Assembly: GCF_963664735.1 (NCBI RefSeq)
Contig: NZ_OY761553.1
Span: 248,001-312,000 of the forward strand
DNA: 64,000 nucleotides
Direction: 5' to 3'
Origin: an uncultured Cohaesibacter sp.
GTDB lineage: Bacteria > Pseudomonadota > Alphaproteobacteria > Rhizobiales > Cohaesibacteraceae
The notes under the pieces were generated by a model that saw only the letters and a program-made list of their open reading frames with translations, was not told where the DNA came from and made no database searches. Positions 1-64,000 of the stretch are shown here, piece by piece (within the stretch, counting starts at the first letter, position 1; each line of letters opens with the position of its first letter). The translations under genes were made by a program, and so were the position numbers.

Positions 1-1
1 T

Positions 2-370
2 GGTGGTCGTGCAATGGGTCCCGTTGTTCGTTCTCATGCCATTGAACTGCCTAAGAAAATCCGTGCGCTTGCGCTCAAGCATGCTTTGTCTTCCAAAGTG
101 AAGAATGACAATCTGATCATTCTTGACGATGTTATGGCCGAAGCACCAAAGACCGCAGCCGTGAAAAAACAGATTTCCGGTCTGGGCATCGAAAGCGCTC
201 TGATCATTTCCGGTAAGGAATTGAACGAGAACTTTGCTAAAGCTGCCCGCAATATCGTCGGTATCGATGTGTTGCCGGTTCAGGGCATCAACGTTTTTGA
301 TGTTCTGCGTCGCGATACACTGGTTCTGACCAAGGCCGCAGTCGATGCTCTGGAGGAACGGTTCAAATGA
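2..370 (+). CDS. rplD: 50S ribosomal protein L4 (5' partial)
   Basis: This is the C-terminal 122 residues of ribosomal protein L4; the gene begins before the window and the reading frame is open from base 2. L4 is an early-assembly protein of the large subunit that lines the exit tunnel, and in some bacteria it also represses its own operon. The visible part holds the basic PKK and ALKHALS stretch typical of L4 and ends with the usual alpha/beta C-terminal fold. Its TGA stop overlaps the ATG of rplW (ATGA), so the two are translationally coupled. The methionine at base 14 is internal to the protein, not a start. Confidence 0.95.
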
Positions 371-660
371 CCAACCTTCGTCATTACGATATCATCCGCA
401 GCCCGGTGATCACCGAGAAGGCAACCATTCATTCCGAACAGGACAAGGTTGTATTCAACGTATCTCAGGATGCGACTAAAACCGAAATCAAGGCCGCCGT
501 TGAGGCACTGTTTTCCGTTAAAGTCAAAAGCGTAAACACTCTGGTCCGCAAGGGCAAGGTTAAGCGTTTCAAAGGCATTATCGGCAAACAGGTCGACGTG
601 AAAAAAGCGATTGTTACCCTCGAAGAGGGCCAGTCCATTGACGTCACGACTGGTCTTTAA
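367..660 (+). CDS. rplW: 50S ribosomal protein L23
   Basis: L23 binds 23S rRNA domain III beside the exit of the peptide tunnel, where it docks trigger factor and SRP. The 97-residue length is normal for the family. The N-terminal motif [12 protein letters not shown] and the internal stretch VKSVNT followed by a basic loop are characteristic. Translation starts inside the rplD stop codon (ATGA overlap), and rplB follows after 25 bases, which is the conserved S10 operon order. Start choice is unambiguous because of the overlap. Confidence 0.97.
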
Positions 661-685
661 GCAACGCGGGGATAGGCTTTAAGTC

Positions 686-1522
686 ATGGCACTCAAGACC
701 TTTAAACCGACAAGCCCAGGCACGCGTCAGCTGGTGATCGTAGACCGCTCCGACCTCTGGAAAGGGAAACCGGTCAAAACGCTCACCGAAGGCTTGACCA
801 AGTCTGGCGGTCGTAACAACCATGGTCGCGTAACATCACGTCGTCGTGGTGGCGGTCATAAGCGCACCTATCGTATTATCGATTTCAAACGTCGTAAGTT
901 TGATGTTGTTGGTACGGTAGAGCGTCTGGAATATGATCCTAACCGTACAGCATATATTGCTTTGGTTACGTATGAAGACGGCGAGCAGGCCTACATCCTG
1001 GCTCCTCAGCGTTTGAACGCTGGCGACAAGGTTGTTTCTGCAAACAAAGCTGCCGACATCAAACCTGGCAACGCAATGCCTCTGGCAAATATGCCAGTTG
1101 GAACGATCATCTATAACGTTGAACTTAAGCCAGGTAAAGGCGGTCAGATTGCTCGCTCCGCTGGTACTTATGCTCAGCTGGTTGGTCGTGACAGTGGTTA
1201 TGCAATCATTCGTTTGAACTCTGGGGAGACCCGTTTGGTACACGGTACTTGCATGGCAAGTGTTGGTGCTGTTTCGAACTCCGAGCATTCAAACATCAAT
1301 CATGGCAAAGCTGGTCGTAGCCGTTGGCTCGGTAAACGTCCGGAAGTGCGCGGTGTCGTTATGAACCCGGTTGATCACCCACATGGTGGTGGTGAAGGCC
1401 GGACCTCTGGTGGTCGTCACCCTGTGTCTCCATGGGGCAAGCCTACCAAAGGCAAACGTACTCGCTCTAACAAGTCGACCGACAAGTTTATTGTTCGTAG
1501 TCGTCATCAGCGCAAGAAATAA
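686..1522 (+). CDS. rplB: 50S ribosomal protein L2
   Basis: L2 is one of the largest and most conserved large-subunit proteins and is needed for subunit joining and peptidyl-transferase centre assembly. The 278-residue length matches the family. The start [14 protein letters not shown] is canonical, and the near-C-terminal motif [16 protein letters not shown], which contains the conserved histidine near the catalytic centre, is intact. The C-terminus is highly basic, as expected for the rRNA-binding tail. It lies between rplW and rpsS with short spacers (25 and 10 bases) in the same transcription unit. Confidence 0.98.
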
Positions 1523-1532
1523 GGGTTAACCG

Positions 1533-1811
1533 ATGGCACGTTCTGTTTGGAAAGGTCCGTTTGTAGACGGATACCTTCTGAAGAAGGCAGACAAGGTTCG
1601 CTCTTCTGGTCGTCACGAAGTGATCAAGACCTGGAGCCGTCGCTCCACGATCTTGCCTCACTTCGTTGGGCTCACCTTCGGTGTGTATAATGGTCAGAAG
1701 CATGTACCGGTTATCGTCTCTGAAGAGATGGTCGGTCATAAATTGGGCGAATTTTCTCCGACCCGTAACTATTACGGTCACGGGGCCGACAAGAAGGCTA
1801 GGAGGAAATAA
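1533..1811 (+). CDS. rpsS: 30S ribosomal protein S19
   Basis: S19 forms a complex with S13 in the head of the small subunit and contacts the A-site finger of 23S rRNA. The protein has 92 residues, the usual length. Typical features are the start [15 protein letters not shown], the motif WSRRSTILP and the C-terminal GEFSPTR stretch. The last codons carry a GGAGG sequence that serves as the ribosome binding site of rplV, and the TAA stop overlaps the rplV ATG by one base (TAATG), so rpsS and rplV are translationally coupled. Confidence 0.97.
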
Positions 1812-2191
1812 TGGGTAAGGCAAAACGCGCACGCGTCCTCAAGGACAATGAAGCAAAGGCAGTTAGCCGCATGCTTCGCACGTCTCCGCAGAAGCTGAAC
1901 CTTGTTGCTGCGATGATCCGGGGGAAAAAGGTAGACAAGGCTCTTGCCGATCTAACCTTCTCTTCCAAACGCATCGCAAAAGACGTTAAGAAATGTTTGG
2001 AATCTGCGATTGCCAATGCTGAAAACAACCACGAGTTGGATGTTGACAGTCTGGTCGTAGCTGAAGCGTATGTTGGTAAGGCACTTGTGATGAAACGTTG
2101 GCAGCCACGTGCTCGTGGTCGTGTTGGCAAAATCCTCAAGCCTTTCTCCAACCTGACGATTGTTGTTCGTGAAGTTGAGGAGACAGCCTGA
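1811..2191 (+). CDS. rplV: 50S ribosomal protein L22
   Basis: L22 contacts all six domains of 23S rRNA, and its extended hairpin reaches into the exit tunnel, where macrolides act. The protein has 126 residues. The N-terminal half shows the [12 protein letters not shown] motif and the C-terminal part the basic beta-hairpin with [11 protein letters not shown], which is the tunnel loop. Both ends overlap neighbours by one base (TAATG with rpsS and TGATG with rpsC), a tightly coupled arrangement. Nothing is unusual in length or motif content. Confidence 0.97.
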
Positions 2192-2913
2192 TGGGACACA
2201 AGGTTAATCCAATTGGTCTTCGTCTTGGCATCAACCGGACTTGGGATTCTCGCTGGTATGCAAACAAGGGCGAATATGGTGGACTTCTTCATGAAGACTT
2301 CGCAATCCGCTCCATGCTGGAGAAAGAACTCAAGCAGGCTGCAGTATCCAAGATCGTTATCGAACGTCCGCACAAAAAGTGTCGTGTGACTATTCACTCT
2401 GCACGTCCGGGCATCGTGATCGGCAAAAAAGGCGCCGATATCGAAAAACTTCGTGCGAAAGTTGGCAAACTGACTAGCTCAGACGTACATATCAACATTG
2501 TTGAAGTACGTAAGCCTGAAACTGACGCAAACCTTGTTGCTCAGTCTATCGCTCAGCAGTTGGAACGCCGTGTTGCATTCCGCCGTGCGATGAAACGCGC
2601 AGTGCAGTCCGCTATGCGGATGGGTGCCGAAGGTATTCGTATCAACTGTGCAGGCCGTCTGGGTGGTGCAGAGATCGCACGTACCGAATGGTATCGTGAA
2701 GGTCGCGTTCCGCTTCATACTCTGCGCGCTGACATTGACTATGGTACTGCTGAAGCTCTGACTGCTTATGGTATCTCTGGTATCAAAGTATGGATCTACA
2801 AAGGCGAGATCATGGAACATGATCCAATGGCCTCTGAGCGCCGTGCTGCCGAGCAATCCGATCAGGGTAATAACAGCAACCAGCGCCGTCGTAGCAATAA
2901 ACCTGCTGCTTAA
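2191..2913 (+). CDS. rpsC: 30S ribosomal protein S3
   Basis: S3 sits at the mRNA entry channel of the small subunit and, with S4 and S5, contributes helicase activity. The 240-residue protein starts [14 protein letters not shown], the family signature. It then shows a KH-type RNA-binding domain with the motif [15 protein letters not shown] (about residues 74-88) and the C-terminal S3 domain with [16 protein letters not shown]. The last 20 or so residues are a low-complexity polar and basic tail (Q, N, R), which is typical and variable. It is followed by rplP after 34 bases. Confidence 0.97.
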
Positions 2914-2947
2914 TGTCGGTTACAAACTGAGTTGAGAGAGAAACACA

Positions 2948-3361
2948 ATGCTGCAACCAAAGCGCACTAAATACCGCAAGCAGCACAAAGGCCGTATTCA
3001 TGGCAATGCCAAAGGTGGGTATGAACTCAACTTTGGTGCCTACGGCCTGAAGGCTCAGGAGCCTGCGCGCGTCACCGCTCGTCAGATCGAGGCTGCGCGT
3101 CGTGCTATGACCCGTCACATGAAGCGTGCCGGTCGTGTGTGGATCCGCGTGTTCCCAGATGTGCCAGTATCCAAGAAACCTACCGAAGTCCGCATGGGTA
3201 AAGGTAAGGGTTCTCCGGAATATTGGGCAGCTCGCGTAGCACCGGGTCGTATTATGTTTGAAATTGATGGTGTACCGGTCGATATCGCTCGGGAAGCCAT
3301 GCGGCTTGCTGCTGCGAAGTTGCCTATCAAGACACGCTTCGTACAGCGCATCGCCGACTAA
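2948..3361 (+). CDS. rplP: 50S ribosomal protein L16
   Basis: L16 binds helix 38 region of 23S rRNA and is needed for the A-site side of the peptidyl-transferase centre. It has 137 residues. The sequence has the family start [16 protein letters not shown], the [12 protein letters not shown] motif and the GKGSPEYW motif, where arginine and methionine residues near the active site are often hydroxylated. It is preceded by a GAGAGAGAAA ribosome binding site. The gene order rpsC-rplP-rpmC-rpsQ is the standard S10 operon order. Confidence 0.97.
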
Positions 3362-3381
3362 CGGTGTGAAGGGAAACCCCG

Positions 3382-3582
3382 ATGAAAGCATCAGATGTCC
3401 GCGCGATGACAGCGGATCAAATTGCTGATGAGTTGGAAAAACTGAAGAAAGAGCAGTTCAACCTGCGCTTTCAGAAGGCCACTGGTCAGTTGGAAAATAC
3501 CGTGCGTGTTCGTGAAGTTCGTCGCGATATTGCACGCCTGATGACCGTCGCGCAACAGCTGCGCGCGCAGTCAGCAGAATAG
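3382..3582 (+). CDS. rpmC: 50S ribosomal protein L29
   Basis: L29 is a small two-helix protein at the exit of the peptide tunnel, next to L23. The 66-residue length is standard. The sequence has the expected pattern of a first helix ([26 protein letters not shown], read as two amphipathic turns), the [12 protein letters not shown] linker and the second helix with VRRDIARL. It starts 20 bases after rplP behind a GAAGGGAAA site and ends 10 bases before rpsQ. It belongs to the same transcript as its neighbours. Confidence 0.96.
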
Positions 3583-3592
3583 GAGAGACGGG

Positions 3593-3838
3593 ATGCCAAA
3601 GAGAATTTTGCAGGGCCTCGTCGTCAGCGACAAGCAGGACAAGACTGTCGTTGTGAAGGTTGAACGCCGTTTCACGCATCCGCTTCTTAAGAAGACGGTG
3701 CGTCGTTCCAAGCGTTATCAGGCTCATGACGAAGCTAATTCCTATAAAGTAGGTGATGAAATCTATATCGAAGAGTCAGCACCTATTTCGAAATCGAAAC
3801 GTTGGGTTGTAGTCGGTAAAGAACTTCCGACCGCTTAA
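3593..3838 (+). CDS. rpsQ: 30S ribosomal protein S17
   Basis: S17 is an OB-fold primary binding protein of 16S rRNA near the body of the small subunit. The protein has 81 residues. The start [24 protein letters not shown] and the later motif KRYQAHDE (short loop of the OB fold) identify it. The ISKSKRW element near the C-terminus is also typical. A GGAGAGACGGG ribosome binding site lies just upstream. A 70-base spacer with a small hairpin follows before rplN, marking the boundary between the S10 and spc blocks. Confidence 0.97.
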
Positions 3839-3862
3839 TCCAGCTTGGCAATTGGACGTATA

Positions 3863-3885
3863 CCCTACGCAGTGATGCGTTAGGG
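3863..3885 (+). other. Hairpin between rpsQ and rplN
   Basis: An inverted repeat with arms at 3863-3871 and 3876-3885 (one bulged T) and a GTGA loop occupies the S10-spc boundary. There is no T-run after it, so it does not look like an intrinsic terminator. It could be an RNA processing or protein-binding site; the function is inferred only from its position. Confidence 0.5.
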
Positions 3886-3908
3886 GCTAATAATAAAGGC
3901 GGCCAGTC

Positions 3909-4277
3909 ATGATTCAGATGCAAACAAACCTTGACGTCGCGGATAACTCCGGCGCTCGTCGTGTCATGTGCATCAAAGTGCTCGGCGGCTCCAAACGGAA
4001 ATACGCAGGCATCGGCGATATTATCGTCGTATCTGTCAAGGAAGCTATTCCGCGTGGACGCGTCAAGAAGGGCGATGTGATGAAAGCAGTTGTGGTTCGT
4101 ACCGCAAAAGCTATTCGTCGTCCGGACGGCAGCGTTATCCGTTTTGACCGTAGTGCAGCTGTTCTGGTGAACAACAACAAGGAACCAATCGGCACCCGTA
4201 TCTTCGGCCCGGTTCCTCGTGAGCTGCGTGCTCATAACCATATGAAAATCATTTCCCTTGCTCCGGAGGTGCTGTAA
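3909..4277 (+). CDS. rplN: 50S ribosomal protein L14
   Basis: L14 is a beta-barrel protein at the subunit interface that forms a bridge with 16S rRNA. The 122-residue length is exactly the family length. The start [19 protein letters not shown] and the conserved [12 protein letters not shown] and [12 protein letters not shown] segments identify it with confidence. It opens the spc part of the super-operon after a 70-base spacer with its own ribosome binding site (AAAGGCGG). Its TAA stop overlaps the rplX ATG by one base (TAATG). Confidence 0.98.
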
Positions 4278-4591
4278 TGGCTGCGAAACTCAAAAAGGGT
4301 GATCGCGTCATTGTTCTTGCCGGTAAAGACAAGGGCAAGAGCGGTGAAATTGTGCAAGTGATGCCAGCTGAAGAGCGGGCTATTGTGCGCGGTGTCAACC
4401 TGGTCAAACGCCATCAGCGTCAGAACCAGATGCAGGAAGCGGGCATTATTACCAAAGAAGCTCCGATCCACCTGTCTAATCTGGCACTTGCTGATCCTAA
4501 AGACAACAAACCGACCCGTGTTGGTTTCACTGTCAAGGAAGGCAACAAAGTGCGTGTGGCCAAGCGTTCGGGAGATGTGATCGATGGCTGA
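4277..4591 (+). CDS. rplX: 50S ribosomal protein L24
   Basis: L24 is one of the two assembly-initiator proteins of the large subunit. It has 104 residues. The KOW motif is at the N-terminus ([21 protein letters not shown]) and the VKRHQR and PIHLSN elements follow, all typical. It overlaps the stop of rplN by one base at its start, and its 3' end overlaps rplE by eight bases, so translation of L14, L24 and L5 is coupled. The overlap is consistent with related alphaproteobacteria. Confidence 0.97.
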
Positions 4592-5141
4592 GGCTGCTTA
4601 CACTCCGCGTCTTAAGACGCTTTATGAAGATGTCATCCGCGCCAAAATGCAGGAACAGTTCAGCTACAGCAATCCACACCGGATGCCTAAGCTTGAAAAA
4701 GTTGTTCTGAATATGGGCGTTGGTGAAGCGGTTAATGACTCCAAGAAAGTTAAGTCTGCCTTGGAAGATTTGAAGGCTATTGCCGGTCAGCAGCCGGTAG
4801 TGACCAAGGCGCGTAAATCCATTGCGACCTTCAAGGTTCGTGAAGGCATGCCAATTGGTGTGAAAGTTACTTTGCGCGGCGACCGTATGTATGAATTTCT
4901 CGATCGATTGATCACTATCGCGCTCCCACGTGTTCGCGACTTCCGTGGTCTTAACGGTAAGAGCTTTGATGGCAACGGCAACTATGCTATGGGCCTTAAA
5001 GAACATATCGTTTTCCCTGAGATCGATTATGACAAAGTTGACCAGATTTGGGGCATGGACATCATCGTCTGCACGTCTACGAGCAGTGATGACGAAGCAC
5101 GCGCCCTTCTGAAAGAATTCAACTTCCCGTTCAACCGTTAA
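4584..5141 (+). CDS. rplE: 50S ribosomal protein L5
   Basis: L5 binds 5S rRNA and contacts the P-site tRNA. It has 185 residues, the usual length for alphaproteobacteria. Recognisable elements are the [19 protein letters not shown] stretch near the N-terminus, the [12 protein letters not shown] motif in the middle and the C-terminal [20 protein letters not shown] stretch. It starts inside the last codons of rplX (eight-base overlap). rpsN follows after a 29-base spacer with an AGGAAA ribosome binding site. Confidence 0.97.
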
Positions 5142-5170
5142 GGTCTCGCGGAAAGTACGAGGAAAATGTA

Positions 5171-5476
5171 ATGGCTAAAAAGAGCGCTGTCGAAAAGAAC
5201 AAAGCTCGCGCACGCTTGGCAGACAAATATTCTGCAAAACGTGCAAAGCTGAAAGCCCTGGCAAAGGATGAGTCTCTGTCTCTTGAAGAACGCTTCAAGG
5301 CACGTTTGAAACTTGCCGAGCTTCCACGCAACTCCGCATCCATCCGCATCCGCAATCGTTGCGAAGTGACAGGTCGCCCACGCGGCTACTATCGCAAATT
5401 GAAGATGTCCCGTATTTCACTTCGCGAACTGGGCAACGAGGGACAGATCCCCGGCCTGGTGAAGTCGAGCTGGTAA
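5171..5476 (+). CDS. rpsN: 30S ribosomal protein S14 (zinc-independent form)
   Basis: S14 is a head protein of the small subunit. At 101 residues this is the long C-minus form: the two CxxC zinc pairs of the short form are absent and only a single cysteine is present in [16 protein letters not shown], where the long form has lost the zinc knuckle. The C-terminal motif [11 protein letters not shown] is the family signature. Having only the zinc-independent version in the main operon is usual for this class of bacteria. It lies between rplE and rpsH, as in the conserved spc order. Confidence 0.97.
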
Positions 5477-5489
5477 GGAGCGCGGTTCC

Positions 5490-5888
5490 ATGGCAATGAC
5501 TGATCCCCTTGGGGATATGTTGACCCGCATCCGCAATGCGCAGATGCGTAAAAAAACAAAAGTTTCCACTCCTGCATCAAAATTACGTCAGCGTGTGCTT
5601 GACGTTTTGGCTGCAGAAGGGTACATCCGCGGCTACACCACCGTCGAATTCGAAGGCGGCAAGTCCGAACTCGAGGTCGAGTTGAAATACTTCGATGGAG
5701 AGCCGGTGATCCGTGAAATCCAACGCGTGTCCAAGCCTGGTCGTCGCGTGTATGCATCGGTTAAGAATATTCCGATCATTCACAACGGTCTGGGCGTGTC
5801 GATCGTGTCTACTCCGAAAGGGGTTATGGCTGATCATGACGCTCGCGAGAACAACGTGGGTGGTGAGGTTCTTTGCCGCGTCTTCTGA
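5490..5888 (+). CDS. rpsH: 30S ribosomal protein S8
   Basis: S8 is a primary 16S rRNA binding protein and, in enterobacteria, the translational repressor of the spc operon. It has 132 residues. The start [18 protein letters not shown] and the C-terminal [23 protein letters not shown] region are diagnostic. Downstream is a 139-base spacer, the longest gap inside the spc block, which holds a long imperfect hairpin. That makes a post-transcriptional control point right after rpsH conceivable. Confidence 0.97.
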
Positions 5889-5958
5889 TGCGGTAAGACC
5901 CTTGTTATCCAGGATCTAGTTTTGGTCTTGATCAGAATTAGGTCAACGGTTTTAAAGC

Positions 5959-6004
5959 GATCAACTTTATTGCTCAGGTCTTAGCGGTCCTGAGCAAGTT
6001 GATC
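5959..6004 (+). other. Long hairpin between rpsH and rplF
   Basis: Two nested perfect inverted repeats make one long stem: outer arms GATCAAC (5959-5965) and GTTGATC (5998-6004), inner arms TTGCTCAGG (5970-5978) and CCTGAGCAA (5989-5997), with a four-base bulge on the left side and a ten-base loop. Sixteen pairs in total, no T-run after it. The position, just upstream of the rplF ribosome binding site, suggests an attenuator, an RNase site or a ribosomal-protein binding site; which one is inference. Confidence 0.75.
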
Positions 6005-6027
6005 TCAGATCCGGACAGGTTAGTCTT

Positions 6028-6561
6028 ATGTCACGTATTGGCAAAAAGCCTGTTGCAGTCCCTGCCGGGGTTACTGCGACAATTGATGGTAAGACCGTCA
6101 AAGCGAAAGGTCCAAAAGGGGAACTCTCTTTTGTCCTGAACGATGACGTCGATGCCAAAATGACGGATGATGGTATTCTGGTAGAACCACGCAACAAATC
6201 TAAAACTGCGCGGTCCTTGTGGGGCATGTCCCGCACCCAGATTCTCAACATCTTGAATGGTGTTTCTGCAGGTTTCGAAAAGAAACTTGAAATCAACGGT
6301 GTTGGTTACCGTGCGCAGATGAAGGGCAAAGACCTTCAGCTGGCTCTCGGTTTCTCTCACGATGTTGTCTATGAAGTTCCTGAAGGGGTTTCGGTCGCTT
6401 GTCCAAAGCCAACCGAAATCACTGTGAGCGGCATCGACAAACAGGCCGTTGGCCAGGTTGCTGCAGAGATCCGCAAGTATCGTAGTCCAGAGCCTTACAA
6501 AGGCAAGGGCGTCAAATATAGTGATGAATTTATCTTCCGCAAGGAAGGTAAGAAGAAGTAA
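6028..6561 (+). CDS. rplF: 50S ribosomal protein L6
   Basis: L6 lies near the base of the L7/L12 stalk by the sarcin-ricin loop. The protein has 177 residues with the duplicated L6 domain. The start [21 protein letters not shown] and the C-terminal [11 protein letters not shown] motif are characteristic. It is preceded by the 139-base rpsH-rplF spacer with a long hairpin and is followed by rplR after 12 bases. Start choice rests on the family N-terminus; an upstream GGACAGG can act as ribosome binding site. Confidence 0.97.
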
Positions 6562-6573
6562 CGGAAAACTATT

Positions 6574-6936
6574 ATGGCGAAGGCACTATCTCAGTTTGAG
6601 CGTCGTCGTGCTCGTGTACGGCGCGCCCTGAAAAAGACTGCCAACGGCCGTCCGCGTTTGAGTGTTAACCGGTCTTCAAAGCATATTTACGCACAAATTA
6701 TCGATGATGAGAATGGTGTTACGGTTGTAGCAGCTTCCTCCATCGAAAAAGACTTGCGTGAAAAGCTGAAAACCGGCGCGGACAAAGCCGCCGCTTCTGA
6801 AGTTGGCAAGCTGATCGCAGAGCGAGCAGTAGCAGCTGGCGTGAAGGACGTGGTCTTTGACCGTGGTGGATATATCTATCACGGGCGCATTAAATCGCTC
6901 GCAGACGCTGCGCGCGAAGGCGGATTGAATTTCTAA
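6574..6936 (+). CDS. rplR: 50S ribosomal protein L18
   Basis: L18 binds 5S rRNA together with L5. The length of 120 residues is normal. Features are the basic N-terminus ([15 protein letters not shown]), the [20 protein letters not shown] beta stretch and the C-terminal [24 protein letters not shown] motif. It starts 12 bases after rplF, whose last codons supply the GGAAGGTAAG ribosome-binding region, and it is followed by rpsE after a 40-base gap to the chosen rpsE start. Confidence 0.97.
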
Positions 6937-6976
6937 CGCGTCGGGCAACCGATTGCTTGACGAGAGAAGAAAGCTC

Positions 6977-7534
6977 ATGAACAAGAAACCAGATCGTAAT
7001 GATCGTGAAGAGCGCGAAAGCGAATTCGTCGATCGACTCGTCCACATCAACCGCGTTGCTAAAGTGGTTAAAGGCGGTCGTCGCTTCGGTTTTGCTGCGC
7101 TCGTCGTTATCGGTGATCAGAAGGGCCGTGTAGGCTTTGGTCACGGTAAGGCACGCGAAGTGCCTGAAGCTATTCGCAAGGCATCCGATGCTGCCAAACG
7201 GAATATGATCCGTGTGCCGCTTCGTGAGGGTCGTACGTTGCACCATGATGTTGCCGGGCGCCATGGCGCTGGCAAGGTTACGCTTCGTGCAGCTCCTGCT
7301 GGTACAGGTATCATTGCGGGTGGTCCAATGCGCGCTGTGTTTGAAACACTGGGTGTTCAGGACGTTGTTGCCAAGTCTGTTGGTACTTCTAACCCGTACA
7401 ACATGGTTCGTGCTACCTTTGATGCGCTGAAAGCAGAAGACAGCCCTCGTGGCGTTGCTGCTCGTCGCGGCTTGAAGGTTTCCACGCTCCAGGCTCGTCG
7501 TCGTGTCTCTGATGGAGGCCGCTCTGACGCCTAG
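6977..7534 (+). CDS. rpsE: 30S ribosomal protein S5
   Basis: S5 forms part of the mRNA entry tunnel and influences decoding fidelity. I start it at the ATG at 6977 (185 residues) because it has a GAGAGAAGAAAG ribosome binding site just upstream and matches the N-terminus of related proteins; an in-frame TTG at 6953 would add eight residues with no site of its own. The S5 double-stranded-RNA-binding fold is seen in [18 protein letters not shown] and [13 protein letters not shown]. The [13 protein letters not shown] motif of the C-terminal domain is intact. The C-terminal tail ends in an arginine-rich stretch. Confidence 0.96.
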
Positions 7535-7578
7535 TCGGCAGAGTGACCTAACATCTCTAGATAGAAGAGGAGCCGGAC

Positions 7579-7776
7579 ATGGCAACTAAGGAACAGGGTA
7601 CCGTTACTGTTGAACAGATCGGCAGCCCTTTGCGTCGGCCAAAAGAACAGCGTGCTACGCTGGTCGGTCTTGGCCTTAACAAATTGCATCGTCGTCGTAC
7701 TTTGGAGGACACTCCAGAGGTTCGCGGCATGATCGCTAAAGTCTCTCACCTTGTCCGCGTTGTGGACCAGGACTAA
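7579..7776 (+). CDS. rpmD: 50S ribosomal protein L30
   Basis: L30 is a small large-subunit protein of 65 residues here. The family pattern [17 protein letters not shown] followed by [18 protein letters not shown] is clear. It sits between rpsE and rplO in the usual spc order, behind an AGAGGAGCC ribosome binding site. L30 is present in alphaproteobacteria but missing from some other lineages. The gene is followed by rplO after 16 bases. Confidence 0.96.
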
Positions 7777-7792
7777 GAGGCGGGAGAGTATT

Positions 7793-8260
7793 ATGAAACT
7801 CAACGAAGTTCGCGATAACGACGGCGCTACACAATATCGTAAGCGCGTTGGTCGCGGCATCGGGTCGGGTCTGGGTAAAACCGGCGGACGCGGTGTCAAA
7901 GGTCAGAAGTCTCGCTCTGGTGTTGCTATCAAGGGCTTTGAAGGCGGGCAGATGCCATTGCATCGTCGTCTTCCAAAGCGCGGTTTCAACAACATCTTTG
8001 CGAAGAACTTCAATATTGTTTCACTTGGTCGTGTGCAGCAGGCAATTGATGCTGGTAAACTGGATGCAAAGGCTCCGGTTACCGTTGTTGCTCTTAAAGA
8101 AGCTGGTGTTGTCCGTCGTTTGCTCGATGGTGTACGTCTGCTTAGCGACGGAGAGCTGACTGCAAAGGTTTCCTTCGAAATCGAAGGTGCTTCCAGAGCG
8201 GCTATCGAAGCAGTAGAAAAAGCCGGTGGATCTGTTAAGATCATCGGTGCAGAAGAATAA
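7793..8260 (+). CDS. rplO: 50S ribosomal protein L15
   Basis: L15 is a late-assembly protein of the large subunit. The start is placed at the ATG at 7793 (155 residues), which gives the family N-terminus [14 protein letters not shown] and has a GGCGGGAGAG ribosome binding site. A longer frame from 7751 would overlap rpmD and adds unrelated residues. The glycine- and basic-rich segment [22 protein letters not shown] and the C-terminal SVKIIGAEE match L15. A hairpin with a T-rich tail starts immediately after the stop codon. Confidence 0.96.
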
Positions 8261-8288
8261 GAAGGGGGCTCATTTGAGCCTTCTTTTG
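8261..8288 (+). terminator. Terminator-like hairpin between rplO and secY
   Basis: Directly after the rplO stop there is a stem of GGGGGCTC paired with GAGCCTTC (with G-U pairs) around an ATTT loop, followed by TTCTTTTGCTTT. It has the form of an intrinsic terminator, although secY-adk-rpsM lie downstream and are normally cotranscribed. It may cause partial termination or attenuation before secY. Confidence 0.6.
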
Positions 8289-8401
8289 CTTTAAGGGTAG
8301 TGAGGGGAAGTGATTCCCGTCACGCCCTATTAATGTGTTTTGGCGCCCTTATATATACTGCTAACTAGTTTCTTAAGAGAGCGCTACAAGCGGAGTAGAG
8401 A

Positions 8402-9739
8402 ATGGCTTCGGCAGCAGAACAACTCGCCGCCAATATCAATTTTGGCGCCTTTGCAAAGGCAGAAGAACTCAAAAAGCGCATCTGGTTTACTCTGGGTGCT
8501 TTGCTGGTTTATCGCCTTGGTACTTATATTCCGCTTCCAGGAATCAACCCTGAAGCTCTGGCAAATGCCTTTAGTAGCCATCAGAACGGTATTCTTGGGC
8601 TGTTCAACATGTTTTCCGGTGGTGCGGTTGGTCGTATGGCCATTTTTGCGCTCGGGATCATGCCTTACATTTCCGCCTCCATTATCATTCAGCTCATGAC
8701 GACGGTTTCACCGACTCTGGAACAGCTGAAGAAAGATGGGGCCCGTGGTCAGAAGACCATCAACCAGTACACTCGTTACGGTACCGTTATCTTGGCAACC
8801 TTGCAGGCCTACGGCATTAGCGTCGGGCTTGAGGGGTCTTCCAATATCGTGCTGGATCCTGGCCTGTTTTTCCGTTTCTCAACCGTTTTGACGCTGGTCG
8901 GCGGCACCATGTTCATGATGTGGCTTGGTGAGCAGATTACAGCTCGCGGTATTGGTAACGGTATTTCCTTGATCATTTTCTCCGGTATTGTCGCAAACTT
9001 GCCGACCGCTGTTGCTCACACTTTGGAACTTGGTCGCCAAGGCACACTGTCTACCGCCGTTATCCTCGGCGTGATTGTTGTTGCAATTGGTGTTATCGCT
9101 TTCATCGTGTTTATGGAGCGCGCTCAGCGCCGTTTGATCATTCAATATCCGAAGCGTCAGGTTGGTAACAAGATGTTCCAGGGCGATAGCTCGCATCTGC
9201 CTCTGAAGCTGAACACTTCGGGTGTTATTCCTCCTATTTTTGCCTCTTCCTTGCTGCTTTTGCCAACAACCGTTGTGAACTTTGTATCACGTGATGGGTC
9301 CGGCCCTGATTGGTTGAACACGGTGACAGCGCTGCTGGGGCATGGTCAACCTCTGTATATGCTGCTATATGCTGCCTTGATTGTGTTCTTCACTTTCTTC
9401 TACACAGCAATTGTGTTCAATCCGCAGGATACCGCGGATAACCTGAAGAAACATGGTGGCTTTATTCCGGGTATTCGGCCCGGGCAGCGGACTGCAGAAT
9501 ATATCGACCGGATTTTGACTAGAATTTCTGTGATCGGTGCCATTTACCTGGTTCTCGTTTGTCTTTTGCCCGAGTTTCTTATCTCTGCGACTGGCGTACC
9601 ATTCTATTTCGGGGGCACGTCCCTGTTGATTGTGGTTAGCGTAACCATGGATACGGTTTCCCAGATCCAGGGACATTTGCTAGCCCAGCAGTATGAGGGG
9701 CTGGTTAAGAAATCGAAGCTAAGAGGAAAACGTCGATGA
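8402..9739 (+). CDS. secY: Preprotein translocase subunit SecY
   Basis: SecY is the channel subunit of the SecYEG translocon in the inner membrane. The 445-residue protein has the ten hydrophobic segments expected of SecY. Recognisable motifs are [13 protein letters not shown] near the N-terminus, the plug region with [18 protein letters not shown], the QYPKRQVGN cytoplasmic loop and the C-terminal [15 protein letters not shown]. It is separated from rplO by 141 bases with a terminator-like hairpin and a TATATATA stretch at about 8350, so a promoter of its own is plausible. Its TGA overlaps the adk ATG (ATGA). Confidence 0.98.
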
Positions 9740-10305
9740 GATTGATTCTGCTGGGGCCTCCGGGAGCAGGCAAGGGAACGCAAGCTGAACGCTTGGTCAA
9801 TGACTACAGCATTCGTCAGCTGTCTACCGGGGAAATGCTAAGAGCCGCAGTTGCAGCCAAGACGCCTGTCGGATTGCAGGTGGAGCAAATTCTTGAGCGT
9901 GGTGAGTTGGTTTCCGATGACGTTGTTTGTGCGATTATTTCTGATCGTATCGATGAGGCTGACTGTGCCAACGGGTTCATTCTTGATGGATTCCCTCGCA
10001 CGATTGCTCAGGCTGAGGCATTGGATAAGCTTCTAGTAGAAAAAGGGCTTACGCTCGATGCTGTCGTTGAGATCAGCGTAGATGAGGGTATTCTTCTTTC
10101 TCGCATTGAAAAGCGCGCTGCAGAAACCGTTGGTGGTGCGCGTGCTGATGACAATGCCGAGTCGCTAAAAAAACGTCTGGCCGTTTATCGCGAGCAAACT
10201 GCGCCGTTGATTGAGTATTATGCAAAGACAGGTCTTTTGAAGACCGTTGACGGCATGCAGGATATCGATGCAGTTTCTGCTTCTATCAAAAGCGCACTTT
10301 CTTAA
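9736..10305 (+). CDS. adk: Adenylate kinase (short form)
   Basis: Adenylate kinase interconverts ATP plus AMP and two ADP in the cytosol. The P-loop GPPGAGKGT is at residues 7-15, the AMP-binding DGFPRT motif follows in the middle. At 189 residues, this is the short form: the LID is a brief loop without the zinc-binding insert of the 214-residue form. It overlaps secY by four bases (ATGA), as is usual in the spc operon. A hairpin follows after the stop, then a 370-base leader before rpsM. Confidence 0.97.
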
Positions 10306-10311
10306 TATCAA

Positions 10312-10337
10312 GACACCCGGTCATCGTATCGGGTGTC
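10312..10337 (+). terminator. Hairpin after adk (possible terminator)
   Basis: Perfect arms GACACCCG (10312-10319) and CGGGTGTC (10330-10337) enclose a ten-base loop just after adk. The T-run that follows is poor (GATGACTGTTT), so it is either a weak terminator or an RNA stabiliser marking the 3' end of the secY-adk message. Confidence 0.5.
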
Positions 10338-10708
10338 GATGACTGTTTGCCCCATTGATTTGAGTTGTAATCGGTGGGGAAGTTATCAGTTTTTCGAGAA
10401 AGTCAACTATTTTGTCGCAATTTGACGTTTTGAGGTTGACTAGTCTCAAGTGAATCCGGTACTAACCGGCGCTAATCACGTGTTTCACGTGGCAGTGTTC
10501 GGAGGCCATTGCTTTCGAGCACCTTTTTGCGTCTTAACTTGGGCGCAGAATTAGTCTGATGTAAGGTTCTCGGACCATCTGATTGCACCAGACCAAGAAA
10601 GAAGAAAACAGTCTCCTACCATTAAGCCTTCTGGCTAAGGATGGGGAGGGGATATCCAATAGCTACAGTTGGGCAGGGATCTGCTGAACTGTTACGAGGA
10701 GATAAGAC
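10338..10708 (+). promoter_or_regulatory. Leader region of the rpsM-rpsK-rpoA-rplQ block
   Basis: This 371-base stretch has no credible gene. It contains an inverted repeat CCGGT-ACTA-ACCGG (10456-10469) and, eight bases on, two copies of the palindrome CACGTG separated by TTT (10477-10491). The length and structure suggest a promoter plus a structured leader for the alpha operon, which in other bacteria is a target for feedback by ribosomal protein S4 (no S4 gene is in this block). No exact promoter can be fixed by eye. Confidence 0.5.
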
Positions 10709-11077
10709 GTGGCCCGTATTGCTGGCGTCAATATACCGACGAACAAGCGTGTAATCATCGCGCTTCAATATATTCATGGGATCGGCCCGAAATTCGCTCA
10801 GGAAATCATTGAACAGTGCAATGTTTCTCCTGATCGTCGTGTCAATGACCTGTCCGATGCTGAAGTTCTCAAAATCCGCGAAGTGATCGACGCCGGTTAC
10901 ACCGTGGAAGGCGATCTTCGTCGTCAGACAAACATGAACATCAAGCGTCTCATGGACTTGGCTTGCTACCGTGGCCTTCGCCATCGTCGTGGTCTGCCTG
11001 TTCGCGGTCAGCGCACACACACCAACGCTCGTACCCGCAAGGGTCCTGCAAAAGCGATCGCTGGTAAAAAGAAATAA
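10709..11077 (+). CDS. rpsM: 30S ribosomal protein S13
   Basis: S13 lies in the head of the small subunit and contacts S19, the P-site tRNA and the large subunit. It has 122 residues and starts with GTG, behind a GAGGAGAT ribosome binding site. The start [15 protein letters not shown], the helix-hairpin-helix-like [12 protein letters not shown] and the C-terminal [19 protein letters not shown] motif are diagnostic. It opens the alpha block after a 371-base leader and is followed by rpsK. Confidence 0.97.
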
Positions 11078-11131
11078 TCCACGTCCGGTGGAGCCGCTGG
11101 TATCACGGCGGTGTAGAGATCGAGGTAAAAT

Positions 11132-11521
11132 ATGGCAAAAGATGCCTCGCGCGTTAAGCGTCGCGAACGTAAAAATATTACGTCTGGCGTAGCGCATGTG
11201 AATTCAACCTTCAACAACACCATGATCACCATTTCTGATGCGCAAGGGAATACAATCTCTTGGTCTTCAGCTGGTACAATGGGATTCAAGGGCTCTCGTA
11301 AGTCCACTCCTTTTGCAGCTCAGATGGCTGGTGAAGATGCAGGTAAAAAAGCCGCTGAACACGGCATGAAAACTCTCGAAGTTGAAGTTCGTGGTCCTGG
11401 TTCAGGTCGTGAATCTGCTTTGCGTGCTTTGCAGTCGATTGGCTTTACTATTACGTCCATCCGTGACGTATCCCCAATTCCGCACAATGGTTGTCGTCCG
11501 CGCAAGCGTCGTCGCGTCTAA
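11132..11521 (+). CDS. rpsK: 30S ribosomal protein S11
   Basis: S11 is a platform protein that contacts the mRNA near the Shine-Dalgarno helix. It has 129 residues. The [17 protein letters not shown] segment, the [13 protein letters not shown] motif and the C-terminal [15 protein letters not shown] are the family landmarks. It starts 54 bases after rpsM behind a GAGGTAAA site. The stop is followed by a 75-base spacer that contains a short GGGG/CCCC stem before rpoA. Confidence 0.97.
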
Positions 11522-11596
11522 ATGAAATTCAGGTTCCCTGCATTCCTCAAGCAGGAAATTGCGGGGTGTCGCCCCGAAACAAGAAAGGGTTGAGAC

Positions 11597-12613
11597 GTGA
11601 TTCAGAAAAACTGGCAGGAACTCATCAAGCCAACCAAACTCGAAATCACCCCTGGTGACGACGAATCCCGTGTCGCCAAAGTGGTTGCCGAGCCTCTGGA
11701 ACGTGGCTTTGGCATGACTTTGGGCAATGCCCTGCGTCGTGTTCTGCTGTCATCCTTGCAAGGTGCTGCGGTAACCTCCATCCAGATTGATGGTGTGTTG
11801 CATGAATTCTCCTCTATCGCAGGTGTTCGCGAAGACGTTACGGATCTGATCCTGAACGTTAAAGCGATTTCATTGCGCATGGAAGGGGAAGGGCCTAAGC
11901 GTATGGTTCTTCGTAAAGAAGGTCCGGGCGTTGTACGGGCTGGCGACATTCAGGTTGTCGGGGACGTCGAAATTCTGAACCCAGAGCTGCCACTTTGCAC
12001 GCTCGACGTGGGTGCGGAATTGCGCATGGAATTTACCGTTGATAGCGGCAAAGGCTATGTGACAGCGACTCAGAACCGCCCAGACGATGCTCCTATTGGT
12101 CTTATTCCAGTGGACAGCCTTTATTCTCCGGTTAAACGCGTTGCTTACAATGTCGAGAATACCCGTCAGGGTCAGGATCTCGACTTTGACAAGTTGACGA
12201 TGACGATCGAAACTGATGGCTCTGTCAAACCAGAAGACGCTGTTGCTTATGCTGCGCGTATTCTGCAGGACCAGCTTTCTATCTTCGTCAATTTCGAAGA
12301 GCCAGAGAAAGAAGTTGTTCAGGAACAGACTCAGGAGTTGGCATTCAACCCGGCACTGCTCAAGAAAGTGGACGAGTTGGAACTGTCTGTACGTTCTGCG
12401 AACTGCCTGAAAAACGACAACATTGTTTACATCGGCGATCTTATCCAGAAGACGGAAGCGGAAATGCTTCGCACTCCGAACTTTGGGCGCAAGTCGCTTA
12501 ACGAGATCAAGGAAGTTCTGGCACAAATGGGCCTCCATCTTGGTATGGAAGTGCAGGCTTGGCCGCCAGAAAATATCGACGATCTCGCAAAGCGCTACGA
12601 AGATCAGTATTAA
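11597..12613 (+). CDS. rpoA: RNA polymerase alpha subunit
   Basis: The alpha subunit dimer scaffolds RNA polymerase assembly and, through its C-terminal domain, contacts UP elements and activators. It has 338 residues and starts with GTG behind AAGAAAGGG. The N-terminal domain contains [22 protein letters not shown], the dimerisation signature. The C-terminal domain, from about residue 250, contains the helix-hairpin-helix motif [18 protein letters not shown]. The start [12 protein letters not shown] is typical of Rhizobiales. It is cotranscribed with rpsK and rplQ. Confidence 0.98.
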
Positions 12614-12657
12614 TCACCAGCGGTTTGTAACCGTCGGATAGAGTAAAGGAGAGGGCA

Positions 12658-13077
12658 ATGCGCCACGGCAAATCAGGTCGCAAGCTCAATCGCACCGCTT
12701 CTCATCGCAAAGCAATGTTCGCCAACATGGCAGCTGCTTTGATCAAACATGAGCAAATTGTTACCACTCTGCCTAAGGCTAAAGAACTGAAGCCGATTGC
12801 AGACAAACTCATCACTCTGGCTAAACGTGGCGATCTTCACGCACGTCGTCAGGCTATCTCTCAGATTCGCGACAAAGACATGGTTGCAAAGCTGTTTGAA
12901 ACGCTTGGCCCACGCTACGAAGACCGCAAAGGTGGCTACACCCGCGTTCTTAAAGCCGGTTTCCGTTATGGCGACAACGCTCCGATGGCTGTCATCGAGC
13001 TGGTTGATCGTGATCCGGAAGCTCGCGGAACGGACTCCGGTCCTACCGCTGAGGTTGAAGTGGAAGACGCAGCGTAA
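12658..13077 (+). CDS. rplQ: 50S ribosomal protein L17
   Basis: L17 lies close to the peptide tunnel exit. It has 139 residues: the conserved core is about 120, with a short acidic C-terminal extension (AEVEVEDAA) typical of alphaproteobacteria. The start [20 protein letters not shown] is the family signature. It begins 44 bases after rpoA behind AAAGGAGAGGG and is the last gene of the super-operon, since a strong terminator follows 25 bases after the stop. Confidence 0.97.
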
Positions 13078-13102
13078 GTTTGCGCAGTCTTGTAAGATTA
13101 AA

Positions 13103-13129
13103 GAGGGTGGCTTCGTGCCGCCCTTTTTT
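13103..13129 (+). terminator. Intrinsic terminator of the ribosomal super-operon
   Basis: The stem GGGTGGC/GCCGCCC (one G-T pair) around a short TTCG-containing loop is followed directly by six Ts. It ends the rplQ transcript and so the whole ribosomal block. Confidence 0.9.
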
Positions 13130-13296
13130 GTTTTGATGCTGCATTGTTGATGAGGATTTGATTAAATCTTGGCAATGAAGGGAATTTGGCGGAAATTGAT
13201 CTTAATTCTGCCCGGTCGTGCCCCTATCTCTAGGGGCAGCTATTTATTTTGCTTTTCGGATTTCCGTTAAGCCAATTCCTTGAAAGATGAGGTTTC

Positions 13297-14766
13297 ATGA
13301 TGATTTTGCGAAAAGGGTTAGCCGCGATTGCGGTTCTGCTGCTTGCGACAGGTGGAGGTTATCTGGCGCGCGATTTCGTGTCGTCGTCCAAAGCCGCCGA
13401 TTCAACTCTAAAGCCACAAGTTACTCAAGTCGTTGAAAGAGTTCCCCAGAGCAAGGCGGAAATGCAGCTCAGCTTTTCACCACTGGTCAAGGAAGTCGCC
13501 CCTGCAGTGGTCAATGTCTATGCCACACGTAAGGTGGTGACTCAACAGCGTTCGCCTTTCTTTAATGACCCATTCTTTGAGCAGTTTTTCGGTAGGGGCG
13601 GTTTTGGCGCTCCGCGAGAACGTGTCGAGCGGTCTCTCGGTTCAGGCGTTATTGTCGATCATACCGGTGTGATTGTGACCAACCACCATGTTATCGATGG
13701 AGCGACCGAGGTTAAGGTGGCGCTGTCCAACAGGACCGAATTTGAAGCTGATGTCGTTCTCGATGATGAGAAAACCGATTTGGCCATTTTGAAGGTGCGC
13801 GATCTCAAGGGCGATCTTCCTCATCTGGAATTTGCAGATTCCGATGATACTCAGGTGGGCGATCTGGTTCTGGCTATCGGCAATCCGTTTGGTGTCGGGC
13901 AAACCGTGACGAGCGGTATCGTTTCGGCTGTTGCGCGGACGCAGGTTGGCGCGTCAGATTACAGCTATTTCATTCAGACCGATGCCGCGATCAACCCGGG
14001 CAACTCGGGCGGTGCTTTGGTCGATATGCAGGGCAAACTGGTTGGCATCAATAGCTCCATTTACACTCGTTCTGGCGGTTCCAACGGTATCGGGTTTGCT
14101 ATCCCTGCCAACATGGTCAAGCTCGTAGCTGACGCTGCCATCTCCGGTGAAAAAGTTCAACGTGCCTGGTTTGGTGGTTCCTTGCAGATGGTAACGTCCG
14201 ATATTGCTTCTGGTTTGGGATTGGATCGACCGCAAGGGGTGCTCATCACCGAGGTCTACAAAGATAGCCCGGCTGACGACGCGGGCTTGAAGATTGGTGA
14301 CTTGATCCTCACCGTCAACGGCAAGGATGTCGATAGTCCTGATGCATTCGGTTATCGTTTTGCTACCAACCCCATTGGCTCGAAGATCACTCTGGAAGTG
14401 TCTCGTCAGGGCAAGGATCGTTCAGTAGAGATCCGTGCAGAGGCAGCCCCGGAGAAGCCGCCTCGTGATCAGCGCTATATAGAAGGTTATTCACCGTTCG
14501 AAGGCGCTACGGTGCTCAATCTTTCTCCTGCTGTTTCACAAGAGTTGGGCGTTGACTCAGGCATCGATGGTGTTGTTATCTCTGACATTAGAAATGGCAC
14601 AACAGCAGAGCGTCTTGGTCTTAAGGTCGGCGACATCGTTCGTAAGGTGAATGGGCAGGCCGTTCATAACACGCGGGAGCTAGAGACGCTTTCCAGCCAT
14701 GAATTCAGGCTATGGCGTTTGGAAATCCAGCGTGATGGCAAGCTCATCAAGACGACAATCAGTTGA
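13297..14766 (+). CDS. Do-type periplasmic serine endoprotease (DegP/DegQ family)
   Basis: This HtrA-family protease degrades or refolds misfolded envelope proteins in the periplasm. The 489-residue protein has an N-terminal hydrophobic signal or anchor (residues 8-24), a trypsin-like domain with catalytic His131 (in TNHHVI), Asp161 (in KTDLAIL) and Ser237 (in GNSGGAL), and two C-terminal PDZ domains (about 270-365 and 395-485). A long Q-linker-like loop with the phenylalanine-rich segment FFNDPFFEQFFG (about 88-99) is the LA loop. It follows the ribosomal terminator and is followed by rarA after seven bases from its stop. It resembles DegP/DegQ/MucD; which one cannot be told by eye. Start at 13297 with GAGG just upstream; the adjacent ATG at 13300 is equivalent. 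Confidence 0.93.
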   Translation: MMILRKGLAAIAVLLLATGGGYLARDFVSSSKAADSTLKPQVTQVVERVPQSKAEMQLSFSPLVKEVAPAVVNVYATRKVVTQQRSPFFNDPFFEQFFGRGGFGAPRERVERSLGSGVIVDHTGVIVTNHHVIDGATEVKVALSNRTEFEADVVLDDEKTDLAILKVRDLKGDLPHLEFADSDDTQVGDLVLAIGNPFGVGQTVTSGIVSAVARTQVGASDYSYFIQTDAAINPGNSGGALVDMQGKLVGINSSIYTRSGGSNGIGFAIPANMVKLVADAAISGEKVQRAWFGGSLQMVTSDIASGLGLDRPQGVLITEVYKDSPADDAGLKIGDLILTVNGKDVDSPDAFGYRFATNPIGSKITLEVSRQGKDRSVEIRAEAAPEKPPRDQRYIEGYSPFEGATVLNLSPAVSQELGVDSGIDGVVISDIRNGTTAERLGLKVGDIVRKVNGQAVHNTRELETLSSHEFRLWRLEIQRDGKLIKTTIS

Positions 14767-14773
14767 GAATGAT

Positions 14774-16117
14774 GTGAATAATCTGTTTGAAAATGCGGGG
14801 CTGGAAATGACCAGCTCCGCCAAAGGACATGACGGGACCGGGGAGGGAGCTTCCCGGCCTCTTGCTGATTTGCTCAGGCCCAGGCATCTGGCCGAGGTGG
14901 TCGGGCAACAGCATCTGGTTGGGCCTGATGGCACATTGACCAGAATGCTGCAAAGCGGGTCTTTGGGGTGCCTGATTCTGTGGGGGCCTCCCGGCACTGG
15001 CAAAACGACCGTTGCCCGCCTGCTGGCCGATGGCACGGACCTGCATTTTGAACAAATTTCGGCTATCTTTTCCGGTGTTTCCGATCTCAAGAAAGTCTTT
15101 GAAGCGGCGCGCGACAGGCGGCGCATGGGAAAGACCACGCTGCTATTTGTCGATGAGATCCATCGCTTCAACAAGGCGCAGCAAGACAGCTTCTTGCCTG
15201 TTATGGAAGACGGAACCGTTGTTCTTGTTGGCGCTACCACAGAAAATCCCTCTTTCGAGTTGAATGCTGCGCTTCTTTCCCGTTCTCAGGTTCTGACTTT
15301 TGAGAGCCTTGACGATGAGGCCATCGGGCAGCTTCTCTTGCGTGCTGAAGAGGCTTTGGGCAAGAGCCTGCCGCTTGATGAAGACGCGCGCGCAGCGCTG
15401 ATCCGCATGGCAGATGGTGATGGGCGTTCATCACTTACTCTGGCTCAGGAGGTTTGGCGGGCCGCACATGAAGATGAAATCTTCACGCCCGAACAATTGA
15501 GCCGGATCCTGCAACGGCGCGCTCCTGTTTATGACAAGTCAGCCGAGGGCCATTACAACCTCATTTCAGCCTTTCACAAATCCATTCGCGGATCTGATCC
15601 GGATGCCGCGCTCTACTATATGTGCCGGATGCTTGATGCAGGCGAGGATCCGTTATATATCCTCAGGCGCATGACGGTGATGGCTTCGGAAGATATCGGG
15701 CTGGCTGATCCCAATGCTCTGGTGCAGGCGATGGCTGCGCGGGAAGCATTTCAGCTGATCGGAGCGCCTGAAGGCTATTATGCACTCTCACAATTGGCGA
15801 TTTATCTCGCCACGGCTCCAAAATCGAACAAGGGCTATATGGCCTTTCACACTGCTATGAAGGTCGCAAAGGCAGGAGGCTCTCTGCCTCCACCCAAACA
15901 TATTCTTAATGCTCCGACCAAATTTATGGCCGAGCAGGGATATGGCGAGGGCTATCGCTATGATCACGATGAACCGGACGCCTTTTCCGGACAGGATTAT
16001 TTCCCTGAAGCTCTGGGGCGAAAAGTTTTCTATGAGCCTGTTGAACGTGGTTTTGAGCGGGAATTGCGAAAACGTCTGGACTATTGGTCCAGATTAAGAA
16101 TGGAAAGAAACAAATGA
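14774..16117 (+). CDS. rarA: Replication-associated recombination protein A (RarA/MgsA AAA ATPase)
   Basis: RarA is a clamp-loader-like AAA+ ATPase that acts at stalled replication forks. The Walker A motif GPPGTGKT is at residues 71-78 and Walker B VDEI at 126-129; the MgsA C-terminal region from about 200 includes SAFHKSIRGSDPDAALYY, a RarA signature. I place the start at GTG 14774, giving MNNLFENAGL, which resembles the NLF N-terminus of relatives; ATG 14807 is the main alternative, and a longer frame into the protease gene is unlikely. The length of 447 residues is normal. The stop overlaps crcB (ATGA), so the two are coupled. Confidence 0.93.
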   Translation: MNNLFENAGLEMTSSAKGHDGTGEGASRPLADLLRPRHLAEVVGQQHLVGPDGTLTRMLQSGSLGCLILWGPPGTGKTTVARLLADGTDLHFEQISAIFSGVSDLKKVFEAARDRRRMGKTTLLFVDEIHRFNKAQQDSFLPVMEDGTVVLVGATTENPSFELNAALLSRSQVLTFESLDDEAIGQLLLRAEEALGKSLPLDEDARAALIRMADGDGRSSLTLAQEVWRAAHEDEIFTPEQLSRILQRRAPVYDKSAEGHYNLISAFHKSIRGSDPDAALYYMCRMLDAGEDPLYILRRMTVMASEDIGLADPNALVQAMAAREAFQLIGAPEGYYALSQLAIYLATAPKSNKGYMAFHTAMKVAKAGGSLPPPKHILNAPTKFMAEQGYGEGYRYDHDEPDAFSGQDYFPEALGRKVFYEPVERGFERELRKRLDYWSRLRMERNK

Positions 16118-16491
16118 ATCAATTTATTTTTGTGGCTATTGGCGGTGCTTGCGGTGCGAGTCTGCGGCATCTTGTCGGTTTGGCTGCGTTGCGCTCCTTT
16201 GGCAGTGGATTGCCCTATGGCACTATGATTTGCAATATTGTCGGCTCCTTTTTCATGGGGCTTCTCATTCATTTTCTCGCAGTGCGCTTTAGTGCCAGCA
16301 CCGAGCTGAGACTTTTGCTAACAACCGGCTTGTTGGGCGGTTTTACGACCTTTTCCACCTTCTCACTCGATATTGTTACGATGACAGAGCGTGGGCAATC
16401 AGGTTTAGCGCTGTTTTATATTGCAATCTCGCTGGCGGGCGGTATTGTGGCGCTCTTCCTGGGGCTTTCGGCTGCCCGTGCGCTGGTTTGA
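16114..16491 (+). CDS. crcB: Fluoride channel CrcB/Fluc
   Basis: Fluc proteins are dual-topology dimeric channels that export fluoride from the cytoplasm. The 125-residue protein has four hydrophobic segments and the conserved GGACGASLRHLV and GTMICNIVGSFFMG motifs (the asparagine lines the pore), then TTGLLGGFTTFSTFS, where the phenylalanine-box residues lie. The start at 16114 overlaps the rarA stop (ATGA) and gives the typical N-terminus; longer frames run into rarA. No fluoride riboswitch is visible upstream, so expression appears tied to rarA. Confidence 0.94.
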   Translation: MNQFIFVAIGGACGASLRHLVGLAALRSFGSGLPYGTMICNIVGSFFMGLLIHFLAVRFSASTELRLLLTTGLLGGFTTFSTFSLDIVTMTERGQSGLALFYIAISLAGGIVALFLGLSAARALV

Positions 16492-16509
16492 GAATAGAGA
16501 GTTTATCGA

Positions 16510-17523
16510 ATGGCAACCATTCAGTTTCGCGCTGTAACAGAGGATGAAGACGGATTGCGTCTGGACCGCTGGTTCAAGGAGCATTATCCGGGTCTTTCCT
16601 TTGGCCAATTGCAAAAATTGCTGCGCACCGGGCAGGTGCGCGTCGATGGCAAGCGGGTCAAGACTAACGCGAGACTGACCAAGGGGCAGGAAGTGCGTGT
16701 TCCGCCTCTGGCTACCGACGAGAAATCCCAGAGTGCTGCACCCAAGCGTGCCATGCCGCGCGTTACTGATGATGATGGCGAATTTCTGAAATCCATCATG
16801 CTCTATGAGGACAAGGATCTTTTCATCATCAATAAGCCTGCCGGCCTTGCGGTGCAGGGGGGCTCGGGCATGAGCCGTCATGTCGATGGCATGCTGGAGG
16901 CCTTGAGAGACCGCAATGGTCAAAAGCCGCGTCTTGTGCATCGGCTCGACAGGGATACCTCCGGTGTTCTCGTCATCGCTCGCAAAAGATCCATCGCGAT
17001 GGCATTGACGAAAGCCTTTCGCGAGCGGGAAACGCAGAAGACCTACTGGGCACTCGTGCGCGGCGTGCCAAAACCGCATCAGGCCCGAATATCCACTTAT
17101 CTGGCCAAGTATCAGGCTGAGGATGGGGACCGGATGCGCATTGCTCGCCATGGCGACAACGGCGCTCAGCATGCGGTGACGCATTATTCTGTTGTCGAGA
17201 CATCGGGGCAGAAAATGTCATGGCTTGTTTTGAAGCCTGTGACGGGGCGCACCCATCAGCTTCGCGTGCATACGGCCTATATGGAATGCCCGATCATCGG
17301 AGATCCTAAATATTTCAATATCGAGAATTGGGAATTCCCTGGAGGCATTCAGAAAAAGCTCCATCTTCATGCCCGACGCATTCGCATTCCTCACCCGAAA
17401 GGGGGGATGCTGGACGTGAGCGCTCCGCTGCCAACCCATATGCAGCAGAGTTGGAATCTGCTTGGCTTTGACGAAGCTGCTTATGATCCGGAGATCGAAG
17501 ACGAACTCGGCAATGAAGAATAA
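16510..17523 (+). CDS. RluA-family 23S rRNA pseudouridine synthase (RluC-like)
   Basis: This enzyme converts uridines of 23S rRNA to pseudouridine. The 337-residue protein has an N-terminal S4 RNA-binding domain (about residues 15-75) and the catalytic domain with the motif HRLDRDTSG, where Asp147 is the catalytic residue. KPVTGRTHQLRVH and the HARRI stretch are also typical. The S4 domain and length fit RluC or RluD; the substrate position cannot be read from the sequence. It lies 18 bases after crcB and is followed 50 bases on by a phosphatase gene, probably in one transcript with rarA and crcB. Confidence 0.9.
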   Translation: MATIQFRAVTEDEDGLRLDRWFKEHYPGLSFGQLQKLLRTGQVRVDGKRVKTNARLTKGQEVRVPPLATDEKSQSAAPKRAMPRVTDDDGEFLKSIMLYEDKDLFIINKPAGLAVQGGSGMSRHVDGMLEALRDRNGQKPRLVHRLDRDTSGVLVIARKRSIAMALTKAFRERETQKTYWALVRGVPKPHQARISTYLAKYQAEDGDRMRIARHGDNGAQHAVTHYSVVETSGQKMSWLVLKPVTGRTHQLRVHTAYMECPIIGDPKYFNIENWEFPGGIQKKLHLHARRIRIPHPKGGMLDVSAPLPTHMQQSWNLLGFDEAAYDPEIEDELGNEE

Positions 17524-17573
17524 GCCAACTCCCATTTTGTAATTTCATTTTGAAAGCCAGAGGATCCGGTTTC

Positions 17574-18236
17574 ATGAGCCTCAAACTCTTTATTTTTGAC
17601 TGCGATGGAACGCTGGTTGATAGCCAGCACACGATTGTAGAAGGTATGGACCATGCATTTGGTGCTCATAGCCTTACGTTACCGACTGCTGAAGCTACGC
17701 GCTCAATTATCGGGCTGTCTCTGCCAGAGGCCGTGTTCAAACTTGCTCCGGAATTGAGTGCCGACACCAATGCTGCCGTTGTTGAGAGCTACAAGGATTA
17801 TGTCATTGCCAAGCGGGCGAGCGGCGATGCGATCGAGCTGCTCTATGATGGCGCCAAGGAAGCCATTGAAGCGCTGGCCAAAGAGCCGGATGTCCTGCTC
17901 GGGATTGCTACTGGCAAAGCCTATCTCGGCGTTTTGCATCTATTTGAATGTTATGACTGGCATGATCTGTTCGTGACGGTGCAAACCGCTGACAGGGCAC
18001 CTTCAAAACCTCACCCCGGGATGATCTTGCAGGCTATGGAGCAGACCGGTGTTTCGCCGGAGCATACCTACATGATCGGTGATACGAGCTACGATATGGA
18101 AATGGCCAAAAACGCCAAGGTGAATACCATCGGTGTCAGTTGGGGCTATCATACAAGAGACGTGTTGAGAGAGTCCGGGGCAGAGCATATTGTGGATGAC
18201 TATCCAGCGCTTCATGCATTGCTGGCAAGTTTGTAA
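17574..18236 (+). CDS. HAD-superfamily hydrolase (phosphoglycolate phosphatase-like)
   Basis: The 220-residue protein begins MSLKLFIFDCDGTLVDSQ, HAD motif I, with nucleophile Asp9 and Asp11. Motif II is GIATGKAY and motif III/IV is KPHPGM followed by MIGDTSYDMEMAKNA. The cap is of the alpha-helical C1 type, as in phosphoglycolate phosphatase Gph. The substrate is not certain; many such genes next to pseudouridine synthase genes in alphaproteobacteria are annotated as Gph-like. The start at 17574 has GAGGATCCGG upstream; an in-frame TTG 24 bases earlier is less likely. The ATP12 gene follows after 26 bases. Confidence 0.85.
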   Translation: MSLKLFIFDCDGTLVDSQHTIVEGMDHAFGAHSLTLPTAEATRSIIGLSLPEAVFKLAPELSADTNAAVVESYKDYVIAKRASGDAIELLYDGAKEAIEALAKEPDVLLGIATGKAYLGVLHLFECYDWHDLFVTVQTADRAPSKPHPGMILQAMEQTGVSPEHTYMIGDTSYDMEMAKNAKVNTIGVSWGYHTRDVLRESGAEHIVDDYPALHALLASL

Positions 18237-18262
18237 TCAGCGGAAATTGACGGGAAGGTCTA

Positions 18263-19099
18263 ATGGTAGAAAAGGATAACGCGCCTCGTGACACTTACGG
18301 GGTTCTTTTCGGCGATTTCAAACCCGGCCAGAAGGATAGCTCCGACAATCCTATGATGCGTTCCAAAGAAGCGACGAAGGCTCCCTTGCCAAAGCGCTTC
18401 TATAAAGACGTTGCCGTTGGCAGCGAGGAGAGCGAGCAGGGGCAGCCGCTTTACTGCGTTCTGCTGGATGGGCGCAAGGTCAAGAGCCCAGCCAAGAAAA
18501 CGGTTTGTGTGCCCAAGCGTTCCCTTGCCGAAGCTTTGGTCATGGAATGGCACAAGCAGGAAAAGGAAATCAATCCGGCGTTCATGCCTCTCACACGCCT
18601 GATCAACTCGATCATCGATGGTGTTGAAGATGCTCGTGATGCGATGATCACGGAGATCCTAGCCTATCTCAACAATGATTTCATTTGTTATCCGGCCAGC
18701 CATCCTGAGCGGCTCGTGCAGCGGCAGAAGGATCATTGGCACCCTGTGCTGGATCATGCCGAGGAGGCCCTGGGAGGGCGCTTCGTGCAGGCCAGCGGTA
18801 TTCTGGCTGTAGAGCAGTCTCCTGTCATGGGGGCGTGTCTGAGGGCCATGTGGGCTGATCTGGATATCTACCAGCTTGGCGCTTTGCATAGCATCATGAC
18901 CCTGACCGGCTCGGCTTTGCTGGCTTTTGCCTTATGGGACGGGTTCCTTGACGCCGATGCCGTCTGGAATGCTGCCATGGTCGATGAAGACTGGAATATC
19001 GAGCTGTGGGGAGAAGACGAGGAAGCGACCAAGCGTCGGGTCTTCAGGCGCGCTGATTTTGATGCCGCAGTGCTTATCATCAAGGCCATACGCCCTTAG
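18263..19099 (+). CDS. ATP12 family F1-ATPase assembly chaperone
   Basis: ATP12 proteins bind the alpha subunit of F1 during ATP synthase assembly; they occur in mitochondria and alphaproteobacteria. The 278-residue protein has a poorly conserved N-terminal 45 residues, then the family segment PKRFYKDVAVG followed by the beta-rich LLDGRKVKSPAKK and PLTRLINSIIDGV. The helical C-terminal domain contains LNNDFICYPASHPERLVQRQ. It lies 26 bases after the phosphatase, consistent with the rluC-gph-ATP12 arrangement seen in many Rhizobiales. Its presence supports the alphaproteobacterial assignment. Confidence 0.92.
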   Translation: MVEKDNAPRDTYGVLFGDFKPGQKDSSDNPMMRSKEATKAPLPKRFYKDVAVGSEESEQGQPLYCVLLDGRKVKSPAKKTVCVPKRSLAEALVMEWHKQEKEINPAFMPLTRLINSIIDGVEDARDAMITEILAYLNNDFICYPASHPERLVQRQKDHWHPVLDHAEEALGGRFVQASGILAVEQSPVMGACLRAMWADLDIYQLGALHSIMTLTGSALLAFALWDGFLDADAVWNAAMVDEDWNIELWGEDEEATKRRVFRRADFDAAVLIIKAIRP

Positions 19100-19329
19100 T
19101 TTTTCAGCTTTATCGTGCTTAAAGCTTAAGACTATTCTCTCAGGCTTTCATCCGATCTGCCAGCTATTTGCCCTAAAATATATGTGTTAGCCCTTAGAAA
19201 TGGCGCGGTGCTGATGGTTTATCGAACCTCAGCCGTGTTGACCGGGGTTTGCGTGCGTCTCGGTCGAAGCCGCTTATTGGAGGAACTGCGCGCATTCCAT
19301 GGACAATGATTCTCTGAGGGCTCTTTTTT

Positions 19330-20862
19330 ATGAAGAATGTTATTGCCGAGCTTGAAAGACGCCGTGAACAAGCCAGACTGGGGGGAGGGCAGGCGCGTGT
19401 AGACGCCCAGCATGACCGAGGCAAACTCACGGCTCGCGAGCGCATCGAAGCCTTTTTGGACGAAGGCTCTTTTGAAGAATTCGACATGTATGTGCAGCAT
19501 ACATGTACTGATTTCGGCATGGAAAAAGTCAAGATGCCCGGCGATGGTGTCGTGACCGGCTGGGGCACGGTCAATGGCCGCATCGTTTATATCTTTGCCA
19601 AGGACTTTACGGTGCTGGGCGGATCTCTTTCCAAGGCTCATGCGCAGAAAATAACCAAGATTCAGGATATGGCGCTCAAGAGCCGTGCGCCTGTGATCGG
19701 GCTATTCGATGCCGGTGGTGCACGTATTCAGGAAGGTGTCGATGCGCTGGGCGGCTATGGCGAAGTGTTTCAGCGCAATGTGATGTCATCGGGTGTCATT
19801 CCCCAGATCTCCCTCATCATGGGGCCTTGTGCCGGTGGTGATGTTTATTCGCCTGCGATGACAGATTTCATTTTCATGGTGCGAGACCGGTCCTATATGT
19901 TCGTAACGGGGCCGGAGGTGGTCAAAACCGTGACGAACGAAGAGGTCACTTCCGAGCAATTGGGCGGAGCGTCTGTTCATACGACCAAGTCATCCATCGC
20001 TGATGGTGCCTATGATGATGATATCGAAGCGTTGGCGCAAATGCGTCGGCTCATTGATTTCCTGCCTGCGAACAATTTTTCCGATCCTCCAGTGCTGGAT
20101 CATTATGACCCATGGGACCGCGAGGATCCTTCTCTTGATACCCTCGTGCCGCGAAATCCCAACAAACCCTATGACATGAAGGAGCTCATACTCAAGATTG
20201 TTGATGAAGGTGATTTCTTCGAAATACAGGAAGCTTTCGCACGAAATATCATTATCGGTTTTGCCCGCATGGAAGGCAGAACGGTAGGGATTGTGGCCAA
20301 TCAGCCGATGGTGCTGGCCGGTGTGTTGGATAGCGATTGTTCACGAAAAGCTGCCCGGTTCGTGCGTTTTTGCGATGCTTTCGAAATTCCTGTTGTCACT
20401 CTGGTCGATGTGCCCGGCTTTTTACCCGGCACGGATCAGGAATATGGTGGTCTGATCAAGCATGGTGCCAAGCTTCTGTTTGCCTATGCGGAGGCAACTG
20501 TTCCGAAAGTCACGGTGATCACGCGCAAAGCCTATGGTGGTGCCTATGACGTGATGGGATCGAAGCATCTTCGCGGCGATGTCAACTATGCCTGGCCGAG
20601 CGCCCAGATTGCCGTTATGGGAGCCAAAGGGGCGGTGGAGATCATCTTCCGCAAGGATCTTGATGATCCAGAAAAAATTGCCGGTCATACCAAGGATTAT
20701 GAAGACCGCTTCCTCTCTCCTTTTGTAGCCGCTGAAAGAGGGTTCATCGACGAGGTGATCATGCCTCATAGAACCCGGTTGAGGGTTGCTCGGGCGCTCA
20801 GGATGCTCCGAAACAAGCGTCTAGAAAATCCGTGGAAGAAGCACGATAACATTCCGCTCTAA
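19330..20862 (+). CDS. pccB: Propionyl-CoA carboxylase beta (carboxyltransferase) subunit
   Basis: This subunit transfers the carboxyl group from carboxybiotin to propionyl-CoA, giving methylmalonyl-CoA. It has 510 residues, the usual length. The N-terminal half has the carboxyltransferase core, including the oxyanion-hole region [19 protein letters not shown] and [15 protein letters not shown]. The C-terminal half has [17 protein letters not shown] and the [18 protein letters not shown] motif. The alpha subunit pccA is 3.4 kb downstream on the same strand but not in the same operon, since an ion channel and four reverse-strand genes lie between. The methylmalonyl-CoA made here is converted by a B12-dependent mutase, which links this gene to the cobalamin operon in the window. 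Confidence 0.94.
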
Positions 20863-21016
20863 CGCGTTATTTTGTCTGTTGAAATCTAGCCTTTTCCCTG
20901 TCCGGTCGCGCTTCATTTACTGATGCGCGACCTTTTCTTGATAGTCTGTCATGTAAGCGTCCGGAGCATTTGGTCCAGAGTGATCCGGGCTGCCTTTATT
21001 GAAGGGGGGAAGGGAG

Positions 21017-21451
21017 ATGCTGCTCAGTCTTTTTGTTGGCTGTCTGGTAATTACGGCTTGTGTCTTTGTTCAGATGCTTGGGCTGATCGAGGTCTTCAAT
21101 CGGGTGCGTATTCTGGCCCATATCTGGTCAAACATTGCCATTCACTACCGGAAAATGTGGCTCATGGTGGCCACGGTTCTTGGCGTTTTTGTCATTCATG
21201 CCCTTCAGATCTGGGTCTGGGCCGTGACATATTGGGCAGTAGGGGCGCTGCATGAGTTTGACGAGGCGCTCTATTTTTCTACCGTCACCTTCTCGACACT
21301 TGGCTATGGAGATATCATTCTCTCCGAGCGGTGGCGCATACTCGGTGCGCTCGAAGGGATCGCTGGCTTCATTTATATCGGATGGTCAACAGCCTATCTG
21401 ATAGGGGCCAGCAAACGGTATGGACCGTTTGCTGCCAAGCATCATTTCTAG
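21017..21451 (+). CDS. Two-TM potassium channel family protein
   Basis: The 144-residue membrane protein has the selectivity filter TLGYGD at residues 94-99, the K+ channel signature, preceded by the pore helix EALYFSTVTFS and followed by a final hydrophobic segment. Hydrophobic stretches at about 1-24, 48-72 and 105-135 suggest an extra N-terminal helix ahead of the two-helix pore (Ion_trans_2-like). No regulatory domain is fused. I start at ATG 21017, behind GGGGGGAAGGGAG; an in-frame TTG at 20999 is less likely. It ends four bases before the convergent FMN-reductase gene. Confidence 0.85.
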   Translation: MLLSLFVGCLVITACVFVQMLGLIEVFNRVRILAHIWSNIAIHYRKMWLMVATVLGVFVIHALQIWVWAVTYWAVGALHEFDEALYFSTVTFSTLGYGDIILSERWRILGALEGIAGFIYIGWSTAYLIGASKRYGPFAAKHHF

Positions 21452-21455
21452 GCTG

Positions 21456-22007
21456 CTAGAGCAGATTGGATTGTCCGAGGAAAGAATCAAGCACCGTTTG
21501 CAGATGGGCTTTTGTCTGCGCGTCTTCGAGCTTGCCTTCAGGGAATTTCTGAGCGGCAAAAGTGACGGCAATTTCTGCAAGCGGCAGCATTTTGCAGCGC
21601 ATGGAAGACAGGGTTTCGCGCATCTGATATTGAGCTCTCACACCGCCCAGAGGGCCGGGCGCGATGGTGGCAAAGAGGACCGGCTTATCAGTAAAGCAGC
21701 TGGTAAAGGCCGGACGGGAAAGCCAATCAAGGGCATTTTTCAAGACGCCTGGGATACCATGGTTGAATTCGGGTAAAGTAATCAGAATGGCGTCGCTTTT
21801 GGCAATCAGATCTCGACCCTTGAAAACGGCCTCCGGGCCGTTCGCCGTGTCCATATCCTGATTGTAATGCGGGATGGTTGCGATATCCACTTCAGTGAAT
21901 TCCGTGCCCGCAGGCAATAGATCTACCATTGCTTCCAGCAGACTGCGGGAATAGGCACCTTCGCGCAAGCTGCCGCAAATACCTGCGATTTTCAAAGCTT
22001 TCGTCAT
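21456..22007 (-). CDS. NADPH-dependent FMN reductase family protein
   Basis: The 183-residue protein is a flavodoxin-like reductase related to ChrR, YieF and azoreductase-type enzymes that reduce quinones, azo dyes or metal ions. The FMN phosphate loop is GSLREGAYSR near residue 12; the second signature is LPEFNHGIPGVLKNALDWLSR, in which the usual YNHS/G-type stretch follows a proline. A ribosome binding site (AAGGAT) precedes the ATG. Just upstream of that lies a 13-base homopolymer of C on the coding strand. The substrate is unknown. Confidence 0.85.
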   Translation of the reverse strand: MTKALKIAGICGSLREGAYSRSLLEAMVDLLPAGTEFTEVDIATIPHYNQDMDTANGPEAVFKGRDLIAKSDAILITLPEFNHGIPGVLKNALDWLSRPAFTSCFTDKPVLFATIAPGPLGGVRAQYQMRETLSSMRCKMLPLAEIAVTFAAQKFPEGKLEDAQTKAHLQTVLDSFLGQSNLL

Positions 22008-22020
22008 GTTCGCATCCTTC

Positions 22021-22033
22021 GGGGGGGGGGGGG
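22021..22033. repeat. Homopolymer tract G13 (C13 on the reductase coding strand)
   Basis: Thirteen consecutive Gs lie 14-26 bases upstream of the FMN-reductase start codon, next to its ribosome binding site. Such tracts slip during replication and can change promoter spacing or translation, and they are also a common place for sequencing errors. Confidence 0.9.
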
Positions 22034-22149
22034 AAAGGGGAAGGCGCCAGATAATCTGATGCTTTCATCAATAGAGGATAGCCAAGGCAGGGCTAAACGC
22101 CCTGTGGCTGACATGGAGAGTTATATGAGGAGGCACCAGCTAAGGTGCA

Positions 22150-22656
22150 TTACTTATGGTTATCAAGCCTATTGATGCCTGTCACGTCCAAATTTGCGAT
22201 CATGGCATCTATAGATTGTCCGTTGAGAGAAAAATCCGGAACCAGATCCCTTAGGGGAACCAGAACAAAGGCTCTCTCGCTCATGTAGGGATGTGGAATC
22301 TTCAGGCTCTCTTCGTCAATGACACAATCACCATAGGTCAGCAAATCGATATCAATGATGCGCGGTCCCCAGTGTTCACCCCTGATGCGCCCCATGCTTT
22401 TTTCAACTGAAAGGCAGACCTCCAGCAATCGGGCTGGAGAAAGAGTTGTCTTGAGAATGGCACAGGCATTGACAAATTCGGCCTGATCCGTTTTGCCCCA
22501 AGGTGGTGTGACATAGTATGGTGATCGAGTGATCACCCTGATACCCTTTTGGGAGGAAAGCGTCGACAGAGTATCTTCGATGGTGATTGACGGGTCTCCG
22601 ATGTTTCCACCAAGCGATATAAGAACCTCTGTTTCCGTGGAATTGCTGGTCATCAT
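22150..22656 (-). CDS. folK: 2-amino-4-hydroxy-6-hydroxymethyldihydropteridine diphosphokinase
   Basis: FolK transfers pyrophosphate from ATP to 6-hydroxymethyl-7,8-dihydropterin in folate synthesis. The 168-residue protein shows the start ISLGGNIGD, the mid motif RGEHWGPRIIDIDLLTYG (a near-perfect HPPK signature with the metal-binding aspartates) and HPYMSERAFVLVPL. The ATG overlaps the folB stop (the codon pair ATGATG spans the TGA), so the genes are coupled. It is the last gene of the folP-folB-folK operon on the reverse strand. Confidence 0.95.
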   Translation of the reverse strand: MMTSNSTETEVLISLGGNIGDPSITIEDTLSTLSSQKGIRVITRSPYYVTPPWGKTDQAEFVNACAILKTTLSPARLLEVCLSVEKSMGRIRGEHWGPRIIDIDLLTYGDCVIDEESLKIPHPYMSERAFVLVPLRDLVPDFSLNGQSIDAMIANLDVTGINRLDNHK

Positions 22657-23024
22657 AGATAGTCCTTGCGGTCTCTTGTAATTTCAACTGCTATGTCTTT
22701 GATGATCGCGGGGATGGGGGCTTCCGGTTTTCGAACCTTGATCCTGACTTGTTGCAGGTCTTTGAAATTTGCCAATAGGTCCTTTGCCACGGCTTCAGCG
22801 AGTGCTTCAATCAACTTGAAGCGCTGGTTTTTGACGATGGTTTCTACGCGCTTGACGACATAGTCGTAGCGCACGGTTTTTGTTTCATCGTCGCTTTCGC
22901 CTGCGGGGCGGAGATCCAGATAGCAGTCCAGATCGAAATAGAATCGTTGCCCGAGGGTGGCTTCTTCTTCAAAAACACCGTGATAGGCAAAGAAAGCTAG
23001 ATCTCGGAGGATTATTCGATCCAT
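22653..23024 (-). CDS. folB: Dihydroneopterin aldolase
   Basis: FolB cleaves 7,8-dihydroneopterin to 6-hydroxymethyl-7,8-dihydropterin and glycolaldehyde. The 123-residue protein starts MDRIILRDLAFFAYHGVFEEE, the family signature, with the glutamate of the active site. The VRYDYVVKRVE stretch, the IEALAEAVAKDLL helix with the catalytic-loop glutamate and the C-terminal VRKPEAPIP with the conserved lysine match. I start at 23024, four bases after the folP stop; a frame open to 23063 would overlap folP and adds unrelated residues. Confidence 0.94.
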   Translation of the reverse strand: MDRIILRDLAFFAYHGVFEEEATLGQRFYFDLDCYLDLRPAGESDDETKTVRYDYVVKRVETIVKNQRFKLIEALAEAVAKDLLANFKDLQQVRIKVRKPEAPIPAIIKDIAVEITRDRKDYL

Positions 23025-23028
23025 CGGG

Positions 23029-23874
23029 TCAGGTCCGTTGTTGTTTATAGACAGCATGTGCAACAGCTAAGGCATCTTTATGTGCTGCAACATCATGCAC
23101 ACGGAATATGGCTGCCCCCTTCATCAGGGCAATCACATTCGAGGCGGCAGTGCCGAAGACCCGATCCCTTGGTTCCTCCCGACCGGTCAAGCTGCCGATA
23201 AATCTCTTGCGTGATGTGCCAATCAATATTGGATACTCCCAATCGCACAATTGTTCAAGTCGAGCTAAAATTTCGATATTTTCTGCTGCATCTTTGGCAA
23301 AGCCGAACCCGGGGTCCAATATGATGTCGTCTTCTTTTACGCCGGCCTTGAGCGCAATTTCGATCGAACGATCAAAGAAGCGCTTCATCTGCTCCAGAAT
23401 ATCCAGCTCGTTGTGGCGTTCTTTTTCCCAGTGATTGATGATGACGGGCGCGCAATGGTCAGCGGCGGCTTTGGCAATGTCTGGTTCGCGCTGCAGGCCC
23501 CAGACATCATTGACGATGTGGGCGCCTGCGCTCAATGCTTCGTCAGCAACGCGGGCCTTGTAGGTGTCCACCGAAATCGCTTGGCCAAGATTCGCTTCCT
23601 TGATGCTTGTAATTGCAGGGATAACGCGGTCCAGCTCTTCTTGCTCCAATACAAGCTTTGCGCCGGGGCGGGTCGATTCTCCTCCGATATCCAAGATTTG
23701 AGCGCCTTCCTCGGCCAATTGTCTGGCATGCTCGAGAGCCTTGTTTTGTGCCAGAAACTGACCTCCATCTGAGAAGGAATCCGGGGTCACATTGATGATG
23801 CCCATGATAAGAGGGGGGTGCAGAGGACTCCATTCAATTGGTCCCAGTTTCAGTGTTCCGCCAGATTTCTGCAT
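23029..23874 (-). CDS. folP: Dihydropteroate synthase
   Basis: FolP condenses p-aminobenzoate with the dihydropterin pyrophosphate and is the sulfonamide target. The 281-residue protein has both DHPS signatures: MGIINVTPDSFSDGG near the N-terminus and GAQILDIGGESTRPGA next to it. The LDPGFGFAKDAAENIEIL stretch binds the pterin, and the C-terminal FRVHDVAAH motif binds the pyrophosphate. It is the first gene of the reverse-strand operon folP-folB-folK, which together covers the central steps of folate synthesis. Its promoter must be in the 371-base region shared with pccA. Confidence 0.95.
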   Translation of the reverse strand: MQKSGGTLKLGPIEWSPLHPPLIMGIINVTPDSFSDGGQFLAQNKALEHARQLAEEGAQILDIGGESTRPGAKLVLEQEELDRVIPAITSIKEANLGQAISVDTYKARVADEALSAGAHIVNDVWGLQREPDIAKAAADHCAPVIINHWEKERHNELDILEQMKRFFDRSIEIALKAGVKEDDIILDPGFGFAKDAAENIEILARLEQLCDWEYPILIGTSRKRFIGSLTGREEPRDRVFGTAASNVIALMKGAAIFRVHDVAAHKDALAVAHAVYKQQRT

Positions 23875-24245
23875 AGCTATGGTGCCTTCGATTTCAGCTA
23901 TTTTGATTTGGTGTGATGAATATCAGCTTTTGAATTGGCAAGGAAAGCCATCATTAGACTCTATTTGGGCAGAATCTTGCTTTTTACGCGATTTCGTATC
24001 TATTGAGCTTATCAAATAGTCTCATGGTTTTTAGTTAAATATCTGAAAAATATATATATTTTAAATATTCCTTCGATGGTCCGAATTGTGCTCGCAAGGA
24101 CTGCGATTTACAAACTTCTACTTAGATTTACTCCGCCGGATCTTTGCCAATAGACGCGCCGTCTTGTGCAGATCCAATCCGAATGGTCCTTGTCGTCAGG
24201 AAAGTTAGCATGACGTGGGGGAAGAGGGACATCAGCAGGATTGTC
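23875..24245. promoter_or_regulatory. Intergenic region between divergent folP and pccA
   Basis: No gene is visible in these 371 bases. An AT-rich stretch (24000-24070) includes a perfect 16-base palindrome AAAATATATATATTTT at 24047-24062. The region must carry the promoters of both flanking operons. No specific sites can be fixed by eye. Confidence 0.55.
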
Positions 24246-26282
24246 ATGTTTGAAAAAATTCTAATCGCCAACCGAGGCGAAATTGCGTGTCGGGTCATCA
24301 AGTCGGCAAAGAAGATGGGCATCAAGACCATTGCCATCTATTCAGATGCTGATGAAGACGCAATGCATGTGCAAATGGCCGATGAGGCAGTTCATATTGG
24401 GCCTCCACCGGCTGCTCAGTCCTATTTGCTGGGTGACAAGATCATCGAGATTTGCAAACAGACCGGCGCTGAAGCCGTTCATCCCGGCTACGGTTTTCTT
24501 TCCGAGAATGCTGCCTTCTGTGAGGCCTTGGGAGCGGCTGGTATCGAGTTTATCGGCCCTCAGGTCGGAGCTATCAAAGCGATGGGGGACAAGATCGAAT
24601 CCAAGAAATTTGCTCTGGATGCGAAAGTCTCCACGGTGCCGGGTCATATGGGCGTCATCAAGGATGCCGAGGAAGCGGTGAAAATTGCCGGAGAGATCGG
24701 CTATCCGGTGATGATCAAAGCGTCCGCTGGTGGCGGTGGCAAGGGCATGCGGATTGCCTGGGATGACAAGGAGGCCGCCGAAGGCTTCGAGCGTGCAAAG
24801 TCAGAGGCGAAATCCTCTTTTGGTGATGATCGTTGCTTTATCGAGAAATATGTTGTCGGACCACGCCATATCGAGATTCAAGTGCTGGCAGACAAGCATG
24901 GCAATGCCATCTATCTTAATGAACGTGAGTGTTCGATCCAGCGCAGAAACCAAAAGGTGATTGAAGAGGCTCCGTCGTCTTTTCTTGATCCTGAGACACG
25001 CAAGGCGATGGGCGAGCAGGCCGTGGCATTGGCCAAGGCGGTTGGTTATCATTCCGCAGGCACCGTGGAATTTATCGTCGACAAGGACAAGAATTTCTAT
25101 TTCCTTGAAATGAATACGCGGCTGCAGGTGGAGCATCCGGTGACCGAACTTATCACCGGTGTGGATCTTGTTGAGCAAATGATCCGCGTTGCCAACGGAG
25201 AACCGCTGGCGATGGCGCAAGAGGATGTGAAGATCAATGGCTGGGCGATCGAGTCACGCATTTATGCCGAAGATCCGTTTCGCAACTTCTTGCCATCGAT
25301 CGGCCGTCTGGTTGACTACCGCCCTCCACTCGAAGGGTGTGCGGACGGCTTAACGATCCGCAATGATACCGGTGTTGAGGCGGGATCAGAGATTACCATG
25401 TTCTATGATCCCATGATCGCCAAGCTTTGCACCCATGGGCCAGACAGGATTGCCGCCATCGAACATATGTCCCGCGCCCTTGATGCTTTCATCATTGATG
25501 GTATCGAGCATAACATTCCGTTTCTAACAGCGCTTATGGAACACCCCAAATGGCGCGCTGGTGACATTACTACCGGTTTCATTGCAGAAGAATATCCTGA
25601 TGGTTTTGAAGGTGGGCATTGGGACGAGGAGACGGAAGTGGCGCTCGCGTGCGTGGCAACCTCCATGGAGATTGTTATGCATGATCGGTTACATCGCTTC
25701 AAGGATAAGCGAAAGCTGGATTCCATGGAGATGCATGAGCATTGGGTGGCGGTTTTCGACAAGGCAAAGCGGTTTCCCATTCGCTATCTCAGTGGCAGAC
25801 CCACAACACCGGTAGATATGGATCTTGCGCTGCCGAACGGTCATGTTGTGTCTATTCTGTCCGATTGGGCGCCGGGTTGGAAGCTTTGGTGCGGGGAGGT
25901 CGGAGGCCGGGAACTGATTGTCCAGGTGCGCCGTGGGCTGAATTCCTACATCCTCGTTCACAAGGGGGTGAAGCAGGAAATCAAGGTCATGCGTCCGCAT
26001 GTTGCGGAGCTGGAAGCTGTTTTGCCCAAGCGAGTGCCGTTGGATACCTCAAATCTGCTTCTATGCCCTATGCCGGGGCTGGTGGTGTCCATATCCGTCA
26101 AGGAAGGGCAGAAGGTGCAGGCTGGTGAGGCGTTGGCAACCGTTGAAGCCATGAAGATGGAGAATGTTTTACGGGCGGAGCAGGATGTGATTGTTTCAAA
26201 GATCCTCGTGTCCGAGGGAGACAGCCTCGCCGTTGACACCGTGATGATGGAATTCGAAGCCGTTGGTAGCGATGCGGCTTAG
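24246..26282 (+). CDS. pccA: Propionyl-CoA carboxylase alpha (biotin carboxylase / BCCP) subunit
   Basis: This subunit carboxylates its own biotin from bicarbonate and ATP and presents it to PccB. The 678-residue protein starts MFEKILIANRGEIACRV, the biotin carboxylase signature, followed by the ATP-grasp region with SAGGGGKGMRI and FLEMNTRLQVEHPVTE. A BT-type linker follows, then the biotinyl domain with EAMKMEN, where Lys637 is the biotin site. I start at 24246 because the family N-terminus begins there; a frame open 34 codons upstream is not conserved in type. A near-perfect bidirectional terminator follows the stop. Confidence 0.95.
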   Translation: MFEKILIANRGEIACRVIKSAKKMGIKTIAIYSDADEDAMHVQMADEAVHIGPPPAAQSYLLGDKIIEICKQTGAEAVHPGYGFLSENAAFCEALGAAGIEFIGPQVGAIKAMGDKIESKKFALDAKVSTVPGHMGVIKDAEEAVKIAGEIGYPVMIKASAGGGGKGMRIAWDDKEAAEGFERAKSEAKSSFGDDRCFIEKYVVGPRHIEIQVLADKHGNAIYLNERECSIQRRNQKVIEEAPSSFLDPETRKAMGEQAVALAKAVGYHSAGTVEFIVDKDKNFYFLEMNTRLQVEHPVTELITGVDLVEQMIRVANGEPLAMAQEDVKINGWAIESRIYAEDPFRNFLPSIGRLVDYRPPLEGCADGLTIRNDTGVEAGSEITMFYDPMIAKLCTHGPDRIAAIEHMSRALDAFIIDGIEHNIPFLTALMEHPKWRAGDITTGFIAEEYPDGFEGGHWDEETEVALACVATSMEIVMHDRLHRFKDKRKLDSMEMHEHWVAVFDKAKRFPIRYLSGRPTTPVDMDLALPNGHVVSILSDWAPGWKLWCGEVGGRELIVQVRRGLNSYILVHKGVKQEIKVMRPHVAELEAVLPKRVPLDTSNLLLCPMPGLVVSISVKEGQKVQAGEALATVEAMKMENVLRAEQDVIVSKILVSEGDSLAVDTVMMEFEAVGSDAA

Positions 26283-26319
26283 CATCTCAAGGCCGAGCTT
26301 TGAAACGTGATGAGGACTT

Positions 26320-26347
26320 GAAAACCCGGCCTAATGGCCGGGTTTTC
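26320..26347. terminator. Bidirectional terminator after pccA
   Basis: Perfect arms AAAACCCGGCC (26321-26331) and GGCCGGGTTTT (26336-26346) around a TAAT loop, with As on one side and Ts on the other. It can stop transcripts both from pccA and from the small reverse-strand gene ending at 26370. Confidence 0.93.
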
Positions 26348-26369
26348 TCATTTGGTCTGGCTGTCCAGA

Positions 26370-26549
26370 TCAGAAATTAATTTGCGTCAAAGTCCGGGTG
26401 ATCTTGAGATATGTTTCGCGGATCTCACCGACATAACGTTCGCCAGCTGCGACCCAGAAAATTCCTATGATTGCGGCCAAAAGCGCATATTCAAGCGCAG
26501 CGTTGGCATTCTCGTCTTTTATGAAGTCTGAAAGTTGGGTGCGTATCAT
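26370..26549 (-). CDS. Flp/Fap-type pilin-like small protein (type IVb)
   Basis: This 59-residue frame is shorter than most gene finders report. It has a polar N-terminus (MIRTQLSDFIKDENAN), then ALEYALLAAIIGIFW, the Flp pilin pattern: small residues before a glutamate-tyrosine pair followed by a hydrophobic helix, the type IVb prepilin peptidase site. A hydrophilic helix follows. No tad, cpa or prepilin peptidase gene is in the window, so it is an orphan copy. It is convergent with pccA and shares its terminator. The start ATG at 26549 has no strong ribosome binding site. The family call comes from the motif only. Confidence 0.72.
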   Translation of the reverse strand: MIRTQLSDFIKDENANAALEYALLAAIIGIFWVAAGERYVGEIRETYLKITRTLTQINF

Positions 26550-26710
26550 GATGCAACTGCCATATTTCTAAATATTAATGGTTGTCACATATAGAAATAC
26601 CCTAACAGAGTGTTAACGGGAATGGCTGGCGTATATTTTTGATTATCTTTAGTTAATATCAAACGGTGCTGATTTGGAGTTTGCACTTATTTGGTGTGTT
26701 GAGGCGAGTT

Positions 26711-27433
26711 CTAGACCGTAGGGCCAAACAGGCTTTCGAATTCCTCGCGTAAAGTCATGTCCACGTCGGTCATCGCAATTGGATAACCAAGATCCACAAA
26801 GCTGGTGACACCGTGCTGAGCGATACCGCACGGCACGATGCCGCTATAGTGCTCAAGGTCTGGCTCGATATTCAGGCTGATGCCGTGGAACGTGATCCAT
26901 TTCCTGACGCGTATCCCAATAGCGGCGATCTTGTCTTCTACGCCAGCGCCCTTTTCGGGGCGAGATACCCATACGCCAACGCGCTCCTTGCGCCGTTCGC
27001 CCTTGATATTATGTTCGGCGAGGGTATTTATGATCCAGGCCTCAAGGCTCTCTACAAACAGGCGAATATCTTGTTGGCGTCGCTTAAGATCGAGCATGAC
27101 ATAGGCAATGCGCTGGCCGGGGCCGTGATAGGTATATTGCCCGCCGCGACCTGTCGAGAAAACGTCGAAACGGTCTGGTGAGACGAGATCTTCTGGGTTG
27201 GCGCTTGTGCCTGCGGTATATAGTGGTGGATGTTCCAGCAACCAGACGCATTCAGGCGCCGTACCGCTGGCAATTGCGGCTATTCTGTTCTCCATGAAGA
27301 CCATGGCTTCAGGATAAGGAATCTGGCGATCCGAAATGATCCACTCAACAGGCTCCCCGGTTGTTGAAAACATGGAGTGTGATGAGCCATGGACTGGATT
27401 AGGAGAGATTTGGTCTTTTTGCTTTTCTGTCAT
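26711..27433 (-). CDS. lipB: Octanoyl-[ACP]:protein N-octanoyltransferase
   Basis: LipB moves octanoate from acyl carrier protein to lipoyl domains, the first step of lipoate synthesis. The 240-residue protein has [28 protein letters not shown] and the catalytic pair Lys168 (in [11 protein letters not shown]) and Cys202 (in [11 protein letters not shown]). The first 25 or so residues are an unconserved extension; the methionine at position 21 could be the true start. It lies opposite to the neighbouring FliN-like gene, separated by 134 AT-rich bases that must hold the promoters. Confidence 0.94.
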
Positions 27434-27567
27434 GGTCGTCTGATCTGTGGTCTGGGGTCGTCAGCTATTGATTTGGTTATTTCCGTTAACATTTCGTTTA
27501 CCAAAAAAGGTAACACTCTGTTAATGTCTCACATAGTCAATCCGTGCGTATCACGGAAGGGTGCATC

Positions 27568-27840
27568 GTGGCTAATCTTGATTCAATATCCATTAATATT
27601 TCCGTCGTGCTGGGTACAACAGAAATTCCCATCCATCAGCTTTTGCGCATGGGACGTGGTGCCGTCATCGAACTGGATGCACATGAAGAGGATGATTGCC
27701 TGATTCTGGCGAATGATATTCCCGTTGCACTAGGGCAAGTGATTCTGCGTGGTGAGAAAGTGGGTATTTCTATTACGCGCGTTCTGATGCGAAGCCCAGA
27801 CTGGCGTCCGCTGCGTGGTATCCATCGCGTCGCAGGATAA
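27568..27840 (+). CDS. FliN/SpoA-domain protein (flagellar motor switch FliN-like)
   Basis: The 90-residue protein is a single SpoA/FliMN C-terminal domain: VSVVLGTTEIPIHQLL-type segment, then GRGAVIEL, and LANDIPVALGQVILRGEKVGISITRV. In FliN the same domain forms the C-ring of the flagellar motor switch. Typical FliN has an N-terminal extension of about 40 residues that is missing here, and no flagellar gene is nearby, so it may be a lone FliN paralogue or part of a regulatory pair. The start is GTG 27568 with GGAAGGG upstream; GTG 27544 in the same frame is an alternative. Confidence 0.75.
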   Translation: MANLDSISINISVVLGTTEIPIHQLLRMGRGAVIELDAHEEDDCLILANDIPVALGQVILRGEKVGISITRVLMRSPDWRPLRGIHRVAG

Positions 27841-28024
27841 CAAATCCTTCTGTTTCATGCGGTTGATTATGCAGAAAATTTCGTGGTCGCGCAAAATCGT
27901 CACTCTTTGTCATCAACTTTCCACATTTGTTGTTAATCTCCGTCTTAATCGCTTGTGTGGGCAAATCTAATTTGATAGTTACACGCCACCAACAAGGAAA
28001 TCTTCCTTGATCAGAACACGGTTT

Positions 28025-28111
28025 GCGGCCGTGGCGGAATTGGTAGACGCGCAGCGTTGAGGTCGCTGTGGGGTAACTCCCGTGGAAGTTCGAGTCTTCT
28101 CGGCCGCACCA
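28025..28111 (+). tRNA. tRNA-Leu (anticodon GAG)
   Basis: An 87-base class II tRNA with acceptor stem GCGGCCG/CGGCCGC, the D-arm GGTAGACGC, an anticodon loop TTGAGGT with anticodon GAG, a long variable arm (GTGGGGTAACTCCC) and T-arm GTTCGAGTC. The CCA end is encoded. It reads CUC and CUU leucine codons. Confidence 0.97.
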
Positions 28112-28148
28112 GGTCTTCTTCTTGGAGATCTAAATTCCTTCTTGGAAA

Positions 28149-28176
28149 CAAAAGGTTGCTTCGGCAGCCTTTTTTG
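28149..28176 (+). terminator. Intrinsic terminator after tRNA-Leu
   Basis: The stem AAAGGTTGC/GCAGCCTTT with a TTCG loop is followed by a run of six Ts, about 40 bases after the tRNA end. It ends the tRNA transcript. Confidence 0.9.
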
Positions 28177-28558
28177 TTATCTGGCCTTCCTTGGACTTTT
28201 TGAACAATTCATATGTGATCGGTATTCGGATTGCTCCGAGTGCGAAGTGTCGTTTGCGCAAATCATTTTGAATTGGGCAGCGTTCCGGAGCGTGTTTGTT
28301 TGAGATCTTCTTCGTGTATGTGGCTGACGGTGCTTGGTGGTGTATCAAGCTCAATAGCGCGAACAGATGATGAGGGCGAGGGACGGACGTCTAGCCTGAT
28401 ATCAGACCTCTTCCTGACGATGCTGGGGAGAATGCTCCAGCTGTTTATGAGGCTGCCACGGAAGGGGAAGGGTGGTGAGTTGCGGTTGCTGACAGTGGAT
28501 GTGTTGCTATCAGCGATAAATTGACAAAAGTTCTCTATTTGTTCTTATAAAAAGAACC
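28177..28558. other. Intergenic stretch with no supported gene
   Basis: Between the tRNA terminator and the cold-shock terminator there are about 380 bases. A 97-codon frame on the forward strand (28231-28524) has no recognisable motif, no clear ribosome binding site and a residue mix unlike the neighbours, so I do not call it. Because it follows a tRNA gene it may be an old integration scar, but no integrase or repeat of the tRNA 3' end is present. Confidence 0.4.
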
Positions 28559-28583
28559 AAGCCAGCATATATTATGCTGGCTT
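28559..28583 (-). terminator. Intrinsic terminator of the cold-shock gene
   Basis: A perfect 11-base stem (arms 28559-28569 and 28573-28583, three-base loop) lies 11 bases past the cold-shock stop on the reverse strand and is followed by TTCTTTTT in that direction. Confidence 0.9.
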
Positions 28584-28593
28584 GAACCTTGAA

Positions 28594-28803
28594 TTAGTCT
28601 ACCAGCTGCAGATTAACAGCTGATTCTTTGCCATTGCGGCCGGTTTCCAGTTCGTAGGAAACCTTCTGACCTTCGGTCAGTGTGGAGAGACCGGATCTTT
28701 CAACAGCAGAGATGTGAACGAAAGCATCTTTGCCGCCTTCTTCAGGCTCAATAAAGCCATAACCCTTGGTGGTGTTGAAGAATTTTACGGTTCCAGTAGA
28801 CAT
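28594..28803 (-). CDS. Cold-shock protein (CspA family)
   Basis: The 69-residue cold-shock domain binds single-stranded RNA and DNA and acts as an RNA chaperone. It shows RNP1 as KGYGFIEP and RNP2 as DAFVHISAV, the aromatic surface of the OB fold. The start MSTGTVKFFNTTKGYGF is typical. The region upstream on the reverse strand is about 290 bases and AT-rich, consistent with the long 5' untranslated leader of cold-inducible csp genes. A DEAD-box helicase gene lies upstream on the same strand; both products remodel RNA in the cold. Confidence 0.95.
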   Translation of the reverse strand: MSTGTVKFFNTTKGYGFIEPEEGGKDAFVHISAVERSGLSTLTEGQKVSYELETGRNGKESAVNLQLVD

Positions 28804-29038
28804 GTAATTCTATTCCTTGAAGTAGTATCATCGCCCGCGACATGCGGCGATAGGGCAGCGTCAACATCGAATGCTGGCCGCGACGGAACAGTATTACGAA
28901 ATTAATCAGCTGCTGTCTTATAAAGCTGAAAGCGCAAAAAATCCAGTTTAATTTTCAAATATCCCGATTGTAGAGCACCTCGATATTGCGATTTTTCCGA
29001 TTTTTCCTCAAATAAATTTGTTATGACTATTTCTTGTT
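28804..29038 (-). promoter_or_regulatory. Probable leader and promoter region of the cold-shock gene
   Basis: About 235 bases without a gene between the cold-shock start and the helicase terminator. It is AT-rich near 28940-29040. By analogy with cspA genes it probably carries the promoter and a temperature-sensitive leader; no exact element can be read. Confidence 0.4.
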
Positions 29039-29041
29039 AAA

Positions 29042-29068
29042 AAAATAGCGACCAACGGTCGCTATTTT
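29042..29068 (-). terminator. Terminator after the DEAD-box helicase
   Basis: Perfect 12-base arms AAAATAGCGACC and GGTCGCTATTTT around an AAC loop, followed in the reverse direction by a run of Ts. It ends the helicase transcript. Confidence 0.92.
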
Positions 29069-29094
29069 CTTCATTTATATTTCTGTGTACGTAC

Positions 29095-30576
29095 TTATGC
29101 GAATGCTTGCGGACGGGATCTGGTTCTTTTGCTCGTTCGGCTTCTTGCCGCAGCATTTCCTGCGCTTTTTCCGGCAGGGCGTCCATTGCTTGTTGCTGAG
29201 TTGGCAGAGCGGCGGCGCTTCTTTTTGTGAGGAGCGTCCTGTACGTCTCTTTCTCTTCTGTCAGAAGATGACGTATTCATCAACGGCTGCCATCCATCGG
29301 CGTATTTGTCGCCATGCGATTTTTGGGAAGCTGGCTTTTGCTTTTGGCGAGGTTTGGCGTTGCGTTGATTCTGGTTGCCAGATTTTCTGCCACTTCTGGG
29401 TGGCGTATCGGGAATTTCTGCATCGAGTGGCGAGTATAGGTCGCTTTTTTCTGAATGCAGCTTTGTGCCGATAAGCTTCTCGATTTCCTTGAGCAATTTG
29501 ACTTCTGACGGATCGCAAAGGGAGATCGCTGTACCGCTTTTGCCTGCACGGGCTGTTCTGCCGATGCGGTGAACATAGGCTTCTGGCACTTCCGGCAGTT
29601 CGAAATTCACCACATGGGAAACATCGTCGATGTCTATGCCGCGCGCAGCGATGTCCGTTGCGACCATGATGTTGATTTCACCGGACTTGAAGCTCGCCAA
29701 GGCTCTGACGCGTTGGCCCTGGCTCTTGTTGCCATGGATGGCCGTGGCGGCAAGACCGGCTTTCTGAAGATGCTGGCTGACACGATCCGCGCCGCGTTTG
29801 GTCCGCGTAAACACGATCGCTCGTTCCATGTCATCGGCTGACAGAATCTTGGTGAGAGCGTTTCGTTTGGAAGCCTGATCCAGAAGCTGAACACTCTGGG
29901 CGATTCTTTCGATTGGCTTTGATACGGTTGCGACAGCAATTTCGACCGGCTTTGTCTGGAAATCCTTGGCCAGCGCCTTGATCTGTTTGGGCATCGTGGC
30001 GGACATGAGCGATGTTTGCCGCTGTGTCGGCAATTGTTTCATGATACGGCGAATATCGGGAATGAACCCGAGATCAAGCATGTGGTCTGCTTCATCCAAC
30101 ACAACATAGCTGGTTTTGCTAAGGGTAACATAGCCATTGTTGAGATGATCGAGCAGACGTCCCGGGGTGGCGACAATGATGTGGCTACCGCTTGCGAGTT
30201 TGCGAATTTGTGGGCCGGGCTTGACGCCTCCCACAACGATCGTCACGGATACGCGCATATTCTTGCTGTATTTGCGAATGTTCTCGGCAATCTGAGCCAC
30301 AAGCTCACGGGTAGGAGCCAGAATAAGCGCTTCGGTGGCTTTGGGTGTCGGTCTTTTGTCGTTGCGTGCAAGACGGTCAAGAATTGGGAGCACAAAAGAT
30401 GCGGTTTTGCCGGTACCTGTTTGTGCTATGCCCAAGATATCCCGTTGGGAAAGAGCTACCGGGATAGATTGTTTCTGAATGGGGGTAGGGGTGGTGTAGC
30501 CTTCGGCTTCAAGCGCACGAAGGATCGGATCGGCTAGGCCGAGATCACTGAAATTGTCCAAAAATGATACTTCCAT
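29095..30576 (-). CDS. DEAD-box ATP-dependent RNA helicase (RhlE-like)
   Basis: DEAD-box helicases unwind short RNA duplexes, often in ribosome assembly or mRNA decay. From the ATG at 30576 the protein has 493 residues: Q motif GYTTPTPIQKQ, motif I AQTGTGKT (51-58), DEAD at 161-164, SAT at 192-194, and HRIGRTARAG in the second RecA domain. The last 110 residues are a basic, low-complexity tail (lysine, arginine, serine and asparagine rich) that probably binds RNA. This layout fits RhlE. An in-frame TTG at 30597 is a less likely start. It is followed by its own terminator and the cold-shock gene. Confidence 0.92.
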   Translation of the reverse strand: MEVSFLDNFSDLGLADPILRALEAEGYTTPTPIQKQSIPVALSQRDILGIAQTGTGKTASFVLPILDRLARNDKRPTPKATEALILAPTRELVAQIAENIRKYSKNMRVSVTIVVGGVKPGPQIRKLASGSHIIVATPGRLLDHLNNGYVTLSKTSYVVLDEADHMLDLGFIPDIRRIMKQLPTQRQTSLMSATMPKQIKALAKDFQTKPVEIAVATVSKPIERIAQSVQLLDQASKRNALTKILSADDMERAIVFTRTKRGADRVSQHLQKAGLAATAIHGNKSQGQRVRALASFKSGEINIMVATDIAARGIDIDDVSHVVNFELPEVPEAYVHRIGRTARAGKSGTAISLCDPSEVKLLKEIEKLIGTKLHSEKSDLYSPLDAEIPDTPPRSGRKSGNQNQRNAKPRQKQKPASQKSHGDKYADGWQPLMNTSSSDRRERDVQDAPHKKKRRRSANSATSNGRPAGKSAGNAAARSRTSKRTRSRPQAFA

Positions 30577-31077
30577 ATGCCATTGCTTATCGCGCAAACA
30601 TGCAGCGAGCCATGACGTTCATCTTTTCAAAAGGGGGAAGCTCGCGCAGAAAAGCTGCCTGTGGGGTTTGAGCTGTTGCTGCTCGTCCCGGCATCAATCG
30701 ATAAGATTGCATGCAAGAATTCTTGCGCCGCTGATATTGAGACTATCGTCCACGCTCGGGCAAGAGCTGGGTATGTACAGCAAGGTCGACATTTATACAA
30801 GCCCTTTTGTAATGGAGAAGAATTTTAGGTTCGTTGGAAGCTTCGGCTGTCATGAGGAACCCCGCAGGGGGGGTCAATATTCTGGCCGTGTAAGAGGTTT
30901 ATTGGACTTTTGTATTAAATTATGCACCGGTCATGATCGCATAAATTGTGAATGGCGCCGGGTAATTATTGCCATTTTCCAGTGAGTTAAGGAAAAAAGT
31001 TGCATGTTGAGCGCCTGTTTCTCTTTTGGTTGCGTTGACGTGGCAAGGGATTTTTAACATATTACGGCTCAGGACTA
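30577..31077. other. Intergenic region upstream of the cobalamin riboswitch
   Basis: About 500 bases between the divergent helicase gene and the riboswitch. A frame at 30554-30985 on the forward strand has no recognisable domain and overlaps the helicase start, so it is not called. The region has a G-rich spot near 30870 (a CCCCGC/GGGGGG-like stem) and near the end TTGACG (31035-31040), a possible -35 box for the btu operon; a -10 at good spacing is not clear. Confidence 0.4.
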
Positions 31078-31262
31078 AGGTTCCGACAATCCATTCGGAT
31101 GAAAAGGGAACACGGTGAGGGATAGTTGAGTTCCGAGACCGTGGCTGCCCCCGCAACTGTGAGCGGTAAGCTGATATTTGAGTATCCACTGACTGGCCAG
31201 ACGCCGTTGGGAAGGGAAATATCAAGCCAAGACCCGCAAAGCCAGGAGACCTGCCTTGTCTG
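31078..31262 (+). promoter_or_regulatory. Cobalamin (B12) riboswitch
   Basis: This is a clear cobalamin riboswitch: the GGGAACACGGTG segment, the conserved GGCTGCCCCCGCAACTGTGAGCGG core (quoted in part: GCCCCCGCAACTGT), the TGGGAAGG element and the B12 box GCCAGGAGACCTGCC at 31241-31255. A closing helix can form between GACAA (31085-31089) and TTGTC (31256-31260). It lies about 190 bases before btuB. Adenosylcobalamin binding should repress the btu operon. No strong terminator follows, so control is probably at translation or by weak termination. Confidence 0.95.
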
Positions 31263-31454
31263 TCACCCGACCTGTGATACGGGGTGTGTCAGGGTGCGGC
31301 CTTTTCCGTTGAGGTGACATCATAAAAACGAAGTTTGTTTCCAAGGCTCTTTGATGGCGCATGGTTTGTGCTTTCTGGAGGGGCTTGGTGACAACAAATT
31401 TTGTATGCCCGAACGTGCCTGCGGCGCTGTTCGGCATCGTTGGGAGTTGTCCAA

Positions 31455-33338
31455 ATGTCAGGAAAAGTGGGCGTAGCAAGCCTAGTTGCCCTCGGATTGA
31501 TCGGTACCACCGGCGCATCTTACGCCGAAGACCTCAATCTTGATGAAGTTGTTGTGTCGGCAGGTCTGAACCCTGTCGATGAAGAAAAAGTCGGTCGTGC
31601 CTATACGGTCATTACGGCTAAAGAGCTTGAACAGCACCAGGTTCAAACTGTTGCGGATGCCTTGCGAATGGTGCCCGGTATTGCTGTGAATGGTAGCGGA
31701 TCTGCTGGTGGCGTTACCAGTGTTTTCATTCGCGGCGGCGAGTCTCGTCATGTGCTTGTTTTGGTTGACGGTGTGGAAGCGTCATCAATGGCTGTTGGTG
31801 CTTATGACTTCTCCAGCCTTGAAACCTCAGGCATCGAAAGAATCGAAGTCTTGCGCGGTCCTCAGAGTTCGCTCTATGGCGCTCGTGCCATGTCTGGTGT
31901 GATCAATATTATCACGAAGCGGGGTGCCCGCGACGGTAAACAGCATTACTCGCTTCAGACTGAAGTTGGTACTGACAAGAGTGCTCTGGTTAATGCAGGT
32001 GTCAGCGGTGGCAAGGATCGGTTTGACTATGCCTTTTCCGGTGCTTTCCATTATACCGACGGTATCAATACGGCAATGAATGGGTCTGAAGAAGATTCAA
32101 ACCGTAATGTTACCTTGAATGGCAAGGTGAATGCCGATCTGACCGATAATTTGTCTGCTGATTTGAGCTTCAGATACAGCGATAAAGACGCCGATACGGA
32201 TGAATATACCACGACCTTATTGGATAACCCGTTTCTTTATCTGAAAACGCGAGAGCTTTACGCCAACTTCGGCTTGACCAATTCGCTTTGGGATGACCGT
32301 TTTGTTCAAAAAGCTCGTGTCAAATATTCCAGAACCCACAATCGTGGTCTTGATCGCGCTGTAACAAATTGGGTTACAATGGATAAGGAATATCAGGATT
32401 ACGGTGATGACAGCAGTCGCTTAAGCCTGAATTATCAGGGAACGGTTTTCTTTGATACGCCAAGCTTTGCCAATGCCAAGCACAATGTAACCGGTGCGGT
32501 TGAATGGCTGCATGAAACCTATGATGAGGCCTATTCGACAGATCCGACTCGTAACCGCAACTCCTCGGGGTATGCGATGGAGTATAACGGCGAATTCTGG
32601 GATAGCCTGTTCCTGGGCGCAGGCATTCGTTACGATCATTTCGAAGATTTCGACGATGCGGTGACCTACAAGGCGAACGTCGCCTATGTCATCGATAATT
32701 TGGGTGTTCGTGTGCATAGCTCGGTTGGTACAGGCACCAATATTCCGACCTATTACCAGACCTTCAATGCGCTTTATGGTAATGCCGATTTGAAACCTGA
32801 AACAAATATCGGTTGGGATTTCGGTATCGAAAAGACCATGTTTGACAACCGCTTCAAGCTGGATGTTACCTACTTCAATGAGCGCCTGAAGGACGAAATC
32901 AGCACGGATGCCGTCACTTGGGTTTATACCAACATTACGGGTATCAGTCATCGGCAGGGCATCGAGGTTTCTGCTGGTGCAGACATTACTGATAGCCTGC
33001 ATGTCGACGCCAGCTACACCTACACCGACTCCAAAACGCCAGATGGTGTTCAGGAAACGCGCAGACCGAAAAATTCTGGGACTGTGAAGATCACCAAAGC
33101 CTTCCTTGATGGCAAAGCCCATGCATTTGTTGATGCAAGTTTCTCTGCTGACCGCACGGATTTTACCGGTCCTTTGGGAGACTACACGTTGGTTAACGTT
33201 GGCGCCGATTACAAGATCACCGACAATGTTCAGATCTATGGTCGTGTCAATAACTTGTTCGACGAGGACTATCAGGAAATCGCCTATTACAACACCGCTG
33301 GTATTACCGGTTATCTTGGTTTAAAGGCCAATTTCTAG
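31455..33338 (+). CDS. btuB: TonB-dependent cobalamin receptor BtuB
   Basis: BtuB is a 22-strand outer-membrane barrel that imports cobalamin with energy from TonB. From ATG 31455 (TGGGAG upstream) the precursor has 627 residues: a signal peptide ending near ASYA (residues 21-24), the TonB box in LDEVVVSAG (29-37), the plug domain with ITAKELEQHQVQTVADAL and RGGESRHVLVLVDGVE, and the barrel ending with a terminal phenylalanine. The riboswitch and the transporter genes behind it make the substrate assignment firm. A frame open to 31401 would add 18 residues ahead of the signal sequence. Confidence 0.93.
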   Translation: MSGKVGVASLVALGLIGTTGASYAEDLNLDEVVVSAGLNPVDEEKVGRAYTVITAKELEQHQVQTVADALRMVPGIAVNGSGSAGGVTSVFIRGGESRHVLVLVDGVEASSMAVGAYDFSSLETSGIERIEVLRGPQSSLYGARAMSGVINIITKRGARDGKQHYSLQTEVGTDKSALVNAGVSGGKDRFDYAFSGAFHYTDGINTAMNGSEEDSNRNVTLNGKVNADLTDNLSADLSFRYSDKDADTDEYTTTLLDNPFLYLKTRELYANFGLTNSLWDDRFVQKARVKYSRTHNRGLDRAVTNWVTMDKEYQDYGDDSSRLSLNYQGTVFFDTPSFANAKHNVTGAVEWLHETYDEAYSTDPTRNRNSSGYAMEYNGEFWDSLFLGAGIRYDHFEDFDDAVTYKANVAYVIDNLGVRVHSSVGTGTNIPTYYQTFNALYGNADLKPETNIGWDFGIEKTMFDNRFKLDVTYFNERLKDEISTDAVTWVYTNITGISHRQGIEVSAGADITDSLHVDASYTYTDSKTPDGVQETRRPKNSGTVKITKAFLDGKAHAFVDASFSADRTDFTGPLGDYTLVNVGADYKITDNVQIYGRVNNLFDEDYQEIAYYNTAGITGYLGLKANF

Positions 33339-33351
33339 GATTACAAAATAT

Positions 33352-33383
33352 GGGTCACGCGGGTTTTCTGTGTGACCCTTTGC
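33352..33383 (+). terminator. Hairpin between btuB and btuF (attenuator)
   Basis: Perfect arms GGGTCAC (33352-33358) and GTGACCC (33372-33378) and a T-rich tail (TTTGCTCTTTT) sit between the receptor gene and the transporter genes. It may lower expression of the downstream genes relative to btuB. Confidence 0.6.
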
Positions 33384-33404
33384 TCTTTTAAAAGATGGTT
33401 TCTT

Positions 33405-34253
33405 ATGGCCCGAATGCATGTTTTCATGATGCTGCTTTGTTTCTTCGGACTAGCACCGGGGGCCAGCTATGCCCGTCCTTCGCGGGTTGTTTCAATTAAT
33501 CTGTGTACCGATCAACTGGCCATGTTGATTGCTGATAAGGATCAGCTTCTGTCGGTTTCCCATTTGGCTATGGACCCAACGACTTCGCTTATGGTTGATC
33601 AAGCCAAACAATTAACGATCAATCATGGCAAGGCCGAGGAAATTATACGCCTGCGGCCCGATCTGGTTCTGGCGGGCATTTACACGTCCAATACGACAAT
33701 TTCGCTTTTGCGGCGCCTCGGGGTCAGAGTTGAACAATTTGCGCCCGATAGTGGTCTTGATGCCATTCGCAAGAATATCAAGCGCATCGGCGACGTATTG
33801 GAGCAGCCCCAAAGAGCTGCTCGCATGGTCAAGGATTTTGACAGCAGACTCTTGGCCATCGAAAAAAATGCACCTGCCGAGCGCAAGGTTATGGCAACTT
33901 ACGAGCCGAACAGTTATACCGGCGGGGCCGGGACGCTGGCCAATGAAATGATCAAGGTCGCCGGGTTCCGCCATCTGGGTGAGGAGCTCGGATATGTGGG
34001 AAGTACGGTAAAGTTGCCGCTGGAAGACCTCATTCGATATGACCCGGACTATATCATGTCGTGGTCTCAATGGAGTGGCAGTCAAACGCGGGCAACGCAG
34101 ATTCTGCAACACCCGGCGCTTGAAGAGTGGTTCGGAACCAATCGGCGGATCGCTGTCGATACGCGTTACTGGATCTGTGGTGGTCCGTTCACTGCCGATG
34201 CCATTGCCGATTTGCAACGGAAAGTCTTGCAAAAAGAAGAGGAAAATCACTGA
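33405..34253 (+). CDS. btuF: Periplasmic cobalamin-binding protein (BtuF-like)
   Basis: This is the class III substrate-binding protein of the cobalamin ABC importer. The 282-residue precursor has a signal sequence (hydrophobic about residues 5-18, cleavage near GASYA), then the TroA-like fold with RVVSINLCTDQLAMLI, GKAEEIIRLRPDLVLAG and a C-terminal domain ending with WICGGPFTADAI. The position between btuB and btuC-btuD supports the role. The ATG at 33405 is chosen because the upstream part of the frame is hydrophilic; ATG 33414 is an alternative. It abuts btuC with no spacer (TGA ATG). Confidence 0.85.
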   Translation: MARMHVFMMLLCFFGLAPGASYARPSRVVSINLCTDQLAMLIADKDQLLSVSHLAMDPTTSLMVDQAKQLTINHGKAEEIIRLRPDLVLAGIYTSNTTISLLRRLGVRVEQFAPDSGLDAIRKNIKRIGDVLEQPQRAARMVKDFDSRLLAIEKNAPAERKVMATYEPNSYTGGAGTLANEMIKVAGFRHLGEELGYVGSTVKLPLEDLIRYDPDYIMSWSQWSGSQTRATQILQHPALEEWFGTNRRIAVDTRYWICGGPFTADAIADLQRKVLQKEEENH

Positions 34254-35252
34254 ATGCGTCGCCCTTCATTTCCTGTCCTTGTGATGACGCTGCTGATTCT
34301 TGTTGTCGTCCTCTTTGTTTTGTCATTAGCCGTGGGGCGCGTTTGGATTAATCCGCTCACTGGCCTGATCACACCGCTGGATAAAGTTGCCAGAGCCGAT
34401 CACATCATTCTGTTCGAGATCCGCCTGCCGCGCGCTATTCTGGGATTGGCTGTTGGTGCCATCCTTGGGCTTTCCGGTGCGGTTTTGCAAGGATTGCTGA
34501 GAAATCCTCTGGCGGAGCCCGGCGTCATGGGCATGTCTGCTTCTGCCGCGTTTGGTGCCGTTGTCGCAATCTATACCGGATTGACGGCCGTTTTTCCTTA
34601 TGCTTTGCCCATTGCTGCGCTTGTCGGGGCGCTGTTTGGGGTTGTGTTATTGTTGGTTCTGGCAGGGAAAAGTGCGGACGTTCTGACGCTGATCCTCTCT
34701 GGTGTCGCGATAACTTCCTTGTCCAGTGCGTTGACGTCGCTGGCACTTAATCTTTCTTCGAATCCTTTCGCTTCTCTGGAAATTGTCTTTTGGATGCTGG
34801 GATCTTTGACTGATCGCAGTATGGTTCATGTCTGGCTGTCTGTTCCCTTGATCGTGGTCGGGGCTGTTATGCTGCTTTCAACGGCAAGGGCTCTGGATGC
34901 TCTGAGCCTTGGGCCGGATGTTGCCCGCTCACTCGGCGTCGATATGAGACGAACGCGCACGTTGGCTATTTTAGGCACTGCGATAGGGGTCGGTGCGGCA
35001 ACAGCGGTGAGCGGCACCATCGGTTTTGTCGGGCTTATCGTTCCACATTTGTTGCGTCCGCTTGTTGGTGCCAGACCCAGTCGTCTTTTACCCGTGAGTG
35101 CTCTGGGTGGGGCTGCCTTTTTGCTGGCGGCAGATCTTTTCATCCGGATTGTCATTCCGGGCAAGGATCTGAAGCTTGGCGTTGTCACTGCCATTATTGG
35201 AGCGCCCTTCTTCTTGTGGTTGCTGCGCAAAATCAGAAGGAGGGTTGTCTGA
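34254..35252 (+). CDS. btuC: Cobalamin ABC transporter permease (BtuC, FecCD family)
   Basis: The 332-residue protein is an iron-siderophore/B12-type permease with nine or ten transmembrane segments. It shows ILFEIRLPRAILGLAVGAILGLSGA, then GLLRNPLAEPGVMGMSASAAFGAV, and the cytoplasmic SGTIGFVGLIVPHLLR coupling region, all family signatures. In the BtuCD complex it forms a dimer for vitamin B12 import. The start follows the btuF stop directly, and its TGA overlaps the btuD ATG (TGATG), so the three are coupled. Confidence 0.92.
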   Translation: MRRPSFPVLVMTLLILVVVLFVLSLAVGRVWINPLTGLITPLDKVARADHIILFEIRLPRAILGLAVGAILGLSGAVLQGLLRNPLAEPGVMGMSASAAFGAVVAIYTGLTAVFPYALPIAALVGALFGVVLLLVLAGKSADVLTLILSGVAITSLSSALTSLALNLSSNPFASLEIVFWMLGSLTDRSMVHVWLSVPLIVVGAVMLLSTARALDALSLGPDVARSLGVDMRRTRTLAILGTAIGVGAATAVSGTIGFVGLIVPHLLRPLVGARPSRLLPVSALGGAAFLLAADLFIRIVIPGKDLKLGVVTAIIGAPFFLWLLRKIRRRVV

Positions 35253-36055
35253 TGTCTATCCAGTGCACTGGCGTTGGCGTGACTTTGGGGAAAGCCCGGG
35301 TTGTCAAGCATGTCACCTTTTCTTCCTGCAAGCCTGAACTGATTGGCCTTATTGGCCCCAATGGTGCTGGCAAGTCTACGCTCATGCGGGCGATTGTCGG
35401 CTTGATTGGTTTTTCCGGTGAAATTCTGATTGATCGCTCTTCATCGTTTGAACTCAGCGCCATGGAGCTTGCAAAGCGCGTGGCCTTTCTGCCGCAGGAC
35501 CGGGTTGTGCATTGGCCGCTGGCGGTTCGTGATGTGGTCATGTTGGGGCGAATGCCCCATCAGTCCGCTTTCAGTCGAGAGACCGCAGCCGATGTCGAAG
35601 CGGTGAACCGGGCCATAGAGTTGATGGGGCTGGAGGATTTGGTCGACAGGACGTTTGATGCGCTCTCAGGGGGCGAGCAGGCGCGCGTTCTGATTGCCCG
35701 GCTGGTTGCTCAGGAAGCGGATGTCATTATTGCTGATGAACCAGTCAACGGGCTGGACCCCGCCCACCAGATCGGCTTGATGCGGATGCTGAAGCTGCTG
35801 GTTTCTCAAGGGAAAACTGTTTTGGTGTCTCTGCATGATCTGTCTCTGGCCAGTCAGTGGTGCGAAAGAATTCTCATTATGAACAAGGGCGTGCTTGTCG
35901 ATGATGGTAATGCCAGAGATGTGATGACTGCCTCGCGGATGGAAGAAGTATATGGTGTTCGCATCAAAACTGTTGACGCTGCTGATCATCCTTTCATCGT
36001 TCCCACTGAGCTGGTAGAAGGTGGTGCCCCCAGCACGATTTCCTTGAAGGAGTAG
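35252..36055 (+). CDS. btuD: Cobalamin ABC transporter ATP-binding protein (BtuD)
   Basis: The 267-residue ATPase powers import through BtuC. Walker A GPNGAGKST is at residues 35-43; the Q-loop follows in LPQDR; the ABC signature is LSGGEQARVLIARL; Walker B is DVIIADEPVNGLDP and the switch histidine is in SLHDLSLAS. The ATG overlaps the btuC stop. It is followed six bases later by exbB, so the energy-coupling genes are in the same transcript as the ABC importer. Confidence 0.92.
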   Translation: MSIQCTGVGVTLGKARVVKHVTFSSCKPELIGLIGPNGAGKSTLMRAIVGLIGFSGEILIDRSSSFELSAMELAKRVAFLPQDRVVHWPLAVRDVVMLGRMPHQSAFSRETAADVEAVNRAIELMGLEDLVDRTFDALSGGEQARVLIARLVAQEADVIIADEPVNGLDPAHQIGLMRMLKLLVSQGKTVLVSLHDLSLASQWCERILIMNKGVLVDDGNARDVMTASRMEEVYGVRIKTVDAADHPFIVPTELVEGGAPSTISLKE

Positions 36056-36061
36056 GTCCTC

Positions 36062-36691
36062 ATGGCCTTTAAACAACAGCTGATCGAGTTATGGTCTCTT
36101 CTGATGGATATGGGCGGGTGGACGCTCGTTGCCTTGGCTGGGCTTTCCATTCTCACGGTAGCGACGGCGCTGGTGTCTGCGGCTCAAATTGTCATGTTGC
36201 ACCCCTTTTCCTTTCGCTCTGGCGCCGCTCAGGATTTGCGCTATCACATCGAGAAGCGAAAGAAGGCCGGGGCCAATCGAGAGCAAATCGAAGAAAGCGT
36301 CTCGATGGTGGTTCGAGGCTTCTTGCGGCAGGCTCGCACCGGTTTTCGCTTGCTTGAACTGATTGTTACAGCAGCCCCGCTGCTCGGATTGCTTGGCACG
36401 GTTTTGGGTATGATTGATGCCTTTCAGGCGATGCAGGCCTCAGGAGACGCCGTCAATCCATCCGATTTGGCTGGCGGTATCTGGGTTGCCCTTATTACCA
36501 CCGCCGCCGGTATGGTGATTGCTTTGACGGCAATGGTTATTCATGCCTTTCTCGACAGCATGGTGGATAGTCTGCGATATCGTCTGGAGACGGTTGCCAC
36601 GGATGCTCTGTTCGGCAATTCAGCTGATCGCGGTGCGCGGCGATCTGATGCCTCAGTGCAAGGTGACATCATGAATGTCGGAGCCGAGTGA
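36062..36691 (+). CDS. exbB: ExbB/MotA/TolQ family proton channel protein
   Basis: ExbB forms the pentameric base of the ExbB-ExbD-TonB motor in the inner membrane. The 209-residue protein has three hydrophobic segments (about 18-40, 100-125, 136-162). The conserved stretch LLELIVTAAPLLGLLGTVLGMIDAF contains the family motif, and the last helix includes IWVALITTAAGMVIAL. It sits directly behind btuD with six bases between, which is unusual compared with a separate exbB operon, and points to a dedicated cobalamin motor. Confidence 0.88.
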   Translation: MAFKQQLIELWSLLMDMGGWTLVALAGLSILTVATALVSAAQIVMLHPFSFRSGAAQDLRYHIEKRKKAGANREQIEESVSMVVRGFLRQARTGFRLLELIVTAAPLLGLLGTVLGMIDAFQAMQASGDAVNPSDLAGGIWVALITTAAGMVIALTAMVIHAFLDSMVDSLRYRLETVATDALFGNSADRGARRSDASVQGDIMNVGAE

Positions 36692-37074
36692 TGGCATTTG
36701 ATTTTTCAGAAGAAAGAAGCCGGCGCCCCAAGGTTAGCCTTACATCACTTATTGATGTGATCTTTATTCTGATTGTCTTTTTTATGCTTGTGTCCTCATT
36801 CAGTCAGTATCGGGTTATCGATCTGGTCAAGGGTGGCACTGGTTCAGCCGGTGCTGGCACAGCTCTTGAACTGATGTTGCGTTCCGATGGTGCTTTGGTG
36901 ACAAGGAATGGCGGAGCGTCGAACGAGGTTCTTTCTCTTGCTGTTGCAAACAACCAGCCTGTGAGTGTTTATCTGGAGCCATCGGTGCCTATACAGAAAG
37001 GTGTTGATGCGCTTGACCATCTCAAGTCCATGGGCGTTCAGGCGGTGTCTCTCATTCCGGGAGGGGCAAAATGA
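36691..37074 (+). CDS. exbD: ExbD/TolR family protein (first copy)
   Basis: ExbD is the rod protein of the energy-transducing motor. The 127-residue protein has a short cytoplasmic N-terminus, one transmembrane helix (SLIDVIFILIVFFMLVSSF) with the conserved membrane aspartate in LIDV, and a periplasmic domain with a TolR-like fold. The ATG overlaps the exbB TGA by one base (TGATG). A second ExbD follows, so the complex may be a heteromer or the second copy may contact TonB directly. Confidence 0.85.
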   Translation: MAFDFSEERSRRPKVSLTSLIDVIFILIVFFMLVSSFSQYRVIDLVKGGTGSAGAGTALELMLRSDGALVTRNGGASNEVLSLAVANNQPVSVYLEPSVPIQKGVDALDHLKSMGVQAVSLIPGGAK

Positions 37075-37466
37075 AATTTGAAGAGCCCGAGCGTCCCGCT
37101 TTCGGCGAAACCATTTTGCCGATGATCAATGTTGTTTTTCTGTTGCTCATATTCCTCATGCTGATGGGGCATATTTCCGAACGGTCCAAACTGGATATCA
37201 ATCCGGCACAAAGCGAGTCCAGTCAGGAGAAGGAAGCTGCTCTTTTGTTGTTCGTGGATGCGAAAGGTGCGGTTCAGTTTCACTCTTACACGGAGCATGA
37301 GGAAGCATTTGCGGCCCTTAAGACCGAGTTGGAAAATGACCCGGATGGACGCGATCTGGTCATCCGAGCCGATGCTGGTGCCGATTTTGCCAAAATTCTC
37401 GATCTCGTGCAGGTGTTTCGCCCCTTCTGTAAGGGAGACGTCAAGCTGGAGGTTCGCCAGCGTTGA
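37071..37466 (+). CDS. exbD: ExbD/TolR family protein (second copy)
   Basis: The 131-residue protein has the ExbD layout: short N-terminus, one helix (ILPMINVVFLLLIFLMLM), where the conserved aspartate of the first copy is replaced by asparagine (PMINVVF), and a periplasmic domain. The lost acidic residue is notable, since the aspartate is thought to be essential for proton use. It overlaps the first copy by four bases (ATGA) and the tonB start by four bases. This pair of ExbD proteins is common in operons of TonB systems specialised for one substrate. Confidence 0.8.
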   Translation: MKFEEPERPAFGETILPMINVVFLLLIFLMLMGHISERSKLDINPAQSESSQEKEAALLLFVDAKGAVQFHSYTEHEEAFAALKTELENDPDGRDLVIRADAGADFAKILDLVQVFRPFCKGDVKLEVRQR

Positions 37467-38872
37467 AGCGATTGATCCTATGGATTTTGGGAATAGCCGC
37501 AGGTGTGCTGTTGCATCTGGCGATCGCTTTTGCCTATTGGGCAGAGCTTGATGGCGAGTCTCGATATGATCTCGGTGGCGCATTTGCCGGTAACATGCAG
37601 GTCAGCATTATGCCGGATATGGGGCAGGGGCTTGCTGGCAGCGACACTGAAACCTCACTGACAAATGATGATATGGGCGAGGGCGGTGCACTGACCGACA
37701 GCACATCGGATGAGCCAGCTCCTGTTGTCGATCAGGCTGAACTGGTTGAGTCTGAAGAGGCAGAAGTTTTGTCTGCGCCGGAGCCAGTGGATGCTGAAAC
37801 GGTGGAAACCGGGGCCATAAAGCCCGAGATACTAGATCAAACGCCGGATGAAGTCGCAGAGCAAGCACCGCAGGTCGTTGCTGACGGCGAGCCGAAACCC
37901 GTTAAGGAAGCTGCATCGACAAAAGAAGTTGCTCCGCCTGTTGCCGATGTGCTGACAGAGCAAGCGCCAGCCACAATACCGGAAGCTGAACCGACGCAGC
38001 CGCTTGCTCATGATAAGCAAGTCAATCTTGCGGCCTCCGATCTTGTGGAAACTTCTGACACAAAGCCTGAGCTTGTTTCTGAGGCTGAGGTTGAACCGCA
38101 AGAGGCTTCCAAGCCAGAGGTGCTGCCAGCAAAGGAACAAATCGGAGAACTTATCGCTCAGGCAGAAACTGAAGAGCAAAGCACGGAACCTGCCGAGCCT
38201 GTTGCGCCAGTGTCTGAGCAAAAAGAGCCTGCTTTAGCTCTCGACAAGCCTGCCGACACTGAGAGCCTGCCAGATCAGGCCCCAGTCCTGACCGTATCGC
38301 AAGATATTGTTCCTGAGGATGTTGAAGCTCCGCAGGATGACGTCAAACAGGTTTCTTTGATCGATGGGGACGCCTTGACTGCTTTGCCTGCTGCGGCTCC
38401 AAGAGCCAAAATCAAGCCCGCACCCAAAAGCACCAAGATTGCCAAGTCTTCAGTCTCGTCTGCACAAGCAAACAAGCGGGTTAAAGTGGCTTCTTTCGGA
38501 GGGGGGAAGGAAAAGGCTTCTGGAAAGGCAAAGATTCGAGGAGACGGGGGGCGCTCTGACAAGGCTAGTGGAGCCGGTTCGCGTGGGGTTCGCGTGAGCT
38601 ATGCAATGCAATTGCGCCGCTGGATTGAGCGACACAAGCGTTATCCCCGATCTGCGAAAATGCGTGGAGTTGAAGGTAGCGGCGTGGTACGCATAGTGAT
38701 TGATCGCTCGGGGCGTGTTCTGCAAGTTGCTCTGGTCAAGAGCGCTGGTGACCGGGCGCTTGATGATGAGATTCGCACTTTGCCGCGGCGTGCTTCTCCT
38801 GCGCCAAAGCCACCTGCAGAATTTGCCGGAGCCAAACACACCTTAACCTTGCCTGTGAAATTCACCAGATAA
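37463..38872 (+). CDS. tonB: TonB-like energy transducer
   Basis: The 469-residue protein spans the periplasm and transmits energy to BtuB. It has an N-terminal helix (about 4-24) in the inner membrane, a very long acidic and proline-rich linker (about 60-320), a basic segment with GGGKEKASGKAKIRG, and the C-terminal TonB fold from about residue 385 with RWIERHKRYPRSAKMRGVEG and VVRIVIDRSGRVL. Translation starts at a TTG inside the exbD stop (TTGA), with CTGGAGG 11 bases upstream. The linker is longer than in E. coli TonB (239 residues total). Confidence 0.85.
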   Translation: MKRLILWILGIAAGVLLHLAIAFAYWAELDGESRYDLGGAFAGNMQVSIMPDMGQGLAGSDTETSLTNDDMGEGGALTDSTSDEPAPVVDQAELVESEEAEVLSAPEPVDAETVETGAIKPEILDQTPDEVAEQAPQVVADGEPKPVKEAASTKEVAPPVADVLTEQAPATIPEAEPTQPLAHDKQVNLAASDLVETSDTKPELVSEAEVEPQEASKPEVLPAKEQIGELIAQAETEEQSTEPAEPVAPVSEQKEPALALDKPADTESLPDQAPVLTVSQDIVPEDVEAPQDDVKQVSLIDGDALTALPAAAPRAKIKPAPKSTKIAKSSVSSAQANKRVKVASFGGGKEKASGKAKIRGDGGRSDKASGAGSRGVRVSYAMQLRRWIERHKRYPRSAKMRGVEGSGVVRIVIDRSGRVLQVALVKSAGDRALDDEIRTLPRRASPAPKPPAEFAGAKHTLTLPVKFTR

Positions 38873-39538
38873 ATGCCGCTTATTCAATCGATCCACTATG
38901 AAGCGCCTTGGCTTCGAGTTTCATTTTCCAAACCGTTGGAGATTGTCAGTTGGGCTGTTCATCGTCCGGGGTTTGTTCTCGGAGAGCAGATCGTCTGGCG
39001 CGAAGTGCGTAATTCAGACCTTTCTCTCGACGTAGATCCGCAGAAGTGGCTTACCGACGAATTGACTGCAAAGGGGCAGTTGGATGCGGTTACCATGCTT
39101 ACGTCCTGTGATCTTAGCCGCTATTGTGTTTCTGAAGCGCAAGTTGATGACACCAAGGTCACCGCGATCATTACTGCCGGGCTTTCCAATGCCGAACGCG
39201 TCGGTCGTCGGGTCGATTGGAGTAAGGCGGGCTGGGGTACTATCAATCTGGCGGTCGTGATAGAAGCAGGGCTTACGCATTCGGCTTTTCTGGAAGCAAT
39301 CTCTATTGCTGCGGAGGCAAGAACTGCTGCTGTTTCTGATGCCGATATCATGATTTCTACCGGTAGGGCCACTGGCACGGGCACAGATTGCATCGCCATT
39401 GCTGCGCCGTCCGGGACTGTGTGCTATGCTGGTTTACACACCGCTCTTGGAGAAGCCATCGGGCAGTCTGTCTATGAGGCTGCTACGCGCGCCATTGAGC
39501 ATTGGAAAGCGAGCAAGGCCGCTCAAATGCTTCAATAA
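38873..39538 (+). CDS. cbiZ: Adenosylcobinamide amidohydrolase (CbiZ)
   Basis: CbiZ removes the aminopropanol side chain of adenosylcobinamide (and of some complete corrinoids) to give adenosylcobyric acid, allowing salvage and remodelling of B12 precursors. The 221-residue protein has TAGLSNAERVG and GRATGTGTDCIAIAAPSG, the family signatures. The ATG comes directly after the tonB TAA, so it is the last gene of the riboswitch-controlled operon. Its place beside btuCDF fits salvage of imported incomplete corrinoids. Standalone CbiZ is known in Rhodobacter; the N-terminal 40 residues are not conserved. Confidence 0.85.
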   Translation: MPLIQSIHYEAPWLRVSFSKPLEIVSWAVHRPGFVLGEQIVWREVRNSDLSLDVDPQKWLTDELTAKGQLDAVTMLTSCDLSRYCVSEAQVDDTKVTAIITAGLSNAERVGRRVDWSKAGWGTINLAVVIEAGLTHSAFLEAISIAAEARTAAVSDADIMISTGRATGTGTDCIAIAAPSGTVCYAGLHTALGEAIGQSVYEAATRAIEHWKASKAAQMLQ

Positions 39539-39794
39539 CTTTCCCTCTTTTCTTTTCAGCTCTCATTAAAATTTTTTTTGAACCTTTTCGCATGTGAAAT
39601 CGTTCCCCATTTAATGCTGAACTTGGCCATGGAGAGATTGGACATATTTGGTGAACATGGTGTTCACATTAAAATGTCATGCTAAGGAAAATGGTGCTTC
39701 AGCTTAAACAGGGGTTGAAGTGTAGGGGTGCTTTGCGGCAGAACAGAGAAGGTTCGTACCAAACAGGTCCGGTTTGCTCAAGAGGGGTCATCGA

Positions 39795-41201
39795 GTGCAG
39801 TTCGACGAAAACATTCAGGATAGCGCCTCTGTTCAGCATCAGGTGCGCGATGAGAGCGGGATGATTTCTCAGGAATTCTTCCAGCTCATTGATGATGCGA
39901 TTGAAGAGCGGAATTCCGATCTTCTTGTCAGTCTCACTCAGGATTTGCATGAGGCAGATCTGGGTGACATTATTGAGGCTCTCAATCCGAAAGACCGCTC
40001 AGAATTCATCGAGTTACTTGGCGACAGTTTCGACTATACCGCACTGGTGGAACTCGATGATTCATTGCGTTCGAAAATCGTTGAGTCCTTGCCGAACGAA
40101 CTGGTTGCCGAAGGTATCAGTGAGCTGGATTCGGATGATGCCATCGTCATTCTGGAAGATTTGGAAGAGGAAGACCGGGCCGAGATTCTGGCGGCCTTGC
40201 CTGCCATTGACCGACTACAGCTGAAGCGCTCTCTGGATTATCCGGAAGATTCGGCAGGTCGTTTGATGCAAACGGACTTTATTGCCGTTGCTCCTTTCTG
40301 GACGGTTGGACAGACGATTGATTATCTGCGCGAAACCGCAGATTTGCCCGACACCTTCTATCAGATTTTCGTTATTGATCCCGGACACAGGTTTCTTGGA
40401 ACCGTCCCATTGGACACCTTGCTGCGCTCTCGCAGACCCACACGCATTTCTGAAATACAGAATGAAGAACGCCATTTCGTGATGGTCGATCAGGACCAGG
40501 AAGAAGTTTCTCGTCAGTTCGAGCGCTATGACCTTTTGTCAACTGCGGTTCTGGATGAAGCGGAGAGACTGGTTGGTGTTATCACCATTGATGACGTGGT
40601 TGACGTTATCCATGAAGAAGCGGCCGAAGATATCAAGCGTTTGGGCGGTGTTGGTGACGAAGAGATTACTGATACGGTGATTGCAACCTTGCGGTCCCGT
40701 CTGCCTTGGCTCACGGTCAATCTGGGAACGGCCATAATCGCTTCCCGCGTGATCGCCTTGTTTGACGCCACCATCGAGCAAATGGTTGCCTTGGCGGTGT
40801 TGATGCCGATTGTGGCATCCATGGGCGGCAACGCGGCGACCCAAACAATGACTGTTGCGGTGCGCGCTCTTGCGACCCAAGACCTCGATAAATTCAATAT
40901 GTTGCGCGTTGTCTCGCGTGAAATATTGGTTTCGATTTTTAACGGCATCACATTTGCGCTGATATTGGGGACCATTGCTGCGATCTGGTTTAGCAATGTG
41001 CAGCTTGGTTTCGTGATGGGAACGGCGCTGATCGTGAATCTGTTTTGCGCAGGAGTGGCCGGGATACTGGTTCCCGTTGGCTTGCAAAAGATCAATGTGG
41101 ATCCTGCTATTGCCTCTTCCGTTTTTATTACCACGGTGACCGACGTCGTTGGGTTCTTTGCCTTCCTGGGGCTGGCCGGCTGGTGGTTCGGTTTTCTTTA
41201 G
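39795..41201 (+). CDS. mgtE: Magnesium transporter MgtE
   Basis: MgtE is a dimeric Mg2+ channel gated by cytoplasmic Mg2+. The 468-residue protein has the N domain (superhelical, about 30-150), two CBS domains (about 150-275, with FIAVAPFWTVGQTIDYL and VGVITIDDVVDVIHEEA) and five C-terminal membrane helices with PIVASMGGNAATQTMT, the pore signature. The start is a GTG at 39795 behind AAGAGGGG; ATG 39861 would lose conserved sequence. The 256 bases before it hold no recognisable magnesium riboswitch. Confidence 0.93.
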   Translation: MQFDENIQDSASVQHQVRDESGMISQEFFQLIDDAIEERNSDLLVSLTQDLHEADLGDIIEALNPKDRSEFIELLGDSFDYTALVELDDSLRSKIVESLPNELVAEGISELDSDDAIVILEDLEEEDRAEILAALPAIDRLQLKRSLDYPEDSAGRLMQTDFIAVAPFWTVGQTIDYLRETADLPDTFYQIFVIDPGHRFLGTVPLDTLLRSRRPTRISEIQNEERHFVMVDQDQEEVSRQFERYDLLSTAVLDEAERLVGVITIDDVVDVIHEEAAEDIKRLGGVGDEEITDTVIATLRSRLPWLTVNLGTAIIASRVIALFDATIEQMVALAVLMPIVASMGGNAATQTMTVAVRALATQDLDKFNMLRVVSREILVSIFNGITFALILGTIAAIWFSNVQLGFVMGTALIVNLFCAGVAGILVPVGLQKINVDPAIASSVFITTVTDVVGFFAFLGLAGWWFGFL

Positions 41202-41236
41202 GCCTGTTGATCGGTCTGAAGAGTGGAGAATGCGTT

Positions 41237-41587
41237 ATGCAAATTTGTAGCAAACTATTAGGCGGTGTTTTTCTGTTGGCTTTCTGTGCTCTGCTTCCTG
41301 TCAGCGGAGAGGCGAAAGGGGCACAGAGTCCTTATGACACGATGTATGTGGTCCTCAAAGATACATATCTGCGTGCTGCGCCTGAAGCGAATTCGAAGAT
41401 AAAGTATCATCTTCCAAGAGGGACCGAGGGTGTTATGATGCGCTGGTGCCGTAATGAATTCAGCTTCAAGGATTGGGCCTACGGGTCTCTTTCTCAGCGC
41501 CGGAAGATGCTGCAAAGCCGTGTTTGTGAAGTGCAGGTAAACGGTAAAATCGGGTTTGTAGACGCAAAATTTCTCGATTTGATGTGA
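41237..41587 (+). CDS. Secreted SH3-like domain protein, function unknown
   Basis: This 116-residue protein has a signal sequence (hydrophobic about 7-22, cleavage near SGEA) and then a small beta-rich domain: YVVLKDTYLRAAPEANSKIKYHLPRGTEG is close to bacterial SH3 (SH3b) repeats, which often bind peptidoglycan or peptides. Two further cysteines (in RWCRNEF and SRVCEVQ) could form a disulfide in the periplasm. It starts 35 bases after mgtE behind GTGGAGAA, so the two may be cotranscribed. I do not know its role. Confidence 0.65.
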   Translation: MQICSKLLGGVFLLAFCALLPVSGEAKGAQSPYDTMYVVLKDTYLRAAPEANSKIKYHLPRGTEGVMMRWCRNEFSFKDWAYGSLSQRRKMLQSRVCEVQVNGKIGFVDAKFLDLM

Positions 41588-41614
41588 CTTTGTAAGTCTC
41601 GTTTCTCTTCCGAT

Positions 41615-42556
41615 TCAGTTATTTGAAGCTTGTTTTGGCTCCGAATCCTTTTGGCTGGCCAGCTTGGGCGTTGTGCGGGCGACCATGAGACCGGCGAGAA
41701 TGAGCATCAAGGCTATCCATGTGGTCATGGCGATATGCTCTGAGAGAACCTGGGCGCCCAAAATAACTCCGAAAACCGGAATGAGGTTCATGCCAAGCGA
41801 GAAGTAGCTCGCTCCGATGGCCCAAATCAACCGATAGCGCAATATGGTCGCCAAGCCTGTTGGCAATAGCCCGAGAAATGCGAGGTTTATCCATGCCTTG
41901 CCGGAAATTGCGCCAATCTCCGGTGTGCCGTTCAGCAGTCCCAGAACAATCAATTCGCAGGATGCAAAGCCCAGAATGAGGGTTGCAAGCCGCGTTGGCG
42001 GGATATCCTTCACCTGTCTTATCATCGCTCCGGAAATGGCGTAGCAAACCGATGCTCCCAGCACCGCGATCATAGATAGCACGGCACCGGTTCCGACCGT
42101 GTTGAGGGCTTCGTGTCCGACGACAAGAATAATGCCGGAAAAGCCGAGTAATATTCCGATGACCTTGAACTTGTTGAATTTGTCATCGTGGGTCGTCAGA
42201 TGGCTGAAAATGAGAGAAAGCAGTGGCCCTGTACCCAAGAGCAACGAGGCGATACCCGCTGTGATTGTCAGTTCTGCCCATGAGATAAGCATGAAGGGAA
42301 CCGAGACGTTCAGCAGAGAAATAATGATCAGATTGCGCCAACTCTTGCCAGATGAGGGCAGGACAAGCCCTTTATAGAATGTCCAAGGCAAGAGCACCAG
42401 AAAGCCAATGCAGACTCTAATGGCTGCCAACCATACGGGGCCTGTCTCGGGGACAGCCACTTTGATCGAGATGAAGGATGACGCCCAGACCAACGTAAGG
42501 AACAAAAGCAGAGACAGATCGAGCGGTGTCGGTTTGCGGATCGAGAGGTTCGCCAT
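41615..42556 (-). CDS. EamA/DMT-family transporter
   Basis: The 313-residue protein has ten hydrophobic segments in two EamA repeats (about 10-150 and 160-300), as in the drug/metabolite exporters RhaT, YdcZ and RhtA. The first repeat begins with LLFLTLVWASSFISIKVAV, a typical EamA start. The C-terminal tail is short and hydrophilic. The substrate is unknown. It is on the reverse strand, convergent with the mgtE-SH3 pair, and is followed upstream by the DUF599 gene. Confidence 0.85.
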   Translation of the reverse strand: MANLSIRKPTPLDLSLLLFLTLVWASSFISIKVAVPETGPVWLAAIRVCIGFLVLLPWTFYKGLVLPSSGKSWRNLIIISLLNVSVPFMLISWAELTITAGIASLLLGTGPLLSLIFSHLTTHDDKFNKFKVIGILLGFSGIILVVGHEALNTVGTGAVLSMIAVLGASVCYAISGAMIRQVKDIPPTRLATLILGFASCELIVLGLLNGTPEIGAISGKAWINLAFLGLLPTGLATILRYRLIWAIGASYFSLGMNLIPVFGVILGAQVLSEHIAMTTWIALMLILAGLMVARTTPKLASQKDSEPKQASNN

Positions 42557-42706
42557 GTGGAGCTGATTCTATATGTAAGGAGGCAGTTGAGCGGGTCAGG
42601 CAATGCTTTCATCAATCGATTGCTTCATGCAACCATTTATGGCCGTTTGTCCATGGCTTTATTGGGCATCGATCTATTCTTATGGGCTTTCACTTATGTC
42701 TTGCGG

Positions 42707-43393
42707 CTAGAGATTGTAGCTGGCGATTGTCTGCGGTCGAGAGAAGAATTGACGGCGAATGAGGACGAAGGCCACAAGGGTTGTGCCTGCAATCATGAGC
42801 CAAGGATGGATGAACCAGCCAAAGACCGGGGCTGAAAAGAAAAAGCCGCGCAAGCCAAGCGTAAAGTGATGGCCGGCCAAAGTGTTCATTTCTGCGGCTT
42901 GCTCAATGGCCTTTTCGATTTCTTCCTCGCTGGCGTCTCCGGCATAGGGGAACGCGCCGATCAGAATGGAGGTGTAATTGAAAAGCCGGTACGCCCAGCC
43001 AAATTTGAAAAATGCATAAACATAAATGCCTGTGAGACAGAGGGCTTTCACTTCCCACATTTCAGGGGAGGACTGTACTGGCAAAGACAGGTCTGTAGTC
43101 AGCTTCATGGCAATGTCGGTTGCATTCAACATTGCAAAACCGGCACCAATGGCCAAAAGGGCTGTCGAGGCGAAAAAGGCTGTTCCGTTCTGAAGGCCAT
43201 TAATGATTCCGGTGTCAATCATGCGGAACTCTCGTTTTGAGAGGGAGCGCATCCAGCGTTTCCGGTGTTCGGCCATGGATATGGAGATGTTGTATTTCTT
43301 GAGTGGTGAGTAGTCTACGATATATGTGAAGCCCAGCCAGATCGCGAGATACAGAACAAGCGCTACGATATCCAGGTTGGAAAACGGAATCAT
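42707..43393 (-). CDS. DUF599 family membrane protein
   Basis: The 228-residue protein has four hydrophobic segments and matches the DUF599 family in size and layout: an N-terminal helix (about 6-24), then the charged NISISMAEHRKRWMRSL segment, two more membrane helices with GLQNGTAFFASTALLAIG, and a final pair around residue 175-205. The function of the family is unknown. It lies 150 bases upstream of the EamA gene on the same strand. The gap behind it (271 bases) is AT-rich and carries a tiny forward gene near its end. Confidence 0.75.
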   Translation of the reverse strand: MIPFSNLDIVALVLYLAIWLGFTYIVDYSPLKKYNISISMAEHRKRWMRSLSKREFRMIDTGIINGLQNGTAFFASTALLAIGAGFAMLNATDIAMKLTTDLSLPVQSSPEMWEVKALCLTGIYVYAFFKFGWAYRLFNYTSILIGAFPYAGDASEEEIEKAIEQAAEMNTLAGHHFTLGLRGFFFSAPVFGWFIHPWLMIAGTTLVAFVLIRRQFFSRPQTIASYNL

Positions 43394-43664
43394 ATGAGTT
43401 TCCTTAAGATTTCAGCTAAGATTGCCATGAAGATGAATAATCGGTTATCTCATGACAGATTGAAACATCAAATTGCCACATTACGCACAAATTTGTTTTT
43501 CGCTAGATGTTTGTTTTTACTGGGTTATTTTATTTCGTATGCAGAGATGCAATAATTGCATGCCTTAATACTTGCGTATTTATTGCCAAGCCGTTAACAA
43601 GAGGACCTCCGCGCTCTGCTGCTGAGTGTGCGGTATCATATAGTCAAGTGACAGTTGAGGTTAC

Positions 43665-43790
43665 ATGGACAACGAAGTCAACGTTTCTTGTTGGAGCGTC
43701 GCAATGAAAGCAGTTTTGGCCTTAGGTGCCATTCTTGCCATTGTGTATTTCTTCGGAGCATTTGATACGGTAGCGATTGCTGCTGGTTAA
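43665..43790 (+). CDS. Tiny single-helix membrane peptide (predicted)
   Basis: A 41-codon frame from ATG 43665, or 28 codons from ATG 43704 behind TTGGAGCG, encodes one hydrophobic helix: MKAVLALGAILAIVYFF, then a short tail. It is followed after 30 bases by a very strong hairpin terminator. The ribosome binding site, helix and terminator together suggest a real small membrane protein, but there is no family I recognise. The shorter form with the GGAG site is more likely. It is far below the usual length cut-off. Confidence 0.45.
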   Translation: MDNEVNVSCWSVAMKAVLALGAILAIVYFFGAFDTVAIAAG

Positions 43791-43820
43791 GCGCACAATG
43801 TAAAATGTGCGGAGAATCCG

Positions 43821-43859
43821 AAAAAAAAGAGCGTGGGTACGGCCCACGCTTTTTTTTTT
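43821..43859. terminator. Strong bidirectional terminator
   Basis: The stem AGCGTGGG/CCCACGCT with a TACGG loop has eight As on one side and ten Ts on the other. It can end both the tiny forward gene and the reverse rhodanese transcript. Confidence 0.95.
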
Positions 43860-43914
43860 GAATTAATGCTGATTTGCTAACGGATGCTGCAGCAAAAAGA
43901 GGGGATCTGCTTGA

Positions 43915-44259
43915 TCAACGACCAAAAAGCTTTGAAATCCCGCTCTTTGATGGCACGCCCATGCGGGAAAGAGCATGGATGCCGCCGGTAAGCATATAGG
44001 CGTCACAATCAACGCATTGCGCCAGCTGCATTGCATAGCCGTTGGTGCGAGCACCAGAAGCACAGAAGAAGATTGCTGCCGGAGCGCCGTTGGTCTCGAT
44101 ATGGCCATTAAGCCCTGACAGCGGATGATGCAAAGCGGAAGGTATTTCTTTCATCATCAGTTCCATCTTTTCGCGCACGTCGATTAACACTGCGCCTTTG
44201 TCGAGTAACGCCTTTGCTTCGTCGTGATTGATCTGTTTGACAATCTGTTTTTTTGCCAT
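43915..44259 (-). CDS. Rhodanese-like sulfurtransferase
   Basis: The 114-residue single-domain rhodanese has the active-site loop CASGARTN with catalytic Cys66. Single-domain rhodaneses transfer sulfane sulfur to acceptors such as thiosulfate, cyanide or persulfide carriers. It starts at ATG 44259 (a frame open to 44325 overlaps the ArsR gene) and lies 20 bases after that gene, so they are one operon. The pairing with a BigR-type repressor suggests a role in handling hydrogen sulfide or persulfides. Confidence 0.88.
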   Translation of the reverse strand: MAKKQIVKQINHDEAKALLDKGAVLIDVREKMELMMKEIPSALHHPLSGLNGHIETNGAPAAIFFCASGARTNGYAMQLAQCVDCDAYMLTGGIHALSRMGVPSKSGISKLFGR

Positions 44260-44279
44260 TCGAGGCTGTTCCTTTAAAG

Positions 44280-44624
44280 CTATTTGACGCTGGCAGATGG
44301 GGTATTGGTTTGGTTGGTGGAGCAATAGAGATCTTTCAGAACGCTCAGCAATAACTCGGCATTTCCGTCTGAAATAGAATAATAAATTGTCTGCGCGTCT
44401 CGCCGTCCTTCAATCAGGCCGTCTTCTCTCATCTTTGCCAGATGTTGTGAGAGTGCGCTTTGGCTGATGTTCAAGCGTTCGGCGAGGCAATTGACCGATT
44501 TGTCTACACCATCTGTCAGCTGGCAAAGGATCCGCAATCGATTGCCATTGCCGAGCAGTTTCAAAAGACGTGCGACTTCATCTGCCTGATCTGCCAATGC
44601 TTCGATTGAAGACTCTTCTGCCAT
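44280..44624 (-). CDS. ArsR-family repressor (BigR/SqrR-like)
   Basis: The 114-residue winged helix-turn-helix protein has the recognition region NISQSALSQHLAKMREDGLIEGRR. Three cysteines are visible at 34, 46 and 101. The pair 34/101, 67 residues apart, matches the positions of the redox pair in the persulfide sensors BigR and SqrR, which form a polysulfide bridge and release DNA. There is no ELCVCDL metal site. With the rhodanese gene behind it, a sulfide-responsive role is likely but not proved. A 12-base palindrome lies about 110 bases upstream. Confidence 0.85.
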   Translation of the reverse strand: MAEESSIEALADQADEVARLLKLLGNGNRLRILCQLTDGVDKSVNCLAERLNISQSALSQHLAKMREDGLIEGRRDAQTIYYSISDGNAELLLSVLKDLYCSTNQTNTPSASVK

Positions 44625-44733
44625 TCCCGATCCTGTTTATGCACCGATCAGGGTTGCAAGCCCGAGTTTGGGGGACCCTTTGAGGGATTACAACGAACTG
44701 ACCGGCATTATCATTAGATTTTGCTAATTTAGT

Positions 44734-44745
44734 ATATTCGAATAT
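44734..44745 (-). promoter_or_regulatory. Palindrome upstream of the ArsR gene (possible operator)
   Basis: A perfect palindrome ATATTCGAATAT lies in an AT-rich region about 110 bases before the ArsR start. ArsR repressors bind such AT-rich dyads over their own promoter, so this is a candidate operator. The function is inferred from position only. Confidence 0.4.
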
Positions 44746-44843
44746 TAAGTCAAGCAAAAATTAGGTCAGGCGCTTTGTAAGAAGGTGTTAGAACTGACGG
44801 CTAGAAGCGGCTGCATTTGATATGAAGATTGTCGATTATTATG

Positions 44844-44867
44844 AAAAAAGGTGCCAAGTGGCACCTT
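44844..44867 (-). terminator. Terminator after the epimerase gene
   Basis: Stem AAGGTGCC/GGCACCTT with a four-base loop, followed in the reverse direction by six Ts. It lies 50 bases past the epimerase stop. Confidence 0.88.
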
Positions 44868-44916
44868 CATGTTTCTTCGAGAAGAACAGGCAGTTCCTTG
44901 CTTCCAATACTGGTCG

Positions 44917-45822
44917 CTATTGGTTTTTCAGGTCGTCTTGCAGGCTGCTTTTCACCATGTCCTCAATCGTGGCAAAGCACGGTTCCCAGCCGAAAAGGTT
45001 ATGTGCTCTGTCTGAAGACATACGCTGGGAACGGGCATAAGCGGATGCCCAGTTACCGTGTTCTTTCTGAGCCTCTTCAATAGAAATGACACGCGCTTGG
45101 TAGGGCAGGCCATAAGCTTGCGCGACAAGTTTGCCAACTTCCTCGGCAGTTGCGCTTTTAATGGCGCTGGCATTGAGCAGCAGGCCATCTTCGCGCTTAT
45201 CGACCGCACTTACATAGAGCTGCGCCAGATCATCAGCGTGTACGAAGGGGAAGTGGGTGTCAGTCGAGCCGACAATGGTTATTTCCCCGTTTTCCTTCAG
45301 GTCTTTGGCGTAGTTGGCTATGAAGCCTCGCCCATTGTCCACCACAAGGCCGGGATGAATTACGGTTAGCAGGAAATTGGGGCATGCATGAAGTTTCTCA
45401 ATGCTGTCCAGCATCCATTCAAATTCCGGCATGGGGTCCAAGACATGGCGTTCGGTGATCGGAATGACCGGTTCTTCGGGGTAAAGCCAGCAGCCGCCGG
45501 TGTAAAGAAACGGGATCTTGTAACCGTCTGGCCGACTCGAAGCGATTTCAACAAGGGCGTTGATGAGATTTTGGTCGACATTTGCCATGTCATTGTCAAA
45601 GGTCGCTGCCGTGTGAATAAAGGCGTCATGGTCCAGCGCGTAGTCTACCCAATCTCCGGGGTCTGTGAGACTGCCTCTGACGGGAGTTGCTCCTAATTCA
45701 CTTTGAATTTCTGCACTCTTGTCAGATCGGGCCAGAGTTGTGACCTCGTCGCCTCTTTTCAAAAATGCTTTGACAATGGCACGTCCAACCAGACCTGTGC
45801 CGCCAGTAACAAAAATTCGCAT
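44917..45822 (-). CDS. NAD(P)-dependent epimerase/dehydratase family protein
   Basis: The 301-residue protein is an extended short-chain dehydrogenase-like protein. The nucleotide-binding motif GGTGLVGRAIV is at residues 6-16, followed by the family stretch TLARSDKSA. The usual YxxxK catalytic pair is not obvious (a tyrosine in the PFLYTGGCWLYP stretch is the closest candidate), so it may be an atypical or NmrA-like member that binds rather than oxidises a substrate. The substrate is not known. The gene stands alone between two terminator-bounded units. Confidence 0.8.
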   Translation of the reverse strand: MRIFVTGGTGLVGRAIVKAFLKRGDEVTTLARSDKSAEIQSELGATPVRGSLTDPGDWVDYALDHDAFIHTAATFDNDMANVDQNLINALVEIASSRPDGYKIPFLYTGGCWLYPEEPVIPITERHVLDPMPEFEWMLDSIEKLHACPNFLLTVIHPGLVVDNGRGFIANYAKDLKENGEITIVGSTDTHFPFVHADDLAQLYVSAVDKREDGLLLNASAIKSATAEEVGKLVAQAYGLPYQARVISIEEAQKEHGNWASAYARSQRMSSDRAHNLFGWEPCFATIEDMVKSSLQDDLKNQ

Positions 45823-45964
45823 TGGGTCTTTTCCTAGTTAAAATAGCAAACTCGAAAAATTCGCTCTCATACAATCTATAGCAAAATGTGCATAAATCTA
45901 TGACCAAGTTAAGGAGAACCGTTCTAAACTTTATTGCGTATGAACAGAGTGATAAGGAAAGCAC

Positions 45965-46399
45965 ATGACTGTTCATATTGTTAAATTGTGTGTTGGTGTC
46001 GATAGCGTTGACGATCTCGAGCATTGGATTGAGCATCGGCGGTATTTGCATTCCATTGCAGGTGAAGCCGACGAGCACATTCACACAACACGCATGACCC
46101 CCAAGCGTCGCGATGAGATATTGGATGGTGGTTCGCTCTATTGGGTTATCAAGGGGATGATCCTTGCGCGCCAGCAAATCATCGATCTGCGCCAAATCGT
46201 GAGCGAAGACGGTATTTCGCGGTGTCAGATTGTCATGGATCCAGTTTTGGTGCGAACCGAGTCCCAGCCCAAACGGGCGTTTCAGGGCTGGCGCTATCTT
46301 AAGGCAAACGAAGCGCCGCGTGATTTGAACCCTCTCAGTGAGGACGATGATTTGCCTGCCGATTTTCGTCGTGAGCTCGCCGATTTGGGCCTTTTGTAA
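45965..46399 (+). CDS. DUF1489 family protein
   Basis: The 144-residue protein starts MTVHIVKLCVGVDSVDDLEHW, the signature of DUF1489, a family largely restricted to alphaproteobacteria and of unknown function. Later motifs are HIHTTRMTPKRRDEILDGGSLYW and RAFQGWRYLK. It starts behind AAGGAAAGC. Long frames on the opposite strand in the same place are shadows. The family is often found beside the gene for the next step of lipid or RNA metabolism, but no link is visible here. Confidence 0.88.
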   Translation: MTVHIVKLCVGVDSVDDLEHWIEHRRYLHSIAGEADEHIHTTRMTPKRRDEILDGGSLYWVIKGMILARQQIIDLRQIVSEDGISRCQIVMDPVLVRTESQPKRAFQGWRYLKANEAPRDLNPLSEDDDLPADFRRELADLGLL

Positions 46400-46587
46400 C
46401 GCCTTGGCATGTCGGCCGATCCTGAGCTTTTCGTCTCTCAGGGGTGCAATGTCCGTCCAGAACGTGTTTTCTGGGGCTGGCTTATGGGAGCCGCAACGAT
46501 TTTGTCGGTTGGATTTTTCCAAGACTTGCCTAAATATTGGGGGATGCGGACAAGAAAAACGCGTCCTACCTGGAGGGGGGGGAGCCG

Positions 46588-47334
46588 ATGAACGAAAAAC
46601 GCGACCAGCTGGTTCGGCATAACGAGCCGACAACGCCGAAGCTGCGCTCTGACAAGAGCGAGGTGGCTGCTTTTATTTCCAAGGCTAAATTGGTTCGCAA
46701 GGCGCAGGAAGCGAAGGGACTGAAGCCGGCCAACGGGCATTTGCTTTTCTGTCTTGATGCGACAATGAGCCGCCAGCCCACCTGGGACGTTGCCTGCTCC
46801 CTTCAGAACGAAATGTTCGAAGTGGCCGAAAGGAATGGTGGTCTTGCGACGCAGCTTGTCTATTTTCGTGGAACAAGTGAATGCAAGGCAAGTCGGTGGA
46901 CGCGATCTGCGGCTGATATGATCGGGTGGATGGAGCGCTTTGACTGCCGGGCAGGGCGCACACAGCTTTGCCGGATTCTGCAACATGTGAAAAACGAAAC
47001 TGAGGCAACGTCTGTTGACGCAGTGGTCTATGTTGGGGATTGCTTTGAGGAAGACCCTGATGTTGCGGTGGGACTTGCCGGTGATATCGCTCTCAAGGGA
47101 GTTCCTGTATTCGTTTTTCAGGAAGGCTCAGATGCGATGGCGGCCCATGTTTTCAAGGCAATTGCAAGGTTGACCGGTGGTGCTTATGGTAGCTTCGATG
47201 CCGGGGCAAAACACAAGTTGGCTGAGTATCTCAAGGGAATCGCTGCCTATGCGGCGTCGGGCAGGGATTTGACACGATTGCCGCAAGATTTGCAAAAACA
47301 GCTGCCCGGACCTTCGTCTCAAAAAAAGAAGTGA
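46588..47334 (+). CDS. VWA-like domain protein
   Basis: The 248-residue protein has a von Willebrand A-like core with a MIDAS-type motif DATMS (Asp57, Thr59, Ser61) behind a hydrophobic strand. Conserved downstream parts include AVVYVGDCFEED and a final AAFA-type helix. The N-terminal 45 residues are polar. It starts at ATG 46588 behind GGAGGGGGGGAG, and the gene for a membrane J-protein starts 11 bases after it. This VWA-DnaJ gene pair recurs in alphaproteobacteria, which suggests a common but undefined job, possibly in envelope or complex assembly. Confidence 0.75.
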   Translation: MNEKRDQLVRHNEPTTPKLRSDKSEVAAFISKAKLVRKAQEAKGLKPANGHLLFCLDATMSRQPTWDVACSLQNEMFEVAERNGGLATQLVYFRGTSECKASRWTRSAADMIGWMERFDCRAGRTQLCRILQHVKNETEATSVDAVVYVGDCFEEDPDVAVGLAGDIALKGVPVFVFQEGSDAMAAHVFKAIARLTGGAYGSFDAGAKHKLAEYLKGIAAYAASGRDLTRLPQDLQKQLPGPSSQKKK

Positions 47335-47344
47335 GCATAACAAC

Positions 47345-48040
47345 ATGATTTATCTTTTGGCCGGATTTCTGCTCTTTGTTGGTGTTGTTTTGTTGGCTCG
47401 TTGGGCCGCCTATGCGCCGGTGCAAGACCTGGTTACCGTGCTTTATAAGCTGGGTGGAAGCGCGATGTTGATCGTTGCCGTGTTTTTTCTTTTTCGACGG
47501 CAGTGGGTATTTGCCATGCCGTTGGCGCTTTTGGGTTGGTCGCTGATAAGAAAGAAATCCTATTTGGCAGGGGCTGATCGAGAAGGGGGGCGGGGCTCAA
47601 CCGTGCGGACGGCCGCGCTGGAAATGACCCTTGACCATGATACGGGCATTATAATCGGGCGCGTGCTTGCCGGTTCTTATGAAGGATGTGAACTGGATAA
47701 TTTGCCAGAGACTGATTTGAGCCGCCTCTGGCATGAAGTGGCGGGCGATAAGGAAAGCCGGGACCTACTCGAAACATATCTTGACAGCAGGCACCCCGAC
47801 TGGCGAGAACGCTTCGATATTAACCCGACAGCGGGGGAAACTCGCGCGACGGACTCTGGCCCCATGACCAAGGAGGAAGCCTATCAGGTGCTTGGGCTTG
47901 CGGCGGGTGCCAGCGAGGCGGAAGTTGTTGACGCTCATCGGCGACTCATGAAGCGGGTCCATCCGGACCACGGGGGCTCCACTTTTCTTGCTTCTAAGAT
48001 CAACGCTGCCAAGTCCGTTTTGCTCGGAAAACATGACTGA
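47345..48040 (+). CDS. Membrane-anchored J-domain protein (DnaJ-like)
   Basis: The 231-residue protein has two N-terminal hydrophobic segments (about 1-18 and 38-60), a charged middle region and a C-terminal J domain with the HPD motif at residues 206-208 in VHPDHGG. This order, membrane anchor first and J domain last, matches the mitochondrial Pam18/Tim14 type and bacterial DjlA-like proteins. It should stimulate a DnaK-type chaperone at the inner membrane. It is coupled with the VWA gene in one operon. Confidence 0.85.
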   Translation: MIYLLAGFLLFVGVVLLARWAAYAPVQDLVTVLYKLGGSAMLIVAVFFLFRRQWVFAMPLALLGWSLIRKKSYLAGADREGGRGSTVRTAALEMTLDHDTGIIIGRVLAGSYEGCELDNLPETDLSRLWHEVAGDKESRDLLETYLDSRHPDWRERFDINPTAGETRATDSGPMTKEEAYQVLGLAAGASEAEVVDAHRRLMKRVHPDHGGSTFLASKINAAKSVLLGKHD

Positions 48041-48073
48041 TCTCCTAATACTCGATTACTCTTTACTACAACT

Positions 48074-49507
48074 CTAAGGATTCAGTGCCAGACAGGCGAA
48101 TTTCTGTTTCTTCAATACCGCACATGCATTTCGTGCGGATTCTTTGCTTGGGAAACCCGCAAATCTTGCCCGATATAAAGTGGTATTTCCTTTTTCTACT
48201 GCTTCTGTGTGGTTAACTCGGGCTGAGAGCAGTTTTTTGTTCTGAGACCGCGCATTTTCCAATATGTCATTCGCAGATGCCAGCGTCGGTGTTGCGCTTA
48301 GCTGAATTTGCCAGCCTGAAGGAATTGTTTTTGCCTTCGGCCCTTCCTCAGGAAGAGGGGCTGAATGGGTCGACATATCTCCAATAGGATCGTTTGCGGC
48401 GCGTGGCAATGGTGGAATGGCCAGCATCGCTGTGGTCAACCTAGGGCGAGGTGCTGGAACAGATTGCAAATCCGTTGCAATTGCTTCACGCAGCGGAGAC
48501 GCGTCTGTGTCGCCTGATTTGGGCAAAACGGCAAGTTGAACAGCTGCGGCTTTGGGAAGCGCTTCTGTTTCTGCAACAAGGTTTACCTCCGAAGCTGTGT
48601 CCAGTGTTTTAAACCTAGGCAGCGGAACAGTTTCCGCCAACTGGATGTAGGAGCGTTTCGCAGGCACGCCAACAAGGGCAGTCATACGTGCACCGCTTTT
48701 TGCTTTGGGCAGATATTTCTTGATGAGATTGCGCATTTCTGCATCGCGGCTTGCGCCAGTTCTGCCCCCCATCACAACGGCAACGATATGACGCCCGTTG
48801 GTTTCAACGTTGGTAACGAGGTTGAAACCAGAGGCTCTTGTATAGCCGGTCTTGATGCCGTCAACACCTTTTACGCGCCCCAATAGTTTGTTGTGGTTGC
48901 CATAGCGCGCTTTGCCATAGCTGAAGACGCGTGTGCTGAAATAGCGAAAATAACTGGGGTATCTGTCTTTGAGCGCACGGCCAAGCAAAGCCATGTCAGC
49001 GGCCGTTGTTCGTTGGCCCGAGTTGGGCAGACCTGAAGCGTTTTTGAAAGTAGACCGCTTCATGCCGATGGAACGTGCCTTTTGCGTCATCATGCGGGCA
49101 AACTGGGACTCGGTTCCGCCAATATTTTCCGCGACGACCACGGCAACATCGTTTGCCGACTTGGTTACGAGTGCAAGGATTGCGTCCTTAACACTGATGG
49201 AGCTGCCCGGTTTCAAATTAAGCTTTGATGGGGCTTGTGCGGATGCATGCTTGGATACCGAAAGGCGGCTGTTAAGCGATAGCTTTCCTGCTTCAATCTC
49301 TTCAAAGAGCATGTACAACGTCATCATTTTGGTGAGTGATGCCGGATAGCGCAGGGAATTGGCATTGCTTGAATAGAGAACCTTGCCGCTTTTAACGTCT
49401 ATGACGTAGCCTGCATATTTGGAGTTCTCCGCTTGAGCGGGATAAGCTGATGCCAGCGCACTGACTGCAAGGATGCAGACCGCAGCGAATTTTGTTATGG
49501 GACGCAT
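48074..49507 (-). CDS. D-alanyl-D-alanine carboxypeptidase with SPOR domain
   Basis: This low-molecular-weight penicillin-binding protein trims pentapeptides of peptidoglycan in the periplasm. From ATG 49507 (477 residues) it has a signal peptide (cleaved near AQA, residue 26), the S-x-x-K motif SLTK (57-60), SAN (117-119) and KTG (219-221), as in PBP5/DacF. After about residue 270 comes a long linker and at the end a SPOR domain (about 395-477), which binds denuded septal glycans. That suggests recruitment to the division site. A GTG start at 49549 with AAAGGACG upstream is an alternative. Confidence 0.88.
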   Translation of the reverse strand: MRPITKFAAVCILAVSALASAYPAQAENSKYAGYVIDVKSGKVLYSSNANSLRYPASLTKMMTLYMLFEEIEAGKLSLNSRLSVSKHASAQAPSKLNLKPGSSISVKDAILALVTKSANDVAVVVAENIGGTESQFARMMTQKARSIGMKRSTFKNASGLPNSGQRTTAADMALLGRALKDRYPSYFRYFSTRVFSYGKARYGNHNKLLGRVKGVDGIKTGYTRASGFNLVTNVETNGRHIVAVVMGGRTGASRDAEMRNLIKKYLPKAKSGARMTALVGVPAKRSYIQLAETVPLPRFKTLDTASEVNLVAETEALPKAAAVQLAVLPKSGDTDASPLREAIATDLQSVPAPRPRLTTAMLAIPPLPRAANDPIGDMSTHSAPLPEEGPKAKTIPSGWQIQLSATPTLASANDILENARSQNKKLLSARVNHTEAVEKGNTTLYRARFAGFPSKESARNACAVLKKQKFACLALNP

Positions 49508-50014
49508 GCCAGATGAACACCATGTGGCTCTGAACGCTACTCTAAACACTTGACGTCCTTTGAATGTTTGTCATGTTTGACGGTTTTTCCGCTCGGGGAT
49601 TTGTTCACTATGGGTTGGAGAAACGGCGAAGTTATGGCCTGATCCAACCTTTTTAAAAAGGGTATTGAAACTCGGTTAGGAAAAGGTAAAAAATTGGCGC
49701 AAGGACGCAATTTGCAAAAAAATTTATTGATTACATTTTTATTGATTTTACATAAGACATTGAAATAATTAAATAAAATTATTATTTCATCTTATTTTCC
49801 AATCAAAGCGTATACTCTTACAATGCGATGAAAACGTGCTTACATTATTTTGTGGCGCCTGAGGTTTTTTGTGTGCGACACTTATGCTTGTGATGTGTCG
49901 ATTCAAAATGGGTTCGCTGTGCCTGGTTGGCTTTCTGCCGAACCTTTAAATCGGACGCTCAAGAAGATCATCCCGACATCTGATCGGGGGAATTTTGTGG
50001 AGACAGTTCAAGCA
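49508..50014. promoter_or_regulatory. AT-rich divergent promoter region between the carboxypeptidase gene and clpS
   Basis: About 500 bases between divergent genes. It is strongly AT-rich from 49680 to 49800, as expected for promoters and UP elements. The clpS reading frame is open upstream to 49850, but that part has no conserved sequence. No specific promoter can be fixed by eye. Confidence 0.5.
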
Positions 50015-50341
50015 ATGAGTAAGGATATTCGGCGCCTGGATGAAGATGAAGAGCTTGGGGTTTCTATAAAATCTAAGCCCAAGACCAAGCGTCCTAATAT
50101 GTATAGGGTCCTTCTGTTGAATGACGACTTCACTCCAATGGAGTTTGTTGTTCACATTCTAGAAGCGTTTTTCAACAAGGGCCGAGAAGATGCAACCCGT
50201 ATTATGCTTCACGTTCATCACCATGGGGTCGGGGAGTGTGGAGTCTTTACCTATGAGGTAGCGGAAACGAAGGTGAGTCAGGTTATGGACTTTGCCCACC
50301 AGCATCAACATCCGCTGCAATGCATCATGGAAAAAAAGTGA
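50015..50341 (+). CDS. clpS: ATP-dependent Clp protease adaptor ClpS
   Basis: ClpS delivers N-degron substrates to ClpAP. From ATG 50015 the protein has 108 residues. The core shows [16 protein letters not shown] (with the asparagine-aspartate of the N-degron pocket), [13 protein letters not shown] and [13 protein letters not shown] at the end. The ATG has a GGAG 13 bases upstream; GTG 49997 behind GGGGG in the same frame is equally possible and adds six residues. The gene ends nine bases before clpA, the standard partner order. Confidence 0.95.
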
Positions 50342-50350
50342 GGATACCAA

Positions 50351-52789
50351 GTGCCATCATTTTCTAACAGTCTGGAAGCTGCCCTGCATAAAGCCCTGAT
50401 AACTGCAAATGAGCGTTCTCAGGAGTTTGCAACACTTGAACATCTGTTGTTTGCATTGATTGAAGATAGTGACGCGGCGGCGGTGATGCGCGCGTGCGGG
50501 GTGGATTTGGATCTGTTGGAGAAGAACCTGCTCGATTATATCGACAATGAGCTTTCCAATCTGGTGATGCACAAAGGGCAGGATTCCAAGCCTACTGCTG
50601 GTTTCCAGCGCGTTATTCAGCGCGCGGTTATCCATGTGCAATCCTCCGGCCGAGAAGAAGTTACCGGAGCAAACGTTCTCGTTGCTATTTTCGCAGAGCG
50701 AGAGAGTCACGCTGCCTACTTCCTGCATGATCAGGATATGACCCGCTATGACGCGGTGAATTATATCTCTCACGGTATTGCCAAATCGCCGGGCTTTTCG
50801 GAAGGGATCAATCCGATCGGTATCGACGACGATATGGAAGAAGACTTCGATTTTGATGATGATGATGAAGACGAAGAGGGTGGCGGAAGGGCTGAAGCGC
50901 TCAAGGCCTATGCGGTAAACCTCAACGACAAGGCTCGTGAGGGCAAGATCGATATTCTGATCGGGCGAGACGCTGAAATCCACCGGACCATTCAGGTGCT
51001 TTGCCGTCGCTCCAAGAACAACCCGCTTTTCGTGGGTGATCCGGGCGTTGGTAAAACGGCTATTGCAGAAGGATTGGCAAAGCGGATTGTCGACGACAAG
51101 GTTCCCGATGTGCTGAAAGGGGCTACCATCTTTTCGCTGGATATGGGCACGCTTCTGGCTGGTACGCGCTATCGTGGTGATTTCGAAGAGCGTCTGAAGC
51201 GGGTTATCAAGGAAATTGAGGAATATGACGGAGCTATCCTGTTCATCGATGAAATTCATACGGTGATCGGAGCAGGAGCCACGTCAGGCGGCGCCATGGA
51301 TGCTTCCAACCTGCTCAAGCCATCTTTGGCGGCGGGGAACCTCAGATGCATGGGGTCGACGACCTATAAGGAATATCGCCAGTTTTTCGAGAAGGATCGG
51401 GCTTTGGTCCGTCGTTTCCAGAAAATCGATGTGAACGAACCGTCCTTGCCGGATGCGATTGATATTCTGAAAGGTTTGAAGCCTTATTTTGAAGAGTATC
51501 ACAGCGTCAAGTTTACCAACGAGGCAATCAAGTCTGCCGTGGAACTTTCTGCGCGCTATATTCATGACCGGAAGTTGCCCGACAAGGCAATCGACGTGAT
51601 TGACGAGACGGGCGCTGCCCAGCAGTTGCTACCGGTTTCCCGTCGTCGCAAGAGCATTTCGTCCAAGGAAGTGGAAGCCACGGTTGCGACCATGGCCCGT
51701 ATCCCGCCGAAAACCGTTTCCAAGGATGACAGGGAAGTATTGTCCAATCTGGAAATCAACCTCAAGCGCATGGTGTATGGTCAGGATCTGGCAATCGATG
51801 CCTTGACCAGCCAGATCAAGCTGGCCCGAGCCGGATTGCGTGAACCTGAAAAGCCGATTGGCAGCTATCTGTTCTCTGGCCCGACCGGTGTTGGCAAGAC
51901 AGAGGTAACGCGTCAGTTGGCGGACCTTTTGGGTGTTGAATTGTTGCGCTTCGATATGTCCGAATATATGGAGAAGCACACGATCTCTCGCTTGATCGGT
52001 GCGCCTCCGGGGTATGTCGGCTTTGATCAGGGTGGTTTGTTGACCGATGGCGTTGACCAGCATCCCCATTGTGTATTGCTGCTTGATGAGATCGAGAAGG
52101 CCCATCCGGACCTTTACAACATCCTCTTGCAGGTGATGGATCATGGCAAGCTGACCGACCATAACGGCAAACAGGTCGATTTCCGCAATGTCATTCTGGT
52201 TATGACCACCAACGCCGGTGCTGCTGAGATGGATAAGCCTGCGATGGGCTTTACCCAGTCTGAACGCTCTGGTGACGATGAAGAGGCCATCAACAAGCTG
52301 TTTACGCCGGAATTCCGCAACCGTCTTGATGCGGTCATTCCGTTTGCAGCTTTGTCAACGGATATTATTCATCAGGTCGTACGCAAGTTTGTCATGCAGC
52401 TTGAGGCCCAGCTGGCAGACCGTGGTGTCACCTTCGAGCTGACTGATGCGGCAACCGCTTGGCTTGCCAAGAAGGGATATGATCCGAAAATGGGTGCCCG
52501 GCCTCTGGGGCGGGTTATTCAGGAACATATCAAGCGGCCGCTGGCTGAAGAAATCCTGTTTGGCAAGCTGACAAAAGGCGGCACGGTGCGCGTCGATATC
52601 GATCTGGACAATATGGAAAAACTGTTCCTGTCCGTGATCGAGGATGACGAACCAAGCGCAGACCAGAGTGTCAAGGCCAAAAAGGCCTCAACCAAGGGAT
52701 CTGAAGCGGGTGACAAGAAAGCCGGTCCTCGCAAAGCCTCGCGGAAAAAGGCCTCTGTGCCGACGGTTTCCAAGGTCGACAAGAAATAA
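50351..52789 (+). CDS. clpA: ATP-dependent Clp protease ATP-binding subunit ClpA
   Basis: ClpA is the AAA+ unfoldase that feeds ClpP and takes N-degron proteins from ClpS. It has 812 residues with a GTG start. The layout is an N-domain (about 1-140, double Clp_N repeat), an acidic linker (EEDFDFDDDDEDEEGGGR at about 160-177), D1 with Walker A GDPGVGKT ending at 236, and D2 with GPTGVGKT and Lys516. ClpP-binding loop and sensor motifs follow (FTPEFRNRLDAVIPF). The last 45 residues are lysine-rich and unconserved. A strong terminator follows. Confidence 0.96.
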   Translation: MPSFSNSLEAALHKALITANERSQEFATLEHLLFALIEDSDAAAVMRACGVDLDLLEKNLLDYIDNELSNLVMHKGQDSKPTAGFQRVIQRAVIHVQSSGREEVTGANVLVAIFAERESHAAYFLHDQDMTRYDAVNYISHGIAKSPGFSEGINPIGIDDDMEEDFDFDDDDEDEEGGGRAEALKAYAVNLNDKAREGKIDILIGRDAEIHRTIQVLCRRSKNNPLFVGDPGVGKTAIAEGLAKRIVDDKVPDVLKGATIFSLDMGTLLAGTRYRGDFEERLKRVIKEIEEYDGAILFIDEIHTVIGAGATSGGAMDASNLLKPSLAAGNLRCMGSTTYKEYRQFFEKDRALVRRFQKIDVNEPSLPDAIDILKGLKPYFEEYHSVKFTNEAIKSAVELSARYIHDRKLPDKAIDVIDETGAAQQLLPVSRRRKSISSKEVEATVATMARIPPKTVSKDDREVLSNLEINLKRMVYGQDLAIDALTSQIKLARAGLREPEKPIGSYLFSGPTGVGKTEVTRQLADLLGVELLRFDMSEYMEKHTISRLIGAPPGYVGFDQGGLLTDGVDQHPHCVLLLDEIEKAHPDLYNILLQVMDHGKLTDHNGKQVDFRNVILVMTTNAGAAEMDKPAMGFTQSERSGDDEEAINKLFTPEFRNRLDAVIPFAALSTDIIHQVVRKFVMQLEAQLADRGVTFELTDAATAWLAKKGYDPKMGARPLGRVIQEHIKRPLAEEILFGKLTKGGTVRVDIDLDNMEKLFLSVIEDDEPSADQSVKAKKASTKGSEAGDKKAGPRKASRKKASVPTVSKVDKK

Positions 52790-52797
52790 GCAGAAGG

Positions 52798-52826
52798 AGC
52801 GCCTGCGGTAACGCGGGCGCTTTTTT
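52798..52826 (+). terminator. Intrinsic terminator after clpA
   Basis: A ten-pair stem (arms 52798-52807 and 52812-52821) closed by a GTAA tetraloop of the GNRA type is followed by six Ts. It ends the clpS-clpA transcript. Confidence 0.94.
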
Positions 52827-52828
52827 CC

Positions 52829-53074
52829 ATGTTTCCAAACATGCCCGGCTGGTTACGGATACTCCTTATTTTTTTCGCGTTTGCGCTGATTTCTCTGATG
52901 GCGGCGAGCGCCATCATGCGAGCTGCTTTCCCAAATGGCATTTTTGGTAGCCTGATTGATCCGGAGACCGGAATGGCCAGTGGCGCGGAACTGATCAAGA
53001 ATATTCTGACGCTTGCCGCCGGGCTGTTTCTGGCTCTGACGCTGTTGTATCAACGGTTCTTGGGCGGTGATTGA
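52829..53074 (+). CDS. Small two-helix membrane protein, unknown function
   Basis: The 81-residue frame encodes two hydrophobic helices (about 8-28 and 56-74) joined by a polar loop. It begins at an ATG only two bases after the clpA terminator T-run, or at ATG 52841, and neither has a clear ribosome binding site. The codon choice resembles its neighbours, which favours a real gene, possibly read from a leaderless or internal promoter transcript. I recognise no family. Confidence 0.5.
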   Translation: MFPNMPGWLRILLIFFAFALISLMAASAIMRAAFPNGIFGSLIDPETGMASGAELIKNILTLAAGLFLALTLLYQRFLGGD

Positions 53075-53424
53075 TGGCCGCTTTGCCGACAAAGGGGCTT
53101 GCCTTGCCGATCAATTGGCTATACATGCTTGAAACATGAACAAGATGTGCACCCAGTTTCAGTCGATTACTTTTGATATATTGGGTATAAAACTTGTTTG
53201 TTTGATTAAAGCTGTTATGAATCAATGAGCTGCAAGTGATTTATATGTCTAGATTATTTGTGTAGGTTTTAATCTACACATTTTATGTGTGATTTCTTTG
53301 ATTCCGTGTGGATACTAAAAAACTAGATTCACTACATTGGCACTCCCTATGTCTCTTCTGGTAGCGCGTATTCTCGGTTCCTGTATCGCCAGTGATGACG
53401 GAGTTTTCAGAAGCGGTTGCCTCA
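53075..53424. other. Intergenic region at the left edge of the accessory island
   Basis: About 350 AT-rich bases with no supported gene. Composition changes here from the housekeeping pattern to the more AT-rich island. Downstream of the Phd-type antitoxin on the reverse strand, no VapC, Doc or YoeB toxin frame can be found, so the expected toxin is absent. Confidence 0.5.
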
Positions 53425-53661
53425 TCATTCCTCAATCCCGAACATGGCTGCCAACTCGGCATCACCATCATGGATACCTTCGCCTATCGAAATACCGGCA
53501 TCCTTGTAGAGGCCCAGCCTGCAAGGATTTGGATTGACTTCGTATTTGATAAGTCGCACGAGCGGCTCACCTGCTTTGGTGATAATCACTTCTTCGCCGG
53601 CAACGCTTCTCTGGACAAGCTCCGAGAGTTTGGCTTTCGCTTCGAGAATATTGACCTGCAT
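53425..53661 (-). CDS. Phd/YefM-type antitoxin
   Basis: The 78-residue protein starts MQVNILEAKAKLSELVQRSVAGEE, the Phd/YefM N-terminal fold that binds DNA, then VIITKAGEPLVRLIKY. The C-terminal part, which in complete systems clasps a toxin, is present. No toxin gene follows on the reverse strand, where it normally would, so the antitoxin is an orphan or has lost its partner. It lies 57 bases after the HigA-like gene on the same strand and is probably in the mrr-higA transcript. Confidence 0.82.
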   Translation of the reverse strand: MQVNILEAKAKLSELVQRSVAGEEVIITKAGEPLVRLIKYEVNPNPCRLGLYKDAGISIGEGIHDGDAELAAMFGIEE

Positions 53662-53718
53662 ATTACACCCCTGATTTTTTCTGTGCTATTTCGCATTCCG
53701 ACAGTGATGACGAACCGG

Positions 53719-54003
53719 TCATTTGATTATATCGCGTCGGTGTTCCAACAATTCATAATCAGATTGCAGCCCGAGGAAGAACCCCTCGGACAGACCAAAG
53801 TAGCGGGCAAATCGTCGATCCATATCTGCAGAAATCTCACGCTTTCCAAGAACGATCTCGTCAACTTGGCTGCAAGGTGCGTGAATAGCCCGTGCAAGAT
53901 CATCCCGGCTCAGGTTCATAGGCTTCAGAAACTCTTCCAGCAGAACTTCACCAGGATGAGGGTTTGGCAAATGATCCGTCGGTCTATTTGATGATTTCGG
54001 CAT
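53719..54003 (-). CDS. HigA/XRE-family regulator
   Basis: From ATG 54003 the protein has 94 residues (six more if ATG 54021 is used). It shows the VapI/HigA signature HPGEVLLEEFLKPMNLSRDDLARAI and a helix-turn-helix region, then EISADMDRRFARYFGLSEGFFLGLQ. HigA antitoxins normally follow a HigB toxin gene; here the gene upstream on the same strand, 44 bases away, is an Mrr-type restriction enzyme. It may act as the controller of that enzyme. No HigB-like frame is visible. Confidence 0.82.
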   Translation of the reverse strand: MPKSSNRPTDHLPNPHPGEVLLEEFLKPMNLSRDDLARAIHAPCSQVDEIVLGKREISADMDRRFARYFGLSEGFFLGLQSDYELLEHRRDIIK

Positions 54004-54047
54004 TGTTCTGTCCTTCTTCAAGTTGGAGAGTATTCAGCTGGCCGGTG

Positions 54048-54980
54048 CTATCCGTCTTCAGAAAAGAAATCTTCGTCCAAGCGTTGAACCTGAATGGTGC
54101 GATAGGCCCGCGTTCCAACACCATGTTCGATCATCAGATCCGCCAAGCGAACTCCGTCAATTTGTATCACACGTTGCTGCAGGCTTCTCGTATACTTCGT
54201 TGCGCTACCAGTGAAAGATGAGGTGGTCACGAAAACACCTTTTGTTGCGCCGAAGCCAACCAGAGAACCAACAAACGCTTGCATGTCCGGTCTTCCGATT
54301 TTATTTGAAGCAGCATGTCGTTTGGCCTGAACATATATGCGATCAAGACCCAGTCGGTCTTCATTAATGACACCGTCAACTCCGCCATCCCCGGATCGCC
54401 CCAATTGTTCAGCAGCGTTTTTATGAGACCCGCCATATCCCATAGCGATGAGAAGGTCTACAATTACCTGCTCAAAGAATGCAGGTGAATTCTCCCGAAT
54501 TCGATCAAGAAGCTCGGTTTGAAGAGCAGTATTAAGGGCTGAAAATGCATCTTCAATCTGCTCTTCTGGGGTTGATGTCTCTTTTGAACTGTCATCGCCA
54601 AATCTTGAACGTGCGGCGACAACATGTCCTTGCTTTTTATTTGAAGCATGGTAAGCGGCAAATTGCGGAATGGATAAAAGGCTTTGATTGTCCAGCTTAT
54701 GCGGATTTGTTGCGAGCAGCTTCTTGCCTGCCTTAGAGGCGATGAAACGCCCTCTTGAAGGACAATCGATCAATCCTGCTTTGTTCATATAGTATTTCGC
54801 CCAATGAACCCGATTTTTGAGAATACTCTGGCGACCGCTGACCAGCATCTTCTCGCGTTCCCCAGCTGATAGCTTAAAATCATCAGCAATTTTCTCAGCA
54901 AGGATCGGAACTTGTTGCTCACCCTGCGCAGCATACCGCAAGACCGGCAGCATCAATGATTGATAGTCTGGAATGGTCAT
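54048..54980 (-). CDS. Mrr-like type IV restriction endonuclease
   Basis: Mrr enzymes cut modified (methylated) foreign DNA. The 310-residue protein has an N-terminal winged-helix domain (about 1-100, Mrr_N-like) and a C-terminal Mrr catalytic domain. The PD-(D/E)XK residues are visible: Glu170 in AFFEQVIVDLL, Asp202 in GDGGVDG and the QAK triad at 218-220 in YVQAKR. The start at 54980 gives a typical N-terminus. The HigA-like gene follows, so they are probably one operon. It is part of a defence-rich island. Confidence 0.9.
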   Translation of the reverse strand: MTIPDYQSLMLPVLRYAAQGEQQVPILAEKIADDFKLSAGEREKMLVSGRQSILKNRVHWAKYYMNKAGLIDCPSRGRFIASKAGKKLLATNPHKLDNQSLLSIPQFAAYHASNKKQGHVVAARSRFGDDSSKETSTPEEQIEDAFSALNTALQTELLDRIRENSPAFFEQVIVDLLIAMGYGGSHKNAAEQLGRSGDGGVDGVINEDRLGLDRIYVQAKRHAASNKIGRPDMQAFVGSLVGFGATKGVFVTTSSFTGSATKYTRSLQQRVIQIDGVRLADLMIEHGVGTRAYRTIQVQRLDEDFFSEDG

Positions 54981-55474
54981 TTTGCTGTCTGTTTATGCTG
55001 TTGTCGTGTTGATATTTTTTTACACGATGGCCCTCTTCGGCCTTGTATGTGAGACCACGATATTCCATCGGATTTTCCGTTAAAGCTAATGCCCGACATT
55101 GCGTCACCTACTCTTCTCAATTCAGGGAAATGGTCACCAAGTATGACTTGGTGACCGGGGAGTTGAGAAGTCGTACCAGGACGACCGCCGCGACCTTTAA
55201 GCCGGAGCTCTGGACATGCGTCGCAGCCTCCCCGACCATAGATCGAGGAGGTGCCAATTCGGTCGACACCGACCGCCTGATATGGAGTTCTCACGCCCCG
55301 AGATGGTGAATATATCGCATCCTGCGAGCAACTTAATATGTCTTGGAAAATTGTGAAAGGGGGAAGATTGATGCGTGAAGAACAACTTGAATACTTAACT
55401 GTCGTCGATGAGTTGTTCTGCCGCGCAATACCTTTCATGCCATGCTGAGGATATGTTGTAATAAATATGGCGCT
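54981..55474. other. Structured non-coding region with a long inverted repeat
   Basis: About 490 bases without a supported gene, although both strands have moderately long open frames (for example 55043-55309 forward, 54977-55438 reverse) that show no known family and cover each other. The dominant feature is the inverted repeat described separately at 55113-55170. It separates the mrr operon from the DUF1778 antitoxin, both reading leftwards. Confidence 0.5.
55113..55170. repeat. Long imperfect inverted repeat (stem-loop)
   Basis: The inner arms GGTCACCAAG (55132-55141) and CTTGGTGACC (55147-55156) are a perfect ten-pair stem with a five-base loop. Outside them, CTTCTCAA (55113-55120) pairs with TTGAGAAG (55163-55170). 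Between the two helices there are 11 and 6 unpaired bases. It is not followed by a T-run. It could be a structured RNA, a recombination site or a protein-binding site. Confidence 0.85.
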
Positions 55475-55783
55475 TCAGTCGGCAAGTGCTACACGGCTAT
55501 GATAGTCATTTGCGGCCTTGATCGCCCTTGCTGTGGGAGGTGGCGGAGTGTCCATTGCCTTTGAAAATGCCACCGCATCCTCTTGAGACATGACATGTTG
55601 AGTGCTGCCTTCCAATATTCTTCGCGCCGCTGAGGCAATTACACTTCTTAAAAACACAGATTTGTTAACACCGAGCCTGCTGGTGGCCTGATCAATCAAA
55701 TTGGCCAGATTCTCGCCATGGCGGATCTGAGTAATACGTGTCTTTTTCTCATCTTCCAGCTCAGTGATATGGAAATCTAGCAT
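55475..55783 (-). CDS. DUF1778/TacA-like antitoxin (toxin missing)
   Basis: The 102-residue protein has an RHH-type N-terminal region (ENLANLIDQATSRLGVNKSVFLRSVI) and the DUF1778 C-terminal element, which in complete TacAT systems neutralises an acetyltransferase toxin. The expected GNAT toxin gene should follow on the reverse strand, but no such frame is present, only the structured repeat region. It is therefore an orphan antitoxin or a remnant. Its start is at ATG 55783. Confidence 0.78.
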   Translation of the reverse strand: MLDFHITELEDEKKTRITQIRHGENLANLIDQATSRLGVNKSVFLRSVIASAARRILEGSTQHVMSQEDAVAFSKAMDTPPPPTARAIKAANDYHSRVALAD

Positions 55784-55931
55784 GATACCCTCTTGTTGAT
55801 TTTAACACCGTACTGCCAATTGCACTCCAATTCCAGAGGCTGCTTTCCTATGTGATCGAAAGCGTTGTCCGCAAGAAGATCCTTCATCGTACAGTTTTGC
55901 AACATTTATCGAATTGAGGAATTCTCTTCAC

Positions 55932-55959
55932 TTGATTTGTAACGTAAGAGTGGTACGAT
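55932..55959 (+). promoter_or_regulatory. Candidate promoter of the recombinase gene
   Basis: TTGATT (55932-55937) and TACGAT (55954-55959) are separated by 16 bases, a sigma70-like arrangement about 40 bases before the recombinase start. It was found by eye and is not proved. Confidence 0.35.
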
Positions 55960-55998
55960 TTAATTCTCACTGAAGGCCCCTTTTACGGACAACATTCC

Positions 55999-56562
55999 AT
56001 GAAAATCGGCTATGCTCGCTGTTCCACTGACAAACAAGACCTGATCGTCCAAAAAACGGCTCTAATAGATCTCGGTGTCAAAGAAGAGAACATTCATATG
56101 GATCATGGTTTGACCGGTACCAACAGAGACCGCCCCGGTCTCGAAAAAGCCCTTGCAGCATCCCGAGAAGGCGACACCTTTATTGTTTCAAAGCTGGATC
56201 GGTTGGCTCGGTCCGTTCCCGATGCTCGTTTGATCGCTGATCAGTTGGAAAGCAAGGGTGTAAAATTGGCCTTGGGACAGTCCATCTATGATCCAGCAGA
56301 CCCAATGGGCAAGATGTTCTTCAATATTCTGGCCACCTTTGCCGAATTCGAGGCAGACTTGATCCGAATGCGAACGAGAGAAGGCATGGCAATTGCCAAG
56401 GCAAAAGGTAAGCTGCGCGGGAAACAGCCAAAGCTATCCCCGAAACAACAGAATGAACTCAAACGGATGCATGAGACAGGGGATCACTCTATCAGCGACT
56501 TGGCCGAAATCTTCGCAGTCTCACGACCGACCGTTTACAGGACATTGAACAGAGTCAGGTGA
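55999..56562 (+). CDS. Serine recombinase (resolvase/invertase family)
   Basis: The 187-residue protein has the catalytic N-terminal domain starting MKIGYARCSTDKQDL with Ser9 as nucleophile, conserved arginines in SKLDRLARSVPDA, and a C-terminal helix-turn-helix (ISDLAEIFAVSRPTVYRTLNRV) typical of resolvases and DNA invertases. The normal length is about 185-200. It may be the remnant or active part of a transposon or an inversion system; no res site is recognised. It stands at the centre of the accessory island, just before the NTPase-nuclease gene. Confidence 0.93.
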   Translation: MKIGYARCSTDKQDLIVQKTALIDLGVKEENIHMDHGLTGTNRDRPGLEKALAASREGDTFIVSKLDRLARSVPDARLIADQLESKGVKLALGQSIYDPADPMGKMFFNILATFAEFEADLIRMRTREGMAIAKAKGKLRGKQPKLSPKQQNELKRMHETGDHSISDLAEIFAVSRPTVYRTLNRVR

Positions 56563-56914
56563 TGACCAACTCAGAACTTCCTCACGGAAGACTTGCTCAT
56601 AGGTCGCAATAGACAACACTCGTGCATTTGCGCAGTCCCACAGGCAAGGTGAATTGGCAAAACGGGCGGGAAGCCGACATTTGCCGCAGACGTGAGATCT
56701 TATACCGCGCAGGATAAAGGGGCCATTCGAGGGTTCGCTAAGCTCGTCCTGGCCATCGCAGCCCGTTTGGACGAATGGGTGGTTCGTCTGACATCCTATT
56801 AAGACGCAGGAAAGCTGGATGAAGGTGGCGAATTTCAGTCTATTCGTTGAAATAAGACGTTGAAACATCCTTGCGAACAATGGCAGAGGTTGTAATAATC
56901 AATATTATTTTCCC
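56563..56914. other. Intergenic region before the NTPase-nuclease gene
   Basis: About 350 bases with no supported forward gene. A reverse frame (56521-56880, 119 codons) overlaps the recombinase antisense and has no motif I know, so it is not called. The AT-rich stretch at 56890-56912 just before the start codon may hold a promoter; there is no good ribosome binding site before the ATG. Confidence 0.45.
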
Positions 56915-57379
56915 ATGAGCGATTCATATATTCCAAGAACACTGATTGTCGGCGAGAACAGCTACAGTGAGGAGCAGTTACTCCTTACGGGCTCGCTTTT
57001 TGTTGTGCTGGCAGAACCCGGTGCCGGGAAAACCGAACTTCTTTCACGGTTTGGCCAGCTATTAAATGTCAAACCGATAAGGGCGAGTGTCTTCCGAAAT
57101 AGGATGATTAGGGAAGAACCTTGGGCTCTCGTGATCGATGCCATGGACGAAGTGGCGCGTGTAGACCCACTGGGTATCGAAGATATTATCGTAAAAGCCA
57201 GTGAACTTGGTGCTGACATAGTCATTTTTGCTGGCCGCTCCAGCGAGTGGGATACAGCTGAAACCGAGCATGTAAAAAGCTACTTCGGAACTGAACCTAT
57301 CATCGTGAATTTGTCAGCGTTCACAACATCAGAACAACGCCAGCTTTTTGCCGCGAGTTTTCCAATTGAAAATTTTTGA
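56915..57379 (+). CDS. NACHT/STAND-like NTPase, N-terminal part (before a frame change)
   Basis: This 154-residue frame has a complete P-loop: Walker A AEPGAGKTEL (Lys39), Walker B LVIDAMDEV (72-80) with the double acidic pattern of NACHT/AAA domains, and VIFAGRSSEW at 104-112, the sensor strand with an arginine. It ends at a UGA immediately after a run of As and Ts, and the protein is clearly unfinished, since the rest of the NTPase fold follows in the +1 frame. Removing one T at 57373-57377 restores a single frame of about 1388 codons to 61082. No start codon exists near the beginning of the second part, so the two must be one gene. Confidence 0.85.
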   Translation: MSDSYIPRTLIVGENSYSEEQLLLTGSLFVVLAEPGAGKTELLSRFGQLLNVKPIRASVFRNRMIREEPWALVIDAMDEVARVDPLGIEDIIVKASELGADIVIFAGRSSEWDTAETEHVKSYFGTEPIIVNLSAFTTSEQRQLFAASFPIENF

Positions 57380-60300
57380 TGCATTTGTTGCCGAATGCGC
57401 ACGCTTCGAACTGGATGCCCTTTTAGGAAACCCTCAGTTCCTAATTTTGTTCGGCGAAGCTTTTGTCGAAAGCGGTCAGCATTTTGTTTCAAAGAAGAAG
57501 ATATATTTCGACGCCGTGCGCCGATTGGCGCATGAAGCAAACCTACATTTGCAACGTTCGGCCCGCCCACCCAATGCTAGAATCGTGGAGATAGCATGTG
57601 AGGTCTTTGCTAAGCTAATGCTTTCGGGGAGTGCCGGCATCAGTGCTAGCGAGAAGCTTTTTGCGTTTGAATACCCATATCTTCAATCGCTCGTTGCAAC
57701 TGAAGCTCAAAACGCTCACTATCTCACTGATACCCGTCTTTTAAAGCCTTCTGCGGATCCTGGATTGCACGAACCAACTCATCGCATTGTCGCTGAGTAC
57801 TGCGCAGCCAAGTACCTCATCAGCAGGATCGACAACCCAGCAGACCGGCTATCCTTGTCTCGTGTGCTCGCTATTGTCGCACCTAAAGGAGTGGTTCGAA
57901 CCGAATTGAGAGGGATGCTCGGTTGGATGGCGGCCCTTTCACTGGAAGCCGTGCAGCGTCAATTGATTGAACTTGATCCCTATGCTGTGATCGCAAACGG
58001 TGACCCATCTGAATTTACGACAAGCTCTAAAAAGGCTTTGCTAAAGGCCCTCAACCAGCTCGCGGAGGCCAACCCGCTTTTCCGGCGGAGTGATGCATGG
58101 CGACATTTTAATGTGGGCGCATTTTTTACTGCCGACATAAAAGACGATATCAGGGAGTTGTTGTCTCCTGCCCCAACAAAGCGTCCGCTCCAGGACTTAG
58201 TTCTCGAGCTCTTGGCGTCTTCTCACGCCGCCGATCAGTTTTCGGTTGAGTTGCGTAGGCTTGCTCTGGACATATCCCCAAGTCGTGATGTTCGAGTAGC
58301 TGCATATTCTCTGTTACTACAGGAAACTCAGTTTGATCCGCGTCCAGATCTACCAGTGCTGCTCTCAGAAAACTCACAATCCTCGCTAGAACTCGGAGCC
58401 ACGGCAGTCCGCTTGTTTGGCTCAGCAGAATTCGAGGCTTCGATTGTGGTCGATCTGCTTCGAAATTTATCCGAACTTTACCCGAAGAAGCGTGATATTC
58501 GGGTTCGAGATCGAGGCTCTCGTTACTTCATCAGGATGCTGGTTAATTCACTAGACCAAGAAATCACGGTTCTGGCGCTGAACCAACTGACAGCGGGCCT
58601 GGCTTGTAGTTGCAATTCAATGCACGAGTTTCAATGCACGTGTCGCGTAGGGATCAGTAAGATAGTCGGCCTCCTCCTTGATCACCATCTGCCGGCAGTG
58701 AGCAATCCCGGCTCTGAGCAAATTTGGCAATGGACGCGAGCCCTCGTCTTTAAGAACCAACGCTCTAAAGATTTCAGTCCTGCGGTAAGGTTCTTGTTCG
58801 AAAATTCAGAGCTACGGCAAGAGGTGCAGCGGTTGGCCGTCCTGAATTCGCCCAGCGGAAAAGTGCAAAAGGCAATCAATCGTTTCTTTCATGCCGATAT
58901 ACATTCAGGTATCCAATTCTACGCGGGCGATTTGATCTCGCTAGTCGAATATGCCTTTAAAGCAGGGGCAATCGATGTTTGGTCTGCCCTTTGGGTCGGG
59001 CACAACATTCACGATGAGAAAAGCCATTCAAATCCGCAAAGAACTCTGATGAGGAGGCAAGCCAACAGCGATGTTCGCTTCCTGCGGGTTTGGTCTAAAC
59101 TTGACAGATTAGCCAAGAGAAACGATCAGGAACAGGGCTTTCGGTATCGGTCGCGGCGGAAGAAATATGAGCGCCGTGAGGCCGAGGCTGTTGAACATAA
59201 TCGGACGCATCTAATCAAGAATCGGGCGCAAATTGAGGCTGGGAGGCATTGGGGATGGCTAGAGATATTTGCTAACCAATACTTATTCGAGCCAGAAAAG
59301 TTAAATAGTCCTGATTATGGCGATACACCGCAGCGGGCATTGCGCAATTGCATACCGTTTCTTAGATCTCATGTTCCGACCTTAAGAGATCTCGCAAACC
59401 GAAAAGGAAACCACATTGCTGAAGTGCTTTTTGCGCACTGCTTGGTTCGCTTTCGTGCGCAAGAGGGCTTCCATGATTTAGAAATAGAAATACTTCGCGC
59501 TGCGATGACAGAAACCGTATCCTATCCGGCCATCAAAAACGAGGAAGAGCTAGAAGCAATCCAGGCGGAATTGTATTCTCTGGTGTTTTCAGAGCCCGGT
59601 TCGGTGCTGAAGTTTGCGCGTGAATTTATCGAGCCTCCGCTGGCGTCCAAAATCGATACCACAACAAACGTGTATTGGCTGGAGCACTATGAAATTTTTC
59701 ATGAACTGCGAGAGACGCTGCCCATCGAATGGCTGTGTCGTTACCCGGAAATGCCAATGAGTGCCCAAGACAGCCTGTTTAAAATGGCAGCAAAGCATGG
59801 GGATAGGAAACAACTTAAGTCGTTGATAGACGAGGGGTTCGGCAAACCGACACTAATTGTGGATAACAATAGTCCTGAATGTGAGCTCAGCGAGCGTCGC
59901 CACCGGTTTTGGGCACTTAACGCGTTTTTCTTCTCTACCAATCGGCGCAGTGAAGCTATTGCCGAGTTACGGCAGGACCCTAACTCGATTCTTGCTATTG
60001 CTCACCGTGCAGATCGGTTTCGTTGGCACGACGACGACTGCACTCCTTCGCTTTCTGCAGAAGCTATCTTCGACATACTGGACGCTTTCGTCGAAGCTTG
60101 GCCCAAAGTCCACTTACCGAGCAGCTACGGCTCTGGCGACCCTGACAACGAGACTGCTTATCGGTTTCTGCGTGACGTTGTCTGGCGCATAGGGGCAGAT
60201 ACCCCGTCCCGAAAGCTTCCCATACTTAATCGGCTTCTCCAAGATGAACGTTTTAAAGATTTTATAGATGCCTTGTTGAGCTTGCGTGCTGATGCGGTGC

Positions 60301-61082
60301 GGGAGGTGGCTCTAGCTGACTTTAAGCCGCCCTCACCGCAGAGTGTCTCCGAGTTTCTGGACTGTAAAATGGTTGCCAGTGTTGAAGACCTGCGAGCGCT
60401 CGTGGTTGAGGTGCTGAATGATGTTCAGGTCAATTTGAAAGGTCTAGATACTGATCCATTGGATGCCTTTTACGATGGGGGAGAGCACGTAAATGAAAAT
60501 ACCGCTCGGAATCGCGTCGTTGATATGATCCGTGCCCGGCTTACGGCGCTCGGGATTCCTGTCGTGATCGAACACCACATGGCAAAAAGCAATAGGGCAG
60601 ACTTCACAGCCTCCGCTTCCGTATCGGGCTCCAATCCCCTACTTGTTGTGGAGGCCAAGGGGCAGTGGCATGCGGAGCTATTTACTGCCGCAGCAGCACA
60701 ACTGAGTGAGCGCTACTCCATTCACCCCGATGCGTCGGGCCAAGGTGTCTATCTGGTCTTCTGGTTTGGCAATGGCGAGACGGTTGCAGGGAAGGTGGAT
60801 GTAACGATTGCAACTGCCTCGGAGTTGAGAGACGCCATTCTTAAAAAGATGCCGGAAGGCCTGCAAAAGTCGATTGACGTTGTAGTGCTCGATTTGTTTC
60901 GTCCGAAGCCTGCGCCAGAACCTACCAAGGGTAAAACAGCTCGAAAGTCCCGTAAAAAAAACCGACGGGAACTTCCTCAACCCTTTCGGCAAAGGGCGTT
61001 AATCGCATTTAGGAACCGAACTTCGTCAGTTTTTGAGATGACATGTGCTATTGGATTGCCCCAATGTAGCGCTTTAACTTGA
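57348..61082 (+). CDS. NACHT/STAND-like NTPase with C-terminal PD-(D/E)XK nuclease, main part
   Basis: This is the 1234-residue continuation of the NTPase gene from about 57378; the frame itself is open from 57348, but the first in-frame ATG is far inside, at about codon 91. The first 150 residues complete the NTPase module, with EPTHRIVAEYCAAKYL, a motif seen at the end of NACHT and AAA winged-helix regions. Then follow about 850 residues of mostly helical sequence that look like a repeat sensor, with CxC-x(n)-CxC cysteines in the CSCNSMHEFQCTC stretch (about 425). The C-terminus has a PD-(D/E)XK nuclease pattern: NRVVDMIRARLTALG, Asp1085 in RADF, and Glu1102-x-Lys1104 in VVEAKG. A basic lysine- and arginine-rich tail ends it. 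Confidence 0.8.
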   Translation: MPRVFQLKIFDAFVAECARFELDALLGNPQFLILFGEAFVESGQHFVSKKKIYFDAVRRLAHEANLHLQRSARPPNARIVEIACEVFAKLMLSGSAGISASEKLFAFEYPYLQSLVATEAQNAHYLTDTRLLKPSADPGLHEPTHRIVAEYCAAKYLISRIDNPADRLSLSRVLAIVAPKGVVRTELRGMLGWMAALSLEAVQRQLIELDPYAVIANGDPSEFTTSSKKALLKALNQLAEANPLFRRSDAWRHFNVGAFFTADIKDDIRELLSPAPTKRPLQDLVLELLASSHAADQFSVELRRLALDISPSRDVRVAAYSLLLQETQFDPRPDLPVLLSENSQSSLELGATAVRLFGSAEFEASIVVDLLRNLSELYPKKRDIRVRDRGSRYFIRMLVNSLDQEITVLALNQLTAGLACSCNSMHEFQCTCRVGISKIVGLLLDHHLPAVSNPGSEQIWQWTRALVFKNQRSKDFSPAVRFLFENSELRQEVQRLAVLNSPSGKVQKAINRFFHADIHSGIQFYAGDLISLVEYAFKAGAIDVWSALWVGHNIHDEKSHSNPQRTLMRRQANSDVRFLRVWSKLDRLAKRNDQEQGFRYRSRRKKYERREAEAVEHNRTHLIKNRAQIEAGRHWGWLEIFANQYLFEPEKLNSPDYGDTPQRALRNCIPFLRSHVPTLRDLANRKGNHIAEVLFAHCLVRFRAQEGFHDLEIEILRAAMTETVSYPAIKNEEELEAIQAELYSLVFSEPGSVLKFAREFIEPPLASKIDTTTNVYWLEHYEIFHELRETLPIEWLCRYPEMPMSAQDSLFKMAAKHGDRKQLKSLIDEGFGKPTLIVDNNSPECELSERRHRFWALNAFFFSTNRRSEAIAELRQDPNSILAIAHRADRFRWHDDDCTPSLSAEAIFDILDAFVEAWPKVHLPSSYGSGDPDNETAYRFLRDVVWRIGADTPSRKLPILNRLLQDERFKDFIDALLSLRADAVREVALADFKPPSPQSVSEFLDCKMVASVEDLRALVVEVLNDVQVNLKGLDTDPLDAFYDGGEHVNENTARNRVVDMIRARLTALGIPVVIEHHMAKSNRADFTASASVSGSNPLLVVEAKGQWHAELFTAAAAQLSERYSIHPDASGQGVYLVFWFGNGETVAGKVDVTIATASELRDAILKKMPEGLQKSIDVVVLDLFRPKPAPEPTKGKTARKSRKKNRRELPQPFRQRALIAFRNRTSSVFEMTCAIGLPQCSALT

Positions 61083-61104
61083 ACAATGCTGGCAGCATTT
61101 TGGG

Positions 61105-62466
61105 CTAAATCGTGAATTGCTCCGCGTCGGCGACTGAGACTGTAAGACTGACATCGAAGATGTTGGCATCGGAAAATTTATAGAAGCGCACGGAGAGCCG
61201 GTATTCATCAACCTGAACGAGGCAATTCTTATGCGCAGCAAGAGCATTGGCGATTTCAGCAGGAAGATCCCCCAATTCCGCTGCCGTGGCAGCCAGCTCC
61301 TCAGCTGCCGCAATAAAAAGTTCCATCGCTTCTACTGGGGAAGGGTCAAGTTGAAAGTGTCCTTCCAGCTTGCAGACCTTCACTACATCGGATGTACCCT
61401 TAATTCGATAGGCTAGGTACTTTCGCGGAAAGGTGTTGTCTATGCTTTTGTTCTGGGATTCTGCTAACCACAGTTCAGGCACACACGTGCGATGATAGTC
61501 GTTTGTGCGTAAATCAAAATTCGTCAAAAACAGTTCAGCCGCGTAGGGACTCCAACCATCCTGTTTAGCAATAGGCGGTGGGTTTTTGCGCTGAAGTTCA
61601 TAAAATTTGAGCTCGGTAACAATGGTGCAAATATCATCAAGGCTTTCAATGGCCACTTCCTTAAATTGCCGAACGGCGCGCTCCAAGAGTTGAGGTCGAA
61701 GGAAAAACGGCAAAAAGAAAATCTTCTTGGCTGCCGCTTTGAGGTGGTCGGATTTGGGATTTCCAATCTCTAGACGAATCGCTAGAGATTCCCATTTCGC
61801 ATAACAATGCCCTAAATAAAAGGCTGGCAGTGAAAGAGTGCTAAGCAGAATTGGTAAGAGAACTGTGCGCAGAGTTTGTGAAGAGAACAACTCGCCCTTT
61901 GTTTCAATGGACGTAGCAATGAAGTGCCAAGTAATTAAAAGGAAGAACAAGGAAAGCACCCATTCGCAGACTCGCTCTGCAGGTGCCCATTCTTCTTTAG
62001 TCCCGGCCATAGCGTGCAAAATCGAGATTGATGCGACAATGGGTAGCAAAATCAGCTCCGCCCACAGGGCAAAAGAATAGGCCACCACGATAAATTCAAA
62101 AGCGGCCAGAACCGTAAATTGGTCTTTGACAATATCCCAGAAAAAGGCAGCTCCTCGTTCATGGCGGATTGCGCCGCCAAGCAAGGCCAGTCCGGAGAAT
62201 ATAGTCCAGAGCATTGTGTCTTTGAGCTCAAAAAGCGTCCAAAGCCCCGTTCGGTTCAGTACCAAGACAACACCAACAATCCATAACGCGTAAGAACAAA
62301 ATAGGAGAACTAATCGCTTGGCAAGCATGGCCTTTACAACACTTATAAGCGCTCCTCGAATACCGGTATTCTTGCGAAATCCCACCGCCATGGCCAAAAC
62401 TACAATGCCTCCCCAAATTGCAAGTGCTATCTCACGATTTGAAAAATAGGTGGTAATCCAGTTCAT
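61105..62466 (-). CDS. Multi-pass membrane protein of unknown family
   Basis: The 453-residue protein has an N-terminal membrane part with about seven or eight hydrophobic segments (residues 10-225), then a cytoplasmic or extracytoplasmic domain of about 225 residues with no motif I recognise. It converges with the NTPase-nuclease gene, with 22 bases between the stops, and shares the composition of the island. Its closeness suggests a partner of that gene or a separate defence or envelope protein, but there is no direct evidence of a link. It starts at ATG 62466. Confidence 0.6.
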   Translation of the reverse strand: MNWITTYFSNREIALAIWGGIVVLAMAVGFRKNTGIRGALISVVKAMLAKRLVLLFCSYALWIVGVVLVLNRTGLWTLFELKDTMLWTIFSGLALLGGAIRHERGAAFFWDIVKDQFTVLAAFEFIVVAYSFALWAELILLPIVASISILHAMAGTKEEWAPAERVCEWVLSLFFLLITWHFIATSIETKGELFSSQTLRTVLLPILLSTLSLPAFYLGHCYAKWESLAIRLEIGNPKSDHLKAAAKKIFFLPFFLRPQLLERAVRQFKEVAIESLDDICTIVTELKFYELQRKNPPPIAKQDGWSPYAAELFLTNFDLRTNDYHRTCVPELWLAESQNKSIDNTFPRKYLAYRIKGTSDVVKVCKLEGHFQLDPSPVEAMELFIAAAEELAATAAELGDLPAEIANALAAHKNCLVQVDEYRLSVRFYKFSDANIFDVSLTVSVADAEQFTI

Positions 62467-62752
62467 GCGCGGATCCTCATGGTTTTGCTGCGAGAAGATT
62501 CCACAATAGCGCGTGCCGGTTTAGTTTCCGGACCTAAAGCCTAAAAATGAGGGTATTTCCACTATCGGTTTTGTTGTGCAAAAAAAATCGTGGGTCTACT
62601 GATCAGTAACTAACTTTTTGAGAAATGCCGCACTTCGTTCGAATGACTGCAATGGGGAAGTTGTCTACCGGCAAATGCCAACTGGCGAGCGGCGGCTTTG
62701 GGCCGTTTGCCCCGAGACAAAAATTGAAAATCGTCGCAGCGTTTCTACTTGA
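62467..62752. other. Intergenic region at the right edge of the accessory island
   Basis: About 286 bases with no supported gene. The upstream part should carry the promoter of the reverse membrane-protein gene. A poly-A stretch (62580-62588) and a GC-rich part near 62690 are the main visible features. No repeat matching the left edge was found by eye. Confidence 0.4.
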
Positions 62753-63640
62753 CTAGGATATTTGCCGCTTAGGCATTTCCTCAACAGCCAATTCTACGAA
62801 GCGTTTCACGAAGTGGAGATCGTTCTTGTCTTCTGGTGAAACAAGAAATGTTGGATATGTCTGGGAAAGCTCTTCGATGGGACGAGAGGTAATTTGTTGG
62901 GAAGGAAAGAAACAGTTCTCCAGCATGATGCCTACGCCAATTCCATGCAGGATTGCTTCTTTGACGACCGGATAGGTGGTCATTTCAACCACCCTGGTCA
63001 AGGAAAGCTTGTGTGTCAGCAATTGCTCGTTGACGACCCGCTGGGTCATGGAGCCGACTTCCGGCAAGACGACAGCTTCATGGACCAGATCACTCAGCGA
63101 TAATCTTTCTCTTTTTGCAAGAGGATGATCGTAACGCATATGCGCGCAGAAGCGTTGGTGTTCAAGCTCTAGGGAATATAGGCCGGGCAGTTGGGTCGGT
63201 TCCGTCACGATGGCAATGTCTACATCCCTATTCTTCAGGCGCTCCATTGCCAGCGTCCAGCTGCCTAGCGAGAAAGTGGTTTTCACATCAGGGTAAAGCT
63301 GGCTGAAGCGAGCGATGATGGGGAGCGCGGGTCTTGGGGCATTGGCCATAATGGAGAGATAGCCGGACTTCAGGTCCCTATAGTCTTCGATTTTCTCTCC
63401 GATCGCCTGTTCCAAGGTACAAAGGCGATCTGACAGGCGAAAAAGCTCTTCCGCCGCCCTTGTCACTTCTAAGCCTTCTCGCCGACGTATGAACAATTTC
63501 GACCCCATAGTCCGTTCCAGATTGGCCACATGCTGTGTGATCGCGGACTGCGTCACGCCGAGTGCGTTGGCCGCTTGTGAGAAGCTTTTCAGCCTTGCCG
63601 TGTATGTGAAGGCTTCGATCTGATGTGCGCTGATTTTCAT
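62753..63640 (-). CDS. LysR-family transcriptional regulator
   Basis: The 295-residue protein has the LysR N-terminal helix-turn-helix (ARLKSFSQAANALGVTQSAITQHVANLE, given in part: SFSQAANALGVTQSAI) and a C-terminal two-lobed effector domain (about 90-290). It is divergent from the ABC-transporter ATPase gene at 63797, the usual arrangement of a LysR gene and its target. The effector is unknown; a sugar or amine imported by the adjacent transporter is a fair guess. Confidence 0.9.
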   Translation of the reverse strand: MKISAHQIEAFTYTARLKSFSQAANALGVTQSAITQHVANLERTMGSKLFIRRREGLEVTRAAEELFRLSDRLCTLEQAIGEKIEDYRDLKSGYLSIMANAPRPALPIIARFSQLYPDVKTTFSLGSWTLAMERLKNRDVDIAIVTEPTQLPGLYSLELEHQRFCAHMRYDHPLAKRERLSLSDLVHEAVVLPEVGSMTQRVVNEQLLTHKLSLTRVVEMTTYPVVKEAILHGIGVGIMLENCFFPSQQITSRPIEELSQTYPTFLVSPEDKNDLHFVKRFVELAVEEMPKRQIS

Positions 63641-63687
63641 GGGGGGCTCTCAGGCTATTTCGCAGGCATTTTGATCATTTGCTTACA

Positions 63688-63700
63688 ACTAAGGTTTAGT
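63688..63700. promoter_or_regulatory. Inverted repeat in the LysR-ABC intergenic region
   Basis: ACTAA (63688-63692) and TTAGT (63696-63700) are separated by three bases in the 156-base divergent region. A second palindrome TGACGTCA lies at 63721-63728. One of them may be the LysR box; this is inferred from position. Confidence 0.4.
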
Positions 63701-63796
63701 CCCCATTAGCTACGCTTATATGACGTCACCTGTGTGTCAATTCGGATTGGTAAACGACAATTCATCCGGACAAATGACACGATAGGGCGCAAGGGT

Positions 63797-64000
63797 ATGG
63801 CTAGACTCTCTCTCAACGAAATCAAAAAGGAATTCGGGGAAACCAAAGTCCTGAAAGGTGTCTCACTGGACATTCAAGATGGGGAATTCATTTCTCTTGT
63901 AGGGCCTTCCGGCTGCGGCAAGTCTACTCTGCTGCGGATCATTGCCGGGCTGGAACTGCAAACCTCAGGCGATATTCTGATTGATGGTACCAACGTTAAT
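63797..64000 (+). CDS. ABC transporter ATP-binding protein (3' partial)
   Basis: The first 68 residues of an ABC ATPase are visible; the gene runs off the window. It has Walker [10 protein letters not shown] at residues 36-44 and the segment [15 protein letters not shown] behind it, both typical of MsmK/UgpC/PotA-type importer ATPases of the CUT1 or Opp-like branch. The start follows AAGGG directly. It diverges from the LysR gene, which probably controls it. The substrate cannot be read from this part. Confidence 0.88.

Follow-up and report, generated by a model that had tools for sequence, protein, structure and literature searches.

A probable recent loss-of-function indel at a UUU-UGA site in an island-borne EruA gene of an uncultured Cohaesibacter

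Within the window, the whole 64,000-nucleotide stretch of Cohaesibacter DNA analysed here, an EruA gene is interrupted by a +1 frame change for which a recent loss-of-function indel, perhaps with leaky suppression, is the probable explanation. The gene, carried on a mobile island, would encode a large NACHT-type NTPase with a putative C-terminal nuclease. A single small length change, such as replication slippage makes, within or beside the A4T5 run (57369-57377) would have put everything downstream in the +1 frame, and translation would now stop at UGA after 154 residues, within the NTPase region and ahead of the remaining protein. The break appears too recent for clear decay of the remaining 1,234 codons. 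We infer a genuine change in the DNA and an inactive truncated product, with full-length protein made in small amounts at most, via a spontaneous +1 slip of the UUU-decoding tRNA at UGA. The EruA family is already known, and the finding is an ordinary one unless experiments show otherwise.

The split gene and its island

The island extends over 24.4 kb and is absent from the same place in two same-genus genomes compared. It carries a second defence-type gene, of the Mrr type. The features are the following, by window position:

53170..64000, no strand: part in the window of the island carrying the EruA gene (from window 53170 to genome C1:325595, past the window)
54048..54980, minus strand: Mrr-type restriction endonuclease gene, ORF intact (Pfam PF04471, 4.6e-33; PADLOC mREase_IV, 1.2e-105)
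55999..56562, plus strand: serine resolvase gene, upstream of EruA (Pfam PF00239, 4.5e-38)
56915..57379, plus strand: ORF1, N-terminal piece of EruA, ATG 56915 to TGA 57377-57379, 154 aa
57014-57034, plus strand: P-loop EPGAGKT, in the N piece
57128-57151, plus strand: LVIDAMDE, in the N piece
57348..61082, plus strand: C-terminal piece of EruA, read in the +1 frame; its ORF is open from TTG 57348 and its homology begins at 57378
57371..57379, plus strand: break point AAT TTT TGA (AAT 57371-57373, TTT 57374-57376, then TGA)
60600..60701, plus strand: putative PD-(D/E)xK nuclease signature (D 60600-60602, E-x-K 60651-60659, Q 60699-60701)

The coordinates of the two frames given in the initial annotation were confirmed. 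Frame 1 ends at AAT TTT TGA, where A4 (57369-57372) is followed by T5 (57373-57377) and the base after UGA is T (TGAT); from GAT 57378 the +1 frame continues for 1,234 codons, as far as 61079, with its stop at 61080-61082.

On profile evidence, both pieces are parts of one known protein, the NACHT-type EruA (NCBIfam NF058535), named by NCBI as a NACHT domain-containing antiphage protein. The N piece covers profile positions 12-156 (124.1 bits, E 5.9e-36) and the C piece positions 156-1317 of 1318, scoring 1047.9 bits, which even alone exceeds the curated cut-off of 1000 bits. HyoA (NF058534) matches part of the C piece weakly, its 79.8 bits being far under the cut-off of 1200 bits. Intact EruA relatives run in one continuous frame, mostly of 1,318-1,439 codons from stop to stop, whereas the copy in the window falls into two parts at profile position 156, its frame along the profile being interrupted at 57377. 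Since the two pieces match one family, meet at that position and form one frame in intact relatives, the +1 frame lies far beyond chance; a long ORF arising by chance was ruled out by the homology across its whole length. The gene would thus be an EruA member by descent, now broken, and its status as a working EruA is putative. A second, intact copy in the same genome was likewise ruled out, as the family search yields these two pieces alone. Literature searches under the names EruA, HyoA, Eru and Hyo found no paper on antiphage EruA, and no paper was found joining frameshifting with phage defence.

The gene had initially been described as an NTPase-nuclease, and the two halves of that description fare differently. 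An N-terminal NACHT/STAND NTPase is supported as a sequence-based assignment for the EruA family, with NACHT (Pfam) found at E <= 0.01 in the N-terminal parts of 24 of 31 relatives; the N piece of the window matches it weakly (E 0.046), and the N-terminal part of the Devosia copy is without a Pfam match. EPGAGKT and LVIDAMDE are taken here to be the Walker A and B motifs. The C-terminal nuclease is putative and fits its motif: the D...E-x-K...Q pattern, presumably the signature of the PD-(D/E)xK nuclease family, is invariant across 35 aligned C-terminal parts, the window included. No Pfam nuclease family matched the C-terminal part, and searches of solved structures yielded only weak hits, to P-loop proteins and KaiC, and none to a nuclease. 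An A8 run (60954..60961, plus strand) lies just past the conserved protein end, and the tail beyond it is unlike that of the Devosia copy.

Age of the break and state of the relatives

Against the Devosia riboflavina copy, dN/dS is 0.07 for the N piece and 0.11 for the C piece, which points to past constraint on both. At outgroup-conserved sites, changes seen only in the window and only in Devosia number 1 and 1 in the N piece and 8 and 3 in the C piece. No new stop codon is present among the 1,234 downstream codons, which places the break under about 0.02 neutral substitutions per site ago, the age at which three stops would be expected. With dN/dS about 0.1 and no new stop, the sequence past the break is without clear decay, so the break would be recent. 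A very recent break would leave little or no decay downstream, and the same lack of decay is equally expected of a recoded gene or a sequence error.

Loss of function is further supported by the comparison with relatives, as the frame-breaking change is missing from intact copies. Among 95 relatives having both anchors, a set to which two collections contribute some of the same species, 89 are intact, 6 are broken and none is broken at the window's junction. Broken EruA copies are in this sense not rare, and some of these 6 may be errors in their own assemblies. The comparison of the T run in close relatives proposed initially could be made only at 72% identity, with the nearest relative, the Devosia riboflavina copy (1,374 aa), which has a continuous frame and reads straight through the junction as AGC TTC GAT, the slip codon being absent. 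Five relatives (L089, L091, L093, L121 and L124) have five or six T's at the junction and stay in frame, so the T run is not by itself enough to cause a break.

Neither a second isolate nor a copy above 72% identity was found. No further copy above 44% came from the wider genome searches, with matches in 11 of 385 genomes of the class, 15 of 396 in the re-centred order search and 27 of 398 in the phylum; the class and phylum counts include the genome itself, and the re-centred order search gave only matches already seen. Single-sequence scans of genome contigs and viral contigs yielded no relative, whereas alignment-based scans did. Plasmid DNA gave one short match, and the plasmid protein search 31 records, all below 60% identity, 3 of which cover at least 80% of the query. 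The ClpA DNA has its nearest plasmid records in Shinella and Sinorhizobium (72%), which suggests an alphaproteobacterium, probably one of the Rhizobiales.

Competing readings of the frame change

The initial annotation had offered a programmed +1 frameshift, a recent loss of function and a base-calling error; the second is favoured here, the third is less likely and the first is unsupported. That the A4T5 run was miscalled or misassembled, the true gene being continuous and active, is unlikely, yet it is the alternative that survives best. The break sits in a homopolymer, there is no clear downstream decay, and a 2013 survey expects homology-confirmed single frameshifts to be errors and not true indels (PMC3711429). 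Furthermore, in one gene that both relatives conserve, the frame changes within about 10 bases of the join made here of the two contig ends, so the assembly may be imperfect at that point, and raw frameshift flags were commoner with this genome as subject (8/442 and 8/430) than with G002 (3/464) or G003 (0/450). However, none of these flags, which were judged by codon-position counts and in one case also base by base, resembled an indel inside a coding gene; the ORF comparison used a codon-position filter. Error is rendered less likely by the absence of any convincing internal indel frameshift from 442 conserved genes (157,231 codons, with 1,226 homopolymers of 5 or more). Taking the 95% limit of 3 per 1,226 runs, about 0.04 errors are predicted for this gene, which has 16 A/T runs at least 5 long.

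A programmed or selected frameshift of the prfB type, in which UUU in the P site shifts its pairing by one base during a pause at an A-site UGA, would keep the defence protein low or couple it to RF2 levels. It is very unlikely, even though a UUU-U slip site and UGA are present, both pieces were apparently under constraint and the organism's own prfB has a full classic +1 site. TTTTTGA stands in place of CTTTGA in prfB of 21 genomes (PMC12421855), and +1 shifting at a site that arose by chance in E. coli rpoB attains 5% (PMC7022156). Those 21 prfB genes reportedly keep the SD-like element (PMC12421855), which is missing upstream of the break, as had been noted initially: pairing is -2.5 kcal/mol against -12.1 kcal/mol for prfB of the same genome, and is as strong or stronger at 57% of 435 background TTTTGA sites (one strand, 800 kb of the same genome, with the upstream window one base further 3'). 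The base after UGA also differs, the break having TGAT and the same-genome prfB TGAC, and RNA structure at the break is not unusual (folding z -1.0, -0.7 and -0.2). Programmed frameshifting is unsupported: the break is shared by 0 of 95 relatives, the nearest of them has TTC and no slip codon, and two elements of the prfB site, the SD-like one and the C following UGA, are absent. It is similarly improbable that a newborn +1 recoding site is present, at which a few per cent of ribosomes would still make full-length EruA, expression of a costly defence nuclease, low and sensitive to RF2, being tolerated or favoured. A slip codon before UGA is a context in which some +1 slipping is expected, so loss of function may be incomplete.

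Phase variation, in which reversible slippage at the tract would switch the defence gene on and off, has a homopolymer at the break in its favour and is nevertheless highly improbable, given the five relatives with five or six T's in frame. Five T's are also short for a phase-variable tract.

Least credible is that two separate proteins are made, ORF2 being translated from its own start and pairing with ORF1. ORF2 is open from TTG 57348 and overlaps ORF1, and the ORF1 start is likewise without a ribosome-binding element (+2.6 kcal/mol), so the missing element before ORF2 is not decisive. Pairing is weak before the candidate starts 57348 (0.2 kcal/mol) and 57366 (-2.5 kcal/mol), however, the first ATG at 57618 (-6.8 kcal/mol) would cut into conserved sequence, and none of the 95 relatives is split here. 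Translational coupling was ruled out, since the ATG 57379 overlapping the stop is in the third frame and pairing before nearby ORF2 starts is weak.

Significance and relation to known frameshift sites

As an ordinary broken gene, the locus carries little weight, being one more broken copy beside the 6 among 95 relatives. If the frame change were suppressed at a useful level, the locus would provide a natural test of whether programmed frameshifts arise from tolerated indels, and an instance of a phage-defence protein dosed at translation; a newborn recoding site, if true, would be a natural example of a programmed frameshift starting from an indel. The gene also serves as a warning that TTTTTGA by itself is not a prfB-type site, and the prfB site of the same genome offers a within-genome yardstick for judging such claims.

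The break had been called the same kind of site as that of prfB (RF2), and the likeness holds for the slip codon UUU directly before an in-frame UGA, with a U next and +1 re-pairing possible. It does not extend to the internal SD-like element, the C after UGA and the conservation of the site, none of which the break has. The intrinsic +1 suppression described for E. coli rpoB shows how a chance frame change beside a slip-prone codon, with a slowly read codon in the A site, can still yield some full-length protein (5% in that case), as may apply here; there the site is CCC-AGG and the gene an essential one, directly selected, whereas the window has UUU-UGA in a presumably dispensable one (PMC7022156).

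Structure and coding content of the split gene

The coordinates and codon counts given for the split gene in the initial annotation were correct on re-reading of the window, and its two pieces are as follows:

56915 to 57377-57379, plus strand: ORF1, the N piece of EruA, ATG to TGA, 154 aa
57348 to 61082, plus strand: ORF2, the C piece of EruA, from TTG, in the +1 frame, with 1,234 codons from GAT 57378

Both pieces carry the NCBIfam name EruA, NACHT domain antiphage protein. The N piece covers profile positions 12-156 (E 5.9e-36), and the C piece scores 1047.9 bits, for a cut-off of 1000, over positions 156-1317 of the 1318. The gene is probably a broken member of this known family, most likely through a recent indel. 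Of the three explanations first offered for the split, recent loss of function is favoured, with a base-calling error as its main rival and a programmed frameshift disfavoured. The stop after residue 154 retains the P-loop and the LVIDAMDE strand, while the remainder of EruA is lost.

Pfam and PADLOC returned weak matches only on the N piece (for Pfam, to P-loop families) and none on the C piece. The gene had also been called an NTPase-nuclease. The NTPase part holds, with NACHT found at E <= 0.01 in the N-terminal parts of 24 of 31 relatives, though not in that of the intact Devosia riboflavina copy. In the C-terminal parts, a D, an E-x-K and a Q are invariant across 35 sequences, a pattern characteristic of PD-(D/E)xK nucleases; because no Pfam nuclease family matched these parts, the C-terminal part is described as a putative nuclease, on the strength of this motif. 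An A8 run lies immediately 3' of the conserved end of EruA (60954-61082 region), and the Devosia copy shows nothing that clearly corresponds to the tail behind it, to 61082.

Changes relative to the Devosia copy fall mostly at third codon positions (28/23/80 by position in the N piece, 261/155/600 in the C piece), with dN/dS of 0.07 and 0.11, respectively, at a dS near saturation (2.3 and 1.7). At sites that 6 or more of the 7 outgroups conserve, window-only and Devosia-only changes number 1 vs 1 in the N piece and 8 vs 3 in the C piece; the C-piece difference is small, though in the direction of relaxed constraint. The window deviates at 1 of 20 (N) and 8 of 112 (C) columns at least 95% conserved in the other relatives, equal to the Devosia copy, the 8 being at the high end of a range that is 0-6 in most relatives. 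Stop gain in the C frame is expected at ~140 per unit of neutral divergence, or three after 0.021 substitutions per site. No new stop was found in the 1,234 codons, which points to a break that is recent, or not real, or compensated.

Relatives of EruA and the surrounding island

An alignment-based scan found 110 EruA relatives in genome contigs, and D. riboflavina was the nearest (72% identity) among the best 80 retained; six viral contigs also carry relatives. Of the 397 genomes in which the order was searched, 12, counting that of the window (G000), have a match above the family cut-off. Among 18 genomes of the genus, the only other strong match is in G003 (888.8 bits, below the cut-off); the match in G015 is weak (113.6 bits, positions 133-1261), and those in G001 and G004 are both short and weak.

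Frames were surveyed at 109 loci with a match, of which 95 have both anchors; the other 14 were left out, among them L131, with a frame change within its C part. A single frame without stops runs from anchor to anchor in 89 of the 95, which are not all independent, as some look like one species in two collections (e.g. L019 and L060). The six broken copies comprise three with one in-frame stop each (L073, L103 and L021; at 28, 63 and 95% of the stretch) and three with a frame change, placed by match coordinates at about residue 94 in the N part (L056, in one frame over the junction), residue 230 in the C part (L117) and residue 755 in the C part (L132, also with a long insertion). None is broken at the junction. 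The comparison of T-run lengths proposed in the initial annotation could be made no closer than at 72% identity: the Devosia copy reads AGC TTC GAT, the junction codon is TTC in 50 and TTT in 38 of 101 relatives, and five relatives with five or six T's (L089, L091, L093, L121 and L124) are all intact.

EruA is carried by an island of 24.4 kb that has been inserted downstream of clpA and extends from window 53170 to 64000 and on to L163:5595 (genome C1:301170-325595). Conserved sequence ends at window 53169 and is back from C1:325596, and these flanks adjoin in the same-genus genomes G002 and G003 with a 4-base overlap. The island also carries:

53719-54021, minus strand: HigA-like antitoxin gene
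55475-55783, minus strand: TacA-like antitoxin gene
L163:4141-5493, far end: tyrosine recombinase gene
further genes: Mrr-type restriction enzyme, serine resolvase, ABC transporter genes and RecD-like helicase

No toxin family was found in the scanned ORFs next to the antitoxin genes, nor a tRNA gene in two 20-kb stretches spanning the island; two long genes at its far end have no Pfam match at 1e-5. Islands of this type are frequently gained and lost, and the recent break of a defence gene would be in keeping with this.

Base-calling error as the main rival

A miscalled base in the T5 run would make the gene an ordinary one, and this is the main, though less likely, rival. As a control, 800 kb of G000 was compared with 800 kb each of G002 and G003. 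The G002 comparison covered 442 conserved genes, with 157,231 codons and 1,226 homopolymers at least 5 long, and that with G003 covered 430 (154,370 codons; 1,205 homopolymers); each gave 8 flags, the 16 falling at 11 distinct places. One flag common to both lists was our own join of the contig ends; the two ends of C1 (L236 start, L237 end) may not exactly abut, because within ~10 bases of the join the frame shifts in a gene that both G002 and G003 conserve. A second shared flag was sequence 5' of the rpsL start, examined base by base. Six frame changes (one in both lists, three G002-only, two G003-only) were taken as ORF extension or shadow frames, since one side lacks the third-position pattern and four fall in the first 60 codons. 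The remaining three (two in both lists, one G003-only) are in-frame stops and so not indels. L177:10674-11372 (C1:610674-611372) has an in-frame stop at about residue 122 of 239 in a gene whose frame is open in both G002 and G003. By codon-position counts, and base by base at rpsL, no convincing internal indel was found among the 11 places.

With the genomes exchanged, the identical script flagged fewer genes (3 of 464 with G002 as subject, 0 of 450 with G003), and G002 and G003 against each other gave 3 of 464 and 4 of 466. At L254 ~9759, G002 has a frame change with a coding pattern on both sides, in a gene that is uninterrupted in the other two genomes, G000 and G003. Zero accepted indels give a 95% bound of ~3 per 1,226 runs, which for the EruA gene, with its 16 A/T runs at least 5 long, corresponds to ~0.04 errors. 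Broken copies elsewhere (6 of 95) are somewhat commoner than this, although some may be errors too; a real mutation is therefore favoured, but not proven.

Comparison with programmed frameshift sites

The prfB gene of G000 (L159:1437-1509, contig C1) served as internal control, with the textbook +1 site AGGAGG CAT CTT TGA C. In a 2025 survey (PMC12421855), TTTTTGA is reported in prfB of 21 genomes with the Shine-Dalgarno-like element and spacing kept, and roughly half of alphaproteobacterial genomes are reported to have the motif. For a programmed shift, a 2013 survey requires conservation of the site within a cluster, and it attributes confirmed singleton frameshifts to errors or recent indels (PMC3711429). 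By these standards the EruA site does not qualify as programmed. Shifting is reported to reach 5% at a +1 site that arose by chance in rpoB of E. coli (PMC7022156), and a review describes compensatory frameshifting of problem indels as known, mostly from mitochondria (PMC5009743).

Programmed frameshifting at the EruA site is improbable: it retains a slip-prone codon directly before the stop, but the break is conserved in none of the 95 two-anchor relatives, RNA folding is unremarkable (z -1.0, -0.7, -0.2), and 57% of 435 TTTTGA sites on one strand of 800 kb of the genome pair upstream as strongly or better. The EruA site shares with prfB the slip-prone codon ahead of the stop, through which some suppression may occur; it differs in its weak upstream pairing with the 16S tail (-2.5 vs -12.1 kcal/mol) and in the T that follows UGA where prfB of G000 has C.
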